From an uncultured Alphaproteobacteria bacterium (lineage in GTDB: Bacteria; Pseudomonadota; Alphaproteobacteria; HIMB59), in NCBI GenBank assembly GCA_902546975.1, contig CACCLU010000003.1, positions 208,492 through 272,491 of the forward strand: a stretch of 64,000 nucleotides of DNA. The letters are read 5' to 3'. This document shows, one piece after another, positions 1-64,000 of this stretch (position 1 is the stretch's first letter; each line of letters begins with the position of its first letter). The notes below the pieces were generated by a model. That model worked only from the letters and a program-made list of their open reading frames with translations. It had not been told where the DNA came from and did no database searches. Both the position numbers and the translations under genes were made by a program.

Positions 1-2
1 TT

Positions 3-62
3 CGAAAAGAGGCTAAAATCCGCGATAATTCACTATTAAAACAACTAGAAAACTCCAAATAG
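3..62 (+). CDS. 3' end of an upstream gene, probably rpoC
   Basis: An open frame enters from the left edge and stops with TAG, giving a lysine-rich tail that ends QLENSK. It is too short for family recognition. In alphaproteobacteria the gene directly before rpsL is normally rpoC (RNA polymerase beta' subunit), so that identity is inferred from gene order alone. The next gene has its own promoter within the 41 bases that follow. Confidence 0.4.
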   Translation, partial: RKEAKIRDNSLLKQLENSK

Positions 63-65
63 ATG

Positions 66-94
66 TTGACTATACTTAATACTATAAATATATT
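66..94 (+). promoter_or_regulatory. sigma-70-type promoter for rpsL
   Basis: TTGACT (66-71) and TATATT (89-94) each match the consensus hexamers at five of six positions and are separated by exactly 17 bases. Transcription should begin near position 101, only about three bases before the rpsL ATG. There is no Shine-Dalgarno sequence in that interval, so the message would be almost leaderless. Confidence 0.6.
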
Positions 95-103
95 CTGCGA
101 ACT

Positions 104-478
104 ATGCCGACCATAAATCAATTAGTTAGGAAATCTAGAGAGAAAGTTTCTAAAAGAAACAAGGTTCCTGCTTTGAAGTCATGTCCTCAAAAAAGGGGTG
201 TATGTCTCAGAGTGTACACAACTACTCCTAAAAAACCCAACTCAGCCTTAAGAAAGGTTGCTAGAGTTAAACTAACAAATGGTCAAGAAGTGACAGCATA
301 CATTCCAGGCGAGGGACATAACTTACAGGAACATTCTGTAGTGTTAATTCGTGGAGGAAGAGTTAAAGACTTACCAGGTGTAAGATACCATATAATTAGA
401 GGAACATTGGATACCCAAGGACTTGAAAAGAGAAGACAACGTAGATCTAAATACGGTGCAAAAAGGCCAAAAAATTAA
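104..478 (+). CDS. rpsL: 30S ribosomal protein S12
   Basis: The 124-residue product is collinear with S12 throughout, with the decoding-centre signatures [11 protein letters not shown] (41-51) and [12 protein letters not shown] (84-95). Lysines 43 and 88, the positions changed in classical streptomycin-resistant mutants, are both wild type. S12 sits at the A-site of the small subunit and monitors codon-anticodon pairing. It heads the ribosomal protein run, behind a promoter that leaves almost no leader, and is followed by rpsG after ten bases. Confidence 0.98.
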
Positions 479-488
479 AATTTAAATC

Positions 489-962
489 ATGTCAAGAAGA
501 AGAGCAGCAGAGAAAAGACAAGTATTACCAGATCCTATTTACAACAGTGTTGTTCTTAACAAATTCATAAATGAGGTAATGGTAGGGGGTAAAAAAACAA
601 TAGCCCAAAAAATAGTATATGGTGCCTTAGATATTATTAAATCAAATAATCAAAGTGATGATCCGTTAGAGTATTTTCAAAAATCTATTAATAATGTCAA
701 GCCATCTGTTGAAGTTAAATCTAGAAGAGTTGGTGGAGCTACATATCAAGTACCCATGGAAGTTAGAAGCACTAGAGCTCAAGCATTAGCATTTAAATGG
801 ATATTAACTAATTCAAAAAAACGAAACGAAAAAACCCAAAGAGAGAGGTTAGCAAATGAACTAATAGATGCTTTTGAAAATAAAGGCAACTCTGTCAAGA
901 AAAAAGATGAAGTTCATAAAATGGCAGAGGCTAACAGAGCATTCGCTCATTATAGGTGGTAA
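489..962 (+). CDS. rpsG: 30S ribosomal protein S7
   Basis: This 157-residue protein has the S7 N-terminus ([14 protein letters not shown]) and the conserved [12 protein letters not shown] segment that contacts 16S rRNA in the 30S head, where S7 nucleates assembly. Length is normal for bacteria. Its last codons contain AGGTGG (954-959), which serves as the Shine-Dalgarno sequence for fusA, so the two genes are probably translationally coupled. Confidence 0.97.
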
Positions 963-964
963 AA

Positions 965-3028
965 ATGGATCTAAGTAAATACAGAAATATTGGAATCATG
1001 GCCCATATTGATGCGGGTAAAACTACTACAACTGAAAGAATTTTATACTATACAGGAAAGTCTCATAAAATAGGCGAAGTCCATGATGGTGCCGCAACAA
1101 TGGACTGGATGGAACAAGAGCAAGAAAGAGGTATAACAATAACTTCAGCTGCTACAACCTGTTTTTGGAATGATCACAGAATAAATATTATCGATACGCC
1201 TGGACACGTTGATTTCACAATAGAAGTTGAGAGATCTTTAAGGGTATTAGACGGAGCTGTCGCATGTTTTGATGGAGTTGCAGGTGTTGAACCACAATCA
1301 GAAACAGTTTGGAGACAAGCTGATAGATATAAAGTTCCTAGGATTTGTTTTTGTAATAAAATGGACAGACTTGGAGCTGATTTTGAGATGAATGTTCAAT
1401 CTATCAAAGATAGATTGGGCGCCAATCCTCTCGTTTTGCAAATGGCAATTGGAAAAGAAGCAGATTTCAAAGGAGTTGTTGATCTTGTCAATTTTAAATC
1501 AATTATTTGGAAAGACGACAGTCTCGGTGCTGAATATGATGTCACTGAAATTAGTGATGATTTAATTGAGGAAGCTAAGAAAAAAAGAGAAGAATTAATT
1601 GAAAATGCAGTTGAAGCAGATGACAAGGCACTTGAGGACTATTTAGAAGGAAAAGAAATATCTGTTGATACCTTAAAAGCTTGTATAAGAAAAGGAACAA
1701 TAGATTTTAAATTTGTTCCAGTTTTGTGCGGAACTGCCTTTAAAAACAAAGGAGTTCAACCTTTACTTGATGCTGTTGTAGATTACTTACCTTCTCCTAA
1801 AGACATTGGTTTTGTTGAAGGAATAAAAGAAGGCTCAGATGATAAATTACAAATTCCTAATACTCCTGAAGAACCTTTTGCAGCTTTGGCATTTAAAGTA
1901 GCAGCTGATCCTTTTGTTGGTCAAATAACTTTTTGTCGACTTTATTGTGGAAACCTTAACTCTGGATCAACCATTTTAAATTCATCAAAAAATCAAAAAG
2001 AAAGAATTGGAAGAATGCTTTTAATGCATTCAAATACAAGAGAAGAAATAAAAGATGCAAAGGCAGGAGATATAGTTGCTTTAGTTGGTTTAAAGAATGT
2101 TACTACTGGTGATACTTTATGTGATCCAACAAAAAAAGTTATCTTAGAAAAAATGGAATTCCCTGATCCTGTTATTGAGGTTGCAGTTGAACCTAAAACC
2201 AAAGCTGACTACGAAAAAATGGGACAGGCCTTGGGAAGGTTAGCTCAAGAGGATCCAAGCTTCAGAGTTACTTCAGATGAAGAGTCTGGACAGACAATTA
2301 TTAAAGGTATGGGTGAACTTCATTTAGAAATTTTGGTTGATAGAATGAAAAGAGAATTCAAAGTTGAAGCAGATGTTGGAGCTCCTCAAGTGGCATATAG
2401 AGAGACAATTACTAAAGATGTCGAAGTAGATTATACACATAAAAAACAATCTGGTGGTGCTGGCCAATTTGCAAGAGTAAAAATGAAATTCAAACCTTTG
2501 GAGAGAAATTCTGGTGTTAAATTTGTTAACACAGTAGTTGGTGGAAATATTCCAAAAGAATATATACCTGGAGTAGAAAAAGGTATTAATTTTGCTGCTC
2601 AAAATGGAGTTATAGCTGGCTATAACGTGATAGACTTTGAAGCAGAAGTTCATGACGGCGCATTTCATGATGTTGACTCTTCAGTATTAGCTTTTGAAAT
2701 AGCTTCAAGAGCTGCATTCAGAGAAGCTGTTGGAAAAGCTGGCCCAAAATTACTTGAGCCAATGATGAAAGTTGAAGTAGTTACTCCAGAAGATTACATG
2801 GGTGATATTATTGGTGATTTAAACTCAAGAAGAGGTCAAATAGAAAAAATGGAAGACAGAGGTAATGCCAAAGTGGTATCGTCTGTAGTTCCTCTTGCTA
2901 ATATGTTTGGTTATGTTAATAATCTACGCTCAATGAGCCAAGGAAGAGCAAGTTATACAATGTTATTCTCGCATTATGATGTAGTACCTTCAAATGTTGA
3001 AGAAGAAATTAAATCTAAACTGGCATAA
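965..3028 (+). CDS. fusA: translation elongation factor G
   Basis: EF-G drives GTP-dependent translocation on the ribosome. The GTPase motifs are intact: HIDAGKT near residues 14-20, DTPGH near 77-81 and NKMD near 131-134, followed by domains II to V with the GMGELHLEI segment. I chose ATG 965 because AGGTGG lies five bases upstream. A GTG at 956, inside the end of rpsG, would add three residues but has no ribosome-binding site. In many alphaproteobacteria a tuf gene follows; here rpsJ begins two bases after the stop. Confidence 0.97.
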
Positions 3029-3030
3029 TC

Positions 3031-3345
3031 ATGATAAATCAAAATATTAGAATTAGATTAAAATCGTTTGATCATAATATATTAGATAGAAGTTCAATTG
3101 ATATTCTTCAGACAGCTAAAAGAACGGGAGCTAAAGTAATTGGACCAATTCCCATGCCATCTAAAATTGAAAGAGTTACAGTAAATAAATCACCGCATGT
3201 AGATAAAAAAAGTAGGGAGCAGTTTGAATTACGAACACACATTAGGATGATGGATATAATTGAACCTACTCCACAAACTGTTGATGCACTTATGAAGCTT
3301 GACTTAGCATCTGGTGTTAATGTCGATATAAAAATAAAAAAATAA
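3031..3345 (+). CDS. rpsJ: 30S ribosomal protein S10
   Basis: The 104-residue protein matches S10 along its length, including [32 protein letters not shown] residues around 40-66 and the [10 protein letters not shown]-terminus. S10 belongs to the 30S head and also takes part in Nus-factor antitermination. It is the first gene of the S10 block and is packed directly behind fusA, so no separate S10 promoter is evident. Confidence 0.97.
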
Positions 3346-3351
3346 TTAATT

Positions 3352-3957
3352 ATGATCATTAGCACTAAAATTGGCCAAACTTCATTTGTTAATGAAAACG
3401 GTACTAGAGTTTCTGCAACAGTTCTTGATTACAATAGTTGTACTGTTGTTGGTAATAGAACTATTGATAGAGATGGTTATCTTGCAAATATAATAGGTTT
3501 TCTTAAACCAAAAAAAATTAATAAACCTCAATTAAAAGAATTCAATAAATTAAATTTAGAGCCAAAAAAAATAATTAAGGAACAAAGAATAAATTCTGAC
3601 AACGAACTCTTAGAGGTTGGCTCTTTAATTGATCCTAAATTTAAAGTTGGTGATAAAGTTTCAGTACAGTCAAAATCAACTGGCAAAGGTTTTGCCGGTG
3701 CTATGAAGAGACACAATTTCAGTGGTATGAGAGCAACACACGGTGTTTCTATCTCTCATAGAGCTCATGGTTCAACAGGTCAAAATCAGAATCCAGGTAA
3801 GGTGTTCAAAGGAAAGAAAATGGCTGGTCATTTAGGTGATCGATTAACAACCACTAAAAATTTAGAGGTACTTTTAATTGATCAACATAAAAAATTAATA
3901 TTTATCAAAGGATCTGTTCCGGGAAAAAATAAATCTATAGTGAAAGTTTTTAAATAA
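3352..3957 (+). CDS. rplC: 50S ribosomal protein L3
   Basis: L3 is one of the two assembly initiators of the large subunit and reaches into the peptidyl transferase centre. The 201-residue product has the characteristic central loop around residues 127-165 ([34 protein letters not shown]), including the glutamine that is methylated in E. coli. It ends one base before the rplD start, without spacer. Confidence 0.96.
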
Positions 3958-4524
3958 ATGTTTGAACAAATTACATTTAAAGATAAAAATATATCAGAAA
4001 AAGCTTTACATTTATCATTACAAAAAATCTATACCCATAAACAGGGAAATAATCACAGCCTTGATAGATCGGAAGTTGCAGGCTCAGGAAAAAAACTGTT
4101 TAAACAAAAGGGAACTGGAAATGCAAGAGCTGGTAACAAAAAAACAACTCAAAGAAGAGGTGGGGGAAAAGCTTTTGGACCAAAATTCCATGTGGTTTCA
4201 TATAAAGTAAATAAAAAAGTCAAAAAAAGCGCTATAGTTTCATCAATAGTAAGTAAAAGTAATAATAAATCACTTTATGTTTTTGATGAGGAAAAATTAG
4301 ATGAAAAAAATATCTCCGATTTTTTAAAAAAAAACCCAAACAAAATGATTATTTTTGTTCTTAGCAATTTAACTGAAAATAAATTGATTATTAAATTTCA
4401 AAACTACAAAAAAATATTTTTTCTCTCAGATCAAAGTTATTCAGTCCATACAGCATTAAAATCAGATATGGTTTTATTTTCAAAAAAATCAACAATTTAT
4501 AATTCATACATAGGTAATAATTAA
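3958..4524 (+). CDS. rplD: 50S ribosomal protein L4
   Basis: The 188-residue protein keeps the RNA-binding loop of L4 (residues about 42-75: GSGKKLFKQKGTGNARAG and RRGGGKAFGPK), which lines the exit tunnel. The C-terminal half is lysine-rich and diverged, and slightly shorter than the usual 200 or so residues. In E. coli L4 also autoregulates the S10 operon; nothing in the upstream sequence here shows such control. Confidence 0.95.
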   Translation: MFEQITFKDKNISEKALHLSLQKIYTHKQGNNHSLDRSEVAGSGKKLFKQKGTGNARAGNKKTTQRRGGGKAFGPKFHVVSYKVNKKVKKSAIVSSIVSKSNNKSLYVFDEEKLDEKNISDFLKKNPNKMIIFVLSNLTENKLIIKFQNYKKIFFLSDQSYSVHTALKSDMVLFSKKSTIYNSYIGNN

Positions 4525-4525
4525 A

Positions 4526-4807
4526 ATGGATCTTAATTTAATTAAAAAACCTGTCATTACAGAAAAATCTACAGCTAATGCTCAATTTAATAAGTACATT
4601 TTTGAAGTCCGAAATGATGCAAATAAAATTAATATAAAAAAGACAATAGAAGACATATACAAAGTTAAAGTTCAAAAGCTAAATAGTTTAAATGTTAAGA
4701 GCAAACCCAAAGTATTTAAGGGTCAAAGAGGTACAAGATCAGAGCTAAAGAGAATAATAGTTACTCTAAAAGAGGGTAACACCATAGATATGAGTGGCAA
4801 GGTTTAA
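4526..4807 (+). CDS. rplW: 50S ribosomal protein L23
   Basis: The 93-residue protein begins with the typical L23 KPVITEKST motif and has the basic [14 protein letters not shown] loop. L23 is located at the tunnel exit and docks trigger factor and SRP. Length and position between rplD and rplB are canonical. Confidence 0.95.
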
Positions 4808-4808
4808 T

Positions 4809-5633
4809 ATGGGACTGATAACTTACAAACCAACGACACCTTCTTATAGAAAAACAGTTAAGATCGATAAGTCACAGTTGTTTAAGGGACGCCCAGAAAA
4901 ATCTTTAATAGAAGACCTACAACCAAATTCTGGTAGAAACAATACCGGTAAAATTACAATTAGACATAGATCTGGTGGGCACAAGAAGAAATACAGACTA
5001 GTAAATTTTAAAAGAAATACATTTGATAAAATCGGTACAGTAGAGAGAATAGAATATGATCCTAATAGAAGTGCCTTTATAGCGCTGATTAATTATCAAG
5101 ATATAAAAGAATACATTATTGCTCCTACTGATTTAAAAACTGGCGATAAGGTTATTTCATCAGCCAAAGCAGAGATATCATCTGGTAATGCGATGAAGTT
5201 AAAAAATATACCAACTGGTACCTCTATACATAACATTGAATTAAAACCAGGAGCTGGTGGTAAACTATGCAGATCAGCAGGATCCTTTGCACAGGTACTA
5301 GGAGAACAAGAAAAATATGTAATGGTTAAACTTTCATCCCGCGAAACCAGACTAGTCCATGGTGAATGTATGGCTACGATAGGGGTAGTATCTAATCAAG
5401 ATAATAAAAACAAAAAAATTGGTAAAGCCGGTATTAAAAGACATTTAGGTATAAGACCCACTGTCAGAGGTGTTGTAATGAATCCTGTTGATCACCCACA
5501 CGGTGGAGGAGAAGGAAGAACATCGGGTGGTAGACACCCTTCAACGCCATGGGGCATGAAAACAAAAGGTAAGAAAACAAGAAGAATTAAATTTACATCT
5601 AAGATGATCATATCAAGAAGGGCTAAAAAGTAA
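4809..5633 (+). CDS. rplB: 50S ribosomal protein L2
   Basis: L2 is needed for subunit association and peptidyl transferase activity. The 274-residue product contains [19 protein letters not shown] and, near the C-terminus, [25 protein letters not shown] sequence carrying the conserved active-centre histidine. I chose ATG 4809, one base after the rplW stop, because [12 protein letters not shown] is the normal L2 N-terminus. A GTG at 4794 would add five residues that overlap rplW. Confidence 0.97.
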
Positions 5634-5917
5634 TGGCAAGATCTGTATGGAAAGGACCTTACTTTGATGTAACTCTATTCAAAAAAGTTAAAAAATCAAA
5701 AGAAGAAAGTTCAAAATCTCCAATTAAAACATGGTCAAGAAGATCAACAATTATACCTGATTTTGTTGGAGTAACTATTTCCGTTTATAATGGTAAATCT
5801 TTTATACCAGTCTATGTAACTGAAGACATGGTAGGCCATAAACTTGGTGAATTTTCGCCTACTAGGGTTTTTAAGGGTCATTCAGGGGATAAGAAAGCGG
5901 TTCAGGGTAAAAAATAA
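5633..5917 (+). CDS. rpsS: 30S ribosomal protein S19
   Basis: The start codon shares its A with the rplB stop (TAATG), so translation is coupled. The 94-residue protein has S19 landmarks [24 protein letters not shown], and [12 protein letters not shown]19 sits in the 30S head and forms bridges to the large subunit. Confidence 0.97.
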
Positions 5918-5919
5918 TT

Positions 5920-6261
5920 ATGTCTAAAGAAGTAAAAGCAATCAATAAAATGATTAGAACTAGCTCTCAAAAGTTAAACCTAATTGTTAAAGATATAAGA
6001 AAAAAAGATATTAATGCAGCTTTAAATATTTTGAAATTTTCAAATAAAAGGGTAAGTAAAGAAGTACTTAAAACTTTAAATTCTGCTGTTGCGAATGCAG
6101 AAAATAATAACAATTTAGATATTGACAAACTTTTTGTTAAAGAAGCTTACGTTGGCAAAAGTTTAAGGATGAAAAGATTTAGACCAATGAGTAAGGGTAG
6201 AGCTTTTCAAATTATTAAACCCTTTTCTAGGTTAACTTTAGTTTTAGAGGAGAGATTATAA
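5920..6261 (+). CDS. rplV: 50S ribosomal protein L22
   Basis: L22 lines the nascent-chain tunnel. The 113-residue protein shows the family pattern [10 protein letters not shown] followed by [14 protein letters not shown] and the [19 protein letters not shown]-terminal hairpin. The stop and the rpsC start overlap as TAATG. Confidence 0.96.
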
Positions 6262-6926
6262 TGGGACAGAAAGTTAACCCAACCTCGTTAAGAGTCGGTA
6301 TTAATAAATATTGGCAATCAACTTGGTTTGAAAAGAAAAGCTACTCTACTTTCTTAAAAGAAGATCATAAAATTAGAAATTATATAGAAAAGAATTATTC
6401 AATAGCAGGAATAAGTTCAGTTATCATTGAAAGAGCTGCTGCAAATCTCAAAATTATAATTCACACTTCAAAACCAGGGGTTCTTATTGGTAAAAAAGGT
6501 GCGGATATTGAAAAACTTAGAAATAGACTTTCTAAATTATCTGACAAGAGCATTTCATTAGATATAAAAGAAATAAAAAAACCTGAAACAGACGCATCAT
6601 TAGTAGCAGACTCTATTGCGAGACAACTTGAAAAGAGAGTTGCTTTTAGAAAAGCGATGAAAAAATCAGGTTTATCAGCAATTAAACTTGGTGCAAAGGG
6701 CATTAAAATTGTATGTGGCGGTAGACTGGGCGGCGCTGAAATTGCAAGATCAGAAAAGTTTTCTGAGGGAAGTGTACCTTTACATACCCTTAGAGCTGAT
6801 ATAGATTACGCTACTGCTCGAGCTTTAACTACTTATGGAATTATTGGAATTAAGGTTTGGCTTTATAAAGGCGAGAGTAAAAATACAACAAATAGATCAG
6901 ATGATAAAAAAGAGAAAACTAATTAA
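6261..6926 (+). CDS. rpsC: 30S ribosomal protein S3
   Basis: S3 helps form the mRNA entry channel. The 221-residue product starts [12 protein letters not shown], carries a type 2 KH RNA-binding domain with [15 protein letters not shown] near residues 73-87, and a C-terminal half with [13 protein letters not shown] and [10 protein letters not shown] lysine/asparagine-rich tail of about 20 residues follows. It shares a base with rplP through TAATG. Confidence 0.97.
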
Positions 6927-7339
6927 TGTTATTACCGAAGAATACAAAATATAGAAAACAGCACAAAGGAAGAATACACGGTAGTGCCAAAGGTAACTAT
7001 GAACTAACATTTGGTTATTATGGACTTAAATCATTAGATGCTGAAAGAGTAACAGCAAGGCAAATTGAGGCATCCAGAAGAGCTATCACTAGATTTTTAA
7101 AAAGAGCTGGAAGACTTTGGATTAGAGTTTTCCCAGACGTACCAGTCACAGCAAAACCTGCAGAAGTTAGAATGGGTAAAGGAAAAGGCGCAATAGATAG
7201 ATGGGTCTGCAGAGTAAAACCGGGAACTATAATGTTTGAGGTCGATGGTGTTGACAAGCATTTAGCAAAAAAAGCTTTTGAACTAGCATCTGCTAAATTA
7301 CCTGTAAAAACATCATTCGTATCATTGGATCAATTTTAA
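6926..7339 (+). CDS. rplP: 50S ribosomal protein L16
   Basis: The 137-residue protein matches L16 ([52 protein letters not shown]). L16 organises the A-site region of 23S rRNA and is required for peptidyl transfer. It overlaps the following rpmC start by one base. Confidence 0.97.
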
Positions 7340-7494
7340 TGGCTGATAAAGATATAAATAGTTTAAAAAAAGAGTTATTTAACCTTAAAATTATGAAGAA
7401 AAGCGGTCAACTCACAGATACCTCTCAATTTAAAAAAGTTAAAAAGCAAATCGCATCACTATTAACTAAAGAAAGGCTAAATAAAAATGCCTAA
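7339..7494 (+). CDS. rpmC: 50S ribosomal protein L29
   Basis: This is a 51-residue ORF. Its ATG overlaps the rplP stop by one base and its last eight bases overlap rpsQ. The product, [13 protein letters not shown] with a C-terminal [15 protein letters not shown], has the two-helix, lysine-rich pattern of L29, and lies exactly where L29 belongs between L16 and S17. It is shorter than the usual 60-70 residues. L29 is located beside L23 at the tunnel exit. Confidence 0.85.
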
Positions 7495-7714
7495 ACGTAT
7501 TTTAACTGGAAAAGTCGTTAAAAAATCTGGTGATAAAACCATATCTGTTTTGGTAACAAGACAGACCACCCATCCTGTTTATAAAAAAATAATAAGAGTC
7601 TCAAAAAAGTACCTTGCTCATGACAGTGACAATAAAATTATTGTTGGAGACTCTGTAAGAATTCAAGAAACTAGACCTATTTCTAAAAATAAATCATGGG
7701 AAGTTATTAAATAA
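7487..7714 (+). CDS. rpsQ: 30S ribosomal protein S17
   Basis: The 75-residue protein has the S17 OB-fold pattern ([55 protein letters not shown]). S17 is a primary 16S rRNA binder in the 30S body. It starts eight bases inside rpmC and shares a base with rplN. Confidence 0.95.
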
Positions 7715-8082
7715 TGATACAAGCAGAGTCAAATTTACAAGTAGCAGATAATTCTGGAGCACGATTAATAAGCTGCATAAAAGTTATCGGTGGATCAAAG
7801 AGAAGATATGCAAGAATAGGAGACATTATTGTTGTTTCAGTCAAAGATGCTATTCCAAGATCTAAAGTTAAAAAAGGTGAAGTACAAAGAGCTATCATAG
7901 TAAGAACAAAAAAGCCGTTAATTAGGGAAGACGGTACATCAATTAAATTTGATTCTAACGCTGCTGTTCTTTTAGATAAACAAAATGAACCAATTGGAAC
8001 AAGAATTTTTGGACCAGTTACAAGAGAGCTTAGAAAAAGAAATATGATGAAAATTGTTAGTTTAGCTCCTGAGGTATTATAA
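7714..8082 (+). CDS. rplN: 50S ribosomal protein L14
   Basis: L14 is a very conserved large-subunit protein that forms a bridge to the 30S. The 122-residue product shows [19 protein letters not shown] and [10 protein letters not shown] and ends [10 protein letters not shown], all standard. It is linked to both neighbours by one-base TAATG overlaps. Confidence 0.97.
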
Positions 8083-8390
8083 TGATTAAAAAATACAAAA
8101 AAGGTGACGAAGTTATTGTGAGAGTCGGTAAAGACAAAGGTAAGATTGGAAAGATTTCAAAAATCATAAACTCTGCTGATAAAGTTGTGATATCTGGTGT
8201 TAACGTAAGTAAAAAACATCAAAAGCCATCTCAAGAGTCTAAAGGTGGTATTGTTGACAAAGAAATGCCAATTCATATTTCAAATATTTTGGCTTATGAC
8301 TCGAAATCTAAAAAATCTTCTAAAGTAGGTTTCAAAATTGAAAGTGGAAAAAAAATTAGAATTTTAAAATCATCAGGAGATAAATACTAA
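8082..8390 (+). CDS. rplX: 50S ribosomal protein L24
   Basis: The 102-residue protein begins with a KOW-type motif (KGDEVIVRVGKDKGKIGKI) and has the KKHQKPSQESKGGIVDKEMPIHISN segment of L24, an early assembly factor of the large subunit. Coupled by one-base overlaps to rplN and rplE. Confidence 0.96.
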   Translation: MIKKYKKGDEVIVRVGKDKGKIGKISKIINSADKVVISGVNVSKKHQKPSQESKGGIVDKEMPIHISNILAYDSKSKKSSKVGFKIESGKKIRILKSSGDKY

Positions 8391-8926
8391 TGACAAATTC
8401 AGTTCAAGAACTTTTCAATGTCTCTGACAAATTAGCCAAAAATCTAGAAATATCTCATAAGCTTGCTGTACCAAAAATATCAAAAATAGTAATTAACGCA
8501 GGTATCGGAGCTATTAAAGAGGATAACAAAGCTATTGAAAAAATAAAAAAAGATTTATCTCTTATAACTGGTCAATCACCAGTCGTTAGAATGTCAAAAA
8601 AAGCTATTGCCTCATTTAAAGTTAGAAAAGGAATGCCAGTAGGGCTTTCTGTTACTCTTAGAAAAAATATGATGATGGAGTTTTATGATAGACTTGTAAA
8701 TATTGCTATGCCTCGTATTAAAGACTTCAGAGGTTATAACAAAAAGTCATTTGATGGCCAAGGTAACATTACTATAGGTATTAAAGATCATATTATTTTT
8801 CCTGAAATTAGCGTTGAAAATGTTGAAAATATCTTTGGTTTTGATATCACTATTGCCACTTCTGCAAATAATGACAAAGAGGGGTATGAACTTTTAAAAT
8901 TAATGAATTTTCCATTTATGAATTAA
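8390..8926 (+). CDS. rplE: 50S ribosomal protein L5
   Basis: L5 binds 5S rRNA in the central protuberance. The 178-residue product carries [29 protein letters not shown] and [15 protein letters not shown] with a [15 protein letters not shown] C-terminus. Length is normal. Confidence 0.97.
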
Positions 8927-8928
8927 CC

Positions 8929-9234
8929 ATGGCAAAACAAAGCGCAATACAAAAAAATATTAATAGAAAAATACTGATCGATAGACTCAGTGAAAAAAGA
9001 AAAAAATTAAAAAGTCTCTTATCTAATAAAGATTTACCATTTGAAGAAAGAGTAAAGATACAAATGAAACTTGAGTCATTACCTAGAAATTCATCAAGAA
9101 TAAGATACCGAAACAGATGTTTCCTATCTGGTAGGCCGCGCGGTGTTTATAGTAAATTTAATTTATCTAGAATAGCTATCAGAGATATGGCTGGTAAGGG
9201 TCAAATACCAGGTTTAACGAAAGCGAGTTGGTAG
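8929..9234 (+). CDS. rpsN: 30S ribosomal protein S14 (zinc-independent form)
   Basis: The 101-residue length and the replacement of the CxxC pairs by [14 protein letters not shown] mark this as the long, zinc-free S14 type. The C-terminus [20 protein letters not shown] is canonical. S14 is a 30S head protein. Two bases separate it from rplE. Confidence 0.96.
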
Positions 9235-9235
9235 T

Positions 9236-9622
9236 ATGAGTGACACTTTAGCAGATATGATTACTAGAATAAGAAATGGCCAAAAAGCCAATAAAGTTTC
9301 AGTTAAAGCGATATTTTCAAAATTAAATGTTAATGTTTGTGATGTGCTCAAAAAAGAGGGATATATTGAAAATTTTGAAATTTTAGGTGATGCAAAGAAA
9401 GATATTTCAATTACACTTAAATATTACAAAGGCTCACCGTTAATCAACAAAATCGAAAAGATTACAAAACAAGGATGTAGAGTTTATAGCTCTGTAGAAG
9501 AAATTCCTAAGACTATTGGAGGTTTAGGTACCACAATCTTATCAACCTCAATGGGCGTAATGTCTGACTCCGATGCAAGGGAAAAAAAAGTAGGAGGGGA
9601 AGTGCTAATAAGCGTTTTCTAA
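9236..9622 (+). CDS. rpsH: 30S ribosomal protein S8
   Basis: S8 binds the central domain of 16S rRNA and, in E. coli, represses the spc operon. The 128-residue protein has DTLADMITRIRNGQ at the N-terminus and the STSMGVMSDSDAREKKVGGEVL C-terminal region typical of the family. Confidence 0.96.
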   Translation: MSDTLADMITRIRNGQKANKVSVKAIFSKLNVNVCDVLKKEGYIENFEILGDAKKDISITLKYYKGSPLINKIEKITKQGCRVYSSVEEIPKTIGGLGTTILSTSMGVMSDSDAREKKVGGEVLISVF

Positions 9623-9625
9623 AAT

Positions 9626-10141
9626 ATGTCGAGATTAGCAAGAAACCCAATTAATATTCCTGAAGATATAAAAGTTTCTATGAATGATAACGAAATTAAT
9701 TTTGAAGGTAAGTTGGGAAAATCATCAACTGTTCTTCCTGTTGGAATTAAAGTTGACCATAAAGATAATCTTTTACATTTCTCTGGAGAAAATAAAGCAC
9801 TTCTTGGAACTATTTATGCAAATGTTAAGAATGAAATTATTGGTAATTCAAAAGGATTTGAAAAAAGGCTTGAACTAATTGGTACTGGATACAAAGCTAA
9901 TGTTTCTGGAAAAAAGCTCGTCTTATCACTTGGTTTTAGTCACGATATCAACTTTGAAATTCCTGAGGGTATTTCTATAAAAGTTGAAAAAAATATTGTG
10001 GTAGTTACTGGTACAAGTAAACAATTAGTTGGTCAAGTTGCAGCCGAAATCAAGTCATTTAGAAAGCCAGAGCCTTATAAAGGTAAGGGTGTTCGATATG
10101 AAGGTGAAAGAATTTATAGAAAAGAAGGTAAGAAAAAATAA
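9626..10141 (+). CDS. rplF: 50S ribosomal protein L6
   Basis: The 171-residue protein shows the two-fold repeated L6 domain, with ELIGTGYKANVSGKKLVLSLGFSH in the middle and KPEPYKGKGVRYEGERIYRKEGKK at the C-terminus, which contacts the sarcin-ricin region. It shares one base with rplR. Confidence 0.96.
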   Translation: MSRLARNPINIPEDIKVSMNDNEINFEGKLGKSSTVLPVGIKVDHKDNLLHFSGENKALLGTIYANVKNEIIGNSKGFEKRLELIGTGYKANVSGKKLVLSLGFSHDINFEIPEGISIKVEKNIVVVTGTSKQLVGQVAAEIKSFRKPEPYKGKGVRYEGERIYRKEGKKK

Positions 10142-10488
10142 TGAATAAAGATAAAACTAGGGCTGTTCGTAGAAAATTAAGAGTTAGAAAAAAATTGAAT
10201 AATATAAAAAAACATAAACTCTTAGTTTTTAGATCCTCCAAACACATTTATGCTTCAGTATTATCTGAGAGTAATGATAAAACACTATGTTCATTTTCTT
10301 CAGTTAAATTAGAGAAAGCTGAGGGACAAAAAAAAATTGATGTAGCTAAAATCGTTGGCTCAAAAATTGCCGAACTAGCTATAGAAAAAGGTATTAAAGA
10401 AGTAAAATTTGATAAAGGGTCATATAAGTATCATGGAAGGCTTAAAGTATTAGCTGATGCAGCAAGAGAAAAGGGCTTATCGTTTTAA
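10141..10488 (+). CDS. rplR: 50S ribosomal protein L18
   Basis: L18 delivers 5S rRNA to the large subunit. The 115-residue product has the basic N-terminus ([10 protein letters not shown]), [15 protein letters not shown] and the [23 protein letters not shown]-terminus. One-base overlaps on both sides. Confidence 0.96.
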
Positions 10489-11000
10489 TGTTAGAAAACA
10501 ATACAAATAAAGAATTAATAGAAAAGCTTATTTCAGTTAGAAGAGTATCTAAAGTTGTAAAAGGTGGAAGAAGATTTGGATTTGCTGCCCTTGTTGTAAG
10601 TGGTGATGGACAAGGTAGAGTTGGTTTTGGATCAGGAAAAGCTAAAGAAGTGCCTGAAGCAATTAGAAAAGCATCTGAAGAAGCTAAGAAAACTATGGTT
10701 AGAATTCCTTTAAGGGAGGGTAGAACTATTCACCATGATGTAAAAGCCAAATTTTCTTCAAGTACAGTAATTTTAAGATCTGCTCCAAAAGGAACAGGTA
10801 TAATCTCTGGCGGTCCATCTAGAGCTATCTTTGAGGCATTGGGTATTTCAGATGTTGTATCTAAAGCTATTGGAACAAAAAATCCACACAATATTGTTCG
10901 ATCAACAATAAAAGCTTTAAAAAGTATCAATACACCAAAATCAGTGTCTGCTAGAAGAAACTTAGAGATAAATTCTGTAATCAGCAAAAGAGAAAACTAA
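10488..11000 (+). CDS. rpsE: 30S ribosomal protein S5
   Basis: The 170-residue protein contains the double-stranded RNA-binding-like S5 N-terminal domain ([21 protein letters not shown]) and the [27 protein letters not shown] motif. S5 contributes to decoding fidelity and the mRNA entry site. In most alphaproteobacteria rpmD (L30) follows; here rplO begins two bases after the stop. Confidence 0.97.
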
Positions 11001-11002
11001 GA

Positions 11003-11437
11003 ATGATAAATCAAATTTCAAAACAACGCCAAACTAATAGAAAAAGAAAAGGTAAAGGAATTGGTTCTGGATTAGGAAAAACAGCTGGTAGAGGCCACAA
11101 AGGTCAAAAATCTAGGTCGGGTGTCGCTGTTAGAAATTTTGAGGGTGGTCAAATGCCTATCTATAGAAAAACTCCAAAAAGAGGTTTCAATTCATTTAAA
11201 AAAATAAATCCTAAATCTTTAACTTTGTCTTTAGTAAGTTTTAATAAGTTTAAAGAAAATTCTTTAATCGATAATAATTTTTTAATACAAGAGGGCTTCT
11301 TAAAAAAGAAAGATCATAAAAAATCAATTAAACTTATCGACTCTATTCAGTTTAAAAATAAACTTCAATTTAAAAATTTTAAGGTTACTCCTGGTGCCAA
11401 AAAAAGGATAGAAGAACTAGGTGGATCTACATCATAA
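11003..11437 (+). CDS. rplO: 50S ribosomal protein L15
   Basis: The 144-residue protein carries the L15 signature [23 protein letters not shown] near its start and [15 protein letters not shown] around residues 50-64. The N-terminus is somewhat shortened: it lacks the LNEL motif that usually precedes the glycine-rich loop. L15 is a late assembly protein of the large subunit. Confidence 0.95.
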
Positions 11438-11446
11438 TTTTAGATT

Positions 11447-12775
11447 ATGAATATAAAAGTACCAAATATTGACTATAGCGAAGCAATAAAAAGCTCAGGC
11501 TTATTTAAAAAATTAGGCTTTGTCTTATTTGCGATTGCTGTTTATCGTCTTGGAACATATATTCCTGTCCCCGGGATAAACTCAGCTGTTTTAGAACAAA
11601 TATTTGAACAGCATCGTGGGGGAATTTTAGGAATATTCGACATGTTTTCTGGCGGAGCTTTAATGCGTATGTCTATATTTACGTTAGGGGTTATGCCTTA
11701 TATTTCAGCATCTATCATAATGACACTAATGCAGTCATCCTTTGATAGTCTAAAAGCTCTTAAAGAACAGGGCACTCAAGGTAGAAAAAAAATTCAACAA
11801 TACACTAGATATTTAACAATAGTTTTAGGTCTTTTCCAAAGTTATGGTATTTCAAACGGTATACTAAATTTATCAGATACAGTAGATCCAACTTTAGGAA
11901 GTGTAGCTTTCTTTCAAATTTCTGCAGTTATAACAATGACATCTGGAACTATATTTTTAATGTGGCTTGGTGAACAGATAACTGAAAATGGTTTTGGAAG
12001 TGGAATTTCAATTATAATCTTCTCTGGAATCGTAGCTAATCTGCCTTTTGCTATTTTCAACACATTTGAACTTGGAAGAACTGGAGCTTTATCGGCTATT
12101 GCAATTATATCAATAATTTTTTTACTTCTTATATTAATAGTAATAATTGTATTCATAGAAAGAGCTCAAAGAAGGTTATTGGTTCAATACCCAAAACGCC
12201 AAGTAGGAAATAAAGTATTTGGTGGTCAATCATCTTATTTGCCAATAAAAATAAATATTTCTGGTGTTATCCCTGCTATTTTTGCATCATCCCTTCTATT
12301 GTTTCCTAATACTATTTCTAATTTTTCACCTGAAAGTTCTGGTTTCTTATCTAGTTTAGGATTTTACTTATCTCACGGAAAACCACTTTACATGGCCTTT
12401 TTCTTTGGTCTGATTGTTTTCTTTGCATTTTTTTATACCAGTATTGTTTTCAATCCTAAAGAACAGGCAGAAAATTTAAGAAACAATGGAGGTTTCGTTT
12501 TAGGTTACAGACCAGGTGAGCAAACAGCTACTTACTTAGAACACGTAATATATCGGCTAACTTTTGTAGGTGCTATTTATTTAGGACTAATTGCTTTGAT
12601 TCCCGAATTTTTAATCGCAAGACTATCAGTTCCTTTTTATTTAGGTGGAACAAGTCTTTTGATTGTTGTTATTGTGGCAATGGATTTCTTTTCACAAATT
12701 CAAACACAATTATTTTCATCTCAATATGAAAAATTATTAAGTAAAAATAAAATTTATAAGAGTAAATGGTTATAA
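11447..12775 (+). CDS. secY: protein translocase subunit SecY
   Basis: SecY is the channel of the Sec translocon in the inner membrane. The 442-residue product has ten hydrophobic segments, the plug/TM2 region GIFDMFSGGALMRMSIFTLGVMPYI-type sequence, and the cytoplasmic loop residues AQRRLLVQYPKRQ and FNPKEQAENLRNNGGFVLGYRPG that contact SecA and the ribosome. Its stop lies inside the beginning of adk, with a ten-base overlap. Confidence 0.97.
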   Translation: MNIKVPNIDYSEAIKSSGLFKKLGFVLFAIAVYRLGTYIPVPGINSAVLEQIFEQHRGGILGIFDMFSGGALMRMSIFTLGVMPYISASIIMTLMQSSFDSLKALKEQGTQGRKKIQQYTRYLTIVLGLFQSYGISNGILNLSDTVDPTLGSVAFFQISAVITMTSGTIFLMWLGEQITENGFGSGISIIIFSGIVANLPFAIFNTFELGRTGALSAIAIISIIFLLLILIVIIVFIERAQRRLLVQYPKRQVGNKVFGGQSSYLPIKINISGVIPAIFASSLLLFPNTISNFSPESSGFLSSLGFYLSHGKPLYMAFFFGLIVFFAFFYTSIVFNPKEQAENLRNNGGFVLGYRPGEQTATYLEHVIYRLTFVGAIYLGLIALIPEFLIARLSVPFYLGGTSLLIVVIVAMDFFSQIQTQLFSSQYEKLLSKNKIYKSKWL

Positions 12776-13320
12776 TATTTATTGGCCCTCCTGGCTGTGG
12801 TAAGGGTACGCAGGCAAACATTTTAAAAGAAAGTATTTTACCTGATCTGAATATTTTAACTGTTAGTTCTCTCTTGAAAGAGAAATCTCAAGACGAGAGT
12901 ATTTTGGGAAAAGATATTAAAAATAAGATGGATAATGGTGACTTAATTGAAGATACAATTGTTATTTCAGTGTTAAAAGAAAAAGTAAACACTTTTTCAA
13001 ACGAGCCGATTTTGATTGATGGTTTTCCTAGAAGTTCAATTCAAGCAGATTCACTTCTTGAAATATTTGAGAACAAAGATTTAAGTATTATTAATTTTGA
13101 TGTTGATGATGAGCTACTTCTTCAGAGAATTAAAAAAAGGTCTATGGAAGAGTCTAGGGCTGATGATAGTTTTTTTGAAAAAAGACTGCAAATTTATAAA
13201 AAATCTCACATAGAAATATTAAATTCTCTAAAAAAAAATTACTCAGTTCTTGACATACAAGCCAACGATGAAATTAGCTCTGTAAGTGCTAAAATCATTG
13301 ATAAACTTGGATTAAATTAA
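12766..13320 (+). CDS. adk: adenylate kinase, short form
   Basis: This enzyme interconverts ATP plus AMP and two ADP. The P-loop GPPGCGKGTQ spans residues 7-16 and the AMP-binding segment includes LIDGFPRS near 85-92. At 184 residues the LID is a short loop (RSMEESRADDS) without the zinc-binding cysteines, the usual alphaproteobacterial short form. The gene starts ten bases inside secY, a position conserved for adk in spc operons. Confidence 0.95.
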   Translation: MVIIFIGPPGCGKGTQANILKESILPDLNILTVSSLLKEKSQDESILGKDIKNKMDNGDLIEDTIVISVLKEKVNTFSNEPILIDGFPRSSIQADSLLEIFENKDLSIINFDVDDELLLQRIKKRSMEESRADDSFFEKRLQIYKKSHIEILNSLKKNYSVLDIQANDEISSVSAKIIDKLGLN

Positions 13321-13369
13321 GGTAATTTATATTGACTTTTAAATACTTTTTTAATAATTTCACCAATTC

Positions 13370-13384
13370 AGGAGATCTCAATTG
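13370..13384 (+). promoter_or_regulatory. ribosome-binding site and TTG start of rpsM
   Basis: AGGAG at 13370-13374 lies seven bases before the TTG at 13382. The TTG is the only start that gives the normal S13 N-terminus (ARIAGVNLP). The 61-base gap after adk also holds a TTGACT at 13332-13337, but the matching -10 (TAATTT, 13355-13360) is weak. Confidence 0.75.
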
Positions 13385-13759
13385 GCAAGAATAGCAGGTG
13401 TAAATTTACCAGTAAATAAAAGAGCATTAGTCTCTCTTACTTATATTCATGGAATAGGTCCTAAGTTCGCAATGGACATTTTAAAATCAAATAGCTTAGA
13501 TCCAACAAAGAGAATTAAAGATTTTTCTGAGGATGAAATCTCAAAAATAAGAAAATCAATAGATGAAAGTTATACTGTAGAAGGAGACCTAAGAAGAGTA
13601 GTATCCCAAAACATTAAAAGATTAAAAGATTTAGGTTGCTATCGTGGCTTAAGACATCGAAAGCAACTTCCAACTAGAGGTCAAAGAACGCATACAAATG
13701 CAAGAACTAGAAAAGGTAAAGCTGTATCTATAGCTGGAAAGAAAAAAGTAACAAAATAA
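13382..13759 (+). CDS. rpsM: 30S ribosomal protein S13
   Basis: S13 connects the 30S head to the large subunit and touches P-site tRNA. The 125-residue product has [25 protein letters not shown] and the C-terminal [26 protein letters not shown]. It starts with TTG, set by a good Shine-Dalgarno sequence. rpmJ (L36), often found just before rpsM, is not present in the gap. Confidence 0.97.
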
Positions 13760-13760
13760 G

Positions 13761-14159
13761 ATGCCAAAAAACGATAAAAAAATCTCTGATAAAAAAAAAT
13801 CAAAAAAAAACTTTGGTCAAAATGGCGTCGTTCACATTAAAAGTTCTTTTAACAACACAATTGTAACAATCTCTGATGTAAGTGGTAACGCAGTTTCTTG
13901 GTCGTCCAGTGGTTCCATGGGTTTCAGGGGCTCAAAAAAATCTACCCCATATGCTGCACAAATTGCAACCGATGCAGCTGGAAAAAAAGCATATGATGTT
14001 GGTCTGAGAAAACTTGATGTTCTCATGAAAGGACCGGGATCTGGCAGAGAGTCTGCTTTAAGAGCCTTACAAAATATTGGTTTTATTATTAACAATATTA
14101 AAGATGTTACACCGCTTCCACATAATGGATGTCGACCAAAAAAGAAACGAAGAGTATAA
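13761..14159 (+). CDS. rpsK: 30S ribosomal protein S11
   Basis: The 132-residue protein has the S11 pattern [38 protein letters not shown] and the [12 protein letters not shown]-terminus. S11 forms part of the 30S platform near the mRNA exit. A lysine-rich stretch of about 20 residues precedes the conserved core. Confidence 0.97.
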
Positions 14160-14170
14160 ATTAAATTTAT

Positions 14171-14186
14171 AGGAGTTAAAAAATTG
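14171..14186 (+). promoter_or_regulatory. ribosome-binding site and TTG start of rpoA
   Basis: AGGAG (14171-14175) is followed after eight bases by TTG at 14184, the first start codon in frame with the conserved RNA polymerase alpha N-terminus. As in rpsM, a strong Shine-Dalgarno sequence accompanies the weak TTG start. Confidence 0.75.
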
Positions 14187-15212
14187 ATAGAGAATAATTG
14201 GATAACCTTGGTCAAGCCAAACAAAGTTGACTACAAAATAAGTGATAATAAGAAATTTGGTACAGTTGTCATTGAGCCCCTAGAAAAAGGTTTTGGTACA
14301 ACATTAGGTAACGCTCTAAGAAGAGTACTTCTATCATCATTACAAGGCACAGCTATTTCTTCTATAAAAATTAATGGCGTTCTTCATGAATTTTCTACAA
14401 TTGAAGGTGTAAGAGAGGATGTAACTGATATCATAATGAATCTTAAAAATATTACCTTTAATTCCAAAAGCAATCATGCTCAAAAATTAAGCTTAAATAT
14501 CAAGGGTCCAAAAGAAGTTCTTTCCTCAGATTTTGATGAAAACCCTGAGGTAGAAATTATCGATAAAGAAGCAGTTATAATGAATGTTGACTCTAATAGA
14601 GAAGTAAACTTAGAGATATTCTTAGATGTTAACAAAGGTTACATATCCGCAGAAAAAAATAAAGATAATGAAAACAAAAGCGTTGGACAAATCATGCTTG
14701 ATGCGACTTACAGCCCAGTAAAAAGAGTCTCATTCAACGTAGAAAATTCTCGTATAGGCCAAGACACTGAGTTTGATAAACTTATTATAGATATTGAAAC
14801 TAATGGAACTGTATCCCCAGATGATGCTGCTGCTTTAGCTGCAAGAATTCTTCAAGATCAACTTAAGCCATTTATCAACTTTGAAGAACCCTCAGAAGAT
14901 GAAAGAAAAAAATTACAGTCTTCAAATGAACCACAGTTTAATAAGAATTTACTTAAAAAAGTTGATGAACTTGAACTTTCTGTTAGATCAGCTAACTGTT
15001 TGAAAAACGACAATATATTTTATATAGGTGATTTAGTTCAAAAAACTGAAGGAGAAATGCTAAGAACACCTAATTTTGGAAGAAAATCACTTGATGAGAT
15101 TAAAGAAGTATTATCTTCAATGAGTCTTTCTATGGGGATGGATTTACCTGGCTGGCCACCTGAAAATATAGAAGAGTTATCAAAAAAATACGAAGATCCT
15201 TTTAAAGTATAA
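14184..15212 (+). CDS. rpoA: RNA polymerase alpha subunit
   Basis: The alpha dimer is the scaffold for polymerase assembly. In the 342-residue product, the N-terminal domain has [22 protein letters not shown] near residues 36-57. After a charged linker, the C-terminal DNA/activator-binding domain has [15 protein letters not shown] and [17 protein letters not shown]. Start is TTG. It is the last regulatory gene of the alpha operon and shares a base with rplQ. Confidence 0.97.
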
Positions 15213-15568
15213 TGAAACACGGACTCAAACAAAGAAAGTTAAATAGAACTTCTTCACATAGACTTGCTTTATTAAAAAACTTATCTATTAGTCTCATTAA
15301 GCATGAGACTATTACCACAACAACTGAAAAAGCAAAAGAGCTAAGACCTTTTATTGAGAAATTGGTTACTAAAGCTAAAAACGATAATTTAAGTAATAGA
15401 AAATACATTTTGGCTAAGCTTTTTAACAATAAGGAAGCTTGTCAAAAACTTTTTTCTGAAATTTCTAAAGATCAAAAAAGTAGAAATGGTGGGTATACTC
15501 GTATTATCAAAAAAGGCAATAGGTTTGGCGATTTTGCCCATACAAGTATAATTCAGTTCGTAAAATAG
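15212..15568 (+). CDS. rplQ: 50S ribosomal protein L17
   Basis: L17 sits at the rim of the tunnel exit. The 118-residue product shows [24 protein letters not shown] and the TRIIKKGNRFGDFAHTSIIQF C-terminus. It shares one base with rpoA and ends three bases before the next membrane protein gene, so the operon appears to continue beyond the ribosomal genes. Confidence 0.96.
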   Translation: MKHGLKQRKLNRTSSHRLALLKNLSISLIKHETITTTTEKAKELRPFIEKLVTKAKNDNLSNRKYILAKLFNNKEACQKLFSEISKDQKSRNGGYTRIIKKGNRFGDFAHTSIIQFVK

Positions 15569-15571
15569 TAT

Positions 15572-15928
15572 ATGTCATCTTATTTAGCACTCGTGATAGG
15601 TGCTATATTAGGATGTAGCCTTCGTTACTTCTTCACACTTTTAAATTTTACTATTTTAGGGTTACCCGCAGCGACTATATTAGTGAATATTATTGGATCT
15701 GCTATGGCAGGTTATTTTCTAAATAAATTTAATGGTGCACTATATATTTTTGTTTATATCGGTTTTTTTGGGAGTTTTACTACTCTATCTGCCTTCAATA
15801 TGGAACTATTTTCATTAGTCTCAGATAAATCTTTCATCAAAGCACTTATATATTTTTCTTTTAACATCTTTATATCTTTTATTTTCTTTTATTTATTTCA
15901 TATGATTAGTCTTAGATTTGCAAATTAA
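15572..15928 (+). CDS. crcB: CrcB/Fluc fluoride exporter
   Basis: The 118-residue protein has four hydrophobic segments and the Fluc signature in order: GCSLRYFF near residue 15-22, a TILVNIIGSAMAGYFL helix, and GFFGSFTTLSAFNMEL with the phenylalanine/threonine-rich pore break. Members dimerise in the inner membrane and export fluoride. No fluoride riboswitch is possible here because the gene follows rplQ after only three bases, so expression is tied to the ribosomal operon or to an internal promoter. Confidence 0.85.
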   Translation: MSSYLALVIGAILGCSLRYFFTLLNFTILGLPAATILVNIIGSAMAGYFLNKFNGALYIFVYIGFFGSFTTLSAFNMELFSLVSDKSFIKALIYFSFNIFISFIFFYLFHMISLRFAN

Positions 15929-16727
15929 GATAGATCAAAGTTATAAAAGATTAGATAAGTTTTTATTTCAACATTTTGAGACTCTACCCTTATCTTTATT
16001 ACAAAGATTAATTAGAAAATACAAAATAAAAATTAATAACAAAAAATCTAAAGCTAATTCGACATTAATAAAGGGTGATATTGTGTATATATATCATAAA
16101 TTTGAGATTAATAATGACTCACCAAATACTATAAAGCTCACAGAAGATAAAAAAAAGATTTTTAAAAATCAAATAATATTTCAAAACGATGATTTCATAG
16201 TTATTAACAAAATCGATGGATATTCTGTTCAAAGAGGATCTAAAGTATTTATTTCATTAAAAGACATATATGAAAATGTCATCGATCATAAATTATATAT
16301 AGTTCATAGATTAGATAAAGACACTTCAGGGCTCATGCTTTTTGCAAAAAATAGAATTACTGCTAGTAAAATATCATCATTATTTTTAAATAATCAAATA
16401 AAAAAATACTATATTTCAGTAACTAATTCTAAATTTAATAAAAATACTGATACGTTAATTAACTATAATGCTGATAAGAAAGAATTAAAATTAGCTTACA
16501 GAAAAATTATATTAGAGAGACATGATAATTGTTATTTGATTAAATTATTTACAGGAAAAAAACATCAAATTAGACTTCAATTCTATCTTAATAAAAATCC
16601 TATTATCGGTGATAAAAAGTTTTCTGGTAATAAATTTAATAAACTACTTCTTTGTTCTTATAAAATTATTTTTAAACTAGATGGGAAATTTTATAAATTT
16701 AAAATAAATCCTAATAAAATACTCTAA
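15918..16727 (+). CDS. pseudouridine synthase, RluC/RluD family
   Basis: This family converts specific uridines in 23S rRNA to pseudouridine. The 269-residue protein has an S4-like RNA-binding N-terminus (DKFLFQHFETLPLSLLQRLIRKYKIKIN), then the catalytic motif HRLDKDTSG at 130-138 with the nucleophilic Asp133, and GKKHQIRLQ further on. Start is TTG 15918, eleven bases inside crcB; no ATG fits. RluC and RluD cannot be separated from sequence alone. It ends tail-to-tail with lipB, overlapping by 17 bases. Confidence 0.85.
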   Translation: MQIKIDQSYKRLDKFLFQHFETLPLSLLQRLIRKYKIKINNKKSKANSTLIKGDIVYIYHKFEINNDSPNTIKLTEDKKKIFKNQIIFQNDDFIVINKIDGYSVQRGSKVFISLKDIYENVIDHKLYIVHRLDKDTSGLMLFAKNRITASKISSLFLNNQIKKYYISVTNSKFNKNTDTLINYNADKKELKLAYRKIILERHDNCYLIKLFTGKKHQIRLQFYLNKNPIIGDKKFSGNKFNKLLLCSYKIIFKLDGKFYKFKINPNKIL

Positions 16728-17337
16728 TAAATTCTTCTTTAAGATCTTGATATATTTTTCCCTTATTATAATTTATTTTCAGATCTTTTAAGCTACTTAT
16801 ATCTTTGGAATTAAGACCACAAGGATCGATTTTTTGAAAATTACTTAAATCAAGATCAAAATTAATTGATAACCCATGATGAATGATACCTTTAGAGTAT
16901 CTTAAACCAATAAATATTATTTTTTTTAACTCATTATTGTTTTCAACCCACAAACCTCTATTTTTTTCTTTTTTTCTATAAAGTTCTATATCACTTCTCT
17001 TGAATGCTTTTATGCAAATGTCTTCTAATGAATTTATGTAATCTATAATATTCTTTTTTCTCTTTTTTAAATTGATTAAGGGATAAATGACTAATTGGCC
17101 AGGGCCATGAAATGTAATTTTACCACCCCTATTAACTTTAATTACTGGGATATTATTTATCTTATCTATTTTAAATTCTTTAGGAGTAGAGCTTCCTGCA
17201 GTAAAGACATTTTGATGTTCTAAGAACCATATTTCCTCTTCTTTTATATTTTCAGACATTTTTTGAATATGTTTATTCATTAATTTTGTTACTTCTTGAT
17301 ATTTTTTTCGCCCTTTTAGTTGTTTTATTTCAATCAT
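16711..17337 (-). CDS. lipB: octanoyltransferase (lipoate biosynthesis)
   Basis: LipB moves octanoyl from acyl carrier protein to lipoyl domains. The 208-residue product has RGGKITFHGPGQLVIYPL at 70-86, the lysine in KKIIFIG (K139 region) and the catalytic Cys173 in DPCG, the full active-site set of the family. The motif HHG, usually THHG, is present around 153-155. It is transcribed toward the pseudouridine synthase gene, and its start is 24 bases from the tRNA-Leu gene. Confidence 0.93.
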   Translation of the reverse strand: MIEIKQLKGRKKYQEVTKLMNKHIQKMSENIKEEEIWFLEHQNVFTAGSSTPKEFKIDKINNIPVIKVNRGGKITFHGPGQLVIYPLINLKKRKKNIIDYINSLEDICIKAFKRSDIELYRKKEKNRGLWVENNNELKKIIFIGLRYSKGIIHHGLSINFDLDLSNFQKIDPCGLNSKDISSLKDLKINYNKGKIYQDLKEEFIRVFY

Positions 17338-17361
17338 TCTTTATTAATTAATCTATTAATT

Positions 17362-17449
17362 GCGGACGTGGCGGAATTGGTAGACGCGCAGCGTTGAGGT
17401 CGCTGTGGGATCAAATCCTGTGGAAGTTCGAGTCTTCTCGTCCGCACCA
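17362..17449 (+). tRNA. tRNA-Leu (anticodon GAG)
   Basis: An 88-base class II tRNA. The acceptor arms GCGGACG and CGTCCGC pair perfectly, the anticodon loop is TTGAGGT, there is a long variable arm, the T-loop is TTCGAGT, and CCA is encoded. mgtE begins 14 bases after the end. Confidence 0.97.
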
Positions 17450-17463
17450 TATTTATAATATAA

Positions 17464-18762
17464 ATGCAAAAATTTAATAAAAAAGAATATATTGAGTCAA
17501 TAAAATCTCTTCATTCTGCAGATCAAGCAGATAGTATTGAAAGTCTACCATACGAAATACAGTCATCTATACTAAGAACTCATACTAAAAATTTTCACCC
17601 AGATTTTATTGCCTACTTACGTGAAGAAACGCGTGATGATATTTTGCATATGATACCTAATAAACAATTAATTAATTTAATTAAATACTTAGATCTAGAT
17701 GATGCAGTTGAAATTCTTGGTGACTTTGAAACTAAAGAATTAGTTCAAATACTTTCAAAGCTTGGATCTCAGCAAAGAGAAAGAATTGAGGAAAGTTTAC
17801 AGTATGATGAAAATTCTGCTGGAAGGCTCATGAATAGAGATTATCTTTCTATAAAATCTAATTTAACAGTTGGTGAATTAATTGATCAGTTAAGGAAGTC
17901 ACGAAGAGGGCCTAAAGATTTTTATAATATATTTATTGTTGATGACCAAAATATTCCTATAGGCTATATCCCTTCTGGAAGAGTGCTAAGATCAAAAAGA
18001 TCAAAAAAATTAAAAGATATTATTTATAAAGATATACATATTATTAAATCTGATGAAAAAATTGAAGATATCGCCTACACCTTTAGACAGTATGGCTTGG
18101 TTTCGGCACCCGTAGTAAATTTAGATAATAAAATGATAGGTATCATGACAGTTGATGATGTTGTTGAAATTAATCACGAAGAGTCAGAGGATGATATGAG
18201 AAAGTTGGGAGGTTTGTTTGTAAATGACTTTTATAAGGGTGCTTTTACATCAGCTACTTCAAGATTTATATGGTTAGGGTTAAACTTATTGACAGCCATA
18301 TTAGCATCTCTTGTTATAGATATTTATTCAGATCAATTACAGCAAATGATAGCGATTGCAGTCCTGATGCCCATAGTAGCTTCAATGGGCGGTAATGCAG
18401 GAACACAAGCTATGACTATTTACGTAAGAGCTATTGCCACAAAAGATATTAATAACTCAAATTATATTAAATTGGTTGTTAAAGAATTTTTAATAGGGAG
18501 TATCAATGGTTTTGCACTCTCTTTAATAATGGGATTAATAGCTTATTATTGGTTTGATAGTCTTATATTAGCTTTTGCGATATCTTTTGCTATTTTAATA
18601 AACTTAGGTTTTGCTTGTTTAGTTGGCATAATTATCCCAATTACTATTAATAAAATGAAAATAGATCCAGCCTTGGCATCCGGAATTGTTCTTACTACTT
18701 TTACAGATGTATTTGGATTTTTATCATTTTTATCAATTGCAACTTACATTTTAAATTTATAG
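17464..18762 (+). CDS. mgtE: magnesium transporter MgtE
   Basis: MgtE is a dimeric magnesium channel gated by cytosolic magnesium. The 432-residue protein has the acidic MgtE_N helical domain (about 20-125), a pair of CBS domains (about 135-250, ending DDVVEINHEESEDD), and a C-terminal block of five membrane helices containing PIVASMGGNAGTQAM, the selectivity-filter region. All gating parts appear to be present. It is only 14 bases downstream of tRNA-Leu, so a Mg-sensing riboswitch is excluded. Confidence 0.93.
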   Translation: MQKFNKKEYIESIKSLHSADQADSIESLPYEIQSSILRTHTKNFHPDFIAYLREETRDDILHMIPNKQLINLIKYLDLDDAVEILGDFETKELVQILSKLGSQQRERIEESLQYDENSAGRLMNRDYLSIKSNLTVGELIDQLRKSRRGPKDFYNIFIVDDQNIPIGYIPSGRVLRSKRSKKLKDIIYKDIHIIKSDEKIEDIAYTFRQYGLVSAPVVNLDNKMIGIMTVDDVVEINHEESEDDMRKLGGLFVNDFYKGAFTSATSRFIWLGLNLLTAILASLVIDIYSDQLQQMIAIAVLMPIVASMGGNAGTQAMTIYVRAIATKDINNSNYIKLVVKEFLIGSINGFALSLIMGLIAYYWFDSLILAFAISFAILINLGFACLVGIIIPITINKMKIDPALASGIVLTTFTDVFGFLSFLSIATYILNL

Positions 18763-18771
18763 TTTATTTCG

Positions 18772-20166
18772 ATGATCAACGCTGAAATACTTAGAGAATA
18801 CGATATTAGGGGCATTTACCAAAAATCATTAAAATTAGAAGATATACAAAATATTGCAAAAAAAATCTCAAATATTATTTCTAAATTTAATACTCCTAAA
18901 ATAATTATAGGCCATGATGGAAGGTTATCTTCCTTAGAAATTAAAAATAAACTTATTGATACATTCAGAAGACATGGTGTTGATGTGGTAGATATTTCAT
19001 TAATACCAACACCAGTGAGTTATTATGCTACAAAAAAACTTGATATTCCTAATTTAATTATGATTACAGGATCTCACAATCCAAAAGAATATAATGGATT
19101 AAAAATTATTATTAATAATAAACCTTTTTTTGGAGAAAAGATAAAATCTTTAAACGATTTAGATGATGCTTCTTTATCCTCAACATTGGGTCAATTAACA
19201 TTTAAAGACGTAATTACTCCATATACTGAAGAAATTATTTCACAATTTACTAATTTAGATAAACTTAAAATAGTTTGGGATCCAGGAAATGGAGCCATTT
19301 CACCAATAATTCATAAAATTATTAATTCTATAAAAGGAACTAATATTATTTTAAATAGAAGTATAGATGGTAATTTTCCTAATCATCACCCCGATCCAAC
19401 AATTAAGAAAAATATTATTCAGATATCAAACTATATCAAAGAAAAACAATTTGACTTAGGTATTGCTTTTGATGGTGATGGTGATCGGATTGGAATATTG
19501 GATAATAAAGGCGAATTAATTTACTCAGATATTATTTTTTTACTTTTGTCTCTAGATCTTTTAAAAGAAAAAAAAGACTTAGTTGCTATAGCTGATGTAA
19601 AATGTAGTAAAATACTTTTTGATACACTCAAAAATAATGGTGTCGATATTCATATGTCAAAGACTGGACATTCTCTAATTAAAGAAATGATATCTTCAAA
19701 AAATGCAGATATAGCAGGGGAAATGAGTGGGCATATTTTTTATAATTATAAATATTATGGATATGATGACGCCATATATGCTTCATTGAAATTAATTAGG
19801 ATACTCAATAATACAAAAAAAACATTAAATGAATTAACAAGTGTTTATATTAAATCATCATCAACACCTGAGATAAAATTATATTGTGACGAAGAAATCA
19901 AATTTAGTCTTCTAGATAAAATAATAGAAGATATTCCTAAACACTATGATAGTGAAGCCAATTTAATTACAATTGATGGTGTAAGGTTAGAAACTGAAAA
20001 TTTTTGGTTCCTTCTAAGAGCTTCAAACACTCAAAATTGTATAGTGTTTAGACTCGAACATTTTATTAAAGACAGATTTAAAGATGAATTAATTAAGTTA
20101 ATATCAATACTTGAGTCATATTCATTGGATATAGAAGAATTAACTAGTTTTAATCAAACAGTCTAG
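18772..20166 (+). CDS. phosphomannomutase/phosphoglucomutase
   Basis: The 464-residue protein belongs to the alpha-D-phosphohexomutases (AlgC/ManB type). It interconverts hexose 6- and 1-phosphates for envelope sugar nucleotides. Seen in order: REYDIRG at 8-14, the phosphoserine loop TGSHNPKEYNG with Ser101, the magnesium loop FDGDGDRIG near 235-243, GEMSGH for sugar binding, and RASNTQN in the phosphate-binding C-terminal domain. Substrate preference cannot be read from the sequence. The 3' end overlaps the convergent dac gene by 27 bases. Confidence 0.9.
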   Translation: MINAEILREYDIRGIYQKSLKLEDIQNIAKKISNIISKFNTPKIIIGHDGRLSSLEIKNKLIDTFRRHGVDVVDISLIPTPVSYYATKKLDIPNLIMITGSHNPKEYNGLKIIINNKPFFGEKIKSLNDLDDASLSSTLGQLTFKDVITPYTEEIISQFTNLDKLKIVWDPGNGAISPIIHKIINSIKGTNIILNRSIDGNFPNHHPDPTIKKNIIQISNYIKEKQFDLGIAFDGDGDRIGILDNKGELIYSDIIFLLLSLDLLKEKKDLVAIADVKCSKILFDTLKNNGVDIHMSKTGHSLIKEMISSKNADIAGEMSGHIFYNYKYYGYDDAIYASLKLIRILNNTKKTLNELTSVYIKSSSTPEIKLYCDEEIKFSLLDKIIEDIPKHYDSEANLITIDGVRLETENFWFLLRASNTQNCIVFRLEHFIKDRFKDELIKLISILESYSLDIEELTSFNQTV

Positions 20167-21204
20167 TTTATTTAATTTAATTTCATTACATAAGTTTTTT
20201 GCTGTTCTAAGATCTTCAACATTTATATAACTTATAAAATATCTACCATTTTTTTTTATTTGATGCTCAAAACTCCTAAGTATTTTTATCTTATTTTTTA
20301 GTAAAGTAATATGCATCTTTGATTTACTAATCTTTTTGAAAGATGATGTCTGAACTGTATAATATGTGGAACTTTTATTTTTACTCTTAATAATTAACTT
20401 TTTAGTTTGTTCATTTTTGGATGAATTTTTATTACTAAATTTATTCATAAGAAAATTAATTTTATTGTTTCTTTCTTTAGCTGAATTTCCTCCAAAATAT
20501 ATACCTAATAAATATTTATCACCATTTATTGATAATAGTGATATCTGAAAACCAGATTTTCTTGTATATCCAGTTTTTAAACCAATGTAATGTTCATATT
20601 TTTTTAATAATGTATTATGAGTTGTATAATTCTTACTTTTAATTTCAACTTTTGTTTTTTTAAATCGATGTAGATGCTCCGGAAAATCAATAATTATTCT
20701 AGAGCTCAGTTTAAATATGTCATAAGCAGTAGATAAATTAGCTTTATTGGGAAGACCATGAGGATTTGCAAAATTCGTGTTCTCTAAATTTAATTTTTCT
20801 GCATAATTATTCATTTTAAGTACAAATTTTCTTTCAGTCCCAGATATTTTTTCAGCTATTGCAACAGCTGCATCATTAGCAGATTTGATTATTAATGAGT
20901 CAATTAATTCATCTACAGTAATGAAATCCTTCTCTGCTATACCTAATTTAGAGGGTTGTTGATAAGTTGCATGTTTAGAAAAGTAAACACGATCATTTAT
21001 GTTAATATTTTTTAACCTTAATTCGTCAAATAAAATGTAAAGTGTCATAATTTTAGTAAGTGAAGCTGGATAATTTTTTGTATCCTTATTAACCTCAAAA
21101 TATATTTCTTGTGATAAAGGATTACCTATTACACTTGCAATTTTTGCAAAAAGAGGATGTGGTAAATTGACTGTTAAAATAAATGTAATAAGTATTATTC
21201 TCAT
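20140..21204 (-). CDS. D-alanyl-D-alanine carboxypeptidase with SPOR domain
   Basis: A penicillin-binding protein of the PBP5/6 family that trims peptidoglycan pentapeptides. The 354-residue product has a signal peptide (residues 1-20, ending LFA), the active-site triad SLTK (48-51), SAN (108-110) and KTG (210-212), and a C-terminal SPOR-like segment (about 280-354) that would bind denuded glycan at the septum. It is divergent from the NDUFA12 gene with only 27 bases between starts, so the two promoters must overlap. Confidence 0.88.
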   Translation of the reverse strand: MRIILITFILTVNLPHPLFAKIASVIGNPLSQEIYFEVNKDTKNYPASLTKIMTLYILFDELRLKNININDRVYFSKHATYQQPSKLGIAEKDFITVDELIDSLIIKSANDAAVAIAEKISGTERKFVLKMNNYAEKLNLENTNFANPHGLPNKANLSTAYDIFKLSSRIIIDFPEHLHRFKKTKVEIKSKNYTTHNTLLKKYEHYIGLKTGYTRKSGFQISLLSINGDKYLLGIYFGGNSAKERNNKINFLMNKFSNKNSSKNEQTKKLIIKSKNKSSTYYTVQTSSFKKISKSKMHITLLKNKIKILRSFEHQIKKNGRYFISYINVEDLRTAKNLCNEIKLNKLDCLIKTS

Positions 21205-21226
21205 AATCTCATTAATTTGTTATAAT
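21198..21226 (+). promoter_or_regulatory. promoter for the NDUFA12/MCE operon
   Basis: TTCTCA (21198-21203, four of six matches) and a perfect TATAAT (21221-21226) are 17 bases apart. The hexamer ends only five bases before the ATG at 21232, so transcription should start at or beside the start codon. The -35 element lies inside the first codons of the divergent dac gene. Confidence 0.5.
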
Positions 21227-21231
21227 AACTC

Positions 21232-21540
21232 ATGTCCTTAGGTTTTAAATTATATTCTTTTTTTAATGGTAATCTTGTTCATCAAGATTCGCTAGGTAAT
21301 AAATACTACCACGACAAAAATAATTACTCTAAAAGATGGGTAGTTTATGCACCTGGTTTTGGACCTGACTCATTACCAACACAATTTCATAATTGGTTGC
21401 ATAATACTTCTGATGAAATTTCTAGTTTTGAATTTCAGGAAAGTAATCAAGAAAATTTGGTCAAAAGAAGAATTCAAAAGCATTCAGTAAAACATAAAGA
21501 GACAAATGATAAGGGTTATAAAAGTTGGCAACCGAAATAA
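21232..21540 (+). CDS. NADH:ubiquinone oxidoreductase subunit NDUFA12 (B17.2-like)
   Basis: An accessory subunit of respiratory complex I that alphaproteobacteria share with mitochondria. The 102-residue protein shows the family core: VHQDSLGNKYYHDK followed by RWVVYAPG and a conserved WLHNTSDEIS (helical) segment. It heads the conserved alphaproteobacterial NDUFA12-MCE-DUF2155 group, apart from the main nuo operon. It overlaps the next gene by 16 bases. Confidence 0.88.
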   Translation: MSLGFKLYSFFNGNLVHQDSLGNKYYHDKNNYSKRWVVYAPGFGPDSLPTQFHNWLHNTSDEISSFEFQESNQENLVKRRIQKHSVKHKETNDKGYKSWQPK

Positions 21541-21986
21541 TTAAAGAAATAAATTTATATAATTCAAAATATCACCTTAAAATTGGTATTCTTTTTTTTC
21601 TTTTTTTAATATTAATTTTTTTTCTTTATAAAAATATTAACAATAATGACTCAGTTCCTTTTGTTGCTTCTTTTAAATATATTGAAGGAATAAAAAATAA
21701 CTCAGAAGTTCAAATTGCTGGAATAAAAATTGGGTATGTAAACAAAATAACCATTTCTAAAGATGTGATTACTATTAATGGATTGATTGATAGAGAATAC
21801 AACATACCAGAGGACTCAATTCTAAAGATTAAAAGCGATGGTATCTTTGGAAAGAAAGCCCTATCTATTGAACCAGGGTTTGGAGAGTATTTTGACAAGT
21901 CTAAAAATCAATATGTATTTAATGATACTCAAAATTCATACTCTGTTGATATGTTCCTAAGATATTTAAATAATATAAATGAATAA
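21525..21986 (+). CDS. MCE-domain (MlaD-like) protein 1
   Basis: The 153-residue protein has one N-terminal membrane anchor (about 20-38) and a single MCE domain: VQIAGIKIGYVNKI followed by IPEDSILKIKSDGIFGKKALSIEPG. MlaD-type proteins form hexameric periplasmic rings on an ABC transporter that moves phospholipids between membranes. Start is TTG inside the NDUFA12 gene. It is followed at once by a second MCE gene, so this copy looks like a diverged tandem duplicate. The ABC components are not in this window. Confidence 0.8.
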   Translation: MATEIIKEINLYNSKYHLKIGILFFLFLILIFFLYKNINNNDSVPFVASFKYIEGIKNNSEVQIAGIKIGYVNKITISKDVITINGLIDREYNIPEDSILKIKSDGIFGKKALSIEPGFGEYFDKSKNQYVFNDTQNSYSVDMFLRYLNNINE

Positions 21987-22419
21987 AAAAATAAATTTAG
22001 AGTATGTACTGGGATTATTAATATTAATAATTTCAATAATTAGTATTGTTTATTATTCTTCTAAAATAAATCTTTTTAATAAAGTGGATACACTTCAAGT
22101 TAATTCCAGTTTTTTTGATATAGGCAATATAAATATAGGTAATGATGTAAAAATTATGGGCGTAAAAGTAGGAGAGGTATCTAGTATTTCATTAGATCAA
22201 GAAAATTTTATGGCAGTTATTACTTCATCTGTCGATGAAAGTATTAAAATACCTAATGACTCTATATTTAAAATAGCTAATAATGGTTTTATAGGTTCTC
22301 CATATATTGAAATAGAATTAGGAAATAGCAATGAAATATTTAAAAATAATGATTATACAATTAATAATGTTGATGCGGTCTCTTTGGAAGAAATTATTAA
22401 TAATTTTATTTTTAGATAG
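21979..22419 (+). CDS. MCE-domain (MlaD-like) protein 2
   Basis: The 146-residue product has a membrane anchor (about 8-26) and the MCE motifs DVKIMGVKVGEVSSISLD, IPNDSIFKIANNGFIGSPYIEIELG. It ends in the VSLEEIINNFIF helix that is usual for the alphaproteobacterial outer-membrane lipid asymmetry protein. It resembles the standard single copy more than its upstream neighbour does. It overlaps that gene by eight bases and the DUF2155 gene by 47. Confidence 0.83.
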   Translation: MNKKINLEYVLGLLILIISIISIVYYSSKINLFNKVDTLQVNSSFFDIGNINIGNDVKIMGVKVGEVSSISLDQENFMAVITSSVDESIKIPNDSIFKIANNGFIGSPYIEIELGNSNEIFKNNDYTINNVDAVSLEEIINNFIFR

Positions 22420-22714
22420 TATTTTTTTTAATCAATCATTATCTACAGAAAAAAATATTACAAATCTTCTTATTCTTGATAAATCATCATCATCTAAATA
22501 TGAAATTGAATTTTTAAATACATATCAGTTCAGAAATTTATCTTTTGAATTAATTTCTTGTAAGACTATTGAATTTGACAAATATTTTGATACTGCTGCT
22601 TTATTAAAAATTACACAAAATGATAAAATATTTATAGGTTGGTTTTTTAAATATACTGATAGACTGAATCTATATTCAAATAAGATCTACGAAATCTCAC
22701 TGACTAATTGTTAA
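22373..22714 (+). CDS. DUF2155 periplasmic protein
   Basis: Function is unknown; the family is common in alphaproteobacteria in exactly this position. The conserved parts are LDK near the N-terminus of the mature protein, two cysteines (in LISCKTIE and at the final TNC), AALLKI, and FIGWFFKYTDRLNLYSN (usually GWMF with a proline-rich stretch). I chose ATG 22373 because MRSLWKKLLIILF then gives a regular signal peptide. ATGs at 22331-22367 lie further inside the MCE gene. The stop overlaps the convergent accC by four bases. Confidence 0.78.
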   Translation: MRSLWKKLLIILFLDSIFFNQSLSTEKNITNLLILDKSSSSKYEIEFLNTYQFRNLSFELISCKTIEFDKYFDTAALLKITQNDKIFIGWFFKYTDRLNLYSNKIYEISLTNC

Positions 22715-24054
22715 TTGAATTTATTAATATTTTTTTCTAGCCAATTTGTATTGTAAACACCACTAATGAAATCTTTCTGTCTTAAAATCCATTTATGTAA
22801 TTCAATATTTGTATTTATTCCATCTATTATAATTTCTTCCAATGCTCTCTTCATTATTGCTATTGATTCATCTCTATCCTTACCCTTAGAAATCATTTTT
22901 AATATAAGGCTATCGTAGTGAGGATTAACTTTGTAATTAGTATATAAAGCTGTATCTACTCTAATTCCTCTTCCTCCTGGAACATTGATAAACTTTATTT
23001 TTCCAGGACTTGGAGAAAAATCTTTAGCATTTTCAGCGTTGACTCTACACTCAATTGTATGATTTTTTTTTGTAACATTAGATAAATCTATTTTGTAGCC
23101 TGCTGCAACCATTATTTGATATTTAACTAAATCAACATCAAAAGCCTCTTCAGTTACAGGGTGTTCAACCTGTAATCTAGTATTCATTTCAATAAAAAAT
23201 ATTTCATTATCTTGATATAAAAATTCTAATGTTCCTAATCCCTCATATTTATTTTTAATAAGTAAGTCTTTAATATTTTTTTTAATCTCCTCTAAGTTAT
23301 TAATTCTTACAAAATCTGATGGTATTTCCTCAATAATTTTTTGATTTTTACGTTGAATTGAGCAATCTCTTTGTCCAATTATTTCAGCATAATTATTTTT
23401 GGGGTTTGAAATTACTTGAAATTCAATATGTTTAGCATTTGTTAGAAATTTTTCAGCATACATTGTATCATCCCCAAAATAATTTTTTGCCTCTGATTTT
23501 AATTGAGGGAAGTAACTATCTATTTCGTTATTATTATTAAACACTCTCATTCCCTTACCACCACCACCATAAGCTGCCTTTATTACAATAGGCATTCCAA
23601 TTTCTTTAGCTACTTTTAAAGCATCATTAGTATTAATTAAATTTTTTGAAATTTTATTACCTAAAATAGGTAATCCAAAATTACTAGCTAATTTTAAAGC
23701 ATTACTTTTATTACCTAAATCTAAAATTGATTTTGATGAGGGTCCGATAAACTTTATTTTATGAGAGCTTAATATTTTGGCAAATTTATCATTTTCACTT
23801 AAAAATCCATATCCTGGGTGGACTGCATCAGCTCCAGTAATATTTATCGCACTTATGATGCTTGGAATATTTAAATAACTTTCTTTAGGAAGTGCACTAC
23901 CCACACAAATACTTTCATCAGCTAGCTTTACATGCATTGCTTCTGAGTCAACATTTGAGTGTACAGCTACTGTTTTAATATTAAGTTCTTTACAGGCTCT
24001 AATAATACGAACAGCTATTTCACCTCTGTTTGCTACTAATATTTTCTTAAACAA
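22711..24054 (-). CDS. accC: acetyl-CoA carboxylase, biotin carboxylase subunit
   Basis: AccC uses ATP and bicarbonate to carboxylate the biotin on AccB, the first step of fatty acid synthesis. The 447-residue product has the N-terminal FKKILVANRGEIAVRIIRA, the ATP-grasp loop AAYGGGGKGMR, FLEHN-equivalent FIEMNTRLQVEHPVTE and a C-terminal GINTNIELHKWIL. The start codon is TTG and directly abuts the accB stop, so translation is coupled. Confidence 0.96.
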   Translation of the reverse strand: MFKKILVANRGEIAVRIIRACKELNIKTVAVHSNVDSEAMHVKLADESICVGSALPKESYLNIPSIISAINITGADAVHPGYGFLSENDKFAKILSSHKIKFIGPSSKSILDLGNKSNALKLASNFGLPILGNKISKNLINTNDALKVAKEIGMPIVIKAAYGGGGKGMRVFNNNNEIDSYFPQLKSEAKNYFGDDTMYAEKFLTNAKHIEFQVISNPKNNYAEIIGQRDCSIQRKNQKIIEEIPSDFVRINNLEEIKKNIKDLLIKNKYEGLGTLEFLYQDNEIFFIEMNTRLQVEHPVTEEAFDVDLVKYQIMVAAGYKIDLSNVTKKNHTIECRVNAENAKDFSPSPGKIKFINVPGGRGIRVDTALYTNYKVNPHYDSLILKMISKGKDRDESIAIMKRALEEIIIDGINTNIELHKWILRQKDFISGVYNTNWLEKNINKFN

Positions 24055-24489
24055 TTACGATATTTCAAAGAGAGGTTGACCAAATTCGACGGCTTCACCA
24101 TTTTTGACCAATACTTCTCTAATAATACAATCTCTATCAGATCTAATTTCATTAAAAGTCTTCATCGCTTCAATTAAACATATAGTTTCACCTTTTTTAA
24201 TTTTTTGTCCTTTTTTAGCAAAGGGTGGAGAACTAGGCTTAGGTGTTAAGTAGATAATTCCTACCATAGGACTATCAATACTTATAAGGTCTATATTTTT
24301 CTCATTTTTACCGTTTTGACTATCTATAGATTTATCACTTTGTAAATTTTGATTGGAGTTATAAGTGATTGAAGTATTCGATATTTCAATTGTGTTGGTT
24401 TTATTTGATAGCTTAATAGATCCTAAATTATTTTCTTTAATTTTTTTAATTAAAACGTCAATTGTTTCATTAATTTTTTTATCTAACAT
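24055..24489 (-). CDS. accB: acetyl-CoA carboxylase, biotin carboxyl carrier protein
   Basis: The 144-residue protein has a variable N-terminal half and a C-terminal biotinyl domain: a SPMVGIIY strand, the proline-rich thumb PKPSSPPF, and the biotinylated Lys110 in EAMKT (EAMKM in most homologues). It lies in the standard accB-accC order and is 48 bases downstream of dcd, in what looks like one leftward operon starting at rne. Confidence 0.94.
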   Translation of the reverse strand: MLDKKINETIDVLIKKIKENNLGSIKLSNKTNTIEISNTSITYNSNQNLQSDKSIDSQNGKNEKNIDLISIDSPMVGIIYLTPKPSSPPFAKKGQKIKKGETICLIEAMKTFNEIRSDRDCIIREVLVKNGEAVEFGQPLFEIS

Positions 24490-24537
24490 TGTTTATAATA
24501 TACCTGATAGATTACAAAATAAAACTCTAATATAAAC

Positions 24538-25533
24538 TCACTGATTAAATTGTTTAGCTAACTTTAAATCTTGATTAAAATAGTTTGATTTAATTTTAAT
24601 TCCATAACTTTCTTTTTTAATTTCATCAATATCGTAAAAATTGAGCTGACCTACAAGCTGCCCATCCCTTATTATAAAAGGTGTGTCATAAGCACGTAAT
24701 TCTAAAACAGCTGGTGTACCTAATTTATTGTTACCAAATCCAGGATCAAAAAATCCAGCATAGTGTACTCTAAAATTTCCAAAACTATCTTTAAATGGTT
24801 CAAGCTCTGCAGCTTGGTTATTTTTTACAATAATTTTTTCTTTAGAGCGAAGTATATAGAACTCATCTCTTTCAATTATGAAATAATTATCCTCAGGTAT
24901 AATTTTTTCCCAATATTTGTATAATTTATAATAGTTAATTTTATTTAAATTGATTGCTGATGTGATTTTTTTTGCTTTGTAAGCAGTAATTTGATTTTTT
25001 TTTATTGAAACGGATATATTAACTTGTTTAATTTTTTTTTCTATATTTGAACCTTGAAAAAATCTAATTTGATTTAAAGAAGTATTTTTTTTTAAGATAA
25101 TACTAAAAGATTGAGGAATAATTTCTAAGTACAATTTACCTTTGTAATTATAATTTACATAATCATACTCTTTTCCATTTTCAGTTATTACTCGAGTAAA
25201 TATATCTAGTCGGCCTGTTGTGCTTTTAGGGTTTGACTTTCCCATAATATCATAAGGCAAACTTAATTTTTCATTTAATTCGCATAAATAAATACAATTT
25301 TTTTCTAAAAGTTTATTTTCATTTAAATTAATTTTTGTGAGTGATAATTCTTTTATAACATCTGATATTTTAATATTGTTTGGAATAAATGAGGCTTTAA
25401 CTCTATAACATTTATCTGATAAGGTTAAATCAAGTGAGGCTGGTTGTATTTGTTTATTAGTAATTGATTTATTTGAATAAATTTGTTTTTTTTTAATAAG
25501 AGCTGATATTTGATGTCTATTTAAATAGGGCAT
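24538..25533 (-). CDS. dcd: dCTP deaminase, two-domain alphaproteobacterial type
   Basis: The enzyme converts dCTP to dUTP, the precursor for dTMP. At 331 residues it is the long form with two dUTPase-like halves. The first half has IQPASLDLTLSDKCYRV and GKSNPKSTTGRLDIFTRV; the second has HYAGFFDPGFGN and GQLVGQLNFYD. It overlaps the upstream M48 protease gene by 17 bases. Confidence 0.85.
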   Translation of the reverse strand: MPYLNRHQISALIKKKQIYSNKSITNKQIQPASLDLTLSDKCYRVKASFIPNNIKISDVIKELSLTKINLNENKLLEKNCIYLCELNEKLSLPYDIMGKSNPKSTTGRLDIFTRVITENGKEYDYVNYNYKGKLYLEIIPQSFSIILKKNTSLNQIRFFQGSNIEKKIKQVNISVSIKKNQITAYKAKKITSAINLNKINYYKLYKYWEKIIPEDNYFIIERDEFYILRSKEKIIVKNNQAAELEPFKDSFGNFRVHYAGFFDPGFGNNKLGTPAVLELRAYDTPFIIRDGQLVGQLNFYDIDEIKKESYGIKIKSNYFNQDLKLAKQFNQ

Positions 25534-26665
25534 ACGATTTGTCTAAAGTAGGAATATCTTTAATATCATATTTTTTACAAAAATAATCAGCTTTATTTTT
25601 AAAATTAAAAGTTTTATAAAATTGACAGAAATAAAAGTTAGAAAGAATATTATTATTAATTTTCATATAGTATTTACCATAAATATAATAATAAAAATAT
25701 TCATTCATAATATCTTTATCAAATTTTAAATCATCAATTATGTAATATTGATTATCTAGATTATTATCTAGTACATAATTTATAAATTCTATTTTTAGAT
25801 ATGAATTATTATTTATTGTTAGTAATTTTTTAAATTCATTATTCCAATTATCAACAAAAATACCTTTTTTAAATACCTCGTATAAAACAATTTGTTTATT
25901 AATCTCAGATAATTCTTTTTCTTTTTCAAAAATACCTTTGTCTAAATTTTTAAAAAAATTATTAAAAGATAGGTTACTGGAATTATTTGAATATTTAGAT
26001 TTAATCCAGTCAAATTTTTTTGAATTATTTGATTTTTTAAAATCAAGTTCTTTTAAATTATTTATTCTATCTTTATTATTAGGGTGAGTTTTAAAGTAAA
26101 AATTACTTGTTTTAGCTGATTTATCCAAAATAGTTATTAACTCTAAAGTATTAATCTTATTTCTAATTATATTTTCAATCATAAAATTATCAGCTTCGAT
26201 TTCAAAACTTACCGAGTGTTTAGAAATTTCATTAATAAGATTACTGTTTAATGTAATAGATGTACCAATAGCAACATTTCCTTTTGTAGTAAGCACGGCA
26301 AGCCCAAGAGAAAATAAATTATAAAAGTTACTCCTATTTTCAAATTGTTGAATTTTGATATTTTTAGCTTCAAAATGGTTTTTTATTACATGCGCATATT
26401 CATGTAAATATATTGCTTTAAGTGTATCTTCATTATCTATTATATTGAATAAACCTGAGGTAAAATAGATACTATCTCCAATTACAAAAGCATTTGCAGA
26501 GTAATTTTTAACTAAATAAACATCTAATTTATCTAATTTTAGATCTCTACTTAAATTGTCAAAATAATTTTCTAATATAGGGTCTCTAATAATTTCATAT
26601 GCTAATAGATTATAATTAACAAACAGAACAGGTATTAAGTAAAAAAAATTAATCTTAGTTTTCAA
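25517..26665 (-). CDS. M48-family zinc metalloprotease
   Basis: The 382-residue protein has an N-terminal hydrophobic signal segment (residues 5-22) and the catalytic HEYAH motif at 88-92, with a third ligand candidate in FEIEAD near 156. This is the BepA/LoiP type that degrades or matures envelope proteins. The C-terminal half is asparagine- and lysine-rich, with no recognisable repeat units. It lies between rne and dcd with small overlaps on both sides. Confidence 0.8.
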   Translation of the reverse strand: MKTKINFFYLIPVLFVNYNLLAYEIIRDPILENYFDNLSRDLKLDKLDVYLVKNYSANAFVIGDSIYFTSGLFNIIDNEDTLKAIYLHEYAHVIKNHFEAKNIKIQQFENRSNFYNLFSLGLAVLTTKGNVAIGTSITLNSNLINEISKHSVSFEIEADNFMIENIIRNKINTLELITILDKSAKTSNFYFKTHPNNKDRINNLKELDFKKSNNSKKFDWIKSKYSNNSSNLSFNNFFKNLDKGIFEKEKELSEINKQIVLYEVFKKGIFVDNWNNEFKKLLTINNNSYLKIEFINYVLDNNLDNQYYIIDDLKFDKDIMNEYFYYYIYGKYYMKINNNILSNFYFCQFYKTFNFKNKADYFCKKYDIKDIPTLDKSYALFK

Positions 26666-28307
26666 CTAATTTTTTTTTAATCTTTCTTCTGTATGATTTA
26701 TCTTGATTTATGTCTTCGCGTTTATTCTGCTCAATAATTTCTTTATTATTATTTTTGACTTTATTGATTAATTCATGATTAAATTCAAAAATTTCTCTTG
26801 GTAAAGATTCAAAAATAAATTTAACCTTAAAAGGTATTTGTAATTTCTTAATTTTATTCTCAATCTCATGAGAGTTTTCTTCATAAAAATTTTGATCTAT
26901 ATTTATTTCTATATTGTCTTTAATTCCAATTGCATTAATTCCCTTAATGTTAGTGATAATATTATGAATTAAAATAGATTTAGTTTTTTGAAACCCACCT
27001 CCGCCACAACAATTACATTTATTATAAAATGTTTCATATATACTTTGACCAATTCTTTGTCTTGATATTTCCATTAAACCAAATTGAGAAATTTTAGTGA
27101 ATTGAACTCTTGCTCTATCCTTATAAAATAATTCCTTTATTTTTCTCTCAACTTTTAAGTTATTTGTATTAATATTCATGTCAATAAAATCAATAACAAT
27201 TAAACCTGCAATGTTTCTTAATTGAATTTGTTTAAATATTTCATCACTAGCCTCTAAATTCGTGTTTAATGCCGTTATTTCAATATTTTTTTCTGATGTT
27301 GAACGTCCAGAATTTATATCAATACTTGTAAGAGCCTCAGTCGGGTTTATTACTAAATATCCTCCTGACTTTAAATATATATTTTCTTCTGTAAGGCTAT
27401 TAATAGGATTTTTTATACCATAGCTTTCAAACAGAGGAAGTTTATCCTTATAATGTGTGATCTTTTTATTTGATTTAACACTAAAATCCTTTTCTAATTT
27501 TTTATATAATTTCATTGTTTTTAAATCTGAAAAAATAATTTCTTCTATAGATCTTTGATTAAAATCTCTTACAACCTTAATTATAGGTGTATCAAGCTCT
27601 GAAATTAATACAGGAGCTTTTGATTTTAAGGTATCTTCTCTAATTTTAGTCCATAATTTTCGTAAATAACTAAAATCCGAAACTATATCATCGTCTTCTG
27701 CAGATATAGCATTAGTTCTAATAATCAAAGACATGCCTTCTGGTAAATTTAAATTATCGTGTAACTTTTTTAATCTTTTTCTATCAAGAGGATTTGATAT
27801 TTTTTTGGATACACCACCACTAGAAGAGTTGTTTGGTAGTAACACACTATACCTCCCTGGCAAGGATATAAATGTTGTAATAGCTGCTCCCTTTGTACCT
27901 CTTTCTTCTTTAACTATTTGAATTAATAGAACTTGATCCTTTTTTATTACATCTTGAATTTTATATTTTCTATAAAAGGATAAAAAATGTCTTTTACTCT
28001 CTTTTTCATCATCTACATAACTATTTTTATCGTTGTTTTTAAAAAGTATTTTTTCATTATGTGGTAATTTAAAGTAACTTGGATGTATCTCGTCAAAAGG
28101 TAGAAATGCCTTTTTTTCTGATCCAAATTCGATAAATGCTGCCTGAAGAGAGGGTTCTACTCTAGATACAGTGCCAAGGTAAATATTATTTTTTTTGCTA
28201 GTTGCTAAATCATCTGAGTAGTCAAAATAGTTGATTTCTTGCCCATCAGCTGAAATGATACATAATTCACTATTGATGCTACCATCAATAAAAATTCTTT
28301 TAGACAT
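26655..28307 (-). CDS. rne: ribonuclease E/G family endoribonuclease
   Basis: RNase E/G starts mRNA decay and processes rRNA and tRNA. The 550-residue product has an S1 domain (NIYLGTVSRVEPSLQAAFIEFG), the magnesium/catalytic segment NPTEALTSIDINSGR, DFIDM, and a zinc-link cluster of closely spaced Cys residues (KCNCCGGGG). After the catalytic core there are only about 100 residues, ending in a basic tail. The long degradosome scaffold of typical RNase E is absent, so it is G-like in size. The gene order rne then divergent mrcA-prfB supports the rne assignment. Confidence 0.88.
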   Translation of the reverse strand: MSKRIFIDGSINSELCIISADGQEINYFDYSDDLATSKKNNIYLGTVSRVEPSLQAAFIEFGSEKKAFLPFDEIHPSYFKLPHNEKILFKNNDKNSYVDDEKESKRHFLSFYRKYKIQDVIKKDQVLLIQIVKEERGTKGAAITTFISLPGRYSVLLPNNSSSGGVSKKISNPLDRKRLKKLHDNLNLPEGMSLIIRTNAISAEDDDIVSDFSYLRKLWTKIREDTLKSKAPVLISELDTPIIKVVRDFNQRSIEEIIFSDLKTMKLYKKLEKDFSVKSNKKITHYKDKLPLFESYGIKNPINSLTEENIYLKSGGYLVINPTEALTSIDINSGRSTSEKNIEITALNTNLEASDEIFKQIQLRNIAGLIVIDFIDMNINTNNLKVERKIKELFYKDRARVQFTKISQFGLMEISRQRIGQSIYETFYNKCNCCGGGGFQKTKSILIHNIITNIKGINAIGIKDNIEINIDQNFYEENSHEIENKIKKLQIPFKVKFIFESLPREIFEFNHELINKVKNNNKEIIEQNKREDINQDKSYRRKIKKKLVEN

Positions 28308-28361
28308 GTTTTTAAATCCTTTTGATATGATAAATTAATTAGTATTTGGTTATTTAATGAA

Positions 28362-30653
28362 ATGAAACTTTTTAAATATTTACAATACATTTTCTTACTT
28401 TCTGTATTAGGCACATCCATAATGATTATATATTTATGGAATATTCAACAAGATTTGCCTGATCACAATATATCTCAATATTTTCCAAATGAAATAACTA
28501 AAATTTATGATGAAAAATATGAGCTTATGTATCACGTGGGCAACAGGGACAGATTTTATCTAGATTTTGAAGATATTCCAAAAAATATGATTAATGCTAT
28601 TATTGCAGCGGAAGATAAAACTTTTTTTCAACATCAAGGATTTGATATCAAAGGAATAGCAAATGCTTTTATTATAAATATTAAAAATATTTATTCTAAA
28701 AATAATAATAACTATATTGGTGCATCCACAATAACGCAACAGCTGGTAAAAAATATTTTACTTAGTAGAGATCAAACGATAACAAGGAAAATCAAGGAAT
28801 TAATACTATCACTTAGAATAGAAAAGGAGTATTCAAAAGAATTTATTATAGAATTATATTTAAACGAAATTTATTTTGGAAGAAGATCATATGGTGTTGC
28901 TTCAGCATCATTTAATTATTTTAATAAATCAATTTTTGACTTAGACATACATGAATACGCCTATTTAGCTGCTTTGCCTAAAGGTCCAAATAATTATGAT
29001 CCAAAAAAAAATTATAATAGAGCTCTTGAAAGAAGAAATTATGTTCTAAAACAAATGGAATTAAATAAATTTATAACTTCAGATCAATTTAAGTCATACT
29101 CAAATTTAGAGATAAATCTTTATGAAAAAAATGATAAAAAATATAAATCTGACTACAAAACAGATTTTATATTAAATTCCTTAAATTTAAATTCATCTAA
29201 TAAAAATGCATTTTATATTCAATCCACAATAGATCAAAATCTTCAAAAAATATCAGAAAAATCTTTAATAGATAATTTAGCATTATTTGAGAGAAAATAT
29301 AGAAATTGGAATGGTAGTTATAAAAATTTAGATGAAATATTAAAATATAAAAATAATCATTGGCATATTGTCCAAGTAAGTAGTAAAAACTCAAATCTAA
29401 TTGAAGTAGTTATTATCAATTCAGATGAAAAAATTAATCTTTATAAAGAAAATAACTTGTATGGACCCAAAAAAATCCCACCGAATAATTATCTAAATAT
29501 AGGCGATTATTTATTTGTTACTAATATTGACGATACTTTTTACGCTGTTCAATCACATGAAATTGATGGATCAGTAATAATTATGGATCCTTTTAATGGT
29601 GATATTGTCTCTATGGTTGGGGGTGTTAATTATGATATTAGTAATTTTAATAGAGTTTCTCAGGCATATAGACAACCAGGTTCTTCAATAAAACCTTTTA
29701 TTTATGCTCACGCTCTTGAAACAAAAAAATTTCTACCAAATACGTTAATATTGGACTCAAATATATTGTTGGATCAAGGTAATAATCTTCCTGTTTGGGT
29801 ACCTAAAAATTACAGCGACAAATCATATGGTGAATTGACTTTCAGAAGAGCCTTAGAGACTTCAAATAATTTAGTAACATTAAAAATAGGTCTGGATTTA
29901 GGGCTTAATTCAGTAAATGAATTTTTAGACAGAATTAATTTTTATAGTAATACTCCTAGTACTGACGTTTATTCCACTCTTCTCGGAGCTGTTGAAAATA
30001 ATCTTTTAAATTTGGCTAAGTCTTATTCAATCTTTTTAAACGGTGGATATATAGTTGAGCCATCTATAATTAAAAAAGTAGTCTCAAACGAGGGTGAATT
30101 AATTGTTAATAATGATTATTTTAAATGTAGTTATTGCTCATTTTCAATAAATGACAGGTCATATAGAATACCATTAATTGAGTCACAAAAAGAAAAAGTC
30201 ATATCACCACAAACTTCTTTTCAAATACTAAATATACTAGAAGGAGCTATCGAGAGAGGTACTGGGAAATCTTTGAATAAAATTGATTATCCTATAGCTG
30301 GAAAAACAGGTACCACAAATGAAAGTAAAGATTTATGGTTTTTTGGACTAACTCCTAGATATGTAATTGGAGTTTATGTTGGTTACGATACACCTAAATC
30401 AATAGGATATAAGGAAACTGGATCCTCTGTAGCTTTACCTATTTTTAAAACAATAATTGAGAATTATCTTTTATATAATAAAAATACAAAAGACAAATTC
30501 ATATTACCTAGTAACTTAATTGTTAAAAAAGTTAATAAAGATAACGGTGAGATTTCTGATGGACAAAATACAATTATTGACTATTTTACAAAAGAACAGT
30601 TAGAAATATTAGATAATATTAATAAAATTGAGAGCATAGGTGGAATAAATTAA
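28362..30653 (+). CDS. mrcA: penicillin-binding protein 1A
   Basis: A bifunctional peptidoglycan synthase anchored in the inner membrane. The 763-residue protein has one N-terminal membrane helix (10-28), the GT51 glycosyltransferase with catalytic Glu84 in AAEDKTFFQHQGFD, and the transpeptidase with GSSIKP (active Ser), SNN and KTGTT. It is divergent from rne with 54 bases between starts, and overlaps prfB by one base. In many alphaproteobacteria an amidase gene lies between rne and mrcA; it is absent here. Confidence 0.93.
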   Translation: MKLFKYLQYIFLLSVLGTSIMIIYLWNIQQDLPDHNISQYFPNEITKIYDEKYELMYHVGNRDRFYLDFEDIPKNMINAIIAAEDKTFFQHQGFDIKGIANAFIINIKNIYSKNNNNYIGASTITQQLVKNILLSRDQTITRKIKELILSLRIEKEYSKEFIIELYLNEIYFGRRSYGVASASFNYFNKSIFDLDIHEYAYLAALPKGPNNYDPKKNYNRALERRNYVLKQMELNKFITSDQFKSYSNLEINLYEKNDKKYKSDYKTDFILNSLNLNSSNKNAFYIQSTIDQNLQKISEKSLIDNLALFERKYRNWNGSYKNLDEILKYKNNHWHIVQVSSKNSNLIEVVIINSDEKINLYKENNLYGPKKIPPNNYLNIGDYLFVTNIDDTFYAVQSHEIDGSVIIMDPFNGDIVSMVGGVNYDISNFNRVSQAYRQPGSSIKPFIYAHALETKKFLPNTLILDSNILLDQGNNLPVWVPKNYSDKSYGELTFRRALETSNNLVTLKIGLDLGLNSVNEFLDRINFYSNTPSTDVYSTLLGAVENNLLNLAKSYSIFLNGGYIVEPSIIKKVVSNEGELIVNNDYFKCSYCSFSINDRSYRIPLIESQKEKVISPQTSFQILNILEGAIERGTGKSLNKIDYPIAGKTGTTNESKDLWFFGLTPRYVIGVYVGYDTPKSIGYKETGSSVALPIFKTIIENYLLYNKNTKDKFILPSNLIVKKVNKDNGEISDGQNTIIDYFTKEQLEILDNINKIESIGGIN

Positions 30654-31745
30654 TGGATAAATACGAATTATTAAATTTAGTCAATGAAGTAGACTCTTTA
30701 ATAAACCTTACAAGGAGGAGTCTTTGACTACGAAAAAACAATTAAAGAAATTGAAACTTTAAACGAAATAATTACCAACCAACAAAATTGGAGCAATATC
30801 AATTTAATTAATAAATCTCAAGAAAAATTAAAACAAAATACAGATGTAATAAATGATTTTAATTTTATCTTTAATCAATTTAAAGAATTTAAAGAGTTTA
30901 TTGAAATTTATGGTTCTCTTAATGATAAAGAAATAATTGAGTTAGTTGAAAATATCAATAATTTAAAAAAAAAATGTGAGAAAATTAAAATTAAATCTCT
31001 TTTAAACAAAGATACTGATGATTGTAATGCTTTTATAGAAATACATGCTGGAGCAGGAGGTACTGAAAGTCAAGATTGGGCAGAAATGTTGTCTAGAATG
31101 TACCAACGTTTTGCAGAAAAAAATGATTACAAATATAAAATTATAGACTATCAAAGAGGAGAGGAGGCTGGTCTCAAAAATTTAACAATGATAATATCTG
31201 GATTTAAAACCTATGGTTACTTAAAGAATGAGTCAGGTATTCACAGGTTAGTAAGAATCTCTCCCTTTGACTCAAACAAGAGAAGACATACAAGTTTTTC
31301 CAGCGTTTGGGTATACCCTGAAATAGACAAGGATATAGAAATCGAAATTAATAATAAAGATTTAAGAATTGATACATTCAGAGCTTCAGGTGCAGGAGGT
31401 CAGCATATTAATACTACTGACAGCGCAGTAAGAATAACACATTTAAAATATAATATTGTTGTGCAAAGCCAAAGTGAACGATCACAACATCGTAATAGGG
31501 ACACTGCAATGAAGATGTTAAAATCTAGATTATATGAGATAGAATTAGATAAAAAAAACGAAGAAAAAAAAAAGGTAGAGAGTAATAAAAAGCAAATTGG
31601 ATGGGGAAATCAGATAAGATCATATGTCCTTCATCCATATAAAATGGTCAAAGATCTTAGAACAAATTATCAGACATCGAATGCTGAAAATGTTCTTGAT
31701 GGAGAAATATCTGATTTTTTAGAGTCAACATTAATAGATGTATAA
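30653..31745 (+). CDS. prfB: peptide chain release factor 2, with programmed +1 frameshift
   Basis: RF2 terminates at UGA and UAA. The 0 frame runs from ATG 30653 for 24 codons to an in-frame TGA (30725-30727). Shifting +1 at CTT opens a frame to 31745, for a total of 363 residues, the normal RF2 length. The shifted frame has the codon-recognition tripeptide SPF (about 203-205) and the catalytic GGQ (about 248-250). RF2 thus reads or skips its own stop, the autoregulation known from E. coli. Not a broken gene. Confidence 0.95.
30713..30728 (+). promoter_or_regulatory. prfB programmed frameshift site
   Basis: An internal AGGAGG (30713-30718) lies three bases before CTT TGA C (30722-30728). 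The slippery codon, the stop, the following C and the 3-base spacing all match the E. coli prfB frameshift element. Confidence 0.95.
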
Positions 31746-32769
31746 ATCATATTTTTTAAAAATTTTAACTCTATTATTTTTACCACTTCAAACATTTGCT
31801 TATGATTTTAGTTTTCAAAAAGGTGATAATTTATTACAAATTGATTTTGAAGGTAATCAAGTAAAAGAAATTAAATTTGACTTGAAAATTAATGGTCAGA
31901 GAAACTTTGGAATAATAAATTACCATAATAATGAGATTTATATTCTTTTAAATACTGATCAAATATCATTTGATAATTTTAAAAAAGTTTTTCCCAAACC
32001 ACAAAAAAATAAAAAATTATCAAAGAAAATTAACTTCAATTGGGAAATATCTGAAATGACAATTTCAGATAAATACTCTCTTTTTTCTAATAAACTTAAT
32101 TTTATTTATGATAAAGGTTTTGAGTCAATGATGTTCTACGACAGTAAAAAAGAATTTGAATTATCAATTCTTCCACAATTAGATGGAAATAAACAAATTT
32201 ATTTATTTTCAAAAAATGCTGGACAATTTTTTTATGCTCAAAAAATATCTAAAAACATGAATGGTGGGGCTTTAATTGGCAAAGGGTCTTTTAGAAAATT
32301 CAACGATTACGATATAAATATCAAAGTTAAAGATTTTAGTATTGATAAAAATTCAAATTTTTACAATTTACTTTTTACTTCTAGAATGTTGGACATTTTT
32401 TCAGTCTTACAAAATTCCCAAGATGAATTTAATTATTTAGAAGTACCTGTTCAGAAGAAAGGTAATATTTTTAGTTTTGATCATGCGATAATGTTAGGTG
32501 GAACAGTTGCTTTTTCCTTTAAAGGTGAGGCAAATCCTTCTGAAAAAACTGCAATAGTAAACGGTACGTATGGTCCATTATATTTATTTGAAAAGAATTT
32601 TAAAAATGTACCTTTTTTAAGCGAGTTATTTGGAAAAAATGTAGAGGAAAGTCTTTTGGCCGCTGATTTTAAAGTAAAAAAGAATGGTAACAAAACAGAC
32701 TTTATATTTAACCCTTTATCTATATTAACTCCTGGAAAAACAAGAAACTTTTTTGATATTTGGGAGTAA
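31738..32769 (+). CDS. short AsmA/YhdP-like exported protein
   Basis: The 343-residue protein has a signal peptide (1-21, ending TFAY) and is otherwise rich in beta-strand-like sequence. Its last 90 residues match the ending seen in AsmA2/DUF3971 (YhdP-type) proteins: [17 protein letters not shown], a PFLSELFG motif and [16 protein letters not shown]. Those proteins form hydrophobic bridges that carry phospholipids toward the outer membrane, but they are usually over 1,000 residues, so this is a minimal form. It starts eight bases inside prfB. Assignment is moderate. Confidence 0.6.
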
Positions 32770-33216
32770 CTATTTTATTATTTTAATTTGATCATTTATT
32801 GAAATCTCCCCAGATATCAATATTTCTGCACGTACTCCACTTTTAAATGCTAAAAGTTTAACCAGATTTTTTACTTCTAATTTATTTTGAAGATATTTAC
32901 ACGGTTGACATAACTCATGTATTTTAAAAATTACATTATTAATTTGTATTTTTTTATTTAATAATTTGTTCAAGTTAATACCTGATGTAATTATATTTCT
33001 TCTAAAATCTTTATAATCTAACTTTTTTTTTATTTTTTTATTAAAATCATCAATTTTTTCAGACTCAATAAAAGTAACCTGTTCATAACTATTCTTAAAA
33101 TTTCCATAATATCTGTCATTAATAATACCCTTATTTTTGTTTAAGATTGCTTGGTTTATATAAAAAGTATTTTCTCCATCAAGATTACTAATATTGATTG
33201 CTTTAATTTTACCCAT
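32770..33216 (-). CDS. MOSC-domain protein
   Basis: The 148-residue protein resembles the stand-alone MOSC (molybdenum cofactor sulfurase C-terminal) domain: FRRNIITSGINLNKLLNKKIQINNVIF, then ELCQPCKYL with the conserved cysteine, and RAEILISGEI near the end. MOSC proteins handle sulfur on molybdenum cofactor or detoxify N-hydroxylated compounds; the exact role is unknown. It ends directly against the preceding convergent gene and is divergent from the next. Confidence 0.72.
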   Translation of the reverse strand: MGKIKAINISNLDGENTFYINQAILNKNKGIINDRYYGNFKNSYEQVTFIESEKIDDFNKKIKKKLDYKDFRRNIITSGINLNKLLNKKIQINNVIFKIHELCQPCKYLQNKLEVKNLVKLLAFKSGVRAEILISGEISINDQIKIIK

Positions 33217-33246
33217 TTTCTAATATATTTACCTTAGTTTATATTT

Positions 33247-33519
33247 ATGGAAGATAACACAAATTTATATAACCAAAGGAATATACTAATTCGTAATTTC
33301 CTTATTTTTTCAAGACTCGCACCCTTTGTTACCAGCTTTATAGGCTCTGTACTCATTAATAAGATCTTTCTAAAAACTCCTAATTTAATTAATTTAGATT
33401 TTATTTTAATTTTTATATCTCTTTATTTGGTTTTATACGTATTTATTTCCCATACAAAGTCTTTATGTGAGCAACTTGCTATTGTTAACCAAAAAATAAA
33501 TTCACATAGCGACGAATAA
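33247..33519 (+). CDS. small two-helix membrane protein, unknown
   Basis: I do not recognise this 90-residue protein. It has a polar N-terminus with several asparagines, two predicted membrane helices (about 28-45 and 52-70) and a polar tail. It begins 30 bases from the divergent MOSC gene and ends 65 bases before umuD. The codon usage is like its neighbours. Confidence 0.5.
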   Translation: MEDNTNLYNQRNILIRNFLIFSRLAPFVTSFIGSVLINKIFLKTPNLINLDFILIFISLYLVLYVFISHTKSLCEQLAIVNQKINSHSDE

Positions 33520-33575
33520 TAAGCTTTATTTTAAAATTTTTTTTATTCCTTTAGGGTCTATTATAGTTTATAAAA

Positions 33576-33590
33576 GAACAAAATATGAAC
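33576..33590. promoter_or_regulatory. LexA (SOS) box over the umuD start
   Basis: GAAC at 33576-33579, seven bases, then GAAC at 33587-33590. On the other strand this is GTTC-N7-GTTC, the LexA operator established for alphaproteobacteria. The box spans the umuD ATG at 33585 and lies just after a TATAAA (33569-33574), where bound repressor would block initiation. Confidence 0.75.
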
Positions 33591-34022
33591 AAAAATATCG
33601 AAGTAAAGACCGATAAGGACAACAACCTTGAGTCTGTACCTTATGTTTTGTCTAAGATTTCAGCTGGATTTCCATCCCCAGCTGATGATTATATAGAAAA
33701 TAATCTAAGCTTATCAGAACTATTGATAAAAAATCACCTATCAACTTTTCTAATGAGAGCTAGCGGTGACTCCATGGTAGATTCTGGAATTAATGATGGC
33801 GACATATTAGTTGTGGATAGGAGCTTAGAAGCTAAAAGTAGAGATATAGTAATAGCTATATTTGAGGGAAGCTTAACTGTCAAAAGACTAGTTATCAAGA
33901 CAGATGGCTCTGCTATCCTAAAAGCTGAGAACCCATTATATAAAAATATATTAATATCAGAGTACGCAGAATTAGAAATATGGGGAGTTGTTACCAGTGC
34001 TATTCATCAATTTATCAAATAA
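33585..34022 (+). CDS. umuD: DNA polymerase V accessory protein UmuD
   Basis: UmuD is self-cleaved in the SOS response and then joins UmuC in translesion synthesis. The 145-residue product has the cleavage-site region ISAGFPSP (cut expected between Ala27 and Gly28) and the S24-type catalytic pair, Ser63 in SGDSM and Lys100 in LTVKRL. The start codon lies within a LexA box. The stop and the umuC ATG overlap (TAATG). Confidence 0.93.
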   Translation: MNKNIEVKTDKDNNLESVPYVLSKISAGFPSPADDYIENNLSLSELLIKNHLSTFLMRASGDSMVDSGINDGDILVVDRSLEAKSRDIVIAIFEGSLTVKRLVIKTDGSAILKAENPLYKNILISEYAELEIWGVVTSAIHQFIK

Positions 34023-35296
34023 TGAATATAGTAGCCCTAGTAGATTGTAATTCATTTTATGCCTCATGTGAGACTATCTTTAAACCTGATTTAAGTAAAA
34101 AACCTATCGTAGTTCTATCAAACAATGATGGATGTGTCATAGCTAGAAGTTCTGAAGCTAAGAAATTAGGAATTAAAATGGGAGTGCCTTTCTTTGAGAT
34201 AAAACAAATAATAAAAAAATATCCAGTATATGTGTTTTCATCAAATTACAGTTTATATGGAAATATCTCATCTAGGGTAATGGGAGTATTAAAAGAGCAT
34301 TGTGATAGATTGGAAGTTTATTCTATAGATGAAGCTTTTTTGATATTAAATAAATATTCAGAGAGAAGTTTTGTTTCAAGAGCAGAAGGAATAAAAAAAA
34401 TAATAAGGAAGTGGATAGGCATACCTGTAAGTATAGGAATAGCTAACAATAAAACCTTATCAAAAGTAGCAAACCATCTAGCTAAAAAAGATGAACTAGG
34501 ATCCCAAGTAGTAGAAATTATAAATCAAAAACAAATAGAAATATCCCTAAAGGTATTAGGGGTGGGTGATATTTGGGGAATAGGAGCTAGGATAGAGAAA
34601 TTTCTTCAAAAAAATAGTATCTACACTGCATACGATCTATACAAAACAGACCCAAGGTGGGTTAGGCAACACTTAGGAGTAGTGGGAGAGAGAACCTATA
34701 GAGAACTACATGGTGAAATATGTATACCAATAGTAGAGAGATCTGAACCAAAAAAACAATGTCGAGTATCGAGATCTTTCGAAAGTTATGTAACAAGTTT
34801 TCATGATTTAGAGAAAAGAATAATATCTTATGCTACTAGAGCCTCAGAAAAGATTAGATCTGATGGTTTGCAGGCAAAAAAAATTACTACATTTATTCGT
34901 TCAAATAAATTTAACAACAATTATAAACAATACCATGGAGCTAGGACTTATGATTTTATATCTCCATCAAATGACTTATTTGAGACGATTAAATTTGCTA
35001 TAAAGGCGCTAAAATCTATTTATCGACCAGAAATTAAATATAAAAAAGCAGGTGTTTTACTCTCAGACTTAACTCCAGAGGGAGAATACAATAGAGATTT
35101 ATTTTTTCATCAATCAGAAGAGAGTATTTTAAAAAAAATTAGGGTGAACAAGGTATTTGATAATCTAAATAACAGATACGGAAGCGGGACTATTTGTGTT
35201 GCCAAAGAAAACTACGAAAAGTTTTACATAACTAGACGACAAAACTTAAGTCCCGCATATACATCAAATTTTGATGATCTACCTAATGTAAATTAA
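34022..35296 (+). CDS. umuC: DNA polymerase V catalytic subunit UmuC
   Basis: A Y-family translesion polymerase of 424 residues. It has DCNSFYASCE at 8-17 with the first metal-binding Asp, SIDEAFL with the catalytic Asp-Glu pair near 100, and GIGARIEKFLQ in the thumb (helix-hairpin-helix). The C-terminal region has the DUF4113-like tail (LSPAYTS). I chose ATG 34022, which overlaps the umuD stop; an upstream ATG at 33980 would add 14 residues out of umuD coding sequence. Expression should follow the SOS box before umuD. Confidence 0.94.
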   Translation: MNIVALVDCNSFYASCETIFKPDLSKKPIVVLSNNDGCVIARSSEAKKLGIKMGVPFFEIKQIIKKYPVYVFSSNYSLYGNISSRVMGVLKEHCDRLEVYSIDEAFLILNKYSERSFVSRAEGIKKIIRKWIGIPVSIGIANNKTLSKVANHLAKKDELGSQVVEIINQKQIEISLKVLGVGDIWGIGARIEKFLQKNSIYTAYDLYKTDPRWVRQHLGVVGERTYRELHGEICIPIVERSEPKKQCRVSRSFESYVTSFHDLEKRIISYATRASEKIRSDGLQAKKITTFIRSNKFNNNYKQYHGARTYDFISPSNDLFETIKFAIKALKSIYRPEIKYKKAGVLLSDLTPEGEYNRDLFFHQSEESILKKIRVNKVFDNLNNRYGSGTICVAKENYEKFYITRRQNLSPAYTSNFDDLPNVN

Positions 35297-36654
35297 TTTA
35301 CAGCAGGTATTGATGCCATAGACTCTTCAAAAGCTTCAGTATCGAATTTATCTTCAGCAAGATTGCCTGAAAAATAATCCATATATGCTTGCATATCAAA
35401 ATGACCATGCCCACAAAGATTGAACAAAATAGCTTTTGATTTACCCTCGGCTTTACACTTAAGAGCCTCATCAACAGCACCTTTAATGGCGTGAGTAGCT
35501 TCAGGTGCAGGCATAATGCCCTCAGTTCTGGCAAATTGTATACCGGCTTCTAAGCACTCCTTTTGACCATAAGCTCGAGGTTCCATATGACCATTATGAA
35601 CTAAATGCGATAGCATTGGAGACATTCCATGATACCTTAGTCCACCTACATGCGTGGGTGATGGCATAAAATCAGAGCCTAATGTATGCATCTTCAACAA
35701 TGGTGCAGATTTTAAAGTGTCACCAAAGTCATAGGAATACTTACCTTTTGTTAAAGAAGGACAAGAAGATGGCTCAACTGCAATAGCATGAACATCTTGT
35801 TCTCCTCTGAATTTTTTCCCTAAAAAAGGATTACATAAACCTGAGAAATTACTTCCTCCGCCAGTACATCCAATAACAATATCAGGATAATCATTAGCCA
35901 TTTCCATTTGTAGTAGTGCTTCTTGCCCAATAATAGACTGATGCATTAAGACATGGTTAAGAACACTACCTAATGCATATTTTGTATCATCATTTGTAGC
36001 AGCAACTTCTGCAGCCTCTGATATGGCTATGCCTAGTGAACCTGAACTATTAGGATCCTTTTCAAGTATGGCTCTACCTGAATTTGTTTCATTTGATGGG
36101 CTAGCTACAACACTTCCACCGTAACTTTCAATTATAGCTCTTCTGTAAGGTTTTTGATCATAGCTCACTCTTACCATGAATACTTTTATCTCTATTCCAA
36201 ATACGGCTCCAGCATAACTTAATGCTGTTCCCCATTGACCTGCACCGGTCTCAGTTGCTATTTTTTTTACACCAGCTTCTTTATTATAAAAAGCCTGAGC
36301 TAATGCAGTGTTTGGTTTGTGACTTCCTGACGGGCTAGCTCCTTCGTATTTATAATAAATTCTGGCTGGTGTATCTAATGCTTTCTCTAAAGCTCTAGCC
36401 CTTACCAGTGGCGTAGATCTCCAACGACTGTAAGCTTCTAAAACTGGTCCGGGAATATCAATATACCTCTCTTGGGTAACTTCTTGCATTATTAATTCCA
36501 TTGGAAATAAAGGCGCTAAGTCATCTGGACCTATTGGTTGTTTTGTTCCTGGATTTAAGGGTGGGCTCATAGGCTCTTTTAAATCCGCTCCCAGGTTGTA
36601 CCACTGTTTTGGCACATCACTGTCTTTCAAAAAAAATTTACTATCCTCACTCAT
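35293..36654 (-). CDS. TrpB2-type tryptophan synthase beta chain
   Basis: A PLP enzyme of the TrpB2 subgroup (453 residues), which converts indole and serine, or a related substrate, without tight binding to TrpA. The PLP lysine is Lys113 in GSHKPNTA, the phosphate loop is GCTGGGSNFSGL, and the long N-terminal extension (about 1-75: PPLNPGTKQPIGPDDLAPLFPMELI) is a TrpB2 mark. No trp genes are adjacent. Its stop overlaps the convergent umuC by four bases. Confidence 0.87.
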   Translation of the reverse strand: MSEDSKFFLKDSDVPKQWYNLGADLKEPMSPPLNPGTKQPIGPDDLAPLFPMELIMQEVTQERYIDIPGPVLEAYSRWRSTPLVRARALEKALDTPARIYYKYEGASPSGSHKPNTALAQAFYNKEAGVKKIATETGAGQWGTALSYAGAVFGIEIKVFMVRVSYDQKPYRRAIIESYGGSVVASPSNETNSGRAILEKDPNSSGSLGIAISEAAEVAATNDDTKYALGSVLNHVLMHQSIIGQEALLQMEMANDYPDIVIGCTGGGSNFSGLCNPFLGKKFRGEQDVHAIAVEPSSCPSLTKGKYSYDFGDTLKSAPLLKMHTLGSDFMPSPTHVGGLRYHGMSPMLSHLVHNGHMEPRAYGQKECLEAGIQFARTEGIMPAPEATHAIKGAVDEALKCKAEGKSKAILFNLCGHGHFDMQAYMDYFSGNLAEDKFDTEAFEESMASIPAVN

Positions 36655-36698
36655 AATGAAGAATTTTATTGTATTTGTTAGACAAAAAGTAGGATTAT

Positions 36699-37610
36699 TT
36701 ATTCACTATAAAACCTATTTAAGGCTGCTTCTTTATTAATTAATGGTAAAAGTTGTGCTACGAGCACACCAATTAGTATTAAAAAACAACCAAAAATCTG
36801 AAAATTCGTCAAAAATTGAGAAAGAATAACCCAAGCTGCTAATGATCCAAATACACCTTCAAGAGAAAATGTAATTGCCGCTGTAGAGGGTTTTACATAC
36901 CTTTGACCAAAAACTTGTAGAGTATAAGCAATCCCACTTGACATTACACCTACATATAAAAGCTCAACGATTTCTTTTGATATCCCGTCAATAGTAGGAT
37001 TTTCAAAAATGAATATAAATGGCAAACTATAAAAAAAACATAATAGAAATTGAGATGATGCTAAGGTAAATGGTGCATTTATAATTTCAAAGTATTCATC
37101 AATTAAAATACAATGTATTGCAAAAAATAAAGCACATACAATTACAAGTATATCAGCAAATTGTGCTTCAAAACTATTTTCAAGAGTTAAGTAATAAGAC
37201 CCTACGAGACATATTGATACGGATAGCCAAATACTCCAGTGTATTTTCTTTTTTAAAAATAATCTCGATATTATAGGAACAAATGGAACATATAATATAG
37301 TTAAGAAAGCTGCATTTCCTACTTTAGTATACTGTAAAGCGTATTGCTGAAGGTAAGTTCCTAATAATAAACTTAAACCAGTTAAAAGAACTACAAATAT
37401 AAATTTTTTTTTATTTTTAAGATCTTTAATTTTATTTATTTCATAAAAAGTAAAAGGTAAAACTATTATTCCACCGATTAAAAAACGCATATTTGTAAAA
37501 GTTAGTGGACCAATAAATTCCATTCCTGTAGTTTGAGCCACAAATGCAGTACCCCAAATTATTGATGCTACTATGAGACATAAAGTAGATAAGAAATGTT
37601 TGGAGTTCAT
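36699..37610 (-). CDS. EamA/DMT-family transporter
   Basis: The 303-residue protein has ten hydrophobic segments arranged as two EamA repeats, beginning IVASIIWGTAFVAQTTGMEFIGPLTFTNMRF-like and, in the second half, GVMSSGIAYTLQVFGQRYVKPSTAAITFSLEGVFG-like. Members export or import metabolites such as amino acids; the substrate cannot be told. It is 44 bases downstream of the TrpB2 gene in the same direction, so an export role for an aromatic or related amino acid is conceivable but is only inference. Confidence 0.82.
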   Translation of the reverse strand: MNSKHFLSTLCLIVASIIWGTAFVAQTTGMEFIGPLTFTNMRFLIGGIIVLPFTFYEINKIKDLKNKKKFIFVVLLTGLSLLLGTYLQQYALQYTKVGNAAFLTILYVPFVPIISRLFLKKKIHWSIWLSVSICLVGSYYLTLENSFEAQFADILVIVCALFFAIHCILIDEYFEIINAPFTLASSQFLLCFFYSLPFIFIFENPTIDGISKEIVELLYVGVMSSGIAYTLQVFGQRYVKPSTAAITFSLEGVFGSLAAWVILSQFLTNFQIFGCFLILIGVLVAQLLPLINKEAALNRFYSE

Positions 37611-37617
37611 AAGAAAC

Positions 37618-37692
37618 TGGCTCCGCAGGTAGGATTCGAACCTACGACCTGTCGGTTAACAGCCGAATGCTCTACCGCTGAGCTACTGCGGA
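37618..37692 (-). tRNA. tRNA-Asn (anticodon GTT)
   Basis: Read on the minus strand, the acceptor pair TCCGCAG/CTGCGGA is perfect, the anticodon loop is CTGTTAA, the T-loop is TTCGAAT, and GCCA is encoded at the 3' end. Length is 75 bases. Confidence 0.97.
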
Positions 37693-37789
37693 ACGTTGCA
37701 TCAAACTACAATAATTTTTTAATTTTTCAATTAGCATTTTTTAATTCAATTTTAAAAATAATTTTCAATGATATTAGGGTTTATTTGGA

Positions 37790-37795
37790 TATAAT
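37790..37795 (+). promoter_or_regulatory. -10 element of the DUF1289 operon
   Basis: A perfect TATAAT lies six bases before the ATG at 37802; transcription would begin at the start codon itself. No convincing -35 is visible at 16-18 bases upstream. Confidence 0.4.
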
Positions 37796-37801
37796 ACTTC
37801 G

Positions 37802-38059
37802 ATGGAAAAAATTATTTCACCTTGTATATCAATATGCAAAACAGATCCATCTACCGGATATTGTTATGGCTGTGCTAGAACTTCTGAAGAAAAAGCGATA
37901 TGGAAAGACGAAAATACGACAAATGAATGGAAAATAAATAATATTTCCGAGTTAAAAAATAGACTTTCTGGTTGGCAATTATCATCATTTGTGGAGTCAT
38001 ATGATTTTAAAATAAAAAACGGGATATCTTTAGCAAAGCACAAAATGATGAATAAATGA
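37802..38059 (+). CDS. DUF1289 protein
   Basis: A small cysteine-rich protein of unknown function, 85 residues. The family signature is clear: SPCISICKTDPSTGYCYGCARTSEEKAIW, with four cysteines (8, 12, 21, 24) likely to bind zinc or another metal. The following genes overlap it by ATGA junctions, making one operon with the GFA, hydrolase, ligase and exonuclease genes. Confidence 0.8.
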   Translation: MEKIISPCISICKTDPSTGYCYGCARTSEEKAIWKDENTTNEWKINNISELKNRLSGWQLSSFVESYDFKIKNGISLAKHKMMNK

Positions 38060-38478
38060 AAAAAATTAAAGGCTCGTGTCTTTGCAAGAAAATTACCTTT
38101 GAGATTAAAAATGAATGTAGATACTCAGTTTTTTGTCATTGCCAGATGTGCCAGGCTTCAAATGCTGAATTTAGCTCTTATACAAAAGTAAAAAAAGAAA
38201 ATCTAAATTTTAAAAGTAAAAAAACTTTAAAATGGTTTGTTTCTAGTAAACATTATAAAAGAGGTTTTTGTTCAATTTGTGGAAGTTCATTATTTTTTCA
38301 AAAAAAATCTTCAGATAATTATATTTCAATATCAACAGGTACCTTAAATAAAAATATACCTTCTATCGGCCATATTTTTTACAAATATAAAAAATCAAAA
38401 ATTAATTTTTCTAAATTAAAAAAATTTCCTCAATCTGCCCAAGGATATTTTGATAAGTTTATTTACAGAATTAAATGA
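38056..38478 (+). CDS. GFA-family zinc protein
   Basis: Homologue of glutathione-dependent formaldehyde-activating enzyme and CENP-V (140 residues). The zinc-binding cysteines appear in the usual order: GSCLCKK at 7-13, CHCQMCQ at 28-34, and CSICGS near 75-80. The family tends to bind glutathione adducts, but most members have no proven reaction. ATGA overlaps join it to both neighbours. Confidence 0.82.
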   Translation: MKKIKGSCLCKKITFEIKNECRYSVFCHCQMCQASNAEFSSYTKVKKENLNFKSKKTLKWFVSSKHYKRGFCSICGSSLFFQKKSSDNYISISTGTLNKNIPSIGHIFYKYKKSKINFSKLKKFPQSAQGYFDKFIYRIK

Positions 38479-39293
38479 ATTACTCATTAACAATCAAGAT
38501 TATCTTAATATTACTATTTATATACCTTTTAATTATCTTCTATGTTTATATAAAACAAAGATCTCTTCTTTATATCCCTCAAATTGATAATTATGATGAT
38601 GAATTACTAATCATTCCTGCGGAACAAGTATTCATTAAAAATAGCTCAAATATAAAATTAAGGTCAATTTTTTATAAACATCCATCTAATACTAAAACTA
38701 CATTACTAATGTTTCACGGTAATGCTGGTCCTATTGAAAATAGATTTTATAAAATTAACAAGTTATCAAAATATGACCAAAATATTTTACTTATTTCTTG
38801 GAGATCATATAGCGGTAATGATGGTGAACCTACTGAGGATGGTTTATATGATGACGCTAGAAGTGCTATAAAATGGCTTGAAGAAAAAAATATTTCTAAA
38901 AAGGACATCATTATTTATGGAGAATCTTTAGGAACTGCTGTTAGTATAGAAATAGCCCAGAATAATAATTTTAAGGGTCTAATTTTGGAGGCTCCATTTA
39001 CTTCAATGATTGATGCTGCTAAATTTCATTACCCATACCTTCCTGTTTCAATCATGCTTAAAGATAAGTATTTAAGTGATAAAAAGATTAAAAACGTTAT
39101 TTCCCCTATATTTATTATGCACGCCACAGGGGATGATATAGTTCCATTTAGAATGGGTGAAAAAATATACAAATTAGCAAATTCACCTAAAAGTAGTTAT
39201 TTCGTTGATGAGAATGAACATTTAGTAACTTATGATGAAAATTTAATGAATAAGATGGATGAGTTTTATGAAACTATAATTAATGATGAATAA
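38475..39293 (+). CDS. alpha/beta hydrolase (BEM46/ABHD13-like)
   Basis: The 272-residue protein has an N-terminal membrane anchor (5-26) and a complete serine hydrolase triad: nucleophile Ser151 in GESLG, an Asp in ATGDDIVPF and the His in ENEHLV near the C-terminus. The oxyanion loop is LMFHGNAG (78-85). This is the BEM46/ABHD13 type, esterase or thioesterase of unknown substrate. It overlaps the following acyl-CoA ligase by 11 bases, so a lipid-related role is possible. Confidence 0.8.
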   Translation: MNYSLTIKIILILLFIYLLIIFYVYIKQRSLLYIPQIDNYDDELLIIPAEQVFIKNSSNIKLRSIFYKHPSNTKTTLLMFHGNAGPIENRFYKINKLSKYDQNILLISWRSYSGNDGEPTEDGLYDDARSAIKWLEEKNISKKDIIIYGESLGTAVSIEIAQNNNFKGLILEAPFTSMIDAAKFHYPYLPVSIMLKDKYLSDKKIKNVISPIFIMHATGDDIVPFRMGEKIYKLANSPKSSYFVDENEHLVTYDENLMNKMDEFYETIINDE

Positions 39294-40989
39294 TTTTAAT
39301 AATCTTCCAGAACTATTTTATTTTCAAGCAGATAAGAACGAAAATAATCAACACTTACTAAAACTCGACTCAAACAACCAAGTTATCTCAATGAGTTGGT
39401 TAGAGACCAAAAATCTAACAACAAAAATACACAATTTTTTAGCAAACAAATATTTAGTTGAATTAGAGAGAGTTTTATTGGTTTCAGAAAATAGACCTGA
39501 ATGGATGGCCTCTGATATCGCTATAATGTCTAATAAACTTATTTGTGTCCCCAACTATACAACTTATACATCAAGAGATTTTGAGCATATTTTAACTGAC
39601 TCTCAGCCTGTTGGTTTAATAGTTTCAAATAAAAATTTACTTCAGACTATTTTAACTGCCAGCGAAAAAGTAAAATATAATTTCAAATTTATCTTATGTT
39701 TTGATTATTTTGAAAATAATTCAATTTCAAATTTAGTATTTTTAAATGATTTAACAGATGACAATAATGATAATAACAGAGAAAAAATTAAAGAAATTAA
39801 GCGCAAAGATCCAGCTTGTATTATTTACACGTCAGGTACACAAGGATTACCGAAAGGTGTTATTTTAAGTCATGGGGGCATATTAAGTAATTGTGAAGGA
39901 GCGTATGAACTTCTTAAAACTATAAAGAGTCCAGATTTAACCTTTCTTACTTGGTTACCTTTATCTCATTCATATGAACATGCAGTTCAATTTGTTCAGA
40001 TTATTTTAGAAGCAAAAGTATTTTATAATAAAAGTATTGAAACACTTCTGCCTACAGTAAAAATTGCACAACCTCATATAATGACTGCTGTTCCAAGATT
40101 TTATAATAATCTCCATGCAAAAATGAAGATTAATCTGAAAAATCAGTCTAATTTTAAACAAAATTTATTTAATAAGACTATCCAGCTAGGAACAAAAAAA
40201 TTTAAAAATATTAAATTAAGTTTTAGTGAAAATATAATTAACCTAATATTAGATACATTAGTCAGAAAAAAAGTAAAAAATAATTTTGGTGGCAGATTAG
40301 AGGCTTTTATATCAGGTGGAGGACCTCTTGATAGTCAAGTAGGGGAGGTGCTTAATGCCCTTGGTTTAAAGACTTTACAAGGTTATGGCTTAACTGAAAC
40401 CTCACCAGTTGTAAGCTGCAATTTATTAAATAAAGTAAAAGTTGATACAGTTGGTCCTATATTTCCTGGAGTTGAAGTAAAATTAGCAGAAGATGGTGAA
40501 ATATTAGTTAAAGGGGAGAACCTTATGCTGGGCTATTGGAATAATAAAGAAGCTACTGAGCAAACTATAAAAGATGGTTGGCTCCATACGGGGGATATTG
40601 GTGAATTTGATGAGGACAATTATCTTAAAATTACAGATCGTAAAAAGGATATAATAGTTTCTCTAGGAGGTGATAATATTGCACCATCTAAGATTGAAAA
40701 TCTATTAACTTTATCTCCTGAGATAGAACAAGCCTGTGTCTTTGGTGAACAAAAGAATTATATTGCAGCATTATTAGTATTAAACTCAGAGAGTAAATCT
40801 AGTTATGAAGATATTCAAAGATATATTGATGAAGTAAATAAAGACTTAACTCAACCAGAAAAAATAAAAAAGTTTATCTTTATTGATGAGCCTTTTAGTA
40901 TTGAAAATAAACTAATGACTCCCACAATGAAAGTTAGGAGACATGAAGTACAAAAAAAATATCAAAATCAAATTGATCAATTATTTTAA
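39283..40989 (+). CDS. long-chain acyl-CoA synthetase-like AMP-binding enzyme
   Basis: An ANL-superfamily ligase of 568 residues that activates a carboxylic acid as an acyl-AMP and then CoA thioester. Motifs: the P-loop IIYTSGTQGLPKG, YGLTETSPV, and GWLHTGDIG with DRKKDIIVSLGGDNIAP. Length and sequence fit the long-chain (FadD15/FAA) branch with a short C-terminal domain. The exact substrate is not readable. Confidence 0.87.
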   Translation: MMNNFNNLPELFYFQADKNENNQHLLKLDSNNQVISMSWLETKNLTTKIHNFLANKYLVELERVLLVSENRPEWMASDIAIMSNKLICVPNYTTYTSRDFEHILTDSQPVGLIVSNKNLLQTILTASEKVKYNFKFILCFDYFENNSISNLVFLNDLTDDNNDNNREKIKEIKRKDPACIIYTSGTQGLPKGVILSHGGILSNCEGAYELLKTIKSPDLTFLTWLPLSHSYEHAVQFVQIILEAKVFYNKSIETLLPTVKIAQPHIMTAVPRFYNNLHAKMKINLKNQSNFKQNLFNKTIQLGTKKFKNIKLSFSENIINLILDTLVRKKVKNNFGGRLEAFISGGGPLDSQVGEVLNALGLKTLQGYGLTETSPVVSCNLLNKVKVDTVGPIFPGVEVKLAEDGEILVKGENLMLGYWNNKEATEQTIKDGWLHTGDIGEFDEDNYLKITDRKKDIIVSLGGDNIAPSKIENLLTLSPEIEQACVFGEQKNYIAALLVLNSESKSSYEDIQRYIDEVNKDLTQPEKIKKFIFIDEPFSIENKLMTPTMKVRRHEVQKKYQNQIDQLF

Positions 40990-41489
40990 TGCAATTATTT
41001 GCAGCCATAGATTTTGAAACAGCCACAAGTGAGAGAACATCAGCATGTGCTATTGGGTATGTAATATTTAATAAAACTAAAATTATAAAAAAAGTCTCCC
41101 ACTTAATAAGACCACCTAAACCTGAAGTTCATTTTACAGATATTCATGGTTTATCATGGGATATGTTAAAGAAAGCTAAAACATTTGATAAAGTGTGGTG
41201 CCAAATTAAGAGTGAATTATCTGCTGTTGATTACTTTTTTGCACATAATGCTACTTTTGATCGATCTGTCCTTCACTCATGTTGTTATTTTTATAACATC
41301 GACCTACCTAAACAAGAATTTAAAGATACTGTTGCAATTGCAAGAAAATATTGGGAATTTGAAAACAATAAACTAAATACAGTATGTAAAAATTTAAGAA
41401 TTCCATTAAATCATCACGATGCATTGTCAGATGCTAAAGGATGTGCTTTGATAGCTATTGAGGCTTTTAAAAAAGGTTATTTTATTTAA
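40989..41489 (+). CDS. DnaQ-like DEDDh 3'-5' exonuclease
   Basis: The 166-residue protein has all five acidic/His motifs: AIDFET at 6-11, HNATFDRS in the middle and HHDALSDAKGCALI at the end. Such stand-alone exonucleases proofread or trim DNA or RNA ends. It is shorter than DnaQ epsilon and lacks its polymerase-binding tail. It overlaps the upstream ligase by one base and the convergent MFS gene by eight. Confidence 0.83.
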   Translation: MQLFAAIDFETATSERTSACAIGYVIFNKTKIIKKVSHLIRPPKPEVHFTDIHGLSWDMLKKAKTFDKVWCQIKSELSAVDYFFAHNATFDRSVLHSCCYFYNIDLPKQEFKDTVAIARKYWEFENNKLNTVCKNLRIPLNHHDALSDAKGCALIAIEAFKKGYFI

Positions 41490-42675
41490 TTTTATTACCT
41501 ATAAAGCTCAAAGAAGAAAAAATAATTATTAAGGCAAGGCTCATATAGATCAAGGTGTTTATCGAATTTGTCTCATCCAATATCAATCCATATAAGAAAG
41601 GGGAGGCTGCTGATGCCAGAACACCAAAAAATGTTAAAAGGGCCCTTATTGCACCTAGGTTTTTGACTCCATACATTTCTGCCCACAAAGAATTAGACAT
41701 ATTTTCAGTAAAGCCATTTGATAATCCAAGACCTGCCATGTAAAGATATAATACAAATATATGATTTGAAAATAACATCACAATAAATATTAAAGCCATG
41801 GGAATTAAGTGAAATGTGATTACACTCCTACCAGAAAATTTATCGACTAACAAACCAGAAACTAATGAACCACCAATTCCACAGATTGCATAAAAAATAA
41901 AACTTTGTGCAATATCTAACATTGTCCAATTATTTAATTGCCCAATAAAAACTTGATGAAATAAAAAACCAGTTACTGTAAATGACATAAATAATGTTAG
42001 AGGTAAATAAAGATAAAATTTAAGATCTGTTAAGACATCTCTTCTTCTCCATGAAAATGAATTCTGTATATCTTCATTCTCAAACCCAGTTTCACTTTTA
42101 AAATTATTTTTATTTAATAGGTAGTATAAAAATACTCCGAAAAATATTATTATAAATACAGATGAACTAAACCAGGTAACTCTCCAGCCAAAAGTTAATA
42201 TTAAAATTACTACTACAAATGGATAGATCATCTCACCAAAAGAAAAACCAAATCCAGATATAGCTAATGCTTTTCCTCTATTAGCTTTAAAGTATCTTGC
42301 CATGGTTGTTCTTGAAGTGTGTCCCATAAGCCCTTGTCCAAAAAGTCTTAAAAAATAAATTACAAAAAAAAGAAGAATTACATTAAACACAATACTTGCA
42401 AAAAAACATGTTACCGAAAGACCTAATACTATTGCTAAAGTATATTTTTTAAGAGAGACAGTATCTATAAGTTTGCCAGCCCATATAATAGTTAACGCAC
42501 TTAAAATTGTAGCTATTGAATACAGACTACCAAATTGAGTATTACTTAAGTTAAATGTTTCTCTAAAATCTTCACTAAAAAGAGAGATAAAAAATGTTTG
42601 TCCAAATCCTGATGCGAATGCTATTAGAAAGCCAAATATTAATAAATTTGAATTTTTATTTATAAAATTAATCAA
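41482..42675 (-). CDS. MFS transporter
   Basis: A 397-residue major facilitator with twelve hydrophobic segments, a TM2-3 loop WAGKLIDTVSLKKY and a TM8-9 loop SGLLVDKFSGR of the expected type. The R/D-rich motif AGxxxDrxgrr is recognisable in both halves. Substrate is unknown; the sequence is in the range of nitrate/nitrite or organic acid carriers, but nothing is decisive. Confidence 0.8.
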   Translation of the reverse strand: MINFINKNSNLLIFGFLIAFASGFGQTFFISLFSEDFRETFNLSNTQFGSLYSIATILSALTIIWAGKLIDTVSLKKYTLAIVLGLSVTCFFASIVFNVILLFFVIYFLRLFGQGLMGHTSRTTMARYFKANRGKALAISGFGFSFGEMIYPFVVVILILTFGWRVTWFSSSVFIIIFFGVFLYYLLNKNNFKSETGFENEDIQNSFSWRRRDVLTDLKFYLYLPLTLFMSFTVTGFLFHQVFIGQLNNWTMLDIAQSFIFYAICGIGGSLVSGLLVDKFSGRSVITFHLIPMALIFIVMLFSNHIFVLYLYMAGLGLSNGFTENMSNSLWAEMYGVKNLGAIRALLTFFGVLASAASPFLYGLILDETNSINTLIYMSLALIIIFSSLSFIGNKIK

Positions 42676-42737
42676 AACAAGAGGGATATTATGATTTAAT
42701 AACTATATATCAATTATAATAAAGAAAGGGACCACTG

Positions 42738-43145
42738 GTGAGCACAATTAAAAGAACTGATGATGATAATCATCCAATTATAAAGGAAGTCTATGAAGAT
42801 ATTAAACAATCAAGAAACACAACTTATATAGGTAATTTTTGGAAATATTTAGCATTCGACCCTCAATTACTAAAAAATGTTTGGAGTGATGTTAAAGATT
42901 TAATGGTTAAACAAACCATAATTCCAAATAAAACTAAAGAAATGATTTATATGGCAGTCTCTATAACAAATAATTGCTCGTATTGCACACACTCCCACAC
43001 AGCTGCAGCAAAAAAACTTGGGATGACTAAAGACGAACATTCAGAATTTTTAAATATTGTAGCTCTTGCAGCAAAAACAAATCAACTGGTCAATAGTATA
43101 CAAGTGCCAGTAGATGAAATATTTGATGAAGACATAGAAAAATAA
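42738..43145 (+). CDS. carboxymuconolactone decarboxylase/AhpD-like protein
   Basis: The 135-residue protein has the AhpD-type redox motif NCSYCTHSH (Cys80, Cys83, His87) and the conserved helix KEMIYMAVSITNN before it. Such proteins reduce peroxides or act as disulfide relays. The start is GTG at 42738, set by a purine-rich GAAAGGGA; a perfect TATAAT is at 42715-42720. Confidence 0.8.
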   Translation: MSTIKRTDDDNHPIIKEVYEDIKQSRNTTYIGNFWKYLAFDPQLLKNVWSDVKDLMVKQTIIPNKTKEMIYMAVSITNNCSYCTHSHTAAAKKLGMTKDEHSEFLNIVALAAKTNQLVNSIQVPVDEIFDEDIEK

Positions 43146-43149
43146 TCCA

Positions 43150-43251
43150 ATGGAATTCTTAATATGGTTTTGGAATGCAGGCGAACTTCTGATGATTATA
43201 GGTATTGGGATAATTATAATTGGATTATTATTTTATAGAAAAAAAAAATAA
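43150..43251 (+). CDS. 33-residue single-helix membrane peptide
   Basis: This short ORF begins four bases after the AhpD-like gene and encodes a tryptophan-containing start (MEFLIWFWNAGEL), one strongly hydrophobic helix rich in isoleucine and glycine (13-28), and a basic end (YRKKK). The layout fits a small membrane protein oriented with its C-terminus in the cytosol. Without homologues it could also be chance. Confidence 0.4.
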   Translation: MEFLIWFWNAGELLMIIGIGIIIIGLLFYRKKK

Positions 43252-43300
43252 ATCTTTAAGTTATTTATATTATTATTTTATTTATGATCTCCAAAATTAT

Positions 43301-43306
43301 TATAAT
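43301..43306 (+). promoter_or_regulatory. -10 element before the 43.3-kb small gene
   Basis: Perfect TATAAT ending eight bases before the ATG at 43315, another nearly leaderless arrangement. No good -35 is seen, and the surrounding sequence is very A+T-rich, so chance is possible. Confidence 0.35.
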
Positions 43307-43314
43307 ATTAAATA

Positions 43315-43554
43315 ATGTATTACGATGATGATAATAATGACGATAATACGTTGTTAGGCAGACTTACTGAGCTAAATAGAGCCCTAAGTCAAATGATGAG
43401 AAACACCAGCGAAAGAAATATTGTTGAAAAGTTACATACTTACCAACTAGCTATAAAAAAAACTTTAAAAATTATGACTAAAAAACAGCTTAATACTATT
43501 TCCGAGTCCTCCAATGAATACGAAGATAGATTAGAACGAGGAGATTTTGACTAA
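43315..43554 (+). CDS. small acidic helical protein, unknown
   Basis: I do not recognise this 79-residue protein. It starts with a run of tyrosine, aspartate and asparagine (MYYDDDNNDDN), followed by a predicted alpha-helical, coiled-coil-like body (LTELNRALSQMM, NIVEKLHTYQLAIKKTLKIM) and an acidic tail. It could be a soluble regulatory or adaptor protein. It ends inside a palindrome shared with the convergent ribA-like gene. Confidence 0.5.
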   Translation: MYYDDDNNDDNTLLGRLTELNRALSQMMRNTSERNIVEKLHTYQLAIKKTLKIMTKKQLNTISESSNEYEDRLERGDFD

Positions 43555-43564
43555 ATTTTTAGTC
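43549..43564. terminator. palindrome between convergent genes, possible bidirectional terminator
   Basis: GACTAAA TT TTTAGTC is a perfect inverted repeat that contains the stop codon of the rightward gene (43552-43554) and that of the leftward gene (43559-43561). The stem is A+T-rich and short, with T-runs on each side, so terminator activity is uncertain. Confidence 0.35.
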
Positions 43565-44677
43565 TAAATTTTTAAAACCGTAACCTGTTTTTTTTACTCT
43601 TGTTTTAAAATAACTCTTATTAAATTTGTTAATTGTAGGTTTTGTATTTATTTGCTTGGCAATTTTAATACCAGCTTTTTTAAGAGAAGAGACTTTTGTA
43701 AAATTATTTGTGATAATATTGACTTTATTTACTTTTAATAACTTAAGTATCTTAGCGGCAATATTAAAATCTCTTTCATCATCTAAAAAACCTATGTTGT
43801 GATCAGCATCAATAGTATCTAAGCCTTTTGACTGAAGAGAATATGCCCTCATTTTATTGGCTAGTCCTATACCTCTCCCTTCTTGATCTAAATAAAGGAT
43901 AATACCTCCTTTATTTTTAACCATATAGTTTAAAGAGTTATTTAATTGTTCTCCACAATCGCATTTTCTAGAGTGAAATATATCCCCAGTAAAACAAGCT
44001 GAGTGAATTCTAAGATTTGTTGGTTGTTTTAAATTTTTTGGTTTAATTATGATCGCGATATGTCTTCTAGCACCAATATATGACTTAAAAATATTAAATG
44101 TAGTAGATGCAACATTTGGTAAGGGCACATTTGCACTTGAAACTAATCTGATACTATTAGTTATAAATTTATTCTGATTTTTTAACTCTTTATGGTTAAA
44201 TCTTAATAGACCAAGTTGTAATATTAAATTATCAATATTTTTATAGTATTTAGAATTAATTTTTTTAAATACAAGTGATGGTATTACCTTCGCATTTTTA
44301 GCTATATCTAAACAGACATTATGGAAGTCTTTACTTTTGATATAAGGCTCATCTTTAAATAATATTTTATTTTGATCAGATAAAGGGTTAATAAATAAAC
44401 TTAATAAAGATTTGTTTGATATTTTTTCATTTATTTTTAAATAAATATTTGTTGATACTTTATCTTCAAATATTGATTTTGCTTTTTGTTTTGTGATTAA
44501 AAGATATTTGTCTTTTTGTAGGTATTGATTAAATTGATTTAAAATTTTATTGTCCGAATGTTCAATATTAAAGAACATCCAATAATTTTTATTTTCTTTG
44601 ATAACTATTGGTCTTCCGGTTCTAAGCTCATTGATAGCTCTATCAATAAATGTGCCAAAATTTGATTTTAAACTCAT
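43559..44677 (-). CDS. GTP cyclohydrolase II with degenerate N-terminal domain
   Basis: The C-terminal half (about 180-372) is an intact GTP cyclohydrolase II that opens GTP to 2,5-diamino-6-ribosylamino-pyrimidinone phosphate. It has zinc ligands Cys228, Cys239 and Cys241, DQEGRGIGL at 264-272, and DADHNIGFLDDERDF at 290-304. The N-terminal 170 residues start like DHBP synthase (INELRTGRPIVI) but lack its acidic active-site pattern, as in other alphaproteobacterial long forms. It lies at the end of a block of pterin/pyrimidine-type genes, divergent from the RibD-like reductase, so it may serve a pathway other than riboflavin. Confidence 0.82.
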   Translation of the reverse strand: MSLKSNFGTFIDRAINELRTGRPIVIKENKNYWMFFNIEHSDNKILNQFNQYLQKDKYLLITKQKAKSIFEDKVSTNIYLKINEKISNKSLLSLFINPLSDQNKILFKDEPYIKSKDFHNVCLDIAKNAKVIPSLVFKKINSKYYKNIDNLILQLGLLRFNHKELKNQNKFITNSIRLVSSANVPLPNVASTTFNIFKSYIGARRHIAIIIKPKNLKQPTNLRIHSACFTGDIFHSRKCDCGEQLNNSLNYMVKNKGGIILYLDQEGRGIGLANKMRAYSLQSKGLDTIDADHNIGFLDDERDFNIAAKILKLLKVNKVNIITNNFTKVSSLKKAGIKIAKQINTKPTINKFNKSYFKTRVKKTGYGFKNLD

Positions 44678-44718
44678 AGACTATATATATACTCAATAGT
44701 ACTTGATACAGATGAAAA

Positions 44719-45549
44719 ATGATAACAAAGCATAATATTTCTTCATTATTTGAATTTGTAAAAAAACAAAAAAAATCAAATATCTTAAGAATTGATTTAA
44801 TTAACAAATCGTTTGTACTTAGTCAACATTCTAAAACCAATCATATTTTAATTGATAAAAATGGCGTTAATTTTAATTGTAAGATTGAAAAAAAAATAAA
44901 TGAAATAGCACAAATTTTATTACCAATATTGATGATAAAAAAAAAATTCTATATCGGGCAAATTGGGCAAAGCTTAGACGGTAAAATTGCACTTTTAAAC
45001 GGCAATTCTCATTACATTAATGATAAAAATAGTATTTCATACCTTCATAGCCTTCGTTCAGTGTGTGATGCAGTTATAGTTGGTGTAAATACAATAAAAA
45101 AAGATAATCCCTTGCTCACTACAAGAGCAATTAAAGGCTCAAATCCTCAGAGGATAATTATAGATCCGTCTCTAAAATTAACAAATAACTATCAAATATT
45201 TAAAGATGGTTTTTCAAATATCATATTTACACACTCTAATATTAAAAAGAATTTAAATAATACACAAATTTATAAATTACCTGAAAGGAATTTCACAAAT
45301 CTAATATACAAACATATAAATAATTTAGGTTTTAAGTTTGTATTAGTAGAAGGTGGTTCTAAAACTATATCTAAATTTCTTGAGAATAAATTATTAGATA
45401 TTATGCAATTTATAATATCACCTACAATTATTGGTTCTGGTATTAATTCTATAAATATAAAACCTATAACAAATTTAAAAAAAGTTATTAGAACAAAAAA
45501 TAAAATTTATAAATTTGGCGAAGAAATGATAGTAAGTTTAGAGTTTTAA
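44719..45549 (+). CDS. stand-alone RibD reductase-domain protein
   Basis: The 276-residue protein has the NADPH-dependent reductase domain of RibD (RibD_C): IGQIGQSLDGKIAL, SLRSVCDAVIVGVNTIKKDNPLLTTR and LVEGGSKTI. The N-terminal 75 residues do not form the zinc cytidine-deaminase-like domain, as HxE and PCxxC are absent. The substrate would be the ribosylamino-pyrimidine made by GTP cyclohydrolase II, which lies divergently 41 bases away. It overlaps the convergent methyltransferase by 12 bases. Confidence 0.78.
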   Translation: MITKHNISSLFEFVKKQKKSNILRIDLINKSFVLSQHSKTNHILIDKNGVNFNCKIEKKINEIAQILLPILMIKKKFYIGQIGQSLDGKIALLNGNSHYINDKNSISYLHSLRSVCDAVIVGVNTIKKDNPLLTTRAIKGSNPQRIIIDPSLKLTNNYQIFKDGFSNIIFTHSNIKKNLNNTQIYKLPERNFTNLIYKHINNLGFKFVLVEGGSKTISKFLENKLLDIMQFIISPTIIGSGINSINIKPITNLKKVIRTKNKIYKFGEEMIVSLEF

Positions 45550-46326
45550 AGCTAAAAAATCTTTATTTCTTAGAAATAATTTTGATTTATTTTTTTTAAT
45601 ATTTACCCTTCTAAAATCTAACCATCTATCTAATGATATCTTATTTTTTTCAAGTACATTTTCACAAAAATCTAAAAACATATTTTGAAATTTTTTATTC
45701 TTTGATACATCCCAACTTGAGTCAAAAACAAATGTTTTGTGTGACTGAGAAAACAATTTATTAATTATTTGACTACAGTTTTTACCAACTGCTTTTTGCC
45801 CAATACCTTTATCTGACTCCTGATCTTTATTAAATAAATTTAAAACGTATTGATCATCTTTATGTTTTGGGTGAAATTTAAAAAATCCATCATAATTAAT
45901 TGAAAAATATATAACTTTTGTATTTAGATTTTGTTTTTTAAATCCTAAATACCAATTTTTTGGCATTATATCTAAATACGCAGATCCTGTAATAATATCG
46001 TATTTTTCGAATTTAAAATTTTTTATATTTTTGATTAAATCAAATTTTTTATAATTTATATTTATAATTTTATTTTTATTATTTGTCTTTTTCTTAAATT
46101 CTTTAATTGACTCAAATGATATGTCTATCATATCCCATGATTGCCTTTTTTTAAGTTTAGGGTACAAAAATCTATAGTTGGAACCTGTTCCACAACCTAA
46201 ATCAGCGATAGACAATATTTTGTAGTCTTGAAAATATTTATTAATTTTTTCTATAATTTTTTTATTTCTTGAAACTTTATCAATTTTCTCTCGAAGAAAT
46301 AGCCAATCATTATTAAATTTATGCAT
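45538..46326 (-). CDS. class I SAM-dependent methyltransferase
   Basis: The 262-residue protein has the SAM-binding motif IADLGCGTGSN near residue 40-50, followed by MIDISFES as the acidic second strand and a YDIITGSAYLD post-II region. No close family can be named. The gene overlaps the glycosyltransferase gene upstream by eight bases, so the two are expressed together. A role in methylating the product of this gene block is inferred from position. Confidence 0.7.
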   Translation of the reverse strand: MHKFNNDWLFLREKIDKVSRNKKIIEKINKYFQDYKILSIADLGCGTGSNYRFLYPKLKKRQSWDMIDISFESIKEFKKKTNNKNKIININYKKFDLIKNIKNFKFEKYDIITGSAYLDIMPKNWYLGFKKQNLNTKVIYFSINYDGFFKFHPKHKDDQYVLNLFNKDQESDKGIGQKAVGKNCSQIINKLFSQSHKTFVFDSSWDVSKNKKFQNMFLDFCENVLEKNKISLDRWLDFRRVNIKKNKSKLFLRNKDFLALKL

Positions 46327-47362
46327 CTTTTATTATCTTGATAAAAAGATCCCCAGATTGTATTGGTGTTAAAAATTTTCTCTTATTTTGTGATAATTTT
46401 TTTGATAAATCTGAATTAAATGCATTTTTAGTAATTAATTTTGATAAGCTTTTTTCTTTGAAATTATTTAAGTAGATAATTCCATCCTTTTTTAGAGTAT
46501 TCATAATTGTTTTAGTTTTATATGTAATAATCATTTTTTTGAGTTGAAGGGCATTAGCAAGTGACATACCAAAACCTTCATATTTACTTACTGAGACATA
46601 GAAGTCACACTTAGAATATAGTTTTGATAATAAATTAGTCGATACATTACTATAAAACTTAACTTTTTTGCTTAATCCATAATTACTTATAATTTTTAGT
46701 AATCTATTATAGTATTTACTCTCTCTAGTTATATCTCCTACAATATTTAATTTTATTTTATCCATGTATCTTAATTCGTTTAACAGATAATGATAATTTT
46801 TTCTCTCAATAATACTTCCTACAGATAGTAAATTTATATTTTTATCCTTTTTTAATTTATATTTTTTTAATTTTTCTATTCCAGGCTCTACAACTTGAAT
46901 TTTTCGCTTATTAATTTTAAATTTTTCAAAAATTAGTTGTTTTGTATCATTTGAAGTGACAATTATTTTTTTCGTTTTCTTATATAATTTTTTAGCTTTC
47001 TTAAGAAAAAATAGACTTTGATTACCATTAAATTCTAGATAAAGAGGGTGGTGTATAAGAGCTATTACTACAAATCTATCTAAATAGTTTATTAAACTAT
47101 CAATACACTCAAAAACTAATCCATCAATAATTAGTACTGCATTATCAGGTAATTTTTCTAAAGTTTTTTTAAGGTTTTTTAAGTCATTTTCTTTAGGAAA
47201 GGGAAAGCTGTTAGCAAGTTTGATAGCATTTAAATTAAATTTAATTTTTTTTGCTCTTTTTAATATATTTTTTTCATAAATGTAACCGCCTGTTTTTGTA
47301 TTAATATCACCCGGATAAATAAAATAATAAGATTTATTGTGTATTAATGATCTCTTGTTCAT
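46319..47362 (-). CDS. GT4-type glycosyltransferase
   Basis: The 347-residue protein has a GT-B fold layout. The C-terminal half carries LLSVGSIIERKNYHYLL, a typical GT4 nucleotide-sugar segment, and SKYEGFGMSLANAL; the second Glu of the E-x7-E motif is not conserved. The N-terminal half starts YFIYPGDINTKTGGYIY, in place of the usual GGxERx loop. It starts 29 bases inside the synthase-like gene, so coupled. The acceptor is unknown, and membrane segments are absent. Confidence 0.75.
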   Translation of the reverse strand: MNKRSLIHNKSYYFIYPGDINTKTGGYIYEKNILKRAKKIKFNLNAIKLANSFPFPKENDLKNLKKTLEKLPDNAVLIIDGLVFECIDSLINYLDRFVVIALIHHPLYLEFNGNQSLFFLKKAKKLYKKTKKIIVTSNDTKQLIFEKFKINKRKIQVVEPGIEKLKKYKLKKDKNINLLSVGSIIERKNYHYLLNELRYMDKIKLNIVGDITRESKYYNRLLKIISNYGLSKKVKFYSNVSTNLLSKLYSKCDFYVSVSKYEGFGMSLANALQLKKMIITYKTKTIMNTLKKDGIIYLNNFKEKSLSKLITKNAFNSDLSKKLSQNKRKFLTPIQSGDLFIKIIKDA

Positions 47363-47741
47363 AAGAAGCCCAAGCTACATTTGACTCAGTTAAAATAATT
47401 TTTATTTTATGCAACTTGTTAAAATCTTCTATGTAATCTTTTTGTAATTTATCGCATATTCTATCAAAAATATCTTTAGCAAGAAATTCCGTAGAGGTAA
47501 TTATATTTTTAAATTCTTCAACTTCGTCTAAATTTTTATAACTATAAAATTTTAATACGTCTGAGAGAATTTCTGTTACAACTCCGAGATCCATAATAAT
47601 GTTATATTTGTTAATCTTTTTTGCATAAAACTCAGCATCAACTATGTAGGTCGCTCCATGCATATTCTGTGCTGGTCCAAAAACCTCACCCGGGAGAGAA
47701 TGTGCAATTAAAATATTATTTCGAACAGTAATTGAATACAT
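47334..47741 (-). CDS. 6-pyruvoyl-tetrahydropterin synthase/QueD homologue with altered active site
   Basis: The 135-residue protein keeps the family outline: AHSLPG with the first His (His14), NMHGATYIVDAEF, and the C-terminal ESNVAWASYE glutamate. But compared with QueD, the catalytic Cys four residues before HGH is Ala24, the third zinc His of HGH is Ala30, and the LDH dyad segment reads KFYSYKNLDE. Canonical 6-carboxytetrahydropterin synthesis is therefore unlikely. It lies one base after the dehydrogenase gene, with which it is probably co-translated. Confidence 0.72.
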   Translation of the reverse strand: MYSITVRNNILIAHSLPGEVFGPAQNMHGATYIVDAEFYAKKINKYNIIMDLGVVTEILSDVLKFYSYKNLDEVEEFKNIITSTEFLAKDIFDRICDKLQKDYIEDFNKLHKIKIILTESNVAWASYEQEIINTQ

Positions 47742-47742
47742 T

Positions 47743-48705
47743 TTAATACTTTATAGCATGCATTATGCTTTCTGGATTATTTAATATTGAAATATAATCT
47801 TTCTCTAGATCCTTAAAGTCACTTTCAGTGTTTATTAATTTAAGAAGTTGGTTATTAGATAAAGCATTAATTGCTAAATTCAATCTCTTTTTATAATCAT
47901 ATTTTTTTGATAAATATTCTGGAATATTTGAAACTTGAGAACCAATAATTTTTAATCTCTTTGAGTGAAAATTACCTCCTAAATTTATATGACCTTTTCT
48001 ATTTCCATACCAACTAGCCTCAATAAATTTTCCCTCTAAATTTAATTTTTTTAGTGATTGGTTTAATACATCATAATTAGATGTTGTATTAATTATAACA
48101 TCTAAATCTTTAATTTTTTTAAAATTAATAAATTTTAGTCCTAAAATATTAGCAAATTTCTTCTTTTTAATATTTATGTCAGTAATAAAGACATTATTAA
48201 ACTTTAGTAATTTATAATAGTAGGCAGTTAAAATACCAACAGAGCCCATCCCTATTATCAATATTTTGTTATTTAATTTTGCTTGAGTATCCCAAAAGAT
48301 ATTAATAGCTGTTTCCATATTTGCTGTTAGTAAATATTTTCGAATATCACCATTACCTCTTAAAATATTCACATTATTTATATCAATCTTAAATAGTGAC
48401 TGATGAGGGTAAAGGCAGAATGTATTTTTATTTAAATATTTTTTTGGGCCCTCAACTATTTTACCAACATTAATGTAACCGTATTTAATTGGAAAAGAAA
48501 AAGATCCCTCTTGAAAAGGAGATTTCATTATATCGAACTGATCTTTGCTAATATTACCAGATGCTACTAATCTCTCAGTACCCTTACTAATTCCTGAATA
48601 AAGAGTTTTTACAAGAACAGTTTTATAATTTTTTTTATAGCTTAGTATTTTTTTCTTAATAATTGGTTTATTTTCATTCTTAAGCCATAGAGAATATGTT
48701 TCCAT
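47743..48705 (-). CDS. MDR-superfamily dehydrogenase, BchC-like, without catalytic Cys
   Basis: The 320-residue protein has a GroES-like start (LVKTLYSGISKGTERLV) and a Rossmann domain (LIIGMGSVGILTAYYY). The SGIS-GTE segment is that seen in BchC-like members rather than the CGTD of zinc alcohol dehydrogenases, so the first catalytic Cys is missing. ATG 48705 gives the usual N-terminus; GTG 48732 would add nine residues. It starts 29 bases from the divergent creatininase-like gene, so a shared regulatory region is likely. Confidence 0.72.
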   Translation of the reverse strand: METYSLWLKNENKPIIKKKILSYKKNYKTVLVKTLYSGISKGTERLVASGNISKDQFDIMKSPFQEGSFSFPIKYGYINVGKIVEGPKKYLNKNTFCLYPHQSLFKIDINNVNILRGNGDIRKYLLTANMETAINIFWDTQAKLNNKILIIGMGSVGILTAYYYKLLKFNNVFITDINIKKKKFANILGLKFINFKKIKDLDVIINTTSNYDVLNQSLKKLNLEGKFIEASWYGNRKGHINLGGNFHSKRLKIIGSQVSNIPEYLSKKYDYKKRLNLAINALSNNQLLKLINTESDFKDLEKDYISILNNPESIMHAIKY

Positions 48706-48734
48706 AATAATTATATAAATGTTAAATATCACTT

Positions 48735-49493
48735 ATGCTATCAAAGTTTTGGTCCGATTTAACATCAGCAGATATTAGTAAATTAGGTAAAAATAAAATA
48801 CTTATTCTCCCATTTTCATCTGTAGAACAACATGGAGAACACCTTCCATCAGGTACTGATAAATTGATATTAGATGGAATTTTAAATACTTTTGTTAAGA
48901 AATATCCCAAAGTTAATAAATATTTAATTCTACCAAATATCTCTATAGGTTCAGCGAGTGAGCATAATAGCTTTGAGGGCACTCTATCTTCGAACTCTTC
49001 AAATTATATTGATTATATTATCAGCATAGTTGGCGAGTTATGTATTCGTAGATATAAAAAATTTATCTTTTTAAATAGTCATGGCGGACAAATTAGTCAC
49101 TTAGATATAGCTGCCAAAGAAATTAAAAGTAGATATAAAGCTGTCGATATTGTTAAGGCACATTATTTTTTATTTAATGGTTTTGAAAAAATTATTCCAA
49201 AAAAGGAATTACTTTATGGATATCATGGAGGTGAATTTGAAACATCAATAATGCTCTACCTTTATCCAGAATTGATAAAATTAAATAAAATTAAAAGAAA
49301 CAAACTCTCATCTGACTTTAAATCTAAAAAAATAATTTCTTATGAAAGAAAAATTAAAAGAGCTTGGAATACAAAAGATTTGTCCAAGACAGGTATAATT
49401 GGCAATCCTACAAAATCCTCTGCAGATAAAGGAAAAAGAATTCTAGATCTTACATCAAGAACCTTAAAAAAAATAATTGATGAAATGAAGTAG
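48735..49493 (+). CDS. creatininase-family amidohydrolase
   Basis: The 252-residue protein carries the metal ligands of the family: SSVEQHGEHLPSGTD (Glu31, His33, Asp42), NSHGGQ and YHGGEFETS. The family includes creatininase, the mycofactocin peptidase MftE, and the archaeal formamide hydrolase ArfB, which removes formyl from a GTP-derived pyrimidine. Next to a GTP cyclohydrolase II, the last is an attractive comparison. Its TAG stop overlaps the first two bases of the tRNA-Cys repeat. Confidence 0.75.
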   Translation: MLSKFWSDLTSADISKLGKNKILILPFSSVEQHGEHLPSGTDKLILDGILNTFVKKYPKVNKYLILPNISIGSASEHNSFEGTLSSNSSNYIDYIISIVGELCIRRYKKFIFLNSHGGQISHLDIAAKEIKSRYKAVDIVKAHYFLFNGFEKIIPKKELLYGYHGGEFETSIMLYLYPELIKLNKIKRNKLSSDFKSKKIISYERKIKRAWNTKDLSKTGIIGNPTKSSADKGKRILDLTSRTLKKIIDEMK

Positions 49494-49541
49494 TGGAGGC
49501 CCACCCCGGAATCGAACCGAGCTACAAGGATTTGCAGTCCT
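49492..49541. repeat. 50-bp direct repeat, left copy (att-like)
   Basis: Identical base for base to 51410-51459. It contains the anticodon stem, T-arm and acceptor 3' strand with CCA of tRNA-Cys. Identity stops at the base before the anticodon stem on one side and two bases outside CCA on the other. Confidence 0.85.
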
Positions 49542-49567
49542 AGCAGCCGCCAAGCTGCCTAGGGGCA
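49494..49567 (-). pseudogene. tRNA-Cys-like sequence with altered 5' half
   Basis: On the minus strand the 3' two thirds are identical to the intact tRNA-Cys (anticodon GCA, CCA encoded). The 5' part only resembles it: my alignment matches nine of the first 13 bases, and a D-stem GCAG/CTGC with GG in the loop can form. But acceptor pairs 1-72 and 6-67 are mismatched and 7-66 is a wobble pair. It is probably not a functional tRNA. Confidence 0.55.
49539..49563. repeat. inverted repeat at the left repeat boundary
   Basis: CCTAGCAGC and GCTGCCTAGG face each other across CGCCAA, with one unpaired C. The palindrome straddles the end of the 50-bp repeat. It may be an integrase core-type site, or just the D-arm of the decayed tRNA copy. 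Confidence 0.5.
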
Positions 49568-49845
49568 TCATGGCACCATTTACCTCTTTAATTCTCAATC
49601 CTGTCGCAATTCTATCGCACTTGGAAGGGGGCACGACTCCTTAGAAGTAATTCCTTATCAGTTATTGTATTTTACCATACTGGATCTTCTTTATGGAAGG
49701 GCTCTTGTTTTAATTCTTTGAATTTGCGGGAATGTGGGAACGTTTTTCGCGCTCAGTGTTTTCTCGGGTTTATTCGGGAATTTCTCGGAGCGGAGGTAGG
49801 TTTTAGTTGGTTTACCCGTGCCCCCCTGAGGTGTATTATTCTCAA
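49564..49845. other. gene-free G+C-richer stretch
   Basis: No credible reading frame. The base composition changes visibly: the part 49725-49840 is full of G and C, unlike anything else in the window. Short motifs recur (GGGAA at several places, CGGGAAT near 49727 and 49772, TCGCA twice near 49603 and 49615). It could hold recombinase arm sites, a small RNA, or decayed foreign coding sequence. Confidence 0.4.
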
Positions 49846-50322
49846 ATGCCCTTTGTGAGTCTTTGGCCAACTTATTACAAACAAGAAGAAAAAGAACCTC
49901 TAGAGAAATTGTTATTACTTTACAAAGAAGCCAATGAAACTTTCGATGGATCTATAATGATTAAACATTTAGCGCACGATGTAACCTATGGAAGTCAAGA
50001 TGCTGGTTCTGATATTGAAGGATTGGAAGATGTTGCTAGATATATTGTCGAAAGATTTCATTTTTTTGGTCAATACAAAGAAACTAAACCCAGAATTCTA
50101 TCTAAAGGCTATGCGCCTCATAACAAACCTTGTCTTGTGATAAATCTAGATGGAATAAATGACTGTTATGTAGAAATTAAGGTCAATGAACTTCATAAAA
50201 TTACAAAAATTTTTACAACAACAATTAAACCATTAGTTGATGAGGTTAAAATTGTAAATAAATTTGACAGTGAAATTCCTGATGAAGATGCTGATTTAAG
50301 AGAAGCATATCTATATGGTTAA
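49846..50322 (+). CDS. NTF2-like fold protein, tentative
   Basis: The 158-residue product has a pattern that suggests a SnoaL/NTF2-like alpha+beta barrel: helical LEKLLLLYKEANETFDG, HLAHDVTYGSQDAGSDIEGLEDVARYI, then alternating beta strands. I cannot name a family, and catalytic residues are not clear. I chose ATG 49846; a TTG at 49807 would extend it into the G+C-rich stretch. It has an acidic end (EDADLREA). Confidence 0.5.
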   Translation: MPFVSLWPTYYKQEEKEPLEKLLLLYKEANETFDGSIMIKHLAHDVTYGSQDAGSDIEGLEDVARYIVERFHFFGQYKETKPRILSKGYAPHNKPCLVINLDGINDCYVEIKVNELHKITKIFTTTIKPLVDEVKIVNKFDSEIPDEDADLREAYLYG

Positions 50323-50343
50323 GTTTTTTTAATAGATTTTTAA

Positions 50344-50550
50344 TTATTGATCTTTGACATCTAAAACTTCATGATGAGTTTCATAAAGGGAATTATTAAT
50401 AGCATCTTCAATCCAATTTAATTCTTCTAATGTCTTTGCTGTCTCAATAGCATTATCATTTGCTTCATCTTCATCATCAGCTTCTACTTCAATTATCCTT
50501 TCTAACTCGAAAGTAACAGTGCTTTTAATAGTGACTTTAAATCTTTTCAT
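50344..50550 (-). CDS. small acidic protein, possibly DpnD/PcfM-like
   Basis: A 68-residue protein with a basic, beta-like start (MKRFKVTIKSTVTFELERIIEVEAD) and an acidic helix (DDEDEANDNAIETAKTLEEL). The arrangement of strands followed by EAD-type helix is reminiscent of the DpnD/PcfM family found on mobile elements. The match is weak. It lies two bases after the end of the next secreted-protein gene in the same direction. Confidence 0.45.
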   Translation of the reverse strand: MKRFKVTIKSTVTFELERIIEVEADDEDEANDNAIETAKTLEELNWIEDAINNSLYETHHEVLDVKDQ

Positions 50551-50552
50551 TT

Positions 50553-50981
50553 CTAAAATTTTTTTTGTGCCCTATCACATATTCCTTCACTTACAGTAAT
50601 AGCAGAAATGTCATCTAGTCCATTTTTAAAAAATGTTAACATACACAAAAAAGAACCAGTTACTCTATCTATACTTATATAACTCTCAACATGACCATCG
50701 TCACTTCTACATTTTCCATTATACTTAGTACCATTCTCTTTATAGGTTCCTAGAGCTGCACATAAACCACATCCTACTATTACTAATTTATCATTATATT
50801 CATTAAAACCTACTTTAAAACTTTGTTGCGAATTTGAAGAAAAAGTTTCAGGGTCCGAATTTTCAACTTTAGTAAATGAATTAGTTATACAGGCTAGATC
50901 AAAAATCTCAATTTCTTCTTGAGAAAAAGATAAATCATAAAAAAAAAATATATTCAAAAATAAAATGAAAATTTTTTTCAT
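50553..50981 (-). CDS. secreted protein, unknown
   Basis: The 142-residue product has a clear signal peptide (MKKIFILFLNIFFFYDLSFS, cleavage before QEE) and a mature part with cysteines near residues 31, 88, 91, 108, 124 and 137 that could form disulfides. I do not recognise the fold. ATG 50981 is the right start; longer frames run through the upstream gene. It lies one base after the stop of the Cys-rich repeat protein gene, so they form an operon. Confidence 0.55.
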   Translation of the reverse strand: MKKIFILFLNIFFFYDLSFSQEEIEIFDLACITNSFTKVENSDPETFSSNSQQSFKVGFNEYNDKLVIVGCGLCAALGTYKENGTKYNGKCRSDDGHVESYISIDRVTGSFLCMLTFFKNGLDDISAITVSEGICDRAQKKF

Positions 50982-50982
50982 C

Positions 50983-51282
50983 TTATATACAGGTCCCATA
51001 TAATTGCCCTTGACCTTTGATACACTTATTTGAAATACCACAATCAAGGTCAAAACTACACGTGTTACCATAGGTGCCATCTAAATCTAACGGATCATAA
51101 ACAGGTTGATTATCATTATCGTTTCCTGGAAACATTCCACCAACACAAATACCGTATAGAGCTCCTGATGCTTTTAAGCAAGTACTACCAATTGCACAAT
51201 CTGTGTTGAACATACACGCAAAAGAGTTGATGCTAAATAATAAGGAAAAAATAATTATCAAAATAGATTTATAAAATTTCAT
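50983..51282 (-). CDS. secreted two-repeat cysteine-rich protein
   Basis: The 99-residue product has a signal peptide (1-22) and two tandem repeats with identical cysteine spacing, C-x5-C-x5-C-x10-C (23/29/35/46 and 75/81/87/98), each ending LYGxC. The spacer between them is acidic and asparagine-rich. Such small disulfide-rich modules are typical for secreted adhesins or toxins, but I cannot assign a family. ATG 51282 was chosen over an upstream ATG at 51306 since it gives a normal signal peptide. Confidence 0.6.
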   Translation of the reverse strand: MKFYKSILIIIFSLLFSINSFACMFNTDCAIGSTCLKASGALYGICVGGMFPGNDNDNQPVYDPLDLDGTYGNTCSFDLDCGISNKCIKGQGQLYGTCI

Positions 51283-51409
51283 TATTTTTAATTTATCATA
51301 AACCATACAATTAAATAAATTTTTTAAATATTTTTATCATCTCAATTCCATCGCATTATAATTAAAAAAATGTTAATTTGGATAAGATTGGTTTTGAATT
51401 AACGTTGAA

Positions 51410-51459
51410 AGTGGAGGCCCACCCCGGAATCGAACCGAGCTACAAGGATTTGCAGTCCT
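51410..51459. repeat. 50-bp direct repeat, right copy (within tRNA-Cys)
   Basis: Identical to 49492-49541; here it forms the 3' part of the intact tRNA-Cys gene plus two bases beyond CCA. Confidence 0.85.
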
Positions 51460-51485
51460 CTGCATAACCAATCTGCCAGCGGGCC
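51412..51485 (-). tRNA. tRNA-Cys (anticodon GCA)
   Basis: Minus strand, 74 bases. The acceptor GGCCCGC pairs with GTGGGCC (one G-U), the anticodon loop is CTGCAAA, the T-loop is TTCGATT, and TCCA ends the gene. Probably the only functional tRNA-Cys in view. Confidence 0.96.
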
Positions 51486-51506
51486 ATAAAAGTTAGCATA
51501 ACACTT

Positions 51507-52205
51507 TTATTGATATTTGTAATCGGGATTAGTGCCAGATGTGTATTCTATACCATCAATTACTACTTTTGGCCAAGTACCAATTCCAATAAGTTTGGGT
51601 CTTGACTCCAGATAATCTAAAATACCTTGAATCTTTTCAAAATCGCTCATAAATTTTTTTAAATTTGGAAAGTTATCTAAAATTTTATCATCTAATAGCA
51701 ATGCTAGTGAAACATGATGATAAACATTAAAGTCACAATAAAATGCTCTTTCTCCTAAAAAAAAATTACCTTCATATTTACTTAATAACTTTTCAAAATT
51801 TGTAAAAGCTTTGGGTAAAATTTCATCTAAAAGATTTTTTTTATTCTTTAAGTGCATTTCACCAACCCAAACATTTATTGTTGGATTTAAAGGAAAAAAT
51901 AAATCATGGGCAGACTCAAATATAGAGTCAGCATATGCTACCATTTCCTCATTATTGGGGATATTGTTTGTAAGTTTAGCTATATATCTTGAGATAGTAT
52001 TGCTTTGCCATATTTCAATTTTCTCATCTATAACAAGCAAAGGTAATTTATGAAAAATCACCTCTTTTTTGACATCACCCCATGGTTTTTTAAAATAATC
52101 CCATGCCATTTCATATGAATATTCGATACCCGCAGTATGTAGCATCATCCTTGGAGCCTCACACAAAGCTCTAAGATTGAAATAGATTAACTGTAGTTTA
52201 GACAT
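51507..52205 (-). CDS. glutathione S-transferase family protein
   Basis: The 232-residue protein has a thioredoxin-like N-terminal domain beginning LQLIYFNLRALCEAPRMML with the conserved Tyr, KLPLLVIDE before the cis-Pro turn, and the SNTISRYIA glutathione-binding segment. A helical C-terminal domain follows (about 85-210). It looks like the sigma/mu-like bacterial type. Substrate unknown. It is divergent from the PuuA-like gene with 39 bases between. Confidence 0.8.
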   Translation of the reverse strand: MSKLQLIYFNLRALCEAPRMMLHTAGIEYSYEMAWDYFKKPWGDVKKEVIFHKLPLLVIDEKIEIWQSNTISRYIAKLTNNIPNNEEMVAYADSIFESAHDLFFPLNPTINVWVGEMHLKNKKNLLDEILPKAFTNFEKLLSKYEGNFFLGERAFYCDFNVYHHVSLALLLDDKILDNFPNLKKFMSDFEKIQGILDYLESRPKLIGIGTWPKVVIDGIEYTSGTNPDYKYQ

Positions 52206-52230
52206 AAAGTTTATATTAATATTTTTATAT

Positions 52231-52236
52231 TATAAA
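52231..52236 (+). promoter_or_regulatory. -10-like element of the PuuA-like gene
   Basis: TATAAA ends eight bases before the ATG at 52245. No strong -35 is visible in this A+T-rich intergenic region. Confidence 0.3.
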
Positions 52237-52244
52237 TATTTGTC

Positions 52245-53630
52245 ATGAAAACTAAAAATTATTTATCTGAAGCACAAAATTTTTTGAAAAGAAATACACA
52301 AGTAAAATCATTCGATATTGTAATGCATGACTGTAATGGTGTAGGTCGTGGAAAAATAATTAGAAGAAATGAGTTATTAAATTTGTATAAGTCAGGTAGG
52401 CAATTTCCTCTTTCATTACTTGGAATGGATATTACTGGTGAGGATACACCTGAAACAGGATTAATTTTAGAGCAAGGTGATGGTGACATAAAAGCTTGGC
52501 CTATACCATCATCACTTAAGTTATTGCATAACAGCAAACCACCAAGAGGTGAGTTATTCATGAACATGTATGATATTGATGGAAAAAAATTGTTAACAGA
52601 TCCAAGAAATATTTTGGAAAATAAAATTCAAGATTTTAAAAAAAAAGGAATTAATTTTTATGCAGCATTTGAGCTAGAATTTTTTCTTGTTTCAAATGAA
52701 TTGGATGAGTATGGAAAACTCAAACCAGCAAAATCTATACTTGGAAAAAGAGCATCAATTAAAAAGACAGATGTATATTCAGTAGATCATCTCCATGGTA
52801 TGTTACCTTTAATTGATGATATTTATGAAGCTACAAAACTTGCAAAAATAGATGCTGAAACTATTATTTCAGAGTACGCACCCGGTCAATACGAATTAAC
52901 ATTAAAACATCAAAAATCGTTACTAAAAGCTGCTGATGATATTTTAAGGCTAAAAAGAATTATAAGAGCACAAGCAAGAAAACATGGAGTCACTGCATGC
53001 TTTATGGCAAAACCTATGGAAAATATTTCTGGTTCTGGAATGCATTTTCATATTTCACTTTATGATCAAAAAGAAAAAAATATTTTTGCCGAAAGAAATA
53101 ATGAAAAAATAAATAAAAATCTTAATTATGCACTTGGGGGTCTTTCAAAAACCATGGGTGAAAGTATGTTGATATTCGCACCAAATGCTAATAGTTGGAG
53201 GAGGTTTGTTTCAGGGTCTTATGCACCAACAAAGCCTAATTGGGGAATAGATAACAGATCAGTTGCTTTTCGAATACCAAGTAGTAATAAAAATAATAGA
53301 AGGATAGAACATAGAGTCTCAGGAGTTGATGCAAACCCATATTTAGTAGCCTTAACTATAATTTCAGCAATTGAATTAGGAATTCAAAAAAAAATTTCTC
53401 CAGATAAACAAACAACCGGCAATGCTTATTTAAAGAAAAATAATCAAAAATACAAAATTCCTTCTGACTGGAATTCATCAATTATGCTATCTAAGAAATC
53501 CTCTTTTTTAAAACAAACTTTAGGCCCAGAATTACATAAGGCGTTTATAGCCATTAAGGAAATGGAATATAATAAATTTGCTAGTACTATATCAGAATTA
53601 GATATTGATTTATATTTAGATGCTATTTAA
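52245..53630 (+). CDS. glutamine-synthetase-family ligase, PuuA-like
   Basis: This ATP-dependent ligase (461 residues) most resembles gamma-glutamyl-polyamine synthetases, which attach glutamate to an amine. Seen: MDITGEDTPETG near 70-81, FELEFFL with metal-binding Glu residues, GSGMHFHIS, the ATP/phosphate segment NSWRRFVSGSYAPTKPNWG and RIEHRVSGVDANPYL. The adenylylation Tyr loop of GlnA is not present. The amine substrate cannot be read. It overlaps the convergent PanB-like gene by eight bases. Confidence 0.85.
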   Translation: MKTKNYLSEAQNFLKRNTQVKSFDIVMHDCNGVGRGKIIRRNELLNLYKSGRQFPLSLLGMDITGEDTPETGLILEQGDGDIKAWPIPSSLKLLHNSKPPRGELFMNMYDIDGKKLLTDPRNILENKIQDFKKKGINFYAAFELEFFLVSNELDEYGKLKPAKSILGKRASIKKTDVYSVDHLHGMLPLIDDIYEATKLAKIDAETIISEYAPGQYELTLKHQKSLLKAADDILRLKRIIRAQARKHGVTACFMAKPMENISGSGMHFHISLYDQKEKNIFAERNNEKINKNLNYALGGLSKTMGESMLIFAPNANSWRRFVSGSYAPTKPNWGIDNRSVAFRIPSSNKNNRRIEHRVSGVDANPYLVALTIISAIELGIQKKISPDKQTTGNAYLKKNNQKYKIPSDWNSSIMLSKKSSFLKQTLGPELHKAFIAIKEMEYNKFASTISELDIDLYLDAI

Positions 53631-54408
53631 CTTTATCTAGAAAATCATTAAGCTCTTTTTCTTCCATTTTAATAAGATGTTTATCTTCAGGGTATACACC
53701 ACTATTAAATTCATCAACAAACATCTTAAAACCTTTAATTCTTAATTCTTGTAATTCTCTCTCTTTAATTTCTAAATCTACATATTTTTTTGCATGTCGA
53801 GGATAATGACCAACGTTTGTACCAAGTATATCATTACAAAATAAATATTGTGTATCACACACATCACCACAACCCATACCCATAGTTATCATTTTAGTAT
53901 TCTTTGTTATAAATTCTGCAAGCTCAACTGGTACCACCTCAACTTCTACGCAAGCCGCTCCAGCATTTTCGAGATCTTTTACTTTTTGATATACTTTAAA
54001 AGCTTCGTTTGATGTTTTTCCTACAGCTCTGTAATTAGTCCATGTTGCAATATTTGGGACTAATCCAACGTGTGCAGTTACAGGTATTCCCTCTTTTGCC
54101 ATAGCTTCAATAAAGTTAATTGAGTGTGAACAATAAATAGCATCTGCTCCCATTTCCATTATTTCAAAACCTTTTTTTATTGCCTCTTGAGGAGAACTCA
54201 CCAACCCATGTTTAAGACCAACAGATAAAAATGCTGTTGGAGCAACTTTTCTTACATCCTTGAAATGATGATCAGGTTCACAGGAAATTATTTCAATTCC
54301 TGCTTTATAGGCAGCTTCTGCCTCTTTTGCTGTATCTATATGAGTTTGAGGCCACTTCTTTTTCCCTTTTTGACTCCATAATTCAAAAACGGTAGTTCTT
54401 TTAGCCAT
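53623..54408 (-). CDS. PanB-family (ketopantoate hydroxymethyltransferase-like) protein
   Basis: The 261-residue protein aligns to the PanB TIM barrel: GIPVTAHVGLVPNIATWTNYRAVGKT, a VEVVPVELAEFIT strand and MGMGCGDVCDTQYLFCNDILG. Yet the metal-binding aspartate motifs of true PanB (DSLG and GDMPF) are replaced by SCEPDHHF and SVGLKHG, and KLEGG by YCSHS. It is probably a paralogue with a different reaction on a keto acid. It overlaps the desaturase gene by eight bases. Confidence 0.75.
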   Translation of the reverse strand: MAKRTTVFELWSQKGKKKWPQTHIDTAKEAEAAYKAGIEIISCEPDHHFKDVRKVAPTAFLSVGLKHGLVSSPQEAIKKGFEIMEMGADAIYCSHSINFIEAMAKEGIPVTAHVGLVPNIATWTNYRAVGKTSNEAFKVYQKVKDLENAGAACVEVEVVPVELAEFITKNTKMITMGMGCGDVCDTQYLFCNDILGTNVGHYPRHAKKYVDLEIKERELQELRIKGFKMFVDEFNSGVYPEDKHLIKMEEKELNDFLDKVK

Positions 54409-55393
54409 TGTTATTAGATGGAACGGCTACTTGTAATTCATATGAAGGGTTTTTTGCTTGTTTTAAAATAGTAGGGATGATTTCAGAGTATGCTCCCCAT
54501 AAACCTTTTTTTGCAGGAGGCATCTGATCTTTAACTAATTGGTGCAGTTTAGGCAAATTATGCGATGGCACAGTAGGGAACATATGATGTTCAATATGAT
54601 ATTCCATCTGCCAATATAAAAAACTGAAGATCGGGTTTAAATGCATTGTCCTAGTACTATATCTATGATCTTTGATATTATCTTTAAGCCCAGTATGTTG
54701 AGTTAATCCAAAAAGTCTTTTGAGTGTTATCCCATAAAAGTTTGGAAGTAAAAAATATAAAACCGGCAACCAAGACTGAAAAGCAATTGACATTAAAATT
54801 AATAAGATCCAAATACCAACATGTAATCTTGAAGAATTTATGCATTTTTGATGTTCTTTTTCAGGAATTACTTGTTTCATTACTTCTGTTTTTTTGCCTA
54901 GAGCATGAAGAATAGTCTCGTATTGAGTTGTTTTTTTAAAATTAATCATGTCAAAGAAAGGTATGAATAAACTGAAAAAGTAAAAAACATCAGTTGGTCT
55001 TCTAATTGCTATTTCAAAATCAAGTGGATCATCAAAGTAAGTATAACCATGATGACGAAAATGTGACCATCTCCATCTTACTGGTTCAAATCCATTCATA
55101 TAACTTCCAATTTGATAAAAAAAGTTATTCCAATAGTTCGTTTTAAAAGCTGTTTTATGTCCTGTTTCGTGCCAAATAGGATCTGCGCAATTCCATATAT
55201 TTCCATAAATTAAAAAAAATAATAAAGACCACCAAGTCCCCCATGTCATATAAGCTAAAACACCGAATACAATTAAAGACCCAAAGAAAATAAACATGTG
55301 TTTAAAACCTTGATAATCCGACTTCTTAAGAAGCTTTACAAATTCTTCTTTATCAACGTCACAATGATGCCATTTGTCTAAGTCAACTTTCAT
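54401..55393 (-). CDS. membrane fatty acid desaturase
   Basis: The 330-residue protein has the three His boxes of membrane diiron desaturases: HETGH at 75-79, HFRHH at 111-115 and HIEHH near 269-273. Hydrophobic segments are arranged in two pairs around them. The family introduces a double bond into an acyl chain, probably at the membrane surface. Chain and position cannot be predicted. Adjacent PanB-like and PuuA-like genes do not clarify the pathway. Confidence 0.85.
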   Translation of the reverse strand: MKVDLDKWHHCDVDKEEFVKLLKKSDYQGFKHMFIFFGSLIVFGVLAYMTWGTWWSLLFFLIYGNIWNCADPIWHETGHKTAFKTNYWNNFFYQIGSYMNGFEPVRWRWSHFRHHGYTYFDDPLDFEIAIRRPTDVFYFFSLFIPFFDMINFKKTTQYETILHALGKKTEVMKQVIPEKEHQKCINSSRLHVGIWILLILMSIAFQSWLPVLYFLLPNFYGITLKRLFGLTQHTGLKDNIKDHRYSTRTMHLNPIFSFLYWQMEYHIEHHMFPTVPSHNLPKLHQLVKDQMPPAKKGLWGAYSEIIPTILKQAKNPSYELQVAVPSNNNG

Positions 55394-55433
55394 TTACAAA
55401 AAAATACCATAAACTAAAAAAAAATAAATAAGG

Positions 55434-55856
55434 TCAGACAAATGATCCTATTGCACCAGCTATGGCAAGAATCAAGCCTAATCTAGACAAAGACCCAGAA
55501 TTTTTAATATATTTTTGATTGGGGGATAGGCTTTTTCTAGCTGATACATATAAATGCATATTTATGAATATAGCTGTTATTAAAATTAAGCTAGCTCCAA
55601 ATAATTTCATATGAAAAGCCCAACCTAAATTATATGAACCGTATATTGCCAATAGCAAAATAATTCCAGTAACCCACATTGTGATGATAGCTAATAAAGA
55701 TAAAAATGCTAAAACCTTAAAACCTTTAGCCAAATGAGGCTCAGGAACTTTACCTTCTTTTTTATATATAGATTGTATAACAGCACTACCAATACCTCCT
55801 CCTCCAGCAATAAACAGAGATATAAGATGAAGAAACTTACAAATGTATATAATCAT
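55434..55856 (-). CDS. four-helix membrane protein, CopD/DUF2269-like
   Basis: The 140-residue protein has four hydrophobic helices and two conserved-looking histidines: KFLHLISLFIAGGG in helix 1 and WAFHMKLFGASLIL in helix 3. This resembles CopD/DUF2269-type haem-binding membrane proteins. It lies 40 bases upstream of the desaturase in the same direction, so it might supply electrons to it; that is inference from position. Confidence 0.55.
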   Translation of the reverse strand: MIIYICKFLHLISLFIAGGGGIGSAVIQSIYKKEGKVPEPHLAKGFKVLAFLSLLAIITMWVTGIILLLAIYGSYNLGWAFHMKLFGASLILITAIFINMHLYVSARKSLSPNQKYIKNSGSLSRLGLILAIAGAIGSFV

Positions 55857-55907
55857 ACAAAAAAAATATCATAATTTAATATTTATGAGTTAATATATTT
55901 TTAAAAT

Positions 55908-56879
55908 TTGATTAAAAAAAAGATTGTCACGATAGTCGGTGCTGGCGTCATTGGCGCTGGATGGGCTGCTAGAATGCTAGCAAGTGGTCTAATAGTTAAT
56001 GCTTATGACCCAAGTGTTAAGGCAAGAAAGCAACTATTATCAAATACCAAAACAGCTTTAAAGAGCCTTCAAAGATTAGGTTTAAATAAAAATGCAAAAC
56101 TTAGTAATTTGAAAATTTATTCTGATCTCAGAGAGTCTCTTCATTCAACCACCTTTGTCCAAGAAAATGCTCCAGAGAATGAAAAATTAAAGAAGAAACT
56201 TCTTAAAGATATAGATAAATTATTGCCAAAAAATATAATCATTGCGTCTAGTTCATCAGGACTTTTGCCTACAATAATTCAATCTTTATGTAATTATCCA
56301 GAAAGAGTTTGTATAGGACATCCATTCAACCCTGTATATTTACTACCTCTTGTCGAGTTGGTATCAGGAAAGCAAACAAAGAAAAACACAATTACCGGAG
56401 CTAAGAAGTTTTACGAGGAAATAGGAATGAAGCCTTTGATTGTAAAAAAAGAAATTGAGGGTTATATATCTGATCGCTTACAGGAGGCTCTTTGGAGAGA
56501 GGCACTTCACATAATAAAAGATGGAATTGCTTCGACTCAAGATGTTGACGATGCGATTGTTTATGGACCTGGATTACGATGGTCTTTTATGGGTGTTTGT
56601 CTAACTTTTCATCTTGCAGGAGGGCAAACTGGTATGAAACACATGTTAGAGCAGTTTGGACCTGCTCTTAAATTACCTTGGACTAAATTAAAGGCGCCAA
56701 AACTTGATGCAAAACTAAAAAAATTAATGATTTCAGGCACAAAAAAACAGGCAGGAAAATACACTATTAAAGATCTAGAGGTGCAAAGAGATATTTTTTT
56801 GATTGAAATCATGAAAACTTTGAATAAATATCAAAGAAATAATTTTCCTAATTGGAATAAAACATTTAATAAATTTTAA
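55908..56879 (+). CDS. L-carnitine 3-dehydrogenase
   Basis: The enzyme oxidises L-carnitine to 3-dehydrocarnitine. The 323-residue product has the NAD-binding loop VGAGVIGAGWAARML at 9-23, HPFNPVYLLPLVELV with the catalytic His, and a C-terminal 3-hydroxyacyl-CoA dehydrogenase-like domain; the residues after GVI (GWAARML) are typical for carnitine dehydrogenase. The start is TTG. It lies one base upstream of the gamma-butyrobetaine dioxygenase gene, which supports the carnitine assignment. Confidence 0.8.
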   Translation: MIKKKIVTIVGAGVIGAGWAARMLASGLIVNAYDPSVKARKQLLSNTKTALKSLQRLGLNKNAKLSNLKIYSDLRESLHSTTFVQENAPENEKLKKKLLKDIDKLLPKNIIIASSSSGLLPTIIQSLCNYPERVCIGHPFNPVYLLPLVELVSGKQTKKNTITGAKKFYEEIGMKPLIVKKEIEGYISDRLQEALWREALHIIKDGIASTQDVDDAIVYGPGLRWSFMGVCLTFHLAGGQTGMKHMLEQFGPALKLPWTKLKAPKLDAKLKKLMISGTKKQAGKYTIKDLEVQRDIFLIEIMKTLNKYQRNNFPNWNKTFNKF

Positions 56880-56880
56880 T

Positions 56881-58023
56881 ATGAGCGAAAATCTTTCAAT
56901 TAAAACAATCGATAAAAATAACAAGTCTATTTTGGTCGATTGGAGTGATGGTTTTAAAAGTAAATATAATTTCTTATGGTTGAGAGATAATTGTCCCTCT
57001 GAAGTGCATCCAACAGCTCGTGAACGAACTTTTAATTTGCTTGATGTATCTGAAGATATTCACCCTAAAAATTACTTTCTAAATAGTGAAGGTAATCTTG
57101 AGATTGAGTGGAGTGAGGGAGGGCATAAAAGTGTTTATAAGAGAGATTGGTTGAGACATAATTGTTATTCTTTAAAACACAGTCGAGAGTACGTTTCACC
57201 ATATAGGATTTGGGATAAATCCATGCAAGATACATTTACCGATATTCAAATAGATTACAGCGAAATAATTAGTAATGAAGATGGTTTAAAAAAGTGGTTA
57301 CAGCAACTACATTTTTTTGGTATTTCAATTGTTAAAAACGCTCCAACAGATGTAAATTCTGGTTTTGATATCCTGAAAAATATAAGTCACACTCGAGAAA
57401 CTTTTTTTAAAACACCATTCGAGGTCATTGATATACCTAACCCTAATAATTCAGCTTATACTGCTGCAGGTCTAAGAAATCATATTGATTTACCATATTA
57501 TGAGATAGCTCCAGGATATCAGTTTCTTCACTGCTTAATAAATAATGCTACTGGGGGTGAGTCAGTTGCTGTAGATGGTTTTAAGGTAATTGATTATTTA
57601 AAAAATAATCACCCAAATGATTATGACGTACTACTTAATACGTCTGTAAAATTTGTAAATAGAGACTACACAACTAATACAATTAGAGTAATGCATAAAC
57701 CTATAATAACTCTCGATCACAATAATGATTATAATGATATTAGGTTCAGCGTCGCTTACATGGGAGTTATGGACTGCCATCCTGATCAGATGGATCATTT
57801 TTACTCAGCATACAGAAAGCTTTTAAGCTTACTTCATGACCAGAGGTTTGAAATTAACTTTCGTATGCAAGCCGGAGATATTTTTAGTTTTAATAATCGA
57901 AGAGTGTTACATGGTAGAAAAGAATATGATGCCAATTCTGGAGAAAGGCACCTTCAAGGTTATTATATGGACAGAGATGAAATCTTGGGTCGCTTAAATT
58001 ATATTGAAAATTTAAATCCTTAA
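56881..58023 (+). CDS. gamma-butyrobetaine dioxygenase-like enzyme
   Basis: A 2-oxoglutarate/Fe(II) oxygenase of 380 residues that hydroxylates gamma-butyrobetaine to L-carnitine. The N-terminal DUF971 domain has FLWLRDNCPSEVHPTARER with the zinc-binding Cys and His, and the oxygenase domain has HIDLPYYEIAPGYQFLHCL (HxD) and RRVLHGR with the distal His. With the dehydrogenase in front, it would feed gamma-butyrobetaine to 3-dehydrocarnitine and then toward glycine betaine. A thioesterase for the last step is not adjacent. Confidence 0.83.
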   Translation: MSENLSIKTIDKNNKSILVDWSDGFKSKYNFLWLRDNCPSEVHPTARERTFNLLDVSEDIHPKNYFLNSEGNLEIEWSEGGHKSVYKRDWLRHNCYSLKHSREYVSPYRIWDKSMQDTFTDIQIDYSEIISNEDGLKKWLQQLHFFGISIVKNAPTDVNSGFDILKNISHTRETFFKTPFEVIDIPNPNNSAYTAAGLRNHIDLPYYEIAPGYQFLHCLINNATGGESVAVDGFKVIDYLKNNHPNDYDVLLNTSVKFVNRDYTTNTIRVMHKPIITLDHNNDYNDIRFSVAYMGVMDCHPDQMDHFYSAYRKLLSLLHDQRFEINFRMQAGDIFSFNNRRVLHGRKEYDANSGERHLQGYYMDRDEILGRLNYIENLNP

Positions 58024-58285
58024 ATTTAAGAAAAATAAAATAAAAAATTCAAGATTTGTTCAAAGATTACAGCAATATAAATAAAAAAATTTATTAGGAA
58101 TAGTTATGTTAAAAGGTAAAAGAAGCAATAGATAATGACAAATTTTGTTAAGTAATGTCATAAATTTCTTACTTTGGTGGCTTCATCTTTTTAACCTCCA
58201 TCCTTAAACCTATCCTTTAGGTGATTCTATCTTATCAAATAAATTGGATTTTGTATTTTTTTAATTTGTGAATATTATGAAAACT
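58024..58285. other. intergenic region with two tiny ORFs and hairpins
   Basis: These 262 bases between convergent genes hold no ordinary gene. On the plus strand, TATAAA (58076-58081) and AGGAA precede a nine-codon ORF at 58106. On the minus strand, a hairpin (58208-58222, stem ACCTA/TAGGT) is followed by GGAGG and a five-codon ORF at 58186. ATGACA/TGTCAT at 58135-58161 form a weak inverted repeat. Confidence 0.45.
58169..58186 (-). CDS. five-codon mini-ORF (MKPPK) with strong ribosome-binding site
   Basis: ATG AAG CCA CCA AAG TAA on the minus strand, with GGAGG (58195-58199) eight bases upstream, the best Shine-Dalgarno spacing in the window. Two consecutive proline codons could slow ribosomes. 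It lies downstream of the exported-protein gene (58286-58864), not ahead of any gene I can see, so a leader-peptide role is not supported by position. Confidence 0.3.
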   Translation of the reverse strand: MKPPK

Positions 58286-58864
58286 TTATTTTACACAATG
58301 TTCATTGTCCCAAAATTTATTAACCTTTGGCATTATTAATGGCAGTTTAGCAATAACAGTAGGTCCAAATTTTTCTATATCTCCAGTTGCAAGAACGTAA
58401 TTACCCATATTAATTTCATTGAAAACTTTAATGTAGTATGAACCTGGTTCGTAAGTTACTGTACTTTTAAAATCTTCACCTATTTGTGGTCCTATCCAAT
58501 ACCATTTTTTACCATAGGGCTCATACCATTCCCACCACTCAAAATTTTGACCATCAACTTCCTCGATCACACTTAACTCAAGGTCTTTACCTTCTAAAAT
58601 ACTAAATGAGAACTTTCTAAATGTATTACAATCATCAATTTTTGGAACAGTAATACCAACATAAAAATTAAATTTCTGATCAGAATTTATTAAGTAATAA
58701 TGTGGATCACCATTTAATTTAGAGTATATTGCTTTTGATATTTCTGGTTTTTCTATTAGATATGCCTCATTAGGTTTATTTGGGTTTGAGTCATTTATTA
58801 CAGGTTGATGAGCATAGGATAATGAACAAAAGGTAATTAAAATAAAAACACTAAAAAATTTCAT
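58286..58864 (-). CDS. exported protein, unknown
   Basis: The 192-residue protein has a signal peptide (1-18, ending SYAH) and a mature part rich in tyrosine, tryptophan and proline. It is predicted mostly beta: NFYVGITVPKI, the aromatic cluster FEWWEWYEPYGKKWYWIGP, and GSYYIKVFNEINMGNYVLATG, similar in flavour to jelly-roll or pre-peptidase C-terminal domains. A histidine-proline pair follows the cleavage site (AHQP), which might bind a metal. I do not recognise the family. Confidence 0.6.
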   Translation of the reverse strand: MKFFSVFILITFCSLSYAHQPVINDSNPNKPNEAYLIEKPEISKAIYSKLNGDPHYYLINSDQKFNFYVGITVPKIDDCNTFRKFSFSILEGKDLELSVIEEVDGQNFEWWEWYEPYGKKWYWIGPQIGEDFKSTVTYEPGSYYIKVFNEINMGNYVLATGDIEKFGPTVIAKLPLIMPKVNKFWDNEHCVK

Positions 58865-58946
58865 AGTTTAATTTAAACTATTATTTTATATGAGGCGAAT
58901 ATGATCTATGAAAAACAATTAATTTTGTTATAAATCAAACTTTATC

Positions 58947-59609
58947 ATGAATTTTGAACAAGCAAGAACAAATATGGTTCTTAATCAACTAAGAGCTAAT
59001 CGTATAAAAAACTCATCTTTAATTGAAAAAATTGAATTGTTTCCAAGAGAAAACTTGTATCCAAAATCTTATAAACATTTGGCTTACTCTGATAAGATTA
59101 TATTTTTAGATGATGGTCGCTTTATTCTACCTCCTTTAACATCATTTCATTTATTACAAGCTTTGGGAGAGATTGATGATGAGAGTATTTTAGAAATTGG
59201 TTCTGGATTTGGTACATCAACATCTATTATAAATAAATTTTCCTCTAATATTGACTGTATAGAGTCTTCTATGCAAATGACTGAAGTTTTCAAAAATAGT
59301 ATGAAAGACGGTTTGTTCAATGCCTCTTTATTAGATTTAACGATAGAGGAATTTTTCAATAACAAAAAGCCAAATATTAAAAAATACCAAAAGATTATTA
59401 TTAATGGTTCACTTGATGAAGAGCCAATAAATATAATTAAAAATGCATCTGATAATGCAGAGATAGTTTGTATAATTGATAACCAAGATTTTAAACATAA
59501 GATTGTTAAATATATAAAAGTAGGAGGCAAATCGAATAAGTTTGTTATAGATGAAGCTTCTTCTTCTTATATTTATAAATATGTTCAATCCGAACCATTT
59601 GTTTTTTAG
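58947..59609 (+). CDS. protein-L-isoaspartate O-methyltransferase-like protein
   Basis: The 220-residue protein belongs to the Pcm-like group found in alphaproteobacteria: MVLNQLRANRI, PRENLYP, LPPLTSFHLLQALG and the SAM motif ILEIGSGFGTSTSII near residue 78-92. The repair enzyme's QTISQP-like segment is replaced by PPLTSFH, so true isoaspartate repair is doubtful. It lies three bases upstream of valS. A TATAAA at 58929-58934 may be its -10 element. Confidence 0.72.
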   Translation: MNFEQARTNMVLNQLRANRIKNSSLIEKIELFPRENLYPKSYKHLAYSDKIIFLDDGRFILPPLTSFHLLQALGEIDDESILEIGSGFGTSTSIINKFSSNIDCIESSMQMTEVFKNSMKDGLFNASLLDLTIEEFFNNKKPNIKKYQKIIINGSLDEEPINIIKNASDNAEIVCIIDNQDFKHKIVKYIKVGGKSNKFVIDEASSSYIYKYVQSEPFVF

Positions 59610-59612
59610 CAA

Positions 59613-62210
59613 ATGGATGATTTTCAAAATAAAAAAGAATATGAAAATGAAATTTATCAGCTTTGGTTAGACAAAGAATGTTTTAAACCTAAATACAATT
59701 TTGATAAAAACTTTTCTATTTGTATACCTCCCCCAAATGTAACAGGGTCGTTGCATATGGGACATGCACTTAATAACACTATTCAGGATATTTTAACAAG
59801 ATATCATCGAATGAATGGATTTAATACTCTTTGGCAACCTGGAACAGACCATGCAGGCATAGCGACACAAATGGTTGTGGAAAGAAACTTAGCTGAGAAA
59901 AATATTTATCGTAAAGATCTCACAAGAGAAGAGTTCATTGAAAAAATATGGAAGTGGAAAGAATATTCAGGCTCCACAATCATAAATCAATTAAAAAGGC
60001 TTGGTAGTTCATGTGATTGGTCAAGGGAAAGATTTACGATGGATGACGGATTGTCATCTGCAGTTAGAAAGGTTTTTGTTAAATTATATACAGAGGGGTT
60101 GATATATAAAGATCAAGCTCTTGTTAATTGGGATACCAAATTTAAAACAGCTATTTCTGATTTAGAAGTTGTTCCTACGGATGTAAGCACCCAAATTTAC
60201 TATATAAAATATCCAAGCTCTAATTCTGAGAGTATAACTGTTGCAACAGTTAGGCCAGAAACAATTTTTGGTGATGTTGCTATAGCAGTTAACCCCAATG
60301 ACAGTAGATATACTTCATTAAAAAAAGAAACTTTTACTATTCCTTTAACATCAAGATCTATTCCACTTATATTTGATGAATATTCTAATCCGGAAATGGG
60401 AAGTGGTGCAGTTAAAATTACCCCAGCACACGATTTTAACGATTTTGAAATCGGTAAAAGGCACAACTTAGAACTATTAAATATTCTAAACGAGGACGGA
60501 TCTTTGAACGAAAATTGTCCAAAAGAATTTCAGGGTTTAGATCGATTTGAGGCAAGAAAAAAAGTTGTTCAATTGCTAAAAGAAAAAGGTTTTTTAGAAA
60601 AAATTGAAGATTATAAAACTACAATACCTTATGGTGATCGCTCGAACACTGTTGTCGAACCTTTTTTAACTCATCAGTGGTTTTGTAATGCTGAAGAATT
60701 AGCAAAACAGGCAATGAAAGTTGTAAAAGACGGTGATACAAAATTTTTTCCCTCAAATTGGGAGAAAACATACTTTCAATGGATGGAAAATATAAGACCA
60801 TGGTGTATTTCTCGACAAATATGGTGGGGACATCAAATTCCAGTTTGGTATGGTCCTGATGGAAAAGAATTTTGTGCAGAAACTGAAGAAGAAGCGAAAA
60901 ATTTAGCTGTAGACTTTTATAAAGCGGATAAAATAATTTTAAAAAGAGATCAAGACGTCTTAGACACCTGGTTCTCCTCAGCTCTTTGGCCTTTCTCTAC
61001 ATTGGGATGGCCCAACAAAGAACAAACATTAGATACATTTTATCCTAATTCTGTACTAGTTACGGGTTTTGATATCATCTTTTTCTGGGTTGCCCGCATG
61101 ATGATGATGGGTAATAAGTTTATGTCAGAAACACCTTTTAAAACTGTTTATGTTCATGCTCTCGTTCGTGATGAAAAAGGTCAAAAAATGTCAAAATCAA
61201 AAGGTAATGTCATAGATCCTTTAGAAATAATTGACAAGTATGGTGCAGATACACTTCGCTTTACTCTAACATCATTAAATACACCTGGAAGGGATGTAAG
61301 GTTAAGTGAGCAACGCATAGCTGGTTATAGAAACTTCGTTACTAAAATCACCAATGCCTATAAGTTTGCTGAATTTAAAGGAATATATCCATTTACAGAT
61401 AATGGCAAAGTTAACCCTAACCATATTTTTAATATTTGGATTATTAATGAGTTTCAAGAGCTATATAAAAAAGTTCAAGAAAATTATGAGAAATACTATT
61501 TTCATGAAGTAGCTAATCAACTATATCATTTTACATGGCATACTTTTTGTGACTGGTATATTGAACTTTCTAAAAATCTTTTAGACGACAATCAATTTAG
61601 AGATGAAACGAAACAAACTTTTCATTTAGTATTTAATTCTTTATTGCAACTTTTACATCCAGTGATTCCTTTTATCACTGAAAAATTGTGGGGTAAAAAT
61701 AATAAAGATATCTTGATGAGTCATCAGTGGGACTATGTTGATCTAAAAACAGAGAGTGAACATGTATCTAAAACAAAATTATTTATTGATATTATAGAGG
61801 AATACAGGTCAATAGAAAAACTTTTTGAAATCAAAAAAGAAGATACTGTAGAAATTTTTTCTAAAAACCAATTAATTCAAACAATTTTAGAAGATAATAA
61901 AAAAACATTTGAATTTTTAACAAGAAAAAAACTTTCATCATCTCATAAAGACAATAGTGTTACTTTACCTTTTAAAGAGTTTGATTTTGAAATTTCCACT
62001 AGCCAAATTGATAAATCTAAAATCAAAGAAAAACTTCAAGAAAATAAAAGCTCTTTGGAAAAAGAAAAAAATACGATTGATAAAAATTTATCAAATGAAA
62101 ATTTTGTATCAAAAGCTCCAAAAGATCTCATTGATCAAAATAAAGAGAGACAAAGTTCAATTAATATGGAATTGTCTAAAATTGATAGTATATTAATTAA
62201 TATTCAATAA
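59613..62210 (+). CDS. valS: valyl-tRNA synthetase
   Basis: The class I synthetase charges tRNA-Val. The 865-residue product has the HIGH equivalent PPPNVTGSLHMGHALNN near 37-53, the editing domain with TVRPETIFGDVAIAVNP, KMSKS at GQKMSKSKGNVIDP, and a C-terminal coiled-coil tail (about 800-865), rich in Lys and Glu. Length is normal for a bacterial ValRS. It overlaps ilvD by one base (TAATG). Confidence 0.97.
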   Translation: MDDFQNKKEYENEIYQLWLDKECFKPKYNFDKNFSICIPPPNVTGSLHMGHALNNTIQDILTRYHRMNGFNTLWQPGTDHAGIATQMVVERNLAEKNIYRKDLTREEFIEKIWKWKEYSGSTIINQLKRLGSSCDWSRERFTMDDGLSSAVRKVFVKLYTEGLIYKDQALVNWDTKFKTAISDLEVVPTDVSTQIYYIKYPSSNSESITVATVRPETIFGDVAIAVNPNDSRYTSLKKETFTIPLTSRSIPLIFDEYSNPEMGSGAVKITPAHDFNDFEIGKRHNLELLNILNEDGSLNENCPKEFQGLDRFEARKKVVQLLKEKGFLEKIEDYKTTIPYGDRSNTVVEPFLTHQWFCNAEELAKQAMKVVKDGDTKFFPSNWEKTYFQWMENIRPWCISRQIWWGHQIPVWYGPDGKEFCAETEEEAKNLAVDFYKADKIILKRDQDVLDTWFSSALWPFSTLGWPNKEQTLDTFYPNSVLVTGFDIIFFWVARMMMMGNKFMSETPFKTVYVHALVRDEKGQKMSKSKGNVIDPLEIIDKYGADTLRFTLTSLNTPGRDVRLSEQRIAGYRNFVTKITNAYKFAEFKGIYPFTDNGKVNPNHIFNIWIINEFQELYKKVQENYEKYYFHEVANQLYHFTWHTFCDWYIELSKNLLDDNQFRDETKQTFHLVFNSLLQLLHPVIPFITEKLWGKNNKDILMSHQWDYVDLKTESEHVSKTKLFIDIIEEYRSIEKLFEIKKEDTVEIFSKNQLIQTILEDNKKTFEFLTRKKLSSSHKDNSVTLPFKEFDFEISTSQIDKSKIKEKLQENKSSLEKEKNTIDKNLSNENFVSKAPKDLIDQNKERQSSINMELSKIDSILINIQ

Positions 62211-63922
62211 TGGTTGATAAAAGCAAATTACCAAGTAGACATGTTTCTGTAGGTCCTAAAAGTGCACCACATAGAGCTTTTTATTATGCTATGGGCATTA
62301 CCGAAGAACAGATTAAACAACCTTTTGTCGGTGTAGTAACCACATGGAATGAGTCTGCCCCTTGCAATATTTCACTTTCTCGCCAAGCTCAATCAGCCAA
62401 AAAAGGTGTGTGGGATGCAAAAGGTACACCAAGAGAATTTACCACCATTACTGTTACTGATGGTATTGCTATGGGTCATGAGGGAATGAAATCCTCTTTA
62501 ACTAGTAGGGAGATTATAGCTGACTCAACTGAACTTTCTGTAAGAGGGCACTGTTATGATGCCTTAGTTGGTTTAGCTGGGTGTGATAAATCTTTGCCAG
62601 GTTTAATGATGGCAATGCTAAGACTTAATGTGCCGTCTGTATTTATGTACGGTGGATCTATATTACCAGGTGTTTATAAGGATAAGGACGTAACAATAGT
62701 AGATGTTTTTGAAGCAGTTGGAAAACATTCAACAGGAAAGATTTCAGACCAAGAACTCCATGACATTGAGTGTGTTGCCTGTCCATCTGCTGGATCCTGT
62801 GGCGGACAGTTTACCGCAAATACCATGGCATGCGTTTCAGAGACTATTGGTTTAGCTCTTCCAGGTTCTGCTATGACACCAGCTCCTTATGAAAGTAGAG
62901 ATAAATATGCTTATGAAAGTGGAAAAGTAGTTATGGAATTAATTGAAAAAAACTTGAGACCTAGGGATATTGTTACAAAACAATCACTAATAAATGCGGC
63001 TGTAGTTGTTTCAGCATCAGGTGGATCAACCAACGCAGGTTTACATCTACCTGCTATGGCTCATGAAGCTGGTATTGAATTTACTTTGGAAGATGTCTGT
63101 AATATTTTCCAATCAACACCTTATATAGGTAATTTAGCCCCGGGGGGGAAATATGTAGCTAAAGATTTATATGAAGTTGGTGGCGTTCCTGTTCTAATTA
63201 AAGCACTCATTGATGGCGGGTTGATTGATGGATCATGCATGACTGTTACTGGAAAAACGTTAGCTGAAAATGTAAAAGATGTGGAGTTACCAAAAAATCA
63301 AGATGTTGTTTATCCTGTCAGTAGCCCAATTACTAAAACAGGTGGCGTGGTAGGTTTGAAAGGTTCACTTGCTCCTGATGGTGCGATTGTAAAAATAGCT
63401 GGACTTAAAAAATTACAGTTCAAAGGAAAGGCAATTTGCTTTGATAGAGAAGAACATGCTCTAGACGCTGTCTTAAATGGTAAAATTAAACCTGGTCATG
63501 TTGTGATTATAAGATACGAGGGCCCAAAAGGAGGGCCAGGTATGAGAGAAATGCTATCTACCACTAGTGCCCTTTATGGACAAGATCTTGGCGAAGAGGT
63601 AGCTTTAATTACTGACGGAAGGTTCTCTGGAGGTACACGAGGTTTTTGTATCGGCCATGTAGGTCCAGAGGCTTATGATTGTGGCCCTATAGCGTTAGTT
63701 GAAGATGGTGATGAAATAGAAATTGATGCAGAGAAAAATATACTAAATTTGAATGTAGACGAAAAAACGTTATCCGATAGAAAAACTAAATGGGTTAATA
63801 AAGAACCAGAGTTTATGTCAGGTACCTTATGGAAATATATGAAAACTGTTGGACCTGCAAACCTAGGGGCAGTTACACACCCTGGTGGTAAATTAGAAAA
63901 AAAGACTTATTCAGATATTTAA
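62210..63922 (+). CDS. ilvD: dihydroxy-acid dehydratase
   Basis: IlvD dehydrates dihydroxy acids in valine and isoleucine synthesis. The 570-residue product has the iron-sulfur and active-site cysteines in the usual order: NESAPCNISL (about 53), GCDKSLPG (about 126) and CPSAGSCGGQFTANTM (about 199), plus GRFSGGTRGFCIGHVGPEA in the C-terminal half. Placing it directly behind valS couples the synthesis of valine to its use in translation, at least in gene order. Confidence 0.96.
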   Translation: MVDKSKLPSRHVSVGPKSAPHRAFYYAMGITEEQIKQPFVGVVTTWNESAPCNISLSRQAQSAKKGVWDAKGTPREFTTITVTDGIAMGHEGMKSSLTSREIIADSTELSVRGHCYDALVGLAGCDKSLPGLMMAMLRLNVPSVFMYGGSILPGVYKDKDVTIVDVFEAVGKHSTGKISDQELHDIECVACPSAGSCGGQFTANTMACVSETIGLALPGSAMTPAPYESRDKYAYESGKVVMELIEKNLRPRDIVTKQSLINAAVVVSASGGSTNAGLHLPAMAHEAGIEFTLEDVCNIFQSTPYIGNLAPGGKYVAKDLYEVGGVPVLIKALIDGGLIDGSCMTVTGKTLAENVKDVELPKNQDVVYPVSSPITKTGGVVGLKGSLAPDGAIVKIAGLKKLQFKGKAICFDREEHALDAVLNGKIKPGHVVIIRYEGPKGGPGMREMLSTTSALYGQDLGEEVALITDGRFSGGTRGFCIGHVGPEAYDCGPIALVEDGDEIEIDAEKNILNLNVDEKTLSDRKTKWVNKEPEFMSGTLWKYMKTVGPANLGAVTHPGGKLEKKTYSDI

Positions 63923-64000
63923 ATCTATAAGAATAGGGCAATGATCAGAGGGTCTATCCATATCACGGTATTCTTTTAATACTTTTAGTTTCATTATTTT
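63911..64000 (-). CDS. 3' end of exodeoxyribonuclease III-like gene
   Basis: A leftward frame enters from the right edge and stops with TGA at 63911-63913, overlapping ilvD by 12 bases. The last 29 residues include RPSDHCPILIDL, the C-terminal signature of the XthA/exonuclease III family, with the catalytic His in SDH. Such enzymes act in base-excision repair. Most of the gene is outside the window, so the subtype remains open. Confidence 0.65.
   Translation of the reverse strand, partial: KIMKLKVLKEYRDMDRPSDHCPILIDLNI

Follow-up and report, generated by a model that had tools for sequence, protein, structure and literature searches.

Single proteins of Streptomyces coelicolor are among the closest described relatives of the gene set reported here. 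SCO6650 (PDB 3d7j), a close full-length relative of the pyruvoyl-tetrahydropterin synthase (PTPS)-like protein of this study, reportedly lacks zinc and the catalytic triad, and SCO6655, one of the GTP cyclohydrolase II paralogues of that organism, is reported to have Met in place of Tyr and to make a formylated product. The studies of Spoonamore et al. from 2006 and 2008, in which these proteins feature, reportedly treated them singly and gave no product. SCO6655 also appears in a published expression table. The T-fold family common to SCO6650 and our protein (COG0720) comprises subfamilies PTPS-I to PTPS-VI, of which PTPS-V is given as being of unclear function (PMC5041015). In the literature searched, there was no report of the gene set across phyla, of the change of a reductase lysine, of the link between loss of Tyr105 and a creatininase, or of the lipid genes described below.

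Toxoflavin is a specialised metabolite whose synthesis (tox genes) resembles the cluster in two respects, a start with GTP cyclohydrolase II and the use of a methyltransferase; the tox genes are not known to include lipid genes or genes for a glycosyltransferase, a PTPS-like or a BchC-like protein. BrbF (S. meliloti SMc02977), of the creatininase family, is the AFRPP formamidase of bacterial riboflavin synthesis, and its deformylation is the reaction that we propose for the cluster hydrolase, a likeness at the level of the family; BrbF, however, serves riboflavin, and the cluster genes as a set go unmentioned in the accessible part of that paper (PMC9478397). The RIB7-type reductases of archaea and fungi (2azn; yeast RIB7) also lack the bacterial lysine and are expected to use a 2-amino substrate, but they have Asn or Thr (PMC3631187) at a position that is mostly Gln or His in the cluster, and they serve riboflavin. 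Bacteroidetes inositol-lipid clusters combine, within a single neighbourhood, a CDP-alcohol phosphatidyltransferase and a homologue of lysylphosphatidylglycerol synthase; both kinds of gene, and the motif of the transferase, recur in many relatives of our locus. In the Bacteroidetes clusters the head group is inositol, and RibA, RibD and PTPS genes are unmentioned in the part of PMC9246714 available.

The window, the whole 64,000-nucleotide stretch of alphaproteobacterial DNA that was analysed, contains all seven open reading frames of the block, intact and at the stated coordinates (positions 43559 to 49493), and the families named for them in the first-pass annotation were borne out by profile matches (Table 1). 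The methyltransferase, glycosyltransferase, PTPS-like and BchC-like genes form, in this order, a leftward run; three of the four, described earlier as one overlapping series, do overlap, but the PTPS-like and BchC-like genes are spaced by one base. RibA shares the minus strand with this run, while the stand-alone RibD_C reductase and the creatininase lie on the plus strand. Values of dN/dS for the cluster genes, against five relatives where the gene was present, were 0.02 to 0.48, with one value undefined.

Table 1. The seven open reading frames of the block, with families assigned by Pfam/NCBIfam profiles
Feature	Length (aa)	Position in window	Strand	Profile match
RibA-like GTP cyclohydrolase II	372	43559..44677	-	PF00925 (Pfam GTP_cyclohydro2), 162 bits
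Stand-alone RibD_C reductase	276	44719..45549	+	PF01872, 98 bits
Class I SAM methyltransferase	262	45538..46326	-	PF13649, 31 bits (cut-off 27)
GT4-type glycosyltransferase (group 1)	347	46319..47362	-	PF00534, 84 bits
PTPS-like T-fold protein	135	47334..47741	-	PF01242, 75 bits
BchC-like medium-chain dehydrogenase	329	47743..48732	-	TIGR01202, 49.7 bits
Creatininase-family hydrolase	252	48735..49493	+	PF02633, 181 bits

The seven genes are one conserved system. Among 190 genomes from the class, 23 had a PTPS-like member (E<1e-24), the window's own included, and the BchC-like, PTPS-like, glycosyltransferase and methyltransferase genes occurred together in 20 of the 22 loci from other genomes of the class, with methyltransferase adjoining glycosyltransferase in these 20; the remaining two loci run into contig ends. 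Of 37 dereplicated PTPS loci, 36 have the BchC-like gene, 35 a GT4 gene, 35 a methyltransferase gene and 31 RibD_C, which upholds the claim of a co-conserved set; 18 of them have RibA nearby and 9 a creatininase. Similar sets had been mentioned for alphaproteobacteria, where they do occur, but among the matches listed the set extends over several phyla; it occurs in many Streptomyces, and a single genome collection yielded at least 585 confirmed relatives of the PTPS-like protein. The pathway had also been called undescribed; it is not entirely so, since the S. coelicolor member of the PTPS-like family already has a solved structure. Three loci with PTPS-family genes of other kinds (two weak matches and E. 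coli queD) served as controls, and none of them had a cluster partner. Given the recurrence across phyla, the dN/dS values and these controls, the block is not a chance arrangement. Partners were lacking altogether at 4 of 102 PTPS loci (L075, L077, L097 and L127); L075 begins 300 bases from a contig end and has more than 8 kb downstream, in which no glycosyltransferase was detected. One annotated Streptomyces plasmid copy of the PTPS-like gene also lacks partners, and among the 15 plasmid copies listed, 9 bear the annotation of a queuosine enzyme, 6-carboxytetrahydropterin synthase.

Several lines of residue evidence bear on the chemistry. In the window reductase only PF01872 was found (residues 81 to 270), with no deaminase domain, which separates it from bifunctional RibD. 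Its top two matches among solved structures were bifunctional RibDs (2hxv and 9no2), followed by the 2,5-diamino-type reductases 6p8c and MjRED (2azn). The lysine of RibD favors the deaminated substrate, and the T35K change reverses the preference of yeast RIB7, according to PMC3631187. At the corresponding position (EcRibD Lys152), the E. coli enzyme and the RibD encoded elsewhere in the window's genome have Lys, whereas the window reductase has Gln and, lacking Lys where C2 is recognised, resembles RIB7-type enzymes; the 55 cluster reductases, not dereplicated, have Gln (38), His (12), Ser (4) or Leu (1) and never Lys. The cluster RibD_C is therefore predicted from its residues to reduce the ribosyl chain of a 2-amino substrate, as had been proposed.

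The window RibA retains the zinc cysteines Cys54, 65 and 67 as well as Tyr105 and Arg128 (E. coli numbering), the residues expected of GTP cyclohydrolase II, and likely makes 2,5-diamino-6-ribosylamino-pyrimidinone 5'-phosphate from GTP; its N-terminal half had no Pfam match. Where Tyr105 of RibA is replaced by Met, His or Gln, a creatininase gene was near the PTPS-like gene in 38 of 38 loci, compared with 15 of the 27 that keep Tyr; after dereplication the counts were 4/4 and 4/15 (Fisher p=0.018, a small sample of 19 loci). The creatininase of the window, the only PF02633 gene found in its genome, conserves the E-x-H, D, S/N-x-H and E-T-S stretches, the metal-site motifs of its family, in alignments with 3lub and 3a6g. 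It is predicted to be a formamide hydrolase like BrbF, for which the co-occurrence with Tyr105-less RibA gives indirect support, although it would be redundant in the window, since RibA there has Tyr105.

The PTPS-like protein appears to have lost the chemistry of its relatives. In QueD, Glu110 is the residue that binds the substrate. All 23 members have Ala for Cys27, Ala for His33 and Tyr or Phe for His71; all 23 retain Glu110, and 4 of 23 retain Asp70. Assignment to PTPS-I (QueD), PTPS-II or PTPS-III was rejected, as the members have neither the signatures nor a complete Cys-Asp-His triad nor all three zinc histidines, and the window subfamily has GPAQxLHGAT in place of CxxxHGH, CxxxxxHGH or ExxHGH. 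The window protein instead belongs with SCO6650, matching 3d7j near full length (E 3.2e-34 over residues 1 to 129), and is predicted to bind a pterin or a 2-aminopyrimidinone.

The dehydrogenase is related to BchC but is not BchC, its TIGR01202 score lying far under the cut-off of 291 bits. Asp185 is invariant (21/21). The structural model (pLDDT 89.3) has L-idonate 5-dehydrogenase as its best solved fold, and L-idonate, iditol, xylitol, arabinitol and sorbitol dehydrogenases are among the top matches, but these, at 10 to 18% identity, score nearly the same as other medium-chain dehydrogenases and are interleaved with uncharacterised ones, with alcohol dehydrogenases close behind, so that the modelled likeness to polyol dehydrogenases is at superfamily level only. 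We predict that the enzyme uses NAD to oxidise one of the secondary alcohols on the ribityl chain. In the EX7E motif of 22 GT4 proteins, the first Glu is present in all, and the second position is Glu in 17, Asp in 3 and Asn in 2, including that of the window.

In many relatives, genes of lipid head-group synthesis accompany the cluster, and the product may thus be a lipid. A CDP-alcohol phosphatidyltransferase gene lies near the PTPS-like gene in 60 of 102 loci (18 of the 37 dereplicated), with the motif Dx2DGx2AR...Gx3Dx3D in 59 of the 60, and a flippase-like protein in 12 of the 37. Neither the window nor any of the 16 SAR11-like loci (some of these cut by contig ends) has the transferase, and the flippase-like gene is absent near the cluster in the window's lineage, so that the lipid step cannot be general. 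The window's genome has no PF03706 gene that we could find, and its three PF01066 genes are no clear orthologues. The product is accordingly predicted to be lipid-linked in many lineages, but not in that of the window.

The reading that we favor, tentatively and at slightly below an even chance, is that the set turns GTP into a glycosylated, methylated pterin that keeps the 2-amino group and is joined to a membrane lipid in many lineages, though not the window's. The steps are proposed from residues and gene content. RibA would open GTP to the 2,5-diamino compound or, without the catalytic tyrosine, halt at the formylated compound, from which the creatininase-like enzyme would take off formate. 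The stand-alone RibD_C would reduce ribose C1' before any loss of the 2-amino group, as in archaea and fungi, and the BchC-like dehydrogenase would turn the ribityl C2' hydroxyl into a ketone. The 5-amino group could then close the ring, because C1' reduction plus C2' oxidation gives the 1-deoxypentulose of GTP cyclohydrolase I (the product of its Amadori rearrangement), and a 7,8-dihydroneopterin-5'-phosphate-like pterin would arise without that enzyme; for both the oxidation at C2' and the closing of the ring, the chemistry is our inference. The PTPS-like protein, without PTPS/QueD chemistry but with its glutamate, may guide ring closure or a side-chain step, and the glycosyltransferase and methyltransferase would decorate the product. 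Where present, the CDP-alcohol phosphatidyltransferase would couple a diacylglycerol with the phosphorylated side chain, and the resulting lipid would be carried across the membrane by the flippase-like protein. The residues fit the chemistry of the first-pass annotation, which had led from GTP to a glycosylated, methylated pyrimidine or pterin; to be amended are the possible lipid nature of the product and the role of RibA, which is probably shared with riboflavin synthesis.

It is unlikely, though by no means negligible, that the product instead stays a monocyclic diaminopyrimidine, with the ribitylamino-pyrimidine glycosylated and methylated directly, the BchC-like enzyme acting on the sugar that the glycosyltransferase attaches, and a PTPS-like subunit that serves for binding or channelling only. 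The residues indicate a preference for a 2-amino-4-oxo ring only, which a monocyclic pyrimidine also has, and the tight core consists of the glycosyltransferase, BchC-like and PTPS genes. However, a pterin would also suit the T-fold site and its retained Glu, characterised PTPS relatives act on bicyclic pterins, and the core run has the dehydrogenase gene 5' of PTPS, a weak hint of action before ring formation. Ordinary riboflavin genes lying by chance beside an unrelated polysaccharide or small-molecule cluster are very improbable: RibA is admittedly near PTPS in only about half of the dereplicated loci, but this account is contradicted by the co-conservation, in which RibD_C recurs near the core across phyla with a family-specific change in its substrate site, and PTPS identities to the window protein of 37 to 46% (one at 69%) argue against one recent transfer.

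A variant of riboflavin synthesis, either reductase first or leading to a modified flavin, is improbable, although RibA and RibD-type reductases are riboflavin enzymes and, apart from the window RibA, no intact PF00925 gene was found in the genome, for which reason this RibA probably also serves riboflavin synthesis. Whether a complete second ribA/ribB/ribD set exists elsewhere, or whether the only ribA and reductase are those of the block, had been raised earlier, and each holds in part: ribD, ribE, ribBA and ribH lie together elsewhere in the genome (ribD-ribE-ribBA-ribH, its RibD being Lys-type), so that the reductase is not the only one, while no other intact ribA was found. In one genus of the same order (g2), the cluster RibA is a dedicated second copy, as all nine PTPS-bearing genomes have a cluster-type RibA (one a fragment) and a second RibA in a 198-aa frame. 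RibB, RibE and RibH relatives occur within 9 kb of PTPS in a single locus of 102 (L045, 7 to 9 kb off), and a RibD deaminase domain in none of the 102; the set is not a riboflavin operon, and a flavin product would leave the PTPS, glycosyltransferase, methyltransferase and lipid genes unexplained. Still a little less probable is a route to the pterin precursor of folate in place of GTP cyclohydrolase I, with unrelated glycosyltransferase and methyltransferase. Neither FolE (PF01227) nor FolE2 (PF02649) was found in the window's genome, to which the FolE search applied, but FolE2 was missing from all 40 genomes searched for it, the window's included, of which 15 have no PTPS match; and the glycosyltransferase and methyltransferase are not bystanders, each being present in nearly all dereplicated loci.

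If the favored pathway is true, a split-up Amadori rearrangement (C1' reduction and C2' oxidation) after GTP cyclohydrolase II would replace GTP cyclohydrolase I, and SCO6650 and SCO6655 would gain a role. We know of no organism with such a pterin lipid head group. That the set amounts to a new class of membrane lipid with a glycosylated, methylated pterin head group, a second natural pterin route and a PTPS fold re-used as cyclase is a far-reaching proposal, to which we give rather low probability; it would place a redox-active pterin lipid in bacteria of several phyla, in some cases next to a cytochrome b561, with streamlined relatives such as the window's keeping a soluble version. The authors of the BrbF study did not find the first enzyme (PMC9478397), and a GTP cyclohydrolase II halting at the formylated compound would be a candidate for it. 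The genes would then represent a widespread, unrecognised pathway from the riboflavin branch point and a second route to pterins.

The seven genes at 43559-49493 of the window are one system, which in our working proposal turns GTP into a glycosylated, methylated pterin. All seven ORFs are intact, and family scans bore out the gene names of the first-pass annotation, except that the “BchC-like” dehydrogenase, while related to BchC, is only a distant relative; a structure search with its predicted model recovered the superfamily, with a weak lean to polyol dehydrogenases. Against five relatives, wherever these have the gene in question, dN/dS of the cluster genes ranges from 0.02 to 0.48, with one value undefined. 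The closest public records among the matches listed are from uncultured Alphaproteobacteria (isolates with AG- names, apparently single cells), followed by Pelagibacterales and Pelagibacteraceae. The RibA matches NF006456 over its full length, under the cut-off (275 of 464 bits), which suggests a two-part architecture common to other RibAs. No Pfam family matched its N-terminal half (about 170 aa).

Features of the cluster in gene order, and of related genes elsewhere (plain coordinates are those of the window; G000, the window's own genome; C3 and C4, its contigs; L numbers, fetched loci)
Feature	Position	Strand	Remark
RibA-like	43559-44677	-	
RibD_C, stand-alone reductase without deaminase domain		+	
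Methyltransferase (MT)		-	
GT4-type glycosyltransferase (GT)		-	
PTPS-like T-fold protein (PTPS)		-	
BchC-like dehydrogenase		-	
Creatininase-like		+	
Downstream ORF	49807-50322		171 aa; no Pfam or NCBIfam match
RibBA of G000	L135:5367-6443 (G000:C4)		
Third RibD_C-family gene of G000	G000:C3:185086-185523		180-aa frame; 31 bits
Large membrane glycosyltransferase	L102:7011-8915		GT2 type
Large membrane glycosyltransferase	L232:6098-8011		annotated mdoH

When the PTPS-like protein was used to query 190 genomes taken from the class, 25 matches were obtained, 23 of them (own included) at E < 1e-24 and two weak. Neighborhoods were fetched for the 22 strong loci from other genomes; the BchC-like, PTPS, GT, and MT genes occur together in 20, and the remaining two reach contig ends. 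A collection scan with the 23-member PTPS alignment confirmed at least 585 relatives, 80 named loci being among the matches listed. Across the 102 PTPS loci examined, partners within 8 kb were BchC-like (96 loci), GT (94), MT (75), RibA (65), creatininase (57), and RibD_C (54), with the complete seven-gene complement in 21. Because many loci are Streptomyces or near-identical marine records, they were dereplicated at 80% PTPS identity to 46, of which 37 were retained with 7 kb either side. The set recurs in these 37 (BchC, 36; GT and MT, 35 each; RibD_C, 31; RibA, 18; creatininase, 9), and the genes are therefore co-conserved in other genomes, as had been anticipated. Gene families were clustered from gene calls; raw ORFs in high-GC loci gave antisense artifacts.

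Chance co-occurrence was rejected: no partner was found at three control loci (the two weak class matches and E. coli queD) or in the remainder of the window. PTPS lacks any partner in 4 of the 102 loci. Orphan PTPS-like copies in Streptomyces (L077, L097, L127, and L229) have none of the partners beside them. The first-pass annotation mentioned similar sets in other alphaproteobacteria; the set is not confined to these. In addition to Alphaproteobacteria, the dereplicated loci include Kushneria, Larsenimonas, Marinobacter, a Wenzhouxiangellaceae bin, a Burkholderiaceae bin, Actinomycetota, and a Catalimonadaceae genome (Bacteroidota).

The pathway had been called undescribed, and literature searches indeed found no description of the whole gene set, although coverage of subscription papers was poor and this is no proof of absence; one member, SCO6650, nevertheless has a solved structure. 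For both reasons, the system is filed as a pathway assembled from known enzyme families, among pathways starting from GTP cyclohydrolase II. AGeNNT (PMC5445326) treats PTPS neighborhoods, and RibA, glycosyltransferase, and creatininase are absent as terms from its accessible text.

The identity of the PTPS-like protein as QueD was rejected, as the QueD signature is gone: in all 23 class members, Cys27 and His33 are replaced by Ala and His71 by Tyr or Phe, and Asp70 is kept in only 4, with His16, His31, and Glu110 kept in all. SCO6650, the relative with a solved structure, reportedly has no zinc and no triad but has kept pterin-like binding, and the 23-member residue pattern agrees with this description. 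Among the plasmid matches listed (H1 to H15), 9 of 15 are annotated as 6-carboxytetrahydropterin synthase, though the family lacks the QueD residues, and the three such records examined (L229, L230, and L231) carry the queuosine term. The available text of PMC5041015 describes PTPS-V as a subfamily of unclear function.

According to PMC3631187, bacterial RibD recognizes the deaminated substrate by its C2 oxygen through a lysine (Lys152 in E. coli RibD), the archaeal and fungal enzymes carry Asn or Thr at this position, and the substitution T35K flips the substrate preference of yeast RIB7. Lys is present in E. coli RibD and in the genome's own RibD but in none of 55 cluster reductases (the window plus 54 loci, not dereplicated), which have Gln (38), His (12), Ser (4), or Leu (1). 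Lacking this Lys, the cluster reductase would be expected to act with the 2-amino group present, and the residue evidence matches the reductase-first order proposed initially, in which that group is kept.

The zinc cysteines and Arg128 are kept in all 66 cluster RibAs (the window plus 65 loci), and the Tyr105 position is occupied by Met in 32, Tyr in 28, His in 5, and Gln in 1. In work by Spoonamore et al. from 2006, SCO6655, a Met form, is said to stop at the formylated compound. A creatininase gene lies nearby in 38/38 non-Tyr loci versus 15/27 Tyr loci, and after dereplication in 4/4 versus 4/15 (Fisher P = 0.018); the window and its relatives depart from this pattern, having both the Tyr form of RibA and the creatininase. 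PMC9478397 shows that the creatininase-family enzyme BrbF is able to deformylate the formylated compound; the search of its authors for the enzyme making that compound did not succeed.

In many lineages the product is predicted to be lipid linked. In 60/102 loci (18/37 dereplicated), PTPS has a CDP-alcohol phosphatidyltransferase in its vicinity. A flippase-like protein of the lysylphosphatidylglycerol-synthase transmembrane type is encoded nearby in 49/102 (48 with a second query set; 12/37 dereplicated). Rarer partners in the 37 dereplicated loci are an FkbM methyltransferase (11), a sulfatase-like protein (9), YceI (8), and cytochrome b561 (7); recurrence of the last two hints at a membrane redox role. 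Cytochrome b561 is found at L035, L036, L042, L071, L073, L082, and L119, one of which is among the eight YceI loci. The annotated record of Peteryoungia desertarenae has, in a row, sulfatase, flippase-like, FkbM, CDP-alcohol transferase, ribA, dehydrogenase, PTPS, GT4, methyltransferase, RibD, and cytochrome b genes, and that of Thiodictyon has a shorter form of this arrangement. On a Neorhizobium plasmid, the dehydrogenase, PTPS, and GT genes are joined by a membrane glycosyltransferase, in a stretch with no annotated lipid gene. Large membrane glycosyltransferases adjoin the core at L102 and L232, the family of the former being present in eight loci.

The catalytic motif is kept in 59/60 of the CDP-alcohol transferases, and seven that were aligned are 35 to 44% identical to the first. 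For two compared with NCBIfam, the best match was PgsA, at 43.8 and 37.6 bits against a cut-off of 109; archaetidylinositol-phosphate synthase scored lower, at 20.4 and 27.1 bits. The acceptors of both known enzymes are phosphorylated polyols. Bacteroidetes inositol-lipid clusters are likewise marked by a CDP-alcohol transferase and a lysylphosphatidylglycerol-synthase homologue, as stated in the available text of PMC9246714. Neither the window nor the 16 SAR11-like loci (some cut by contig ends) have any of these additional partner genes beside the cluster, and PF03706 had no match in the window's genome. A cluster-type CDP-alcohol transferase orthologue elsewhere in that genome was rejected: of three PF01066 genes, two match the cluster profile at just 34 and 27 bits and one does not match it, and all three are taken for putative housekeeping genes.

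RibB, RibE, or RibH lies within 9 kb of PTPS in only one of the 102 loci (L045), and the RibD deaminase domain in none. GTP cyclohydrolase I (PF01227) had no match in the window's genome, and FolE2 (PF02649) had none in 40 genomes, own included. Elsewhere in the window's genome, an NrdR-like gene, ribD, ribE, ribBA, and ribH lie in a row; the gene after ribH, read by place only, is a putative nusB. Of the second ribA/ribB/ribD set raised in the first-pass annotation, ribD and ribBA are thus present, but RibBA has none of the three zinc cysteines in its RibA half. The same holds for 19/19 same-genus sequences compared (a further 11, from family f2 and of 30 loci, did not enter the comparison). 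Decay of this half after gain of the cluster RibA was rejected, since the cysteines are also missing in four PTPS-negative genomes among the 19.

PF00925 has two matches in the window's genome (94% complete), and the only intact RibA found is that of the window, which therefore probably feeds riboflavin as well. PTPS is present in 16 of 25 same-genus genomes, all 16 with the cluster RibA and only G212 with a second RibA; the nine with no PTPS match, most of them incomplete, have a different RibA (four), a cluster-type fragment (one), or none (four). In genus g2, from another family of the same order, each of the nine PTPS genomes carries, besides the cluster RibA (fragmentary in G221), another RibA in a frame of 198 aa. 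On this distribution, the cluster RibA seems to be an enzyme of the pathway that came to be shared within the lineage of the window.
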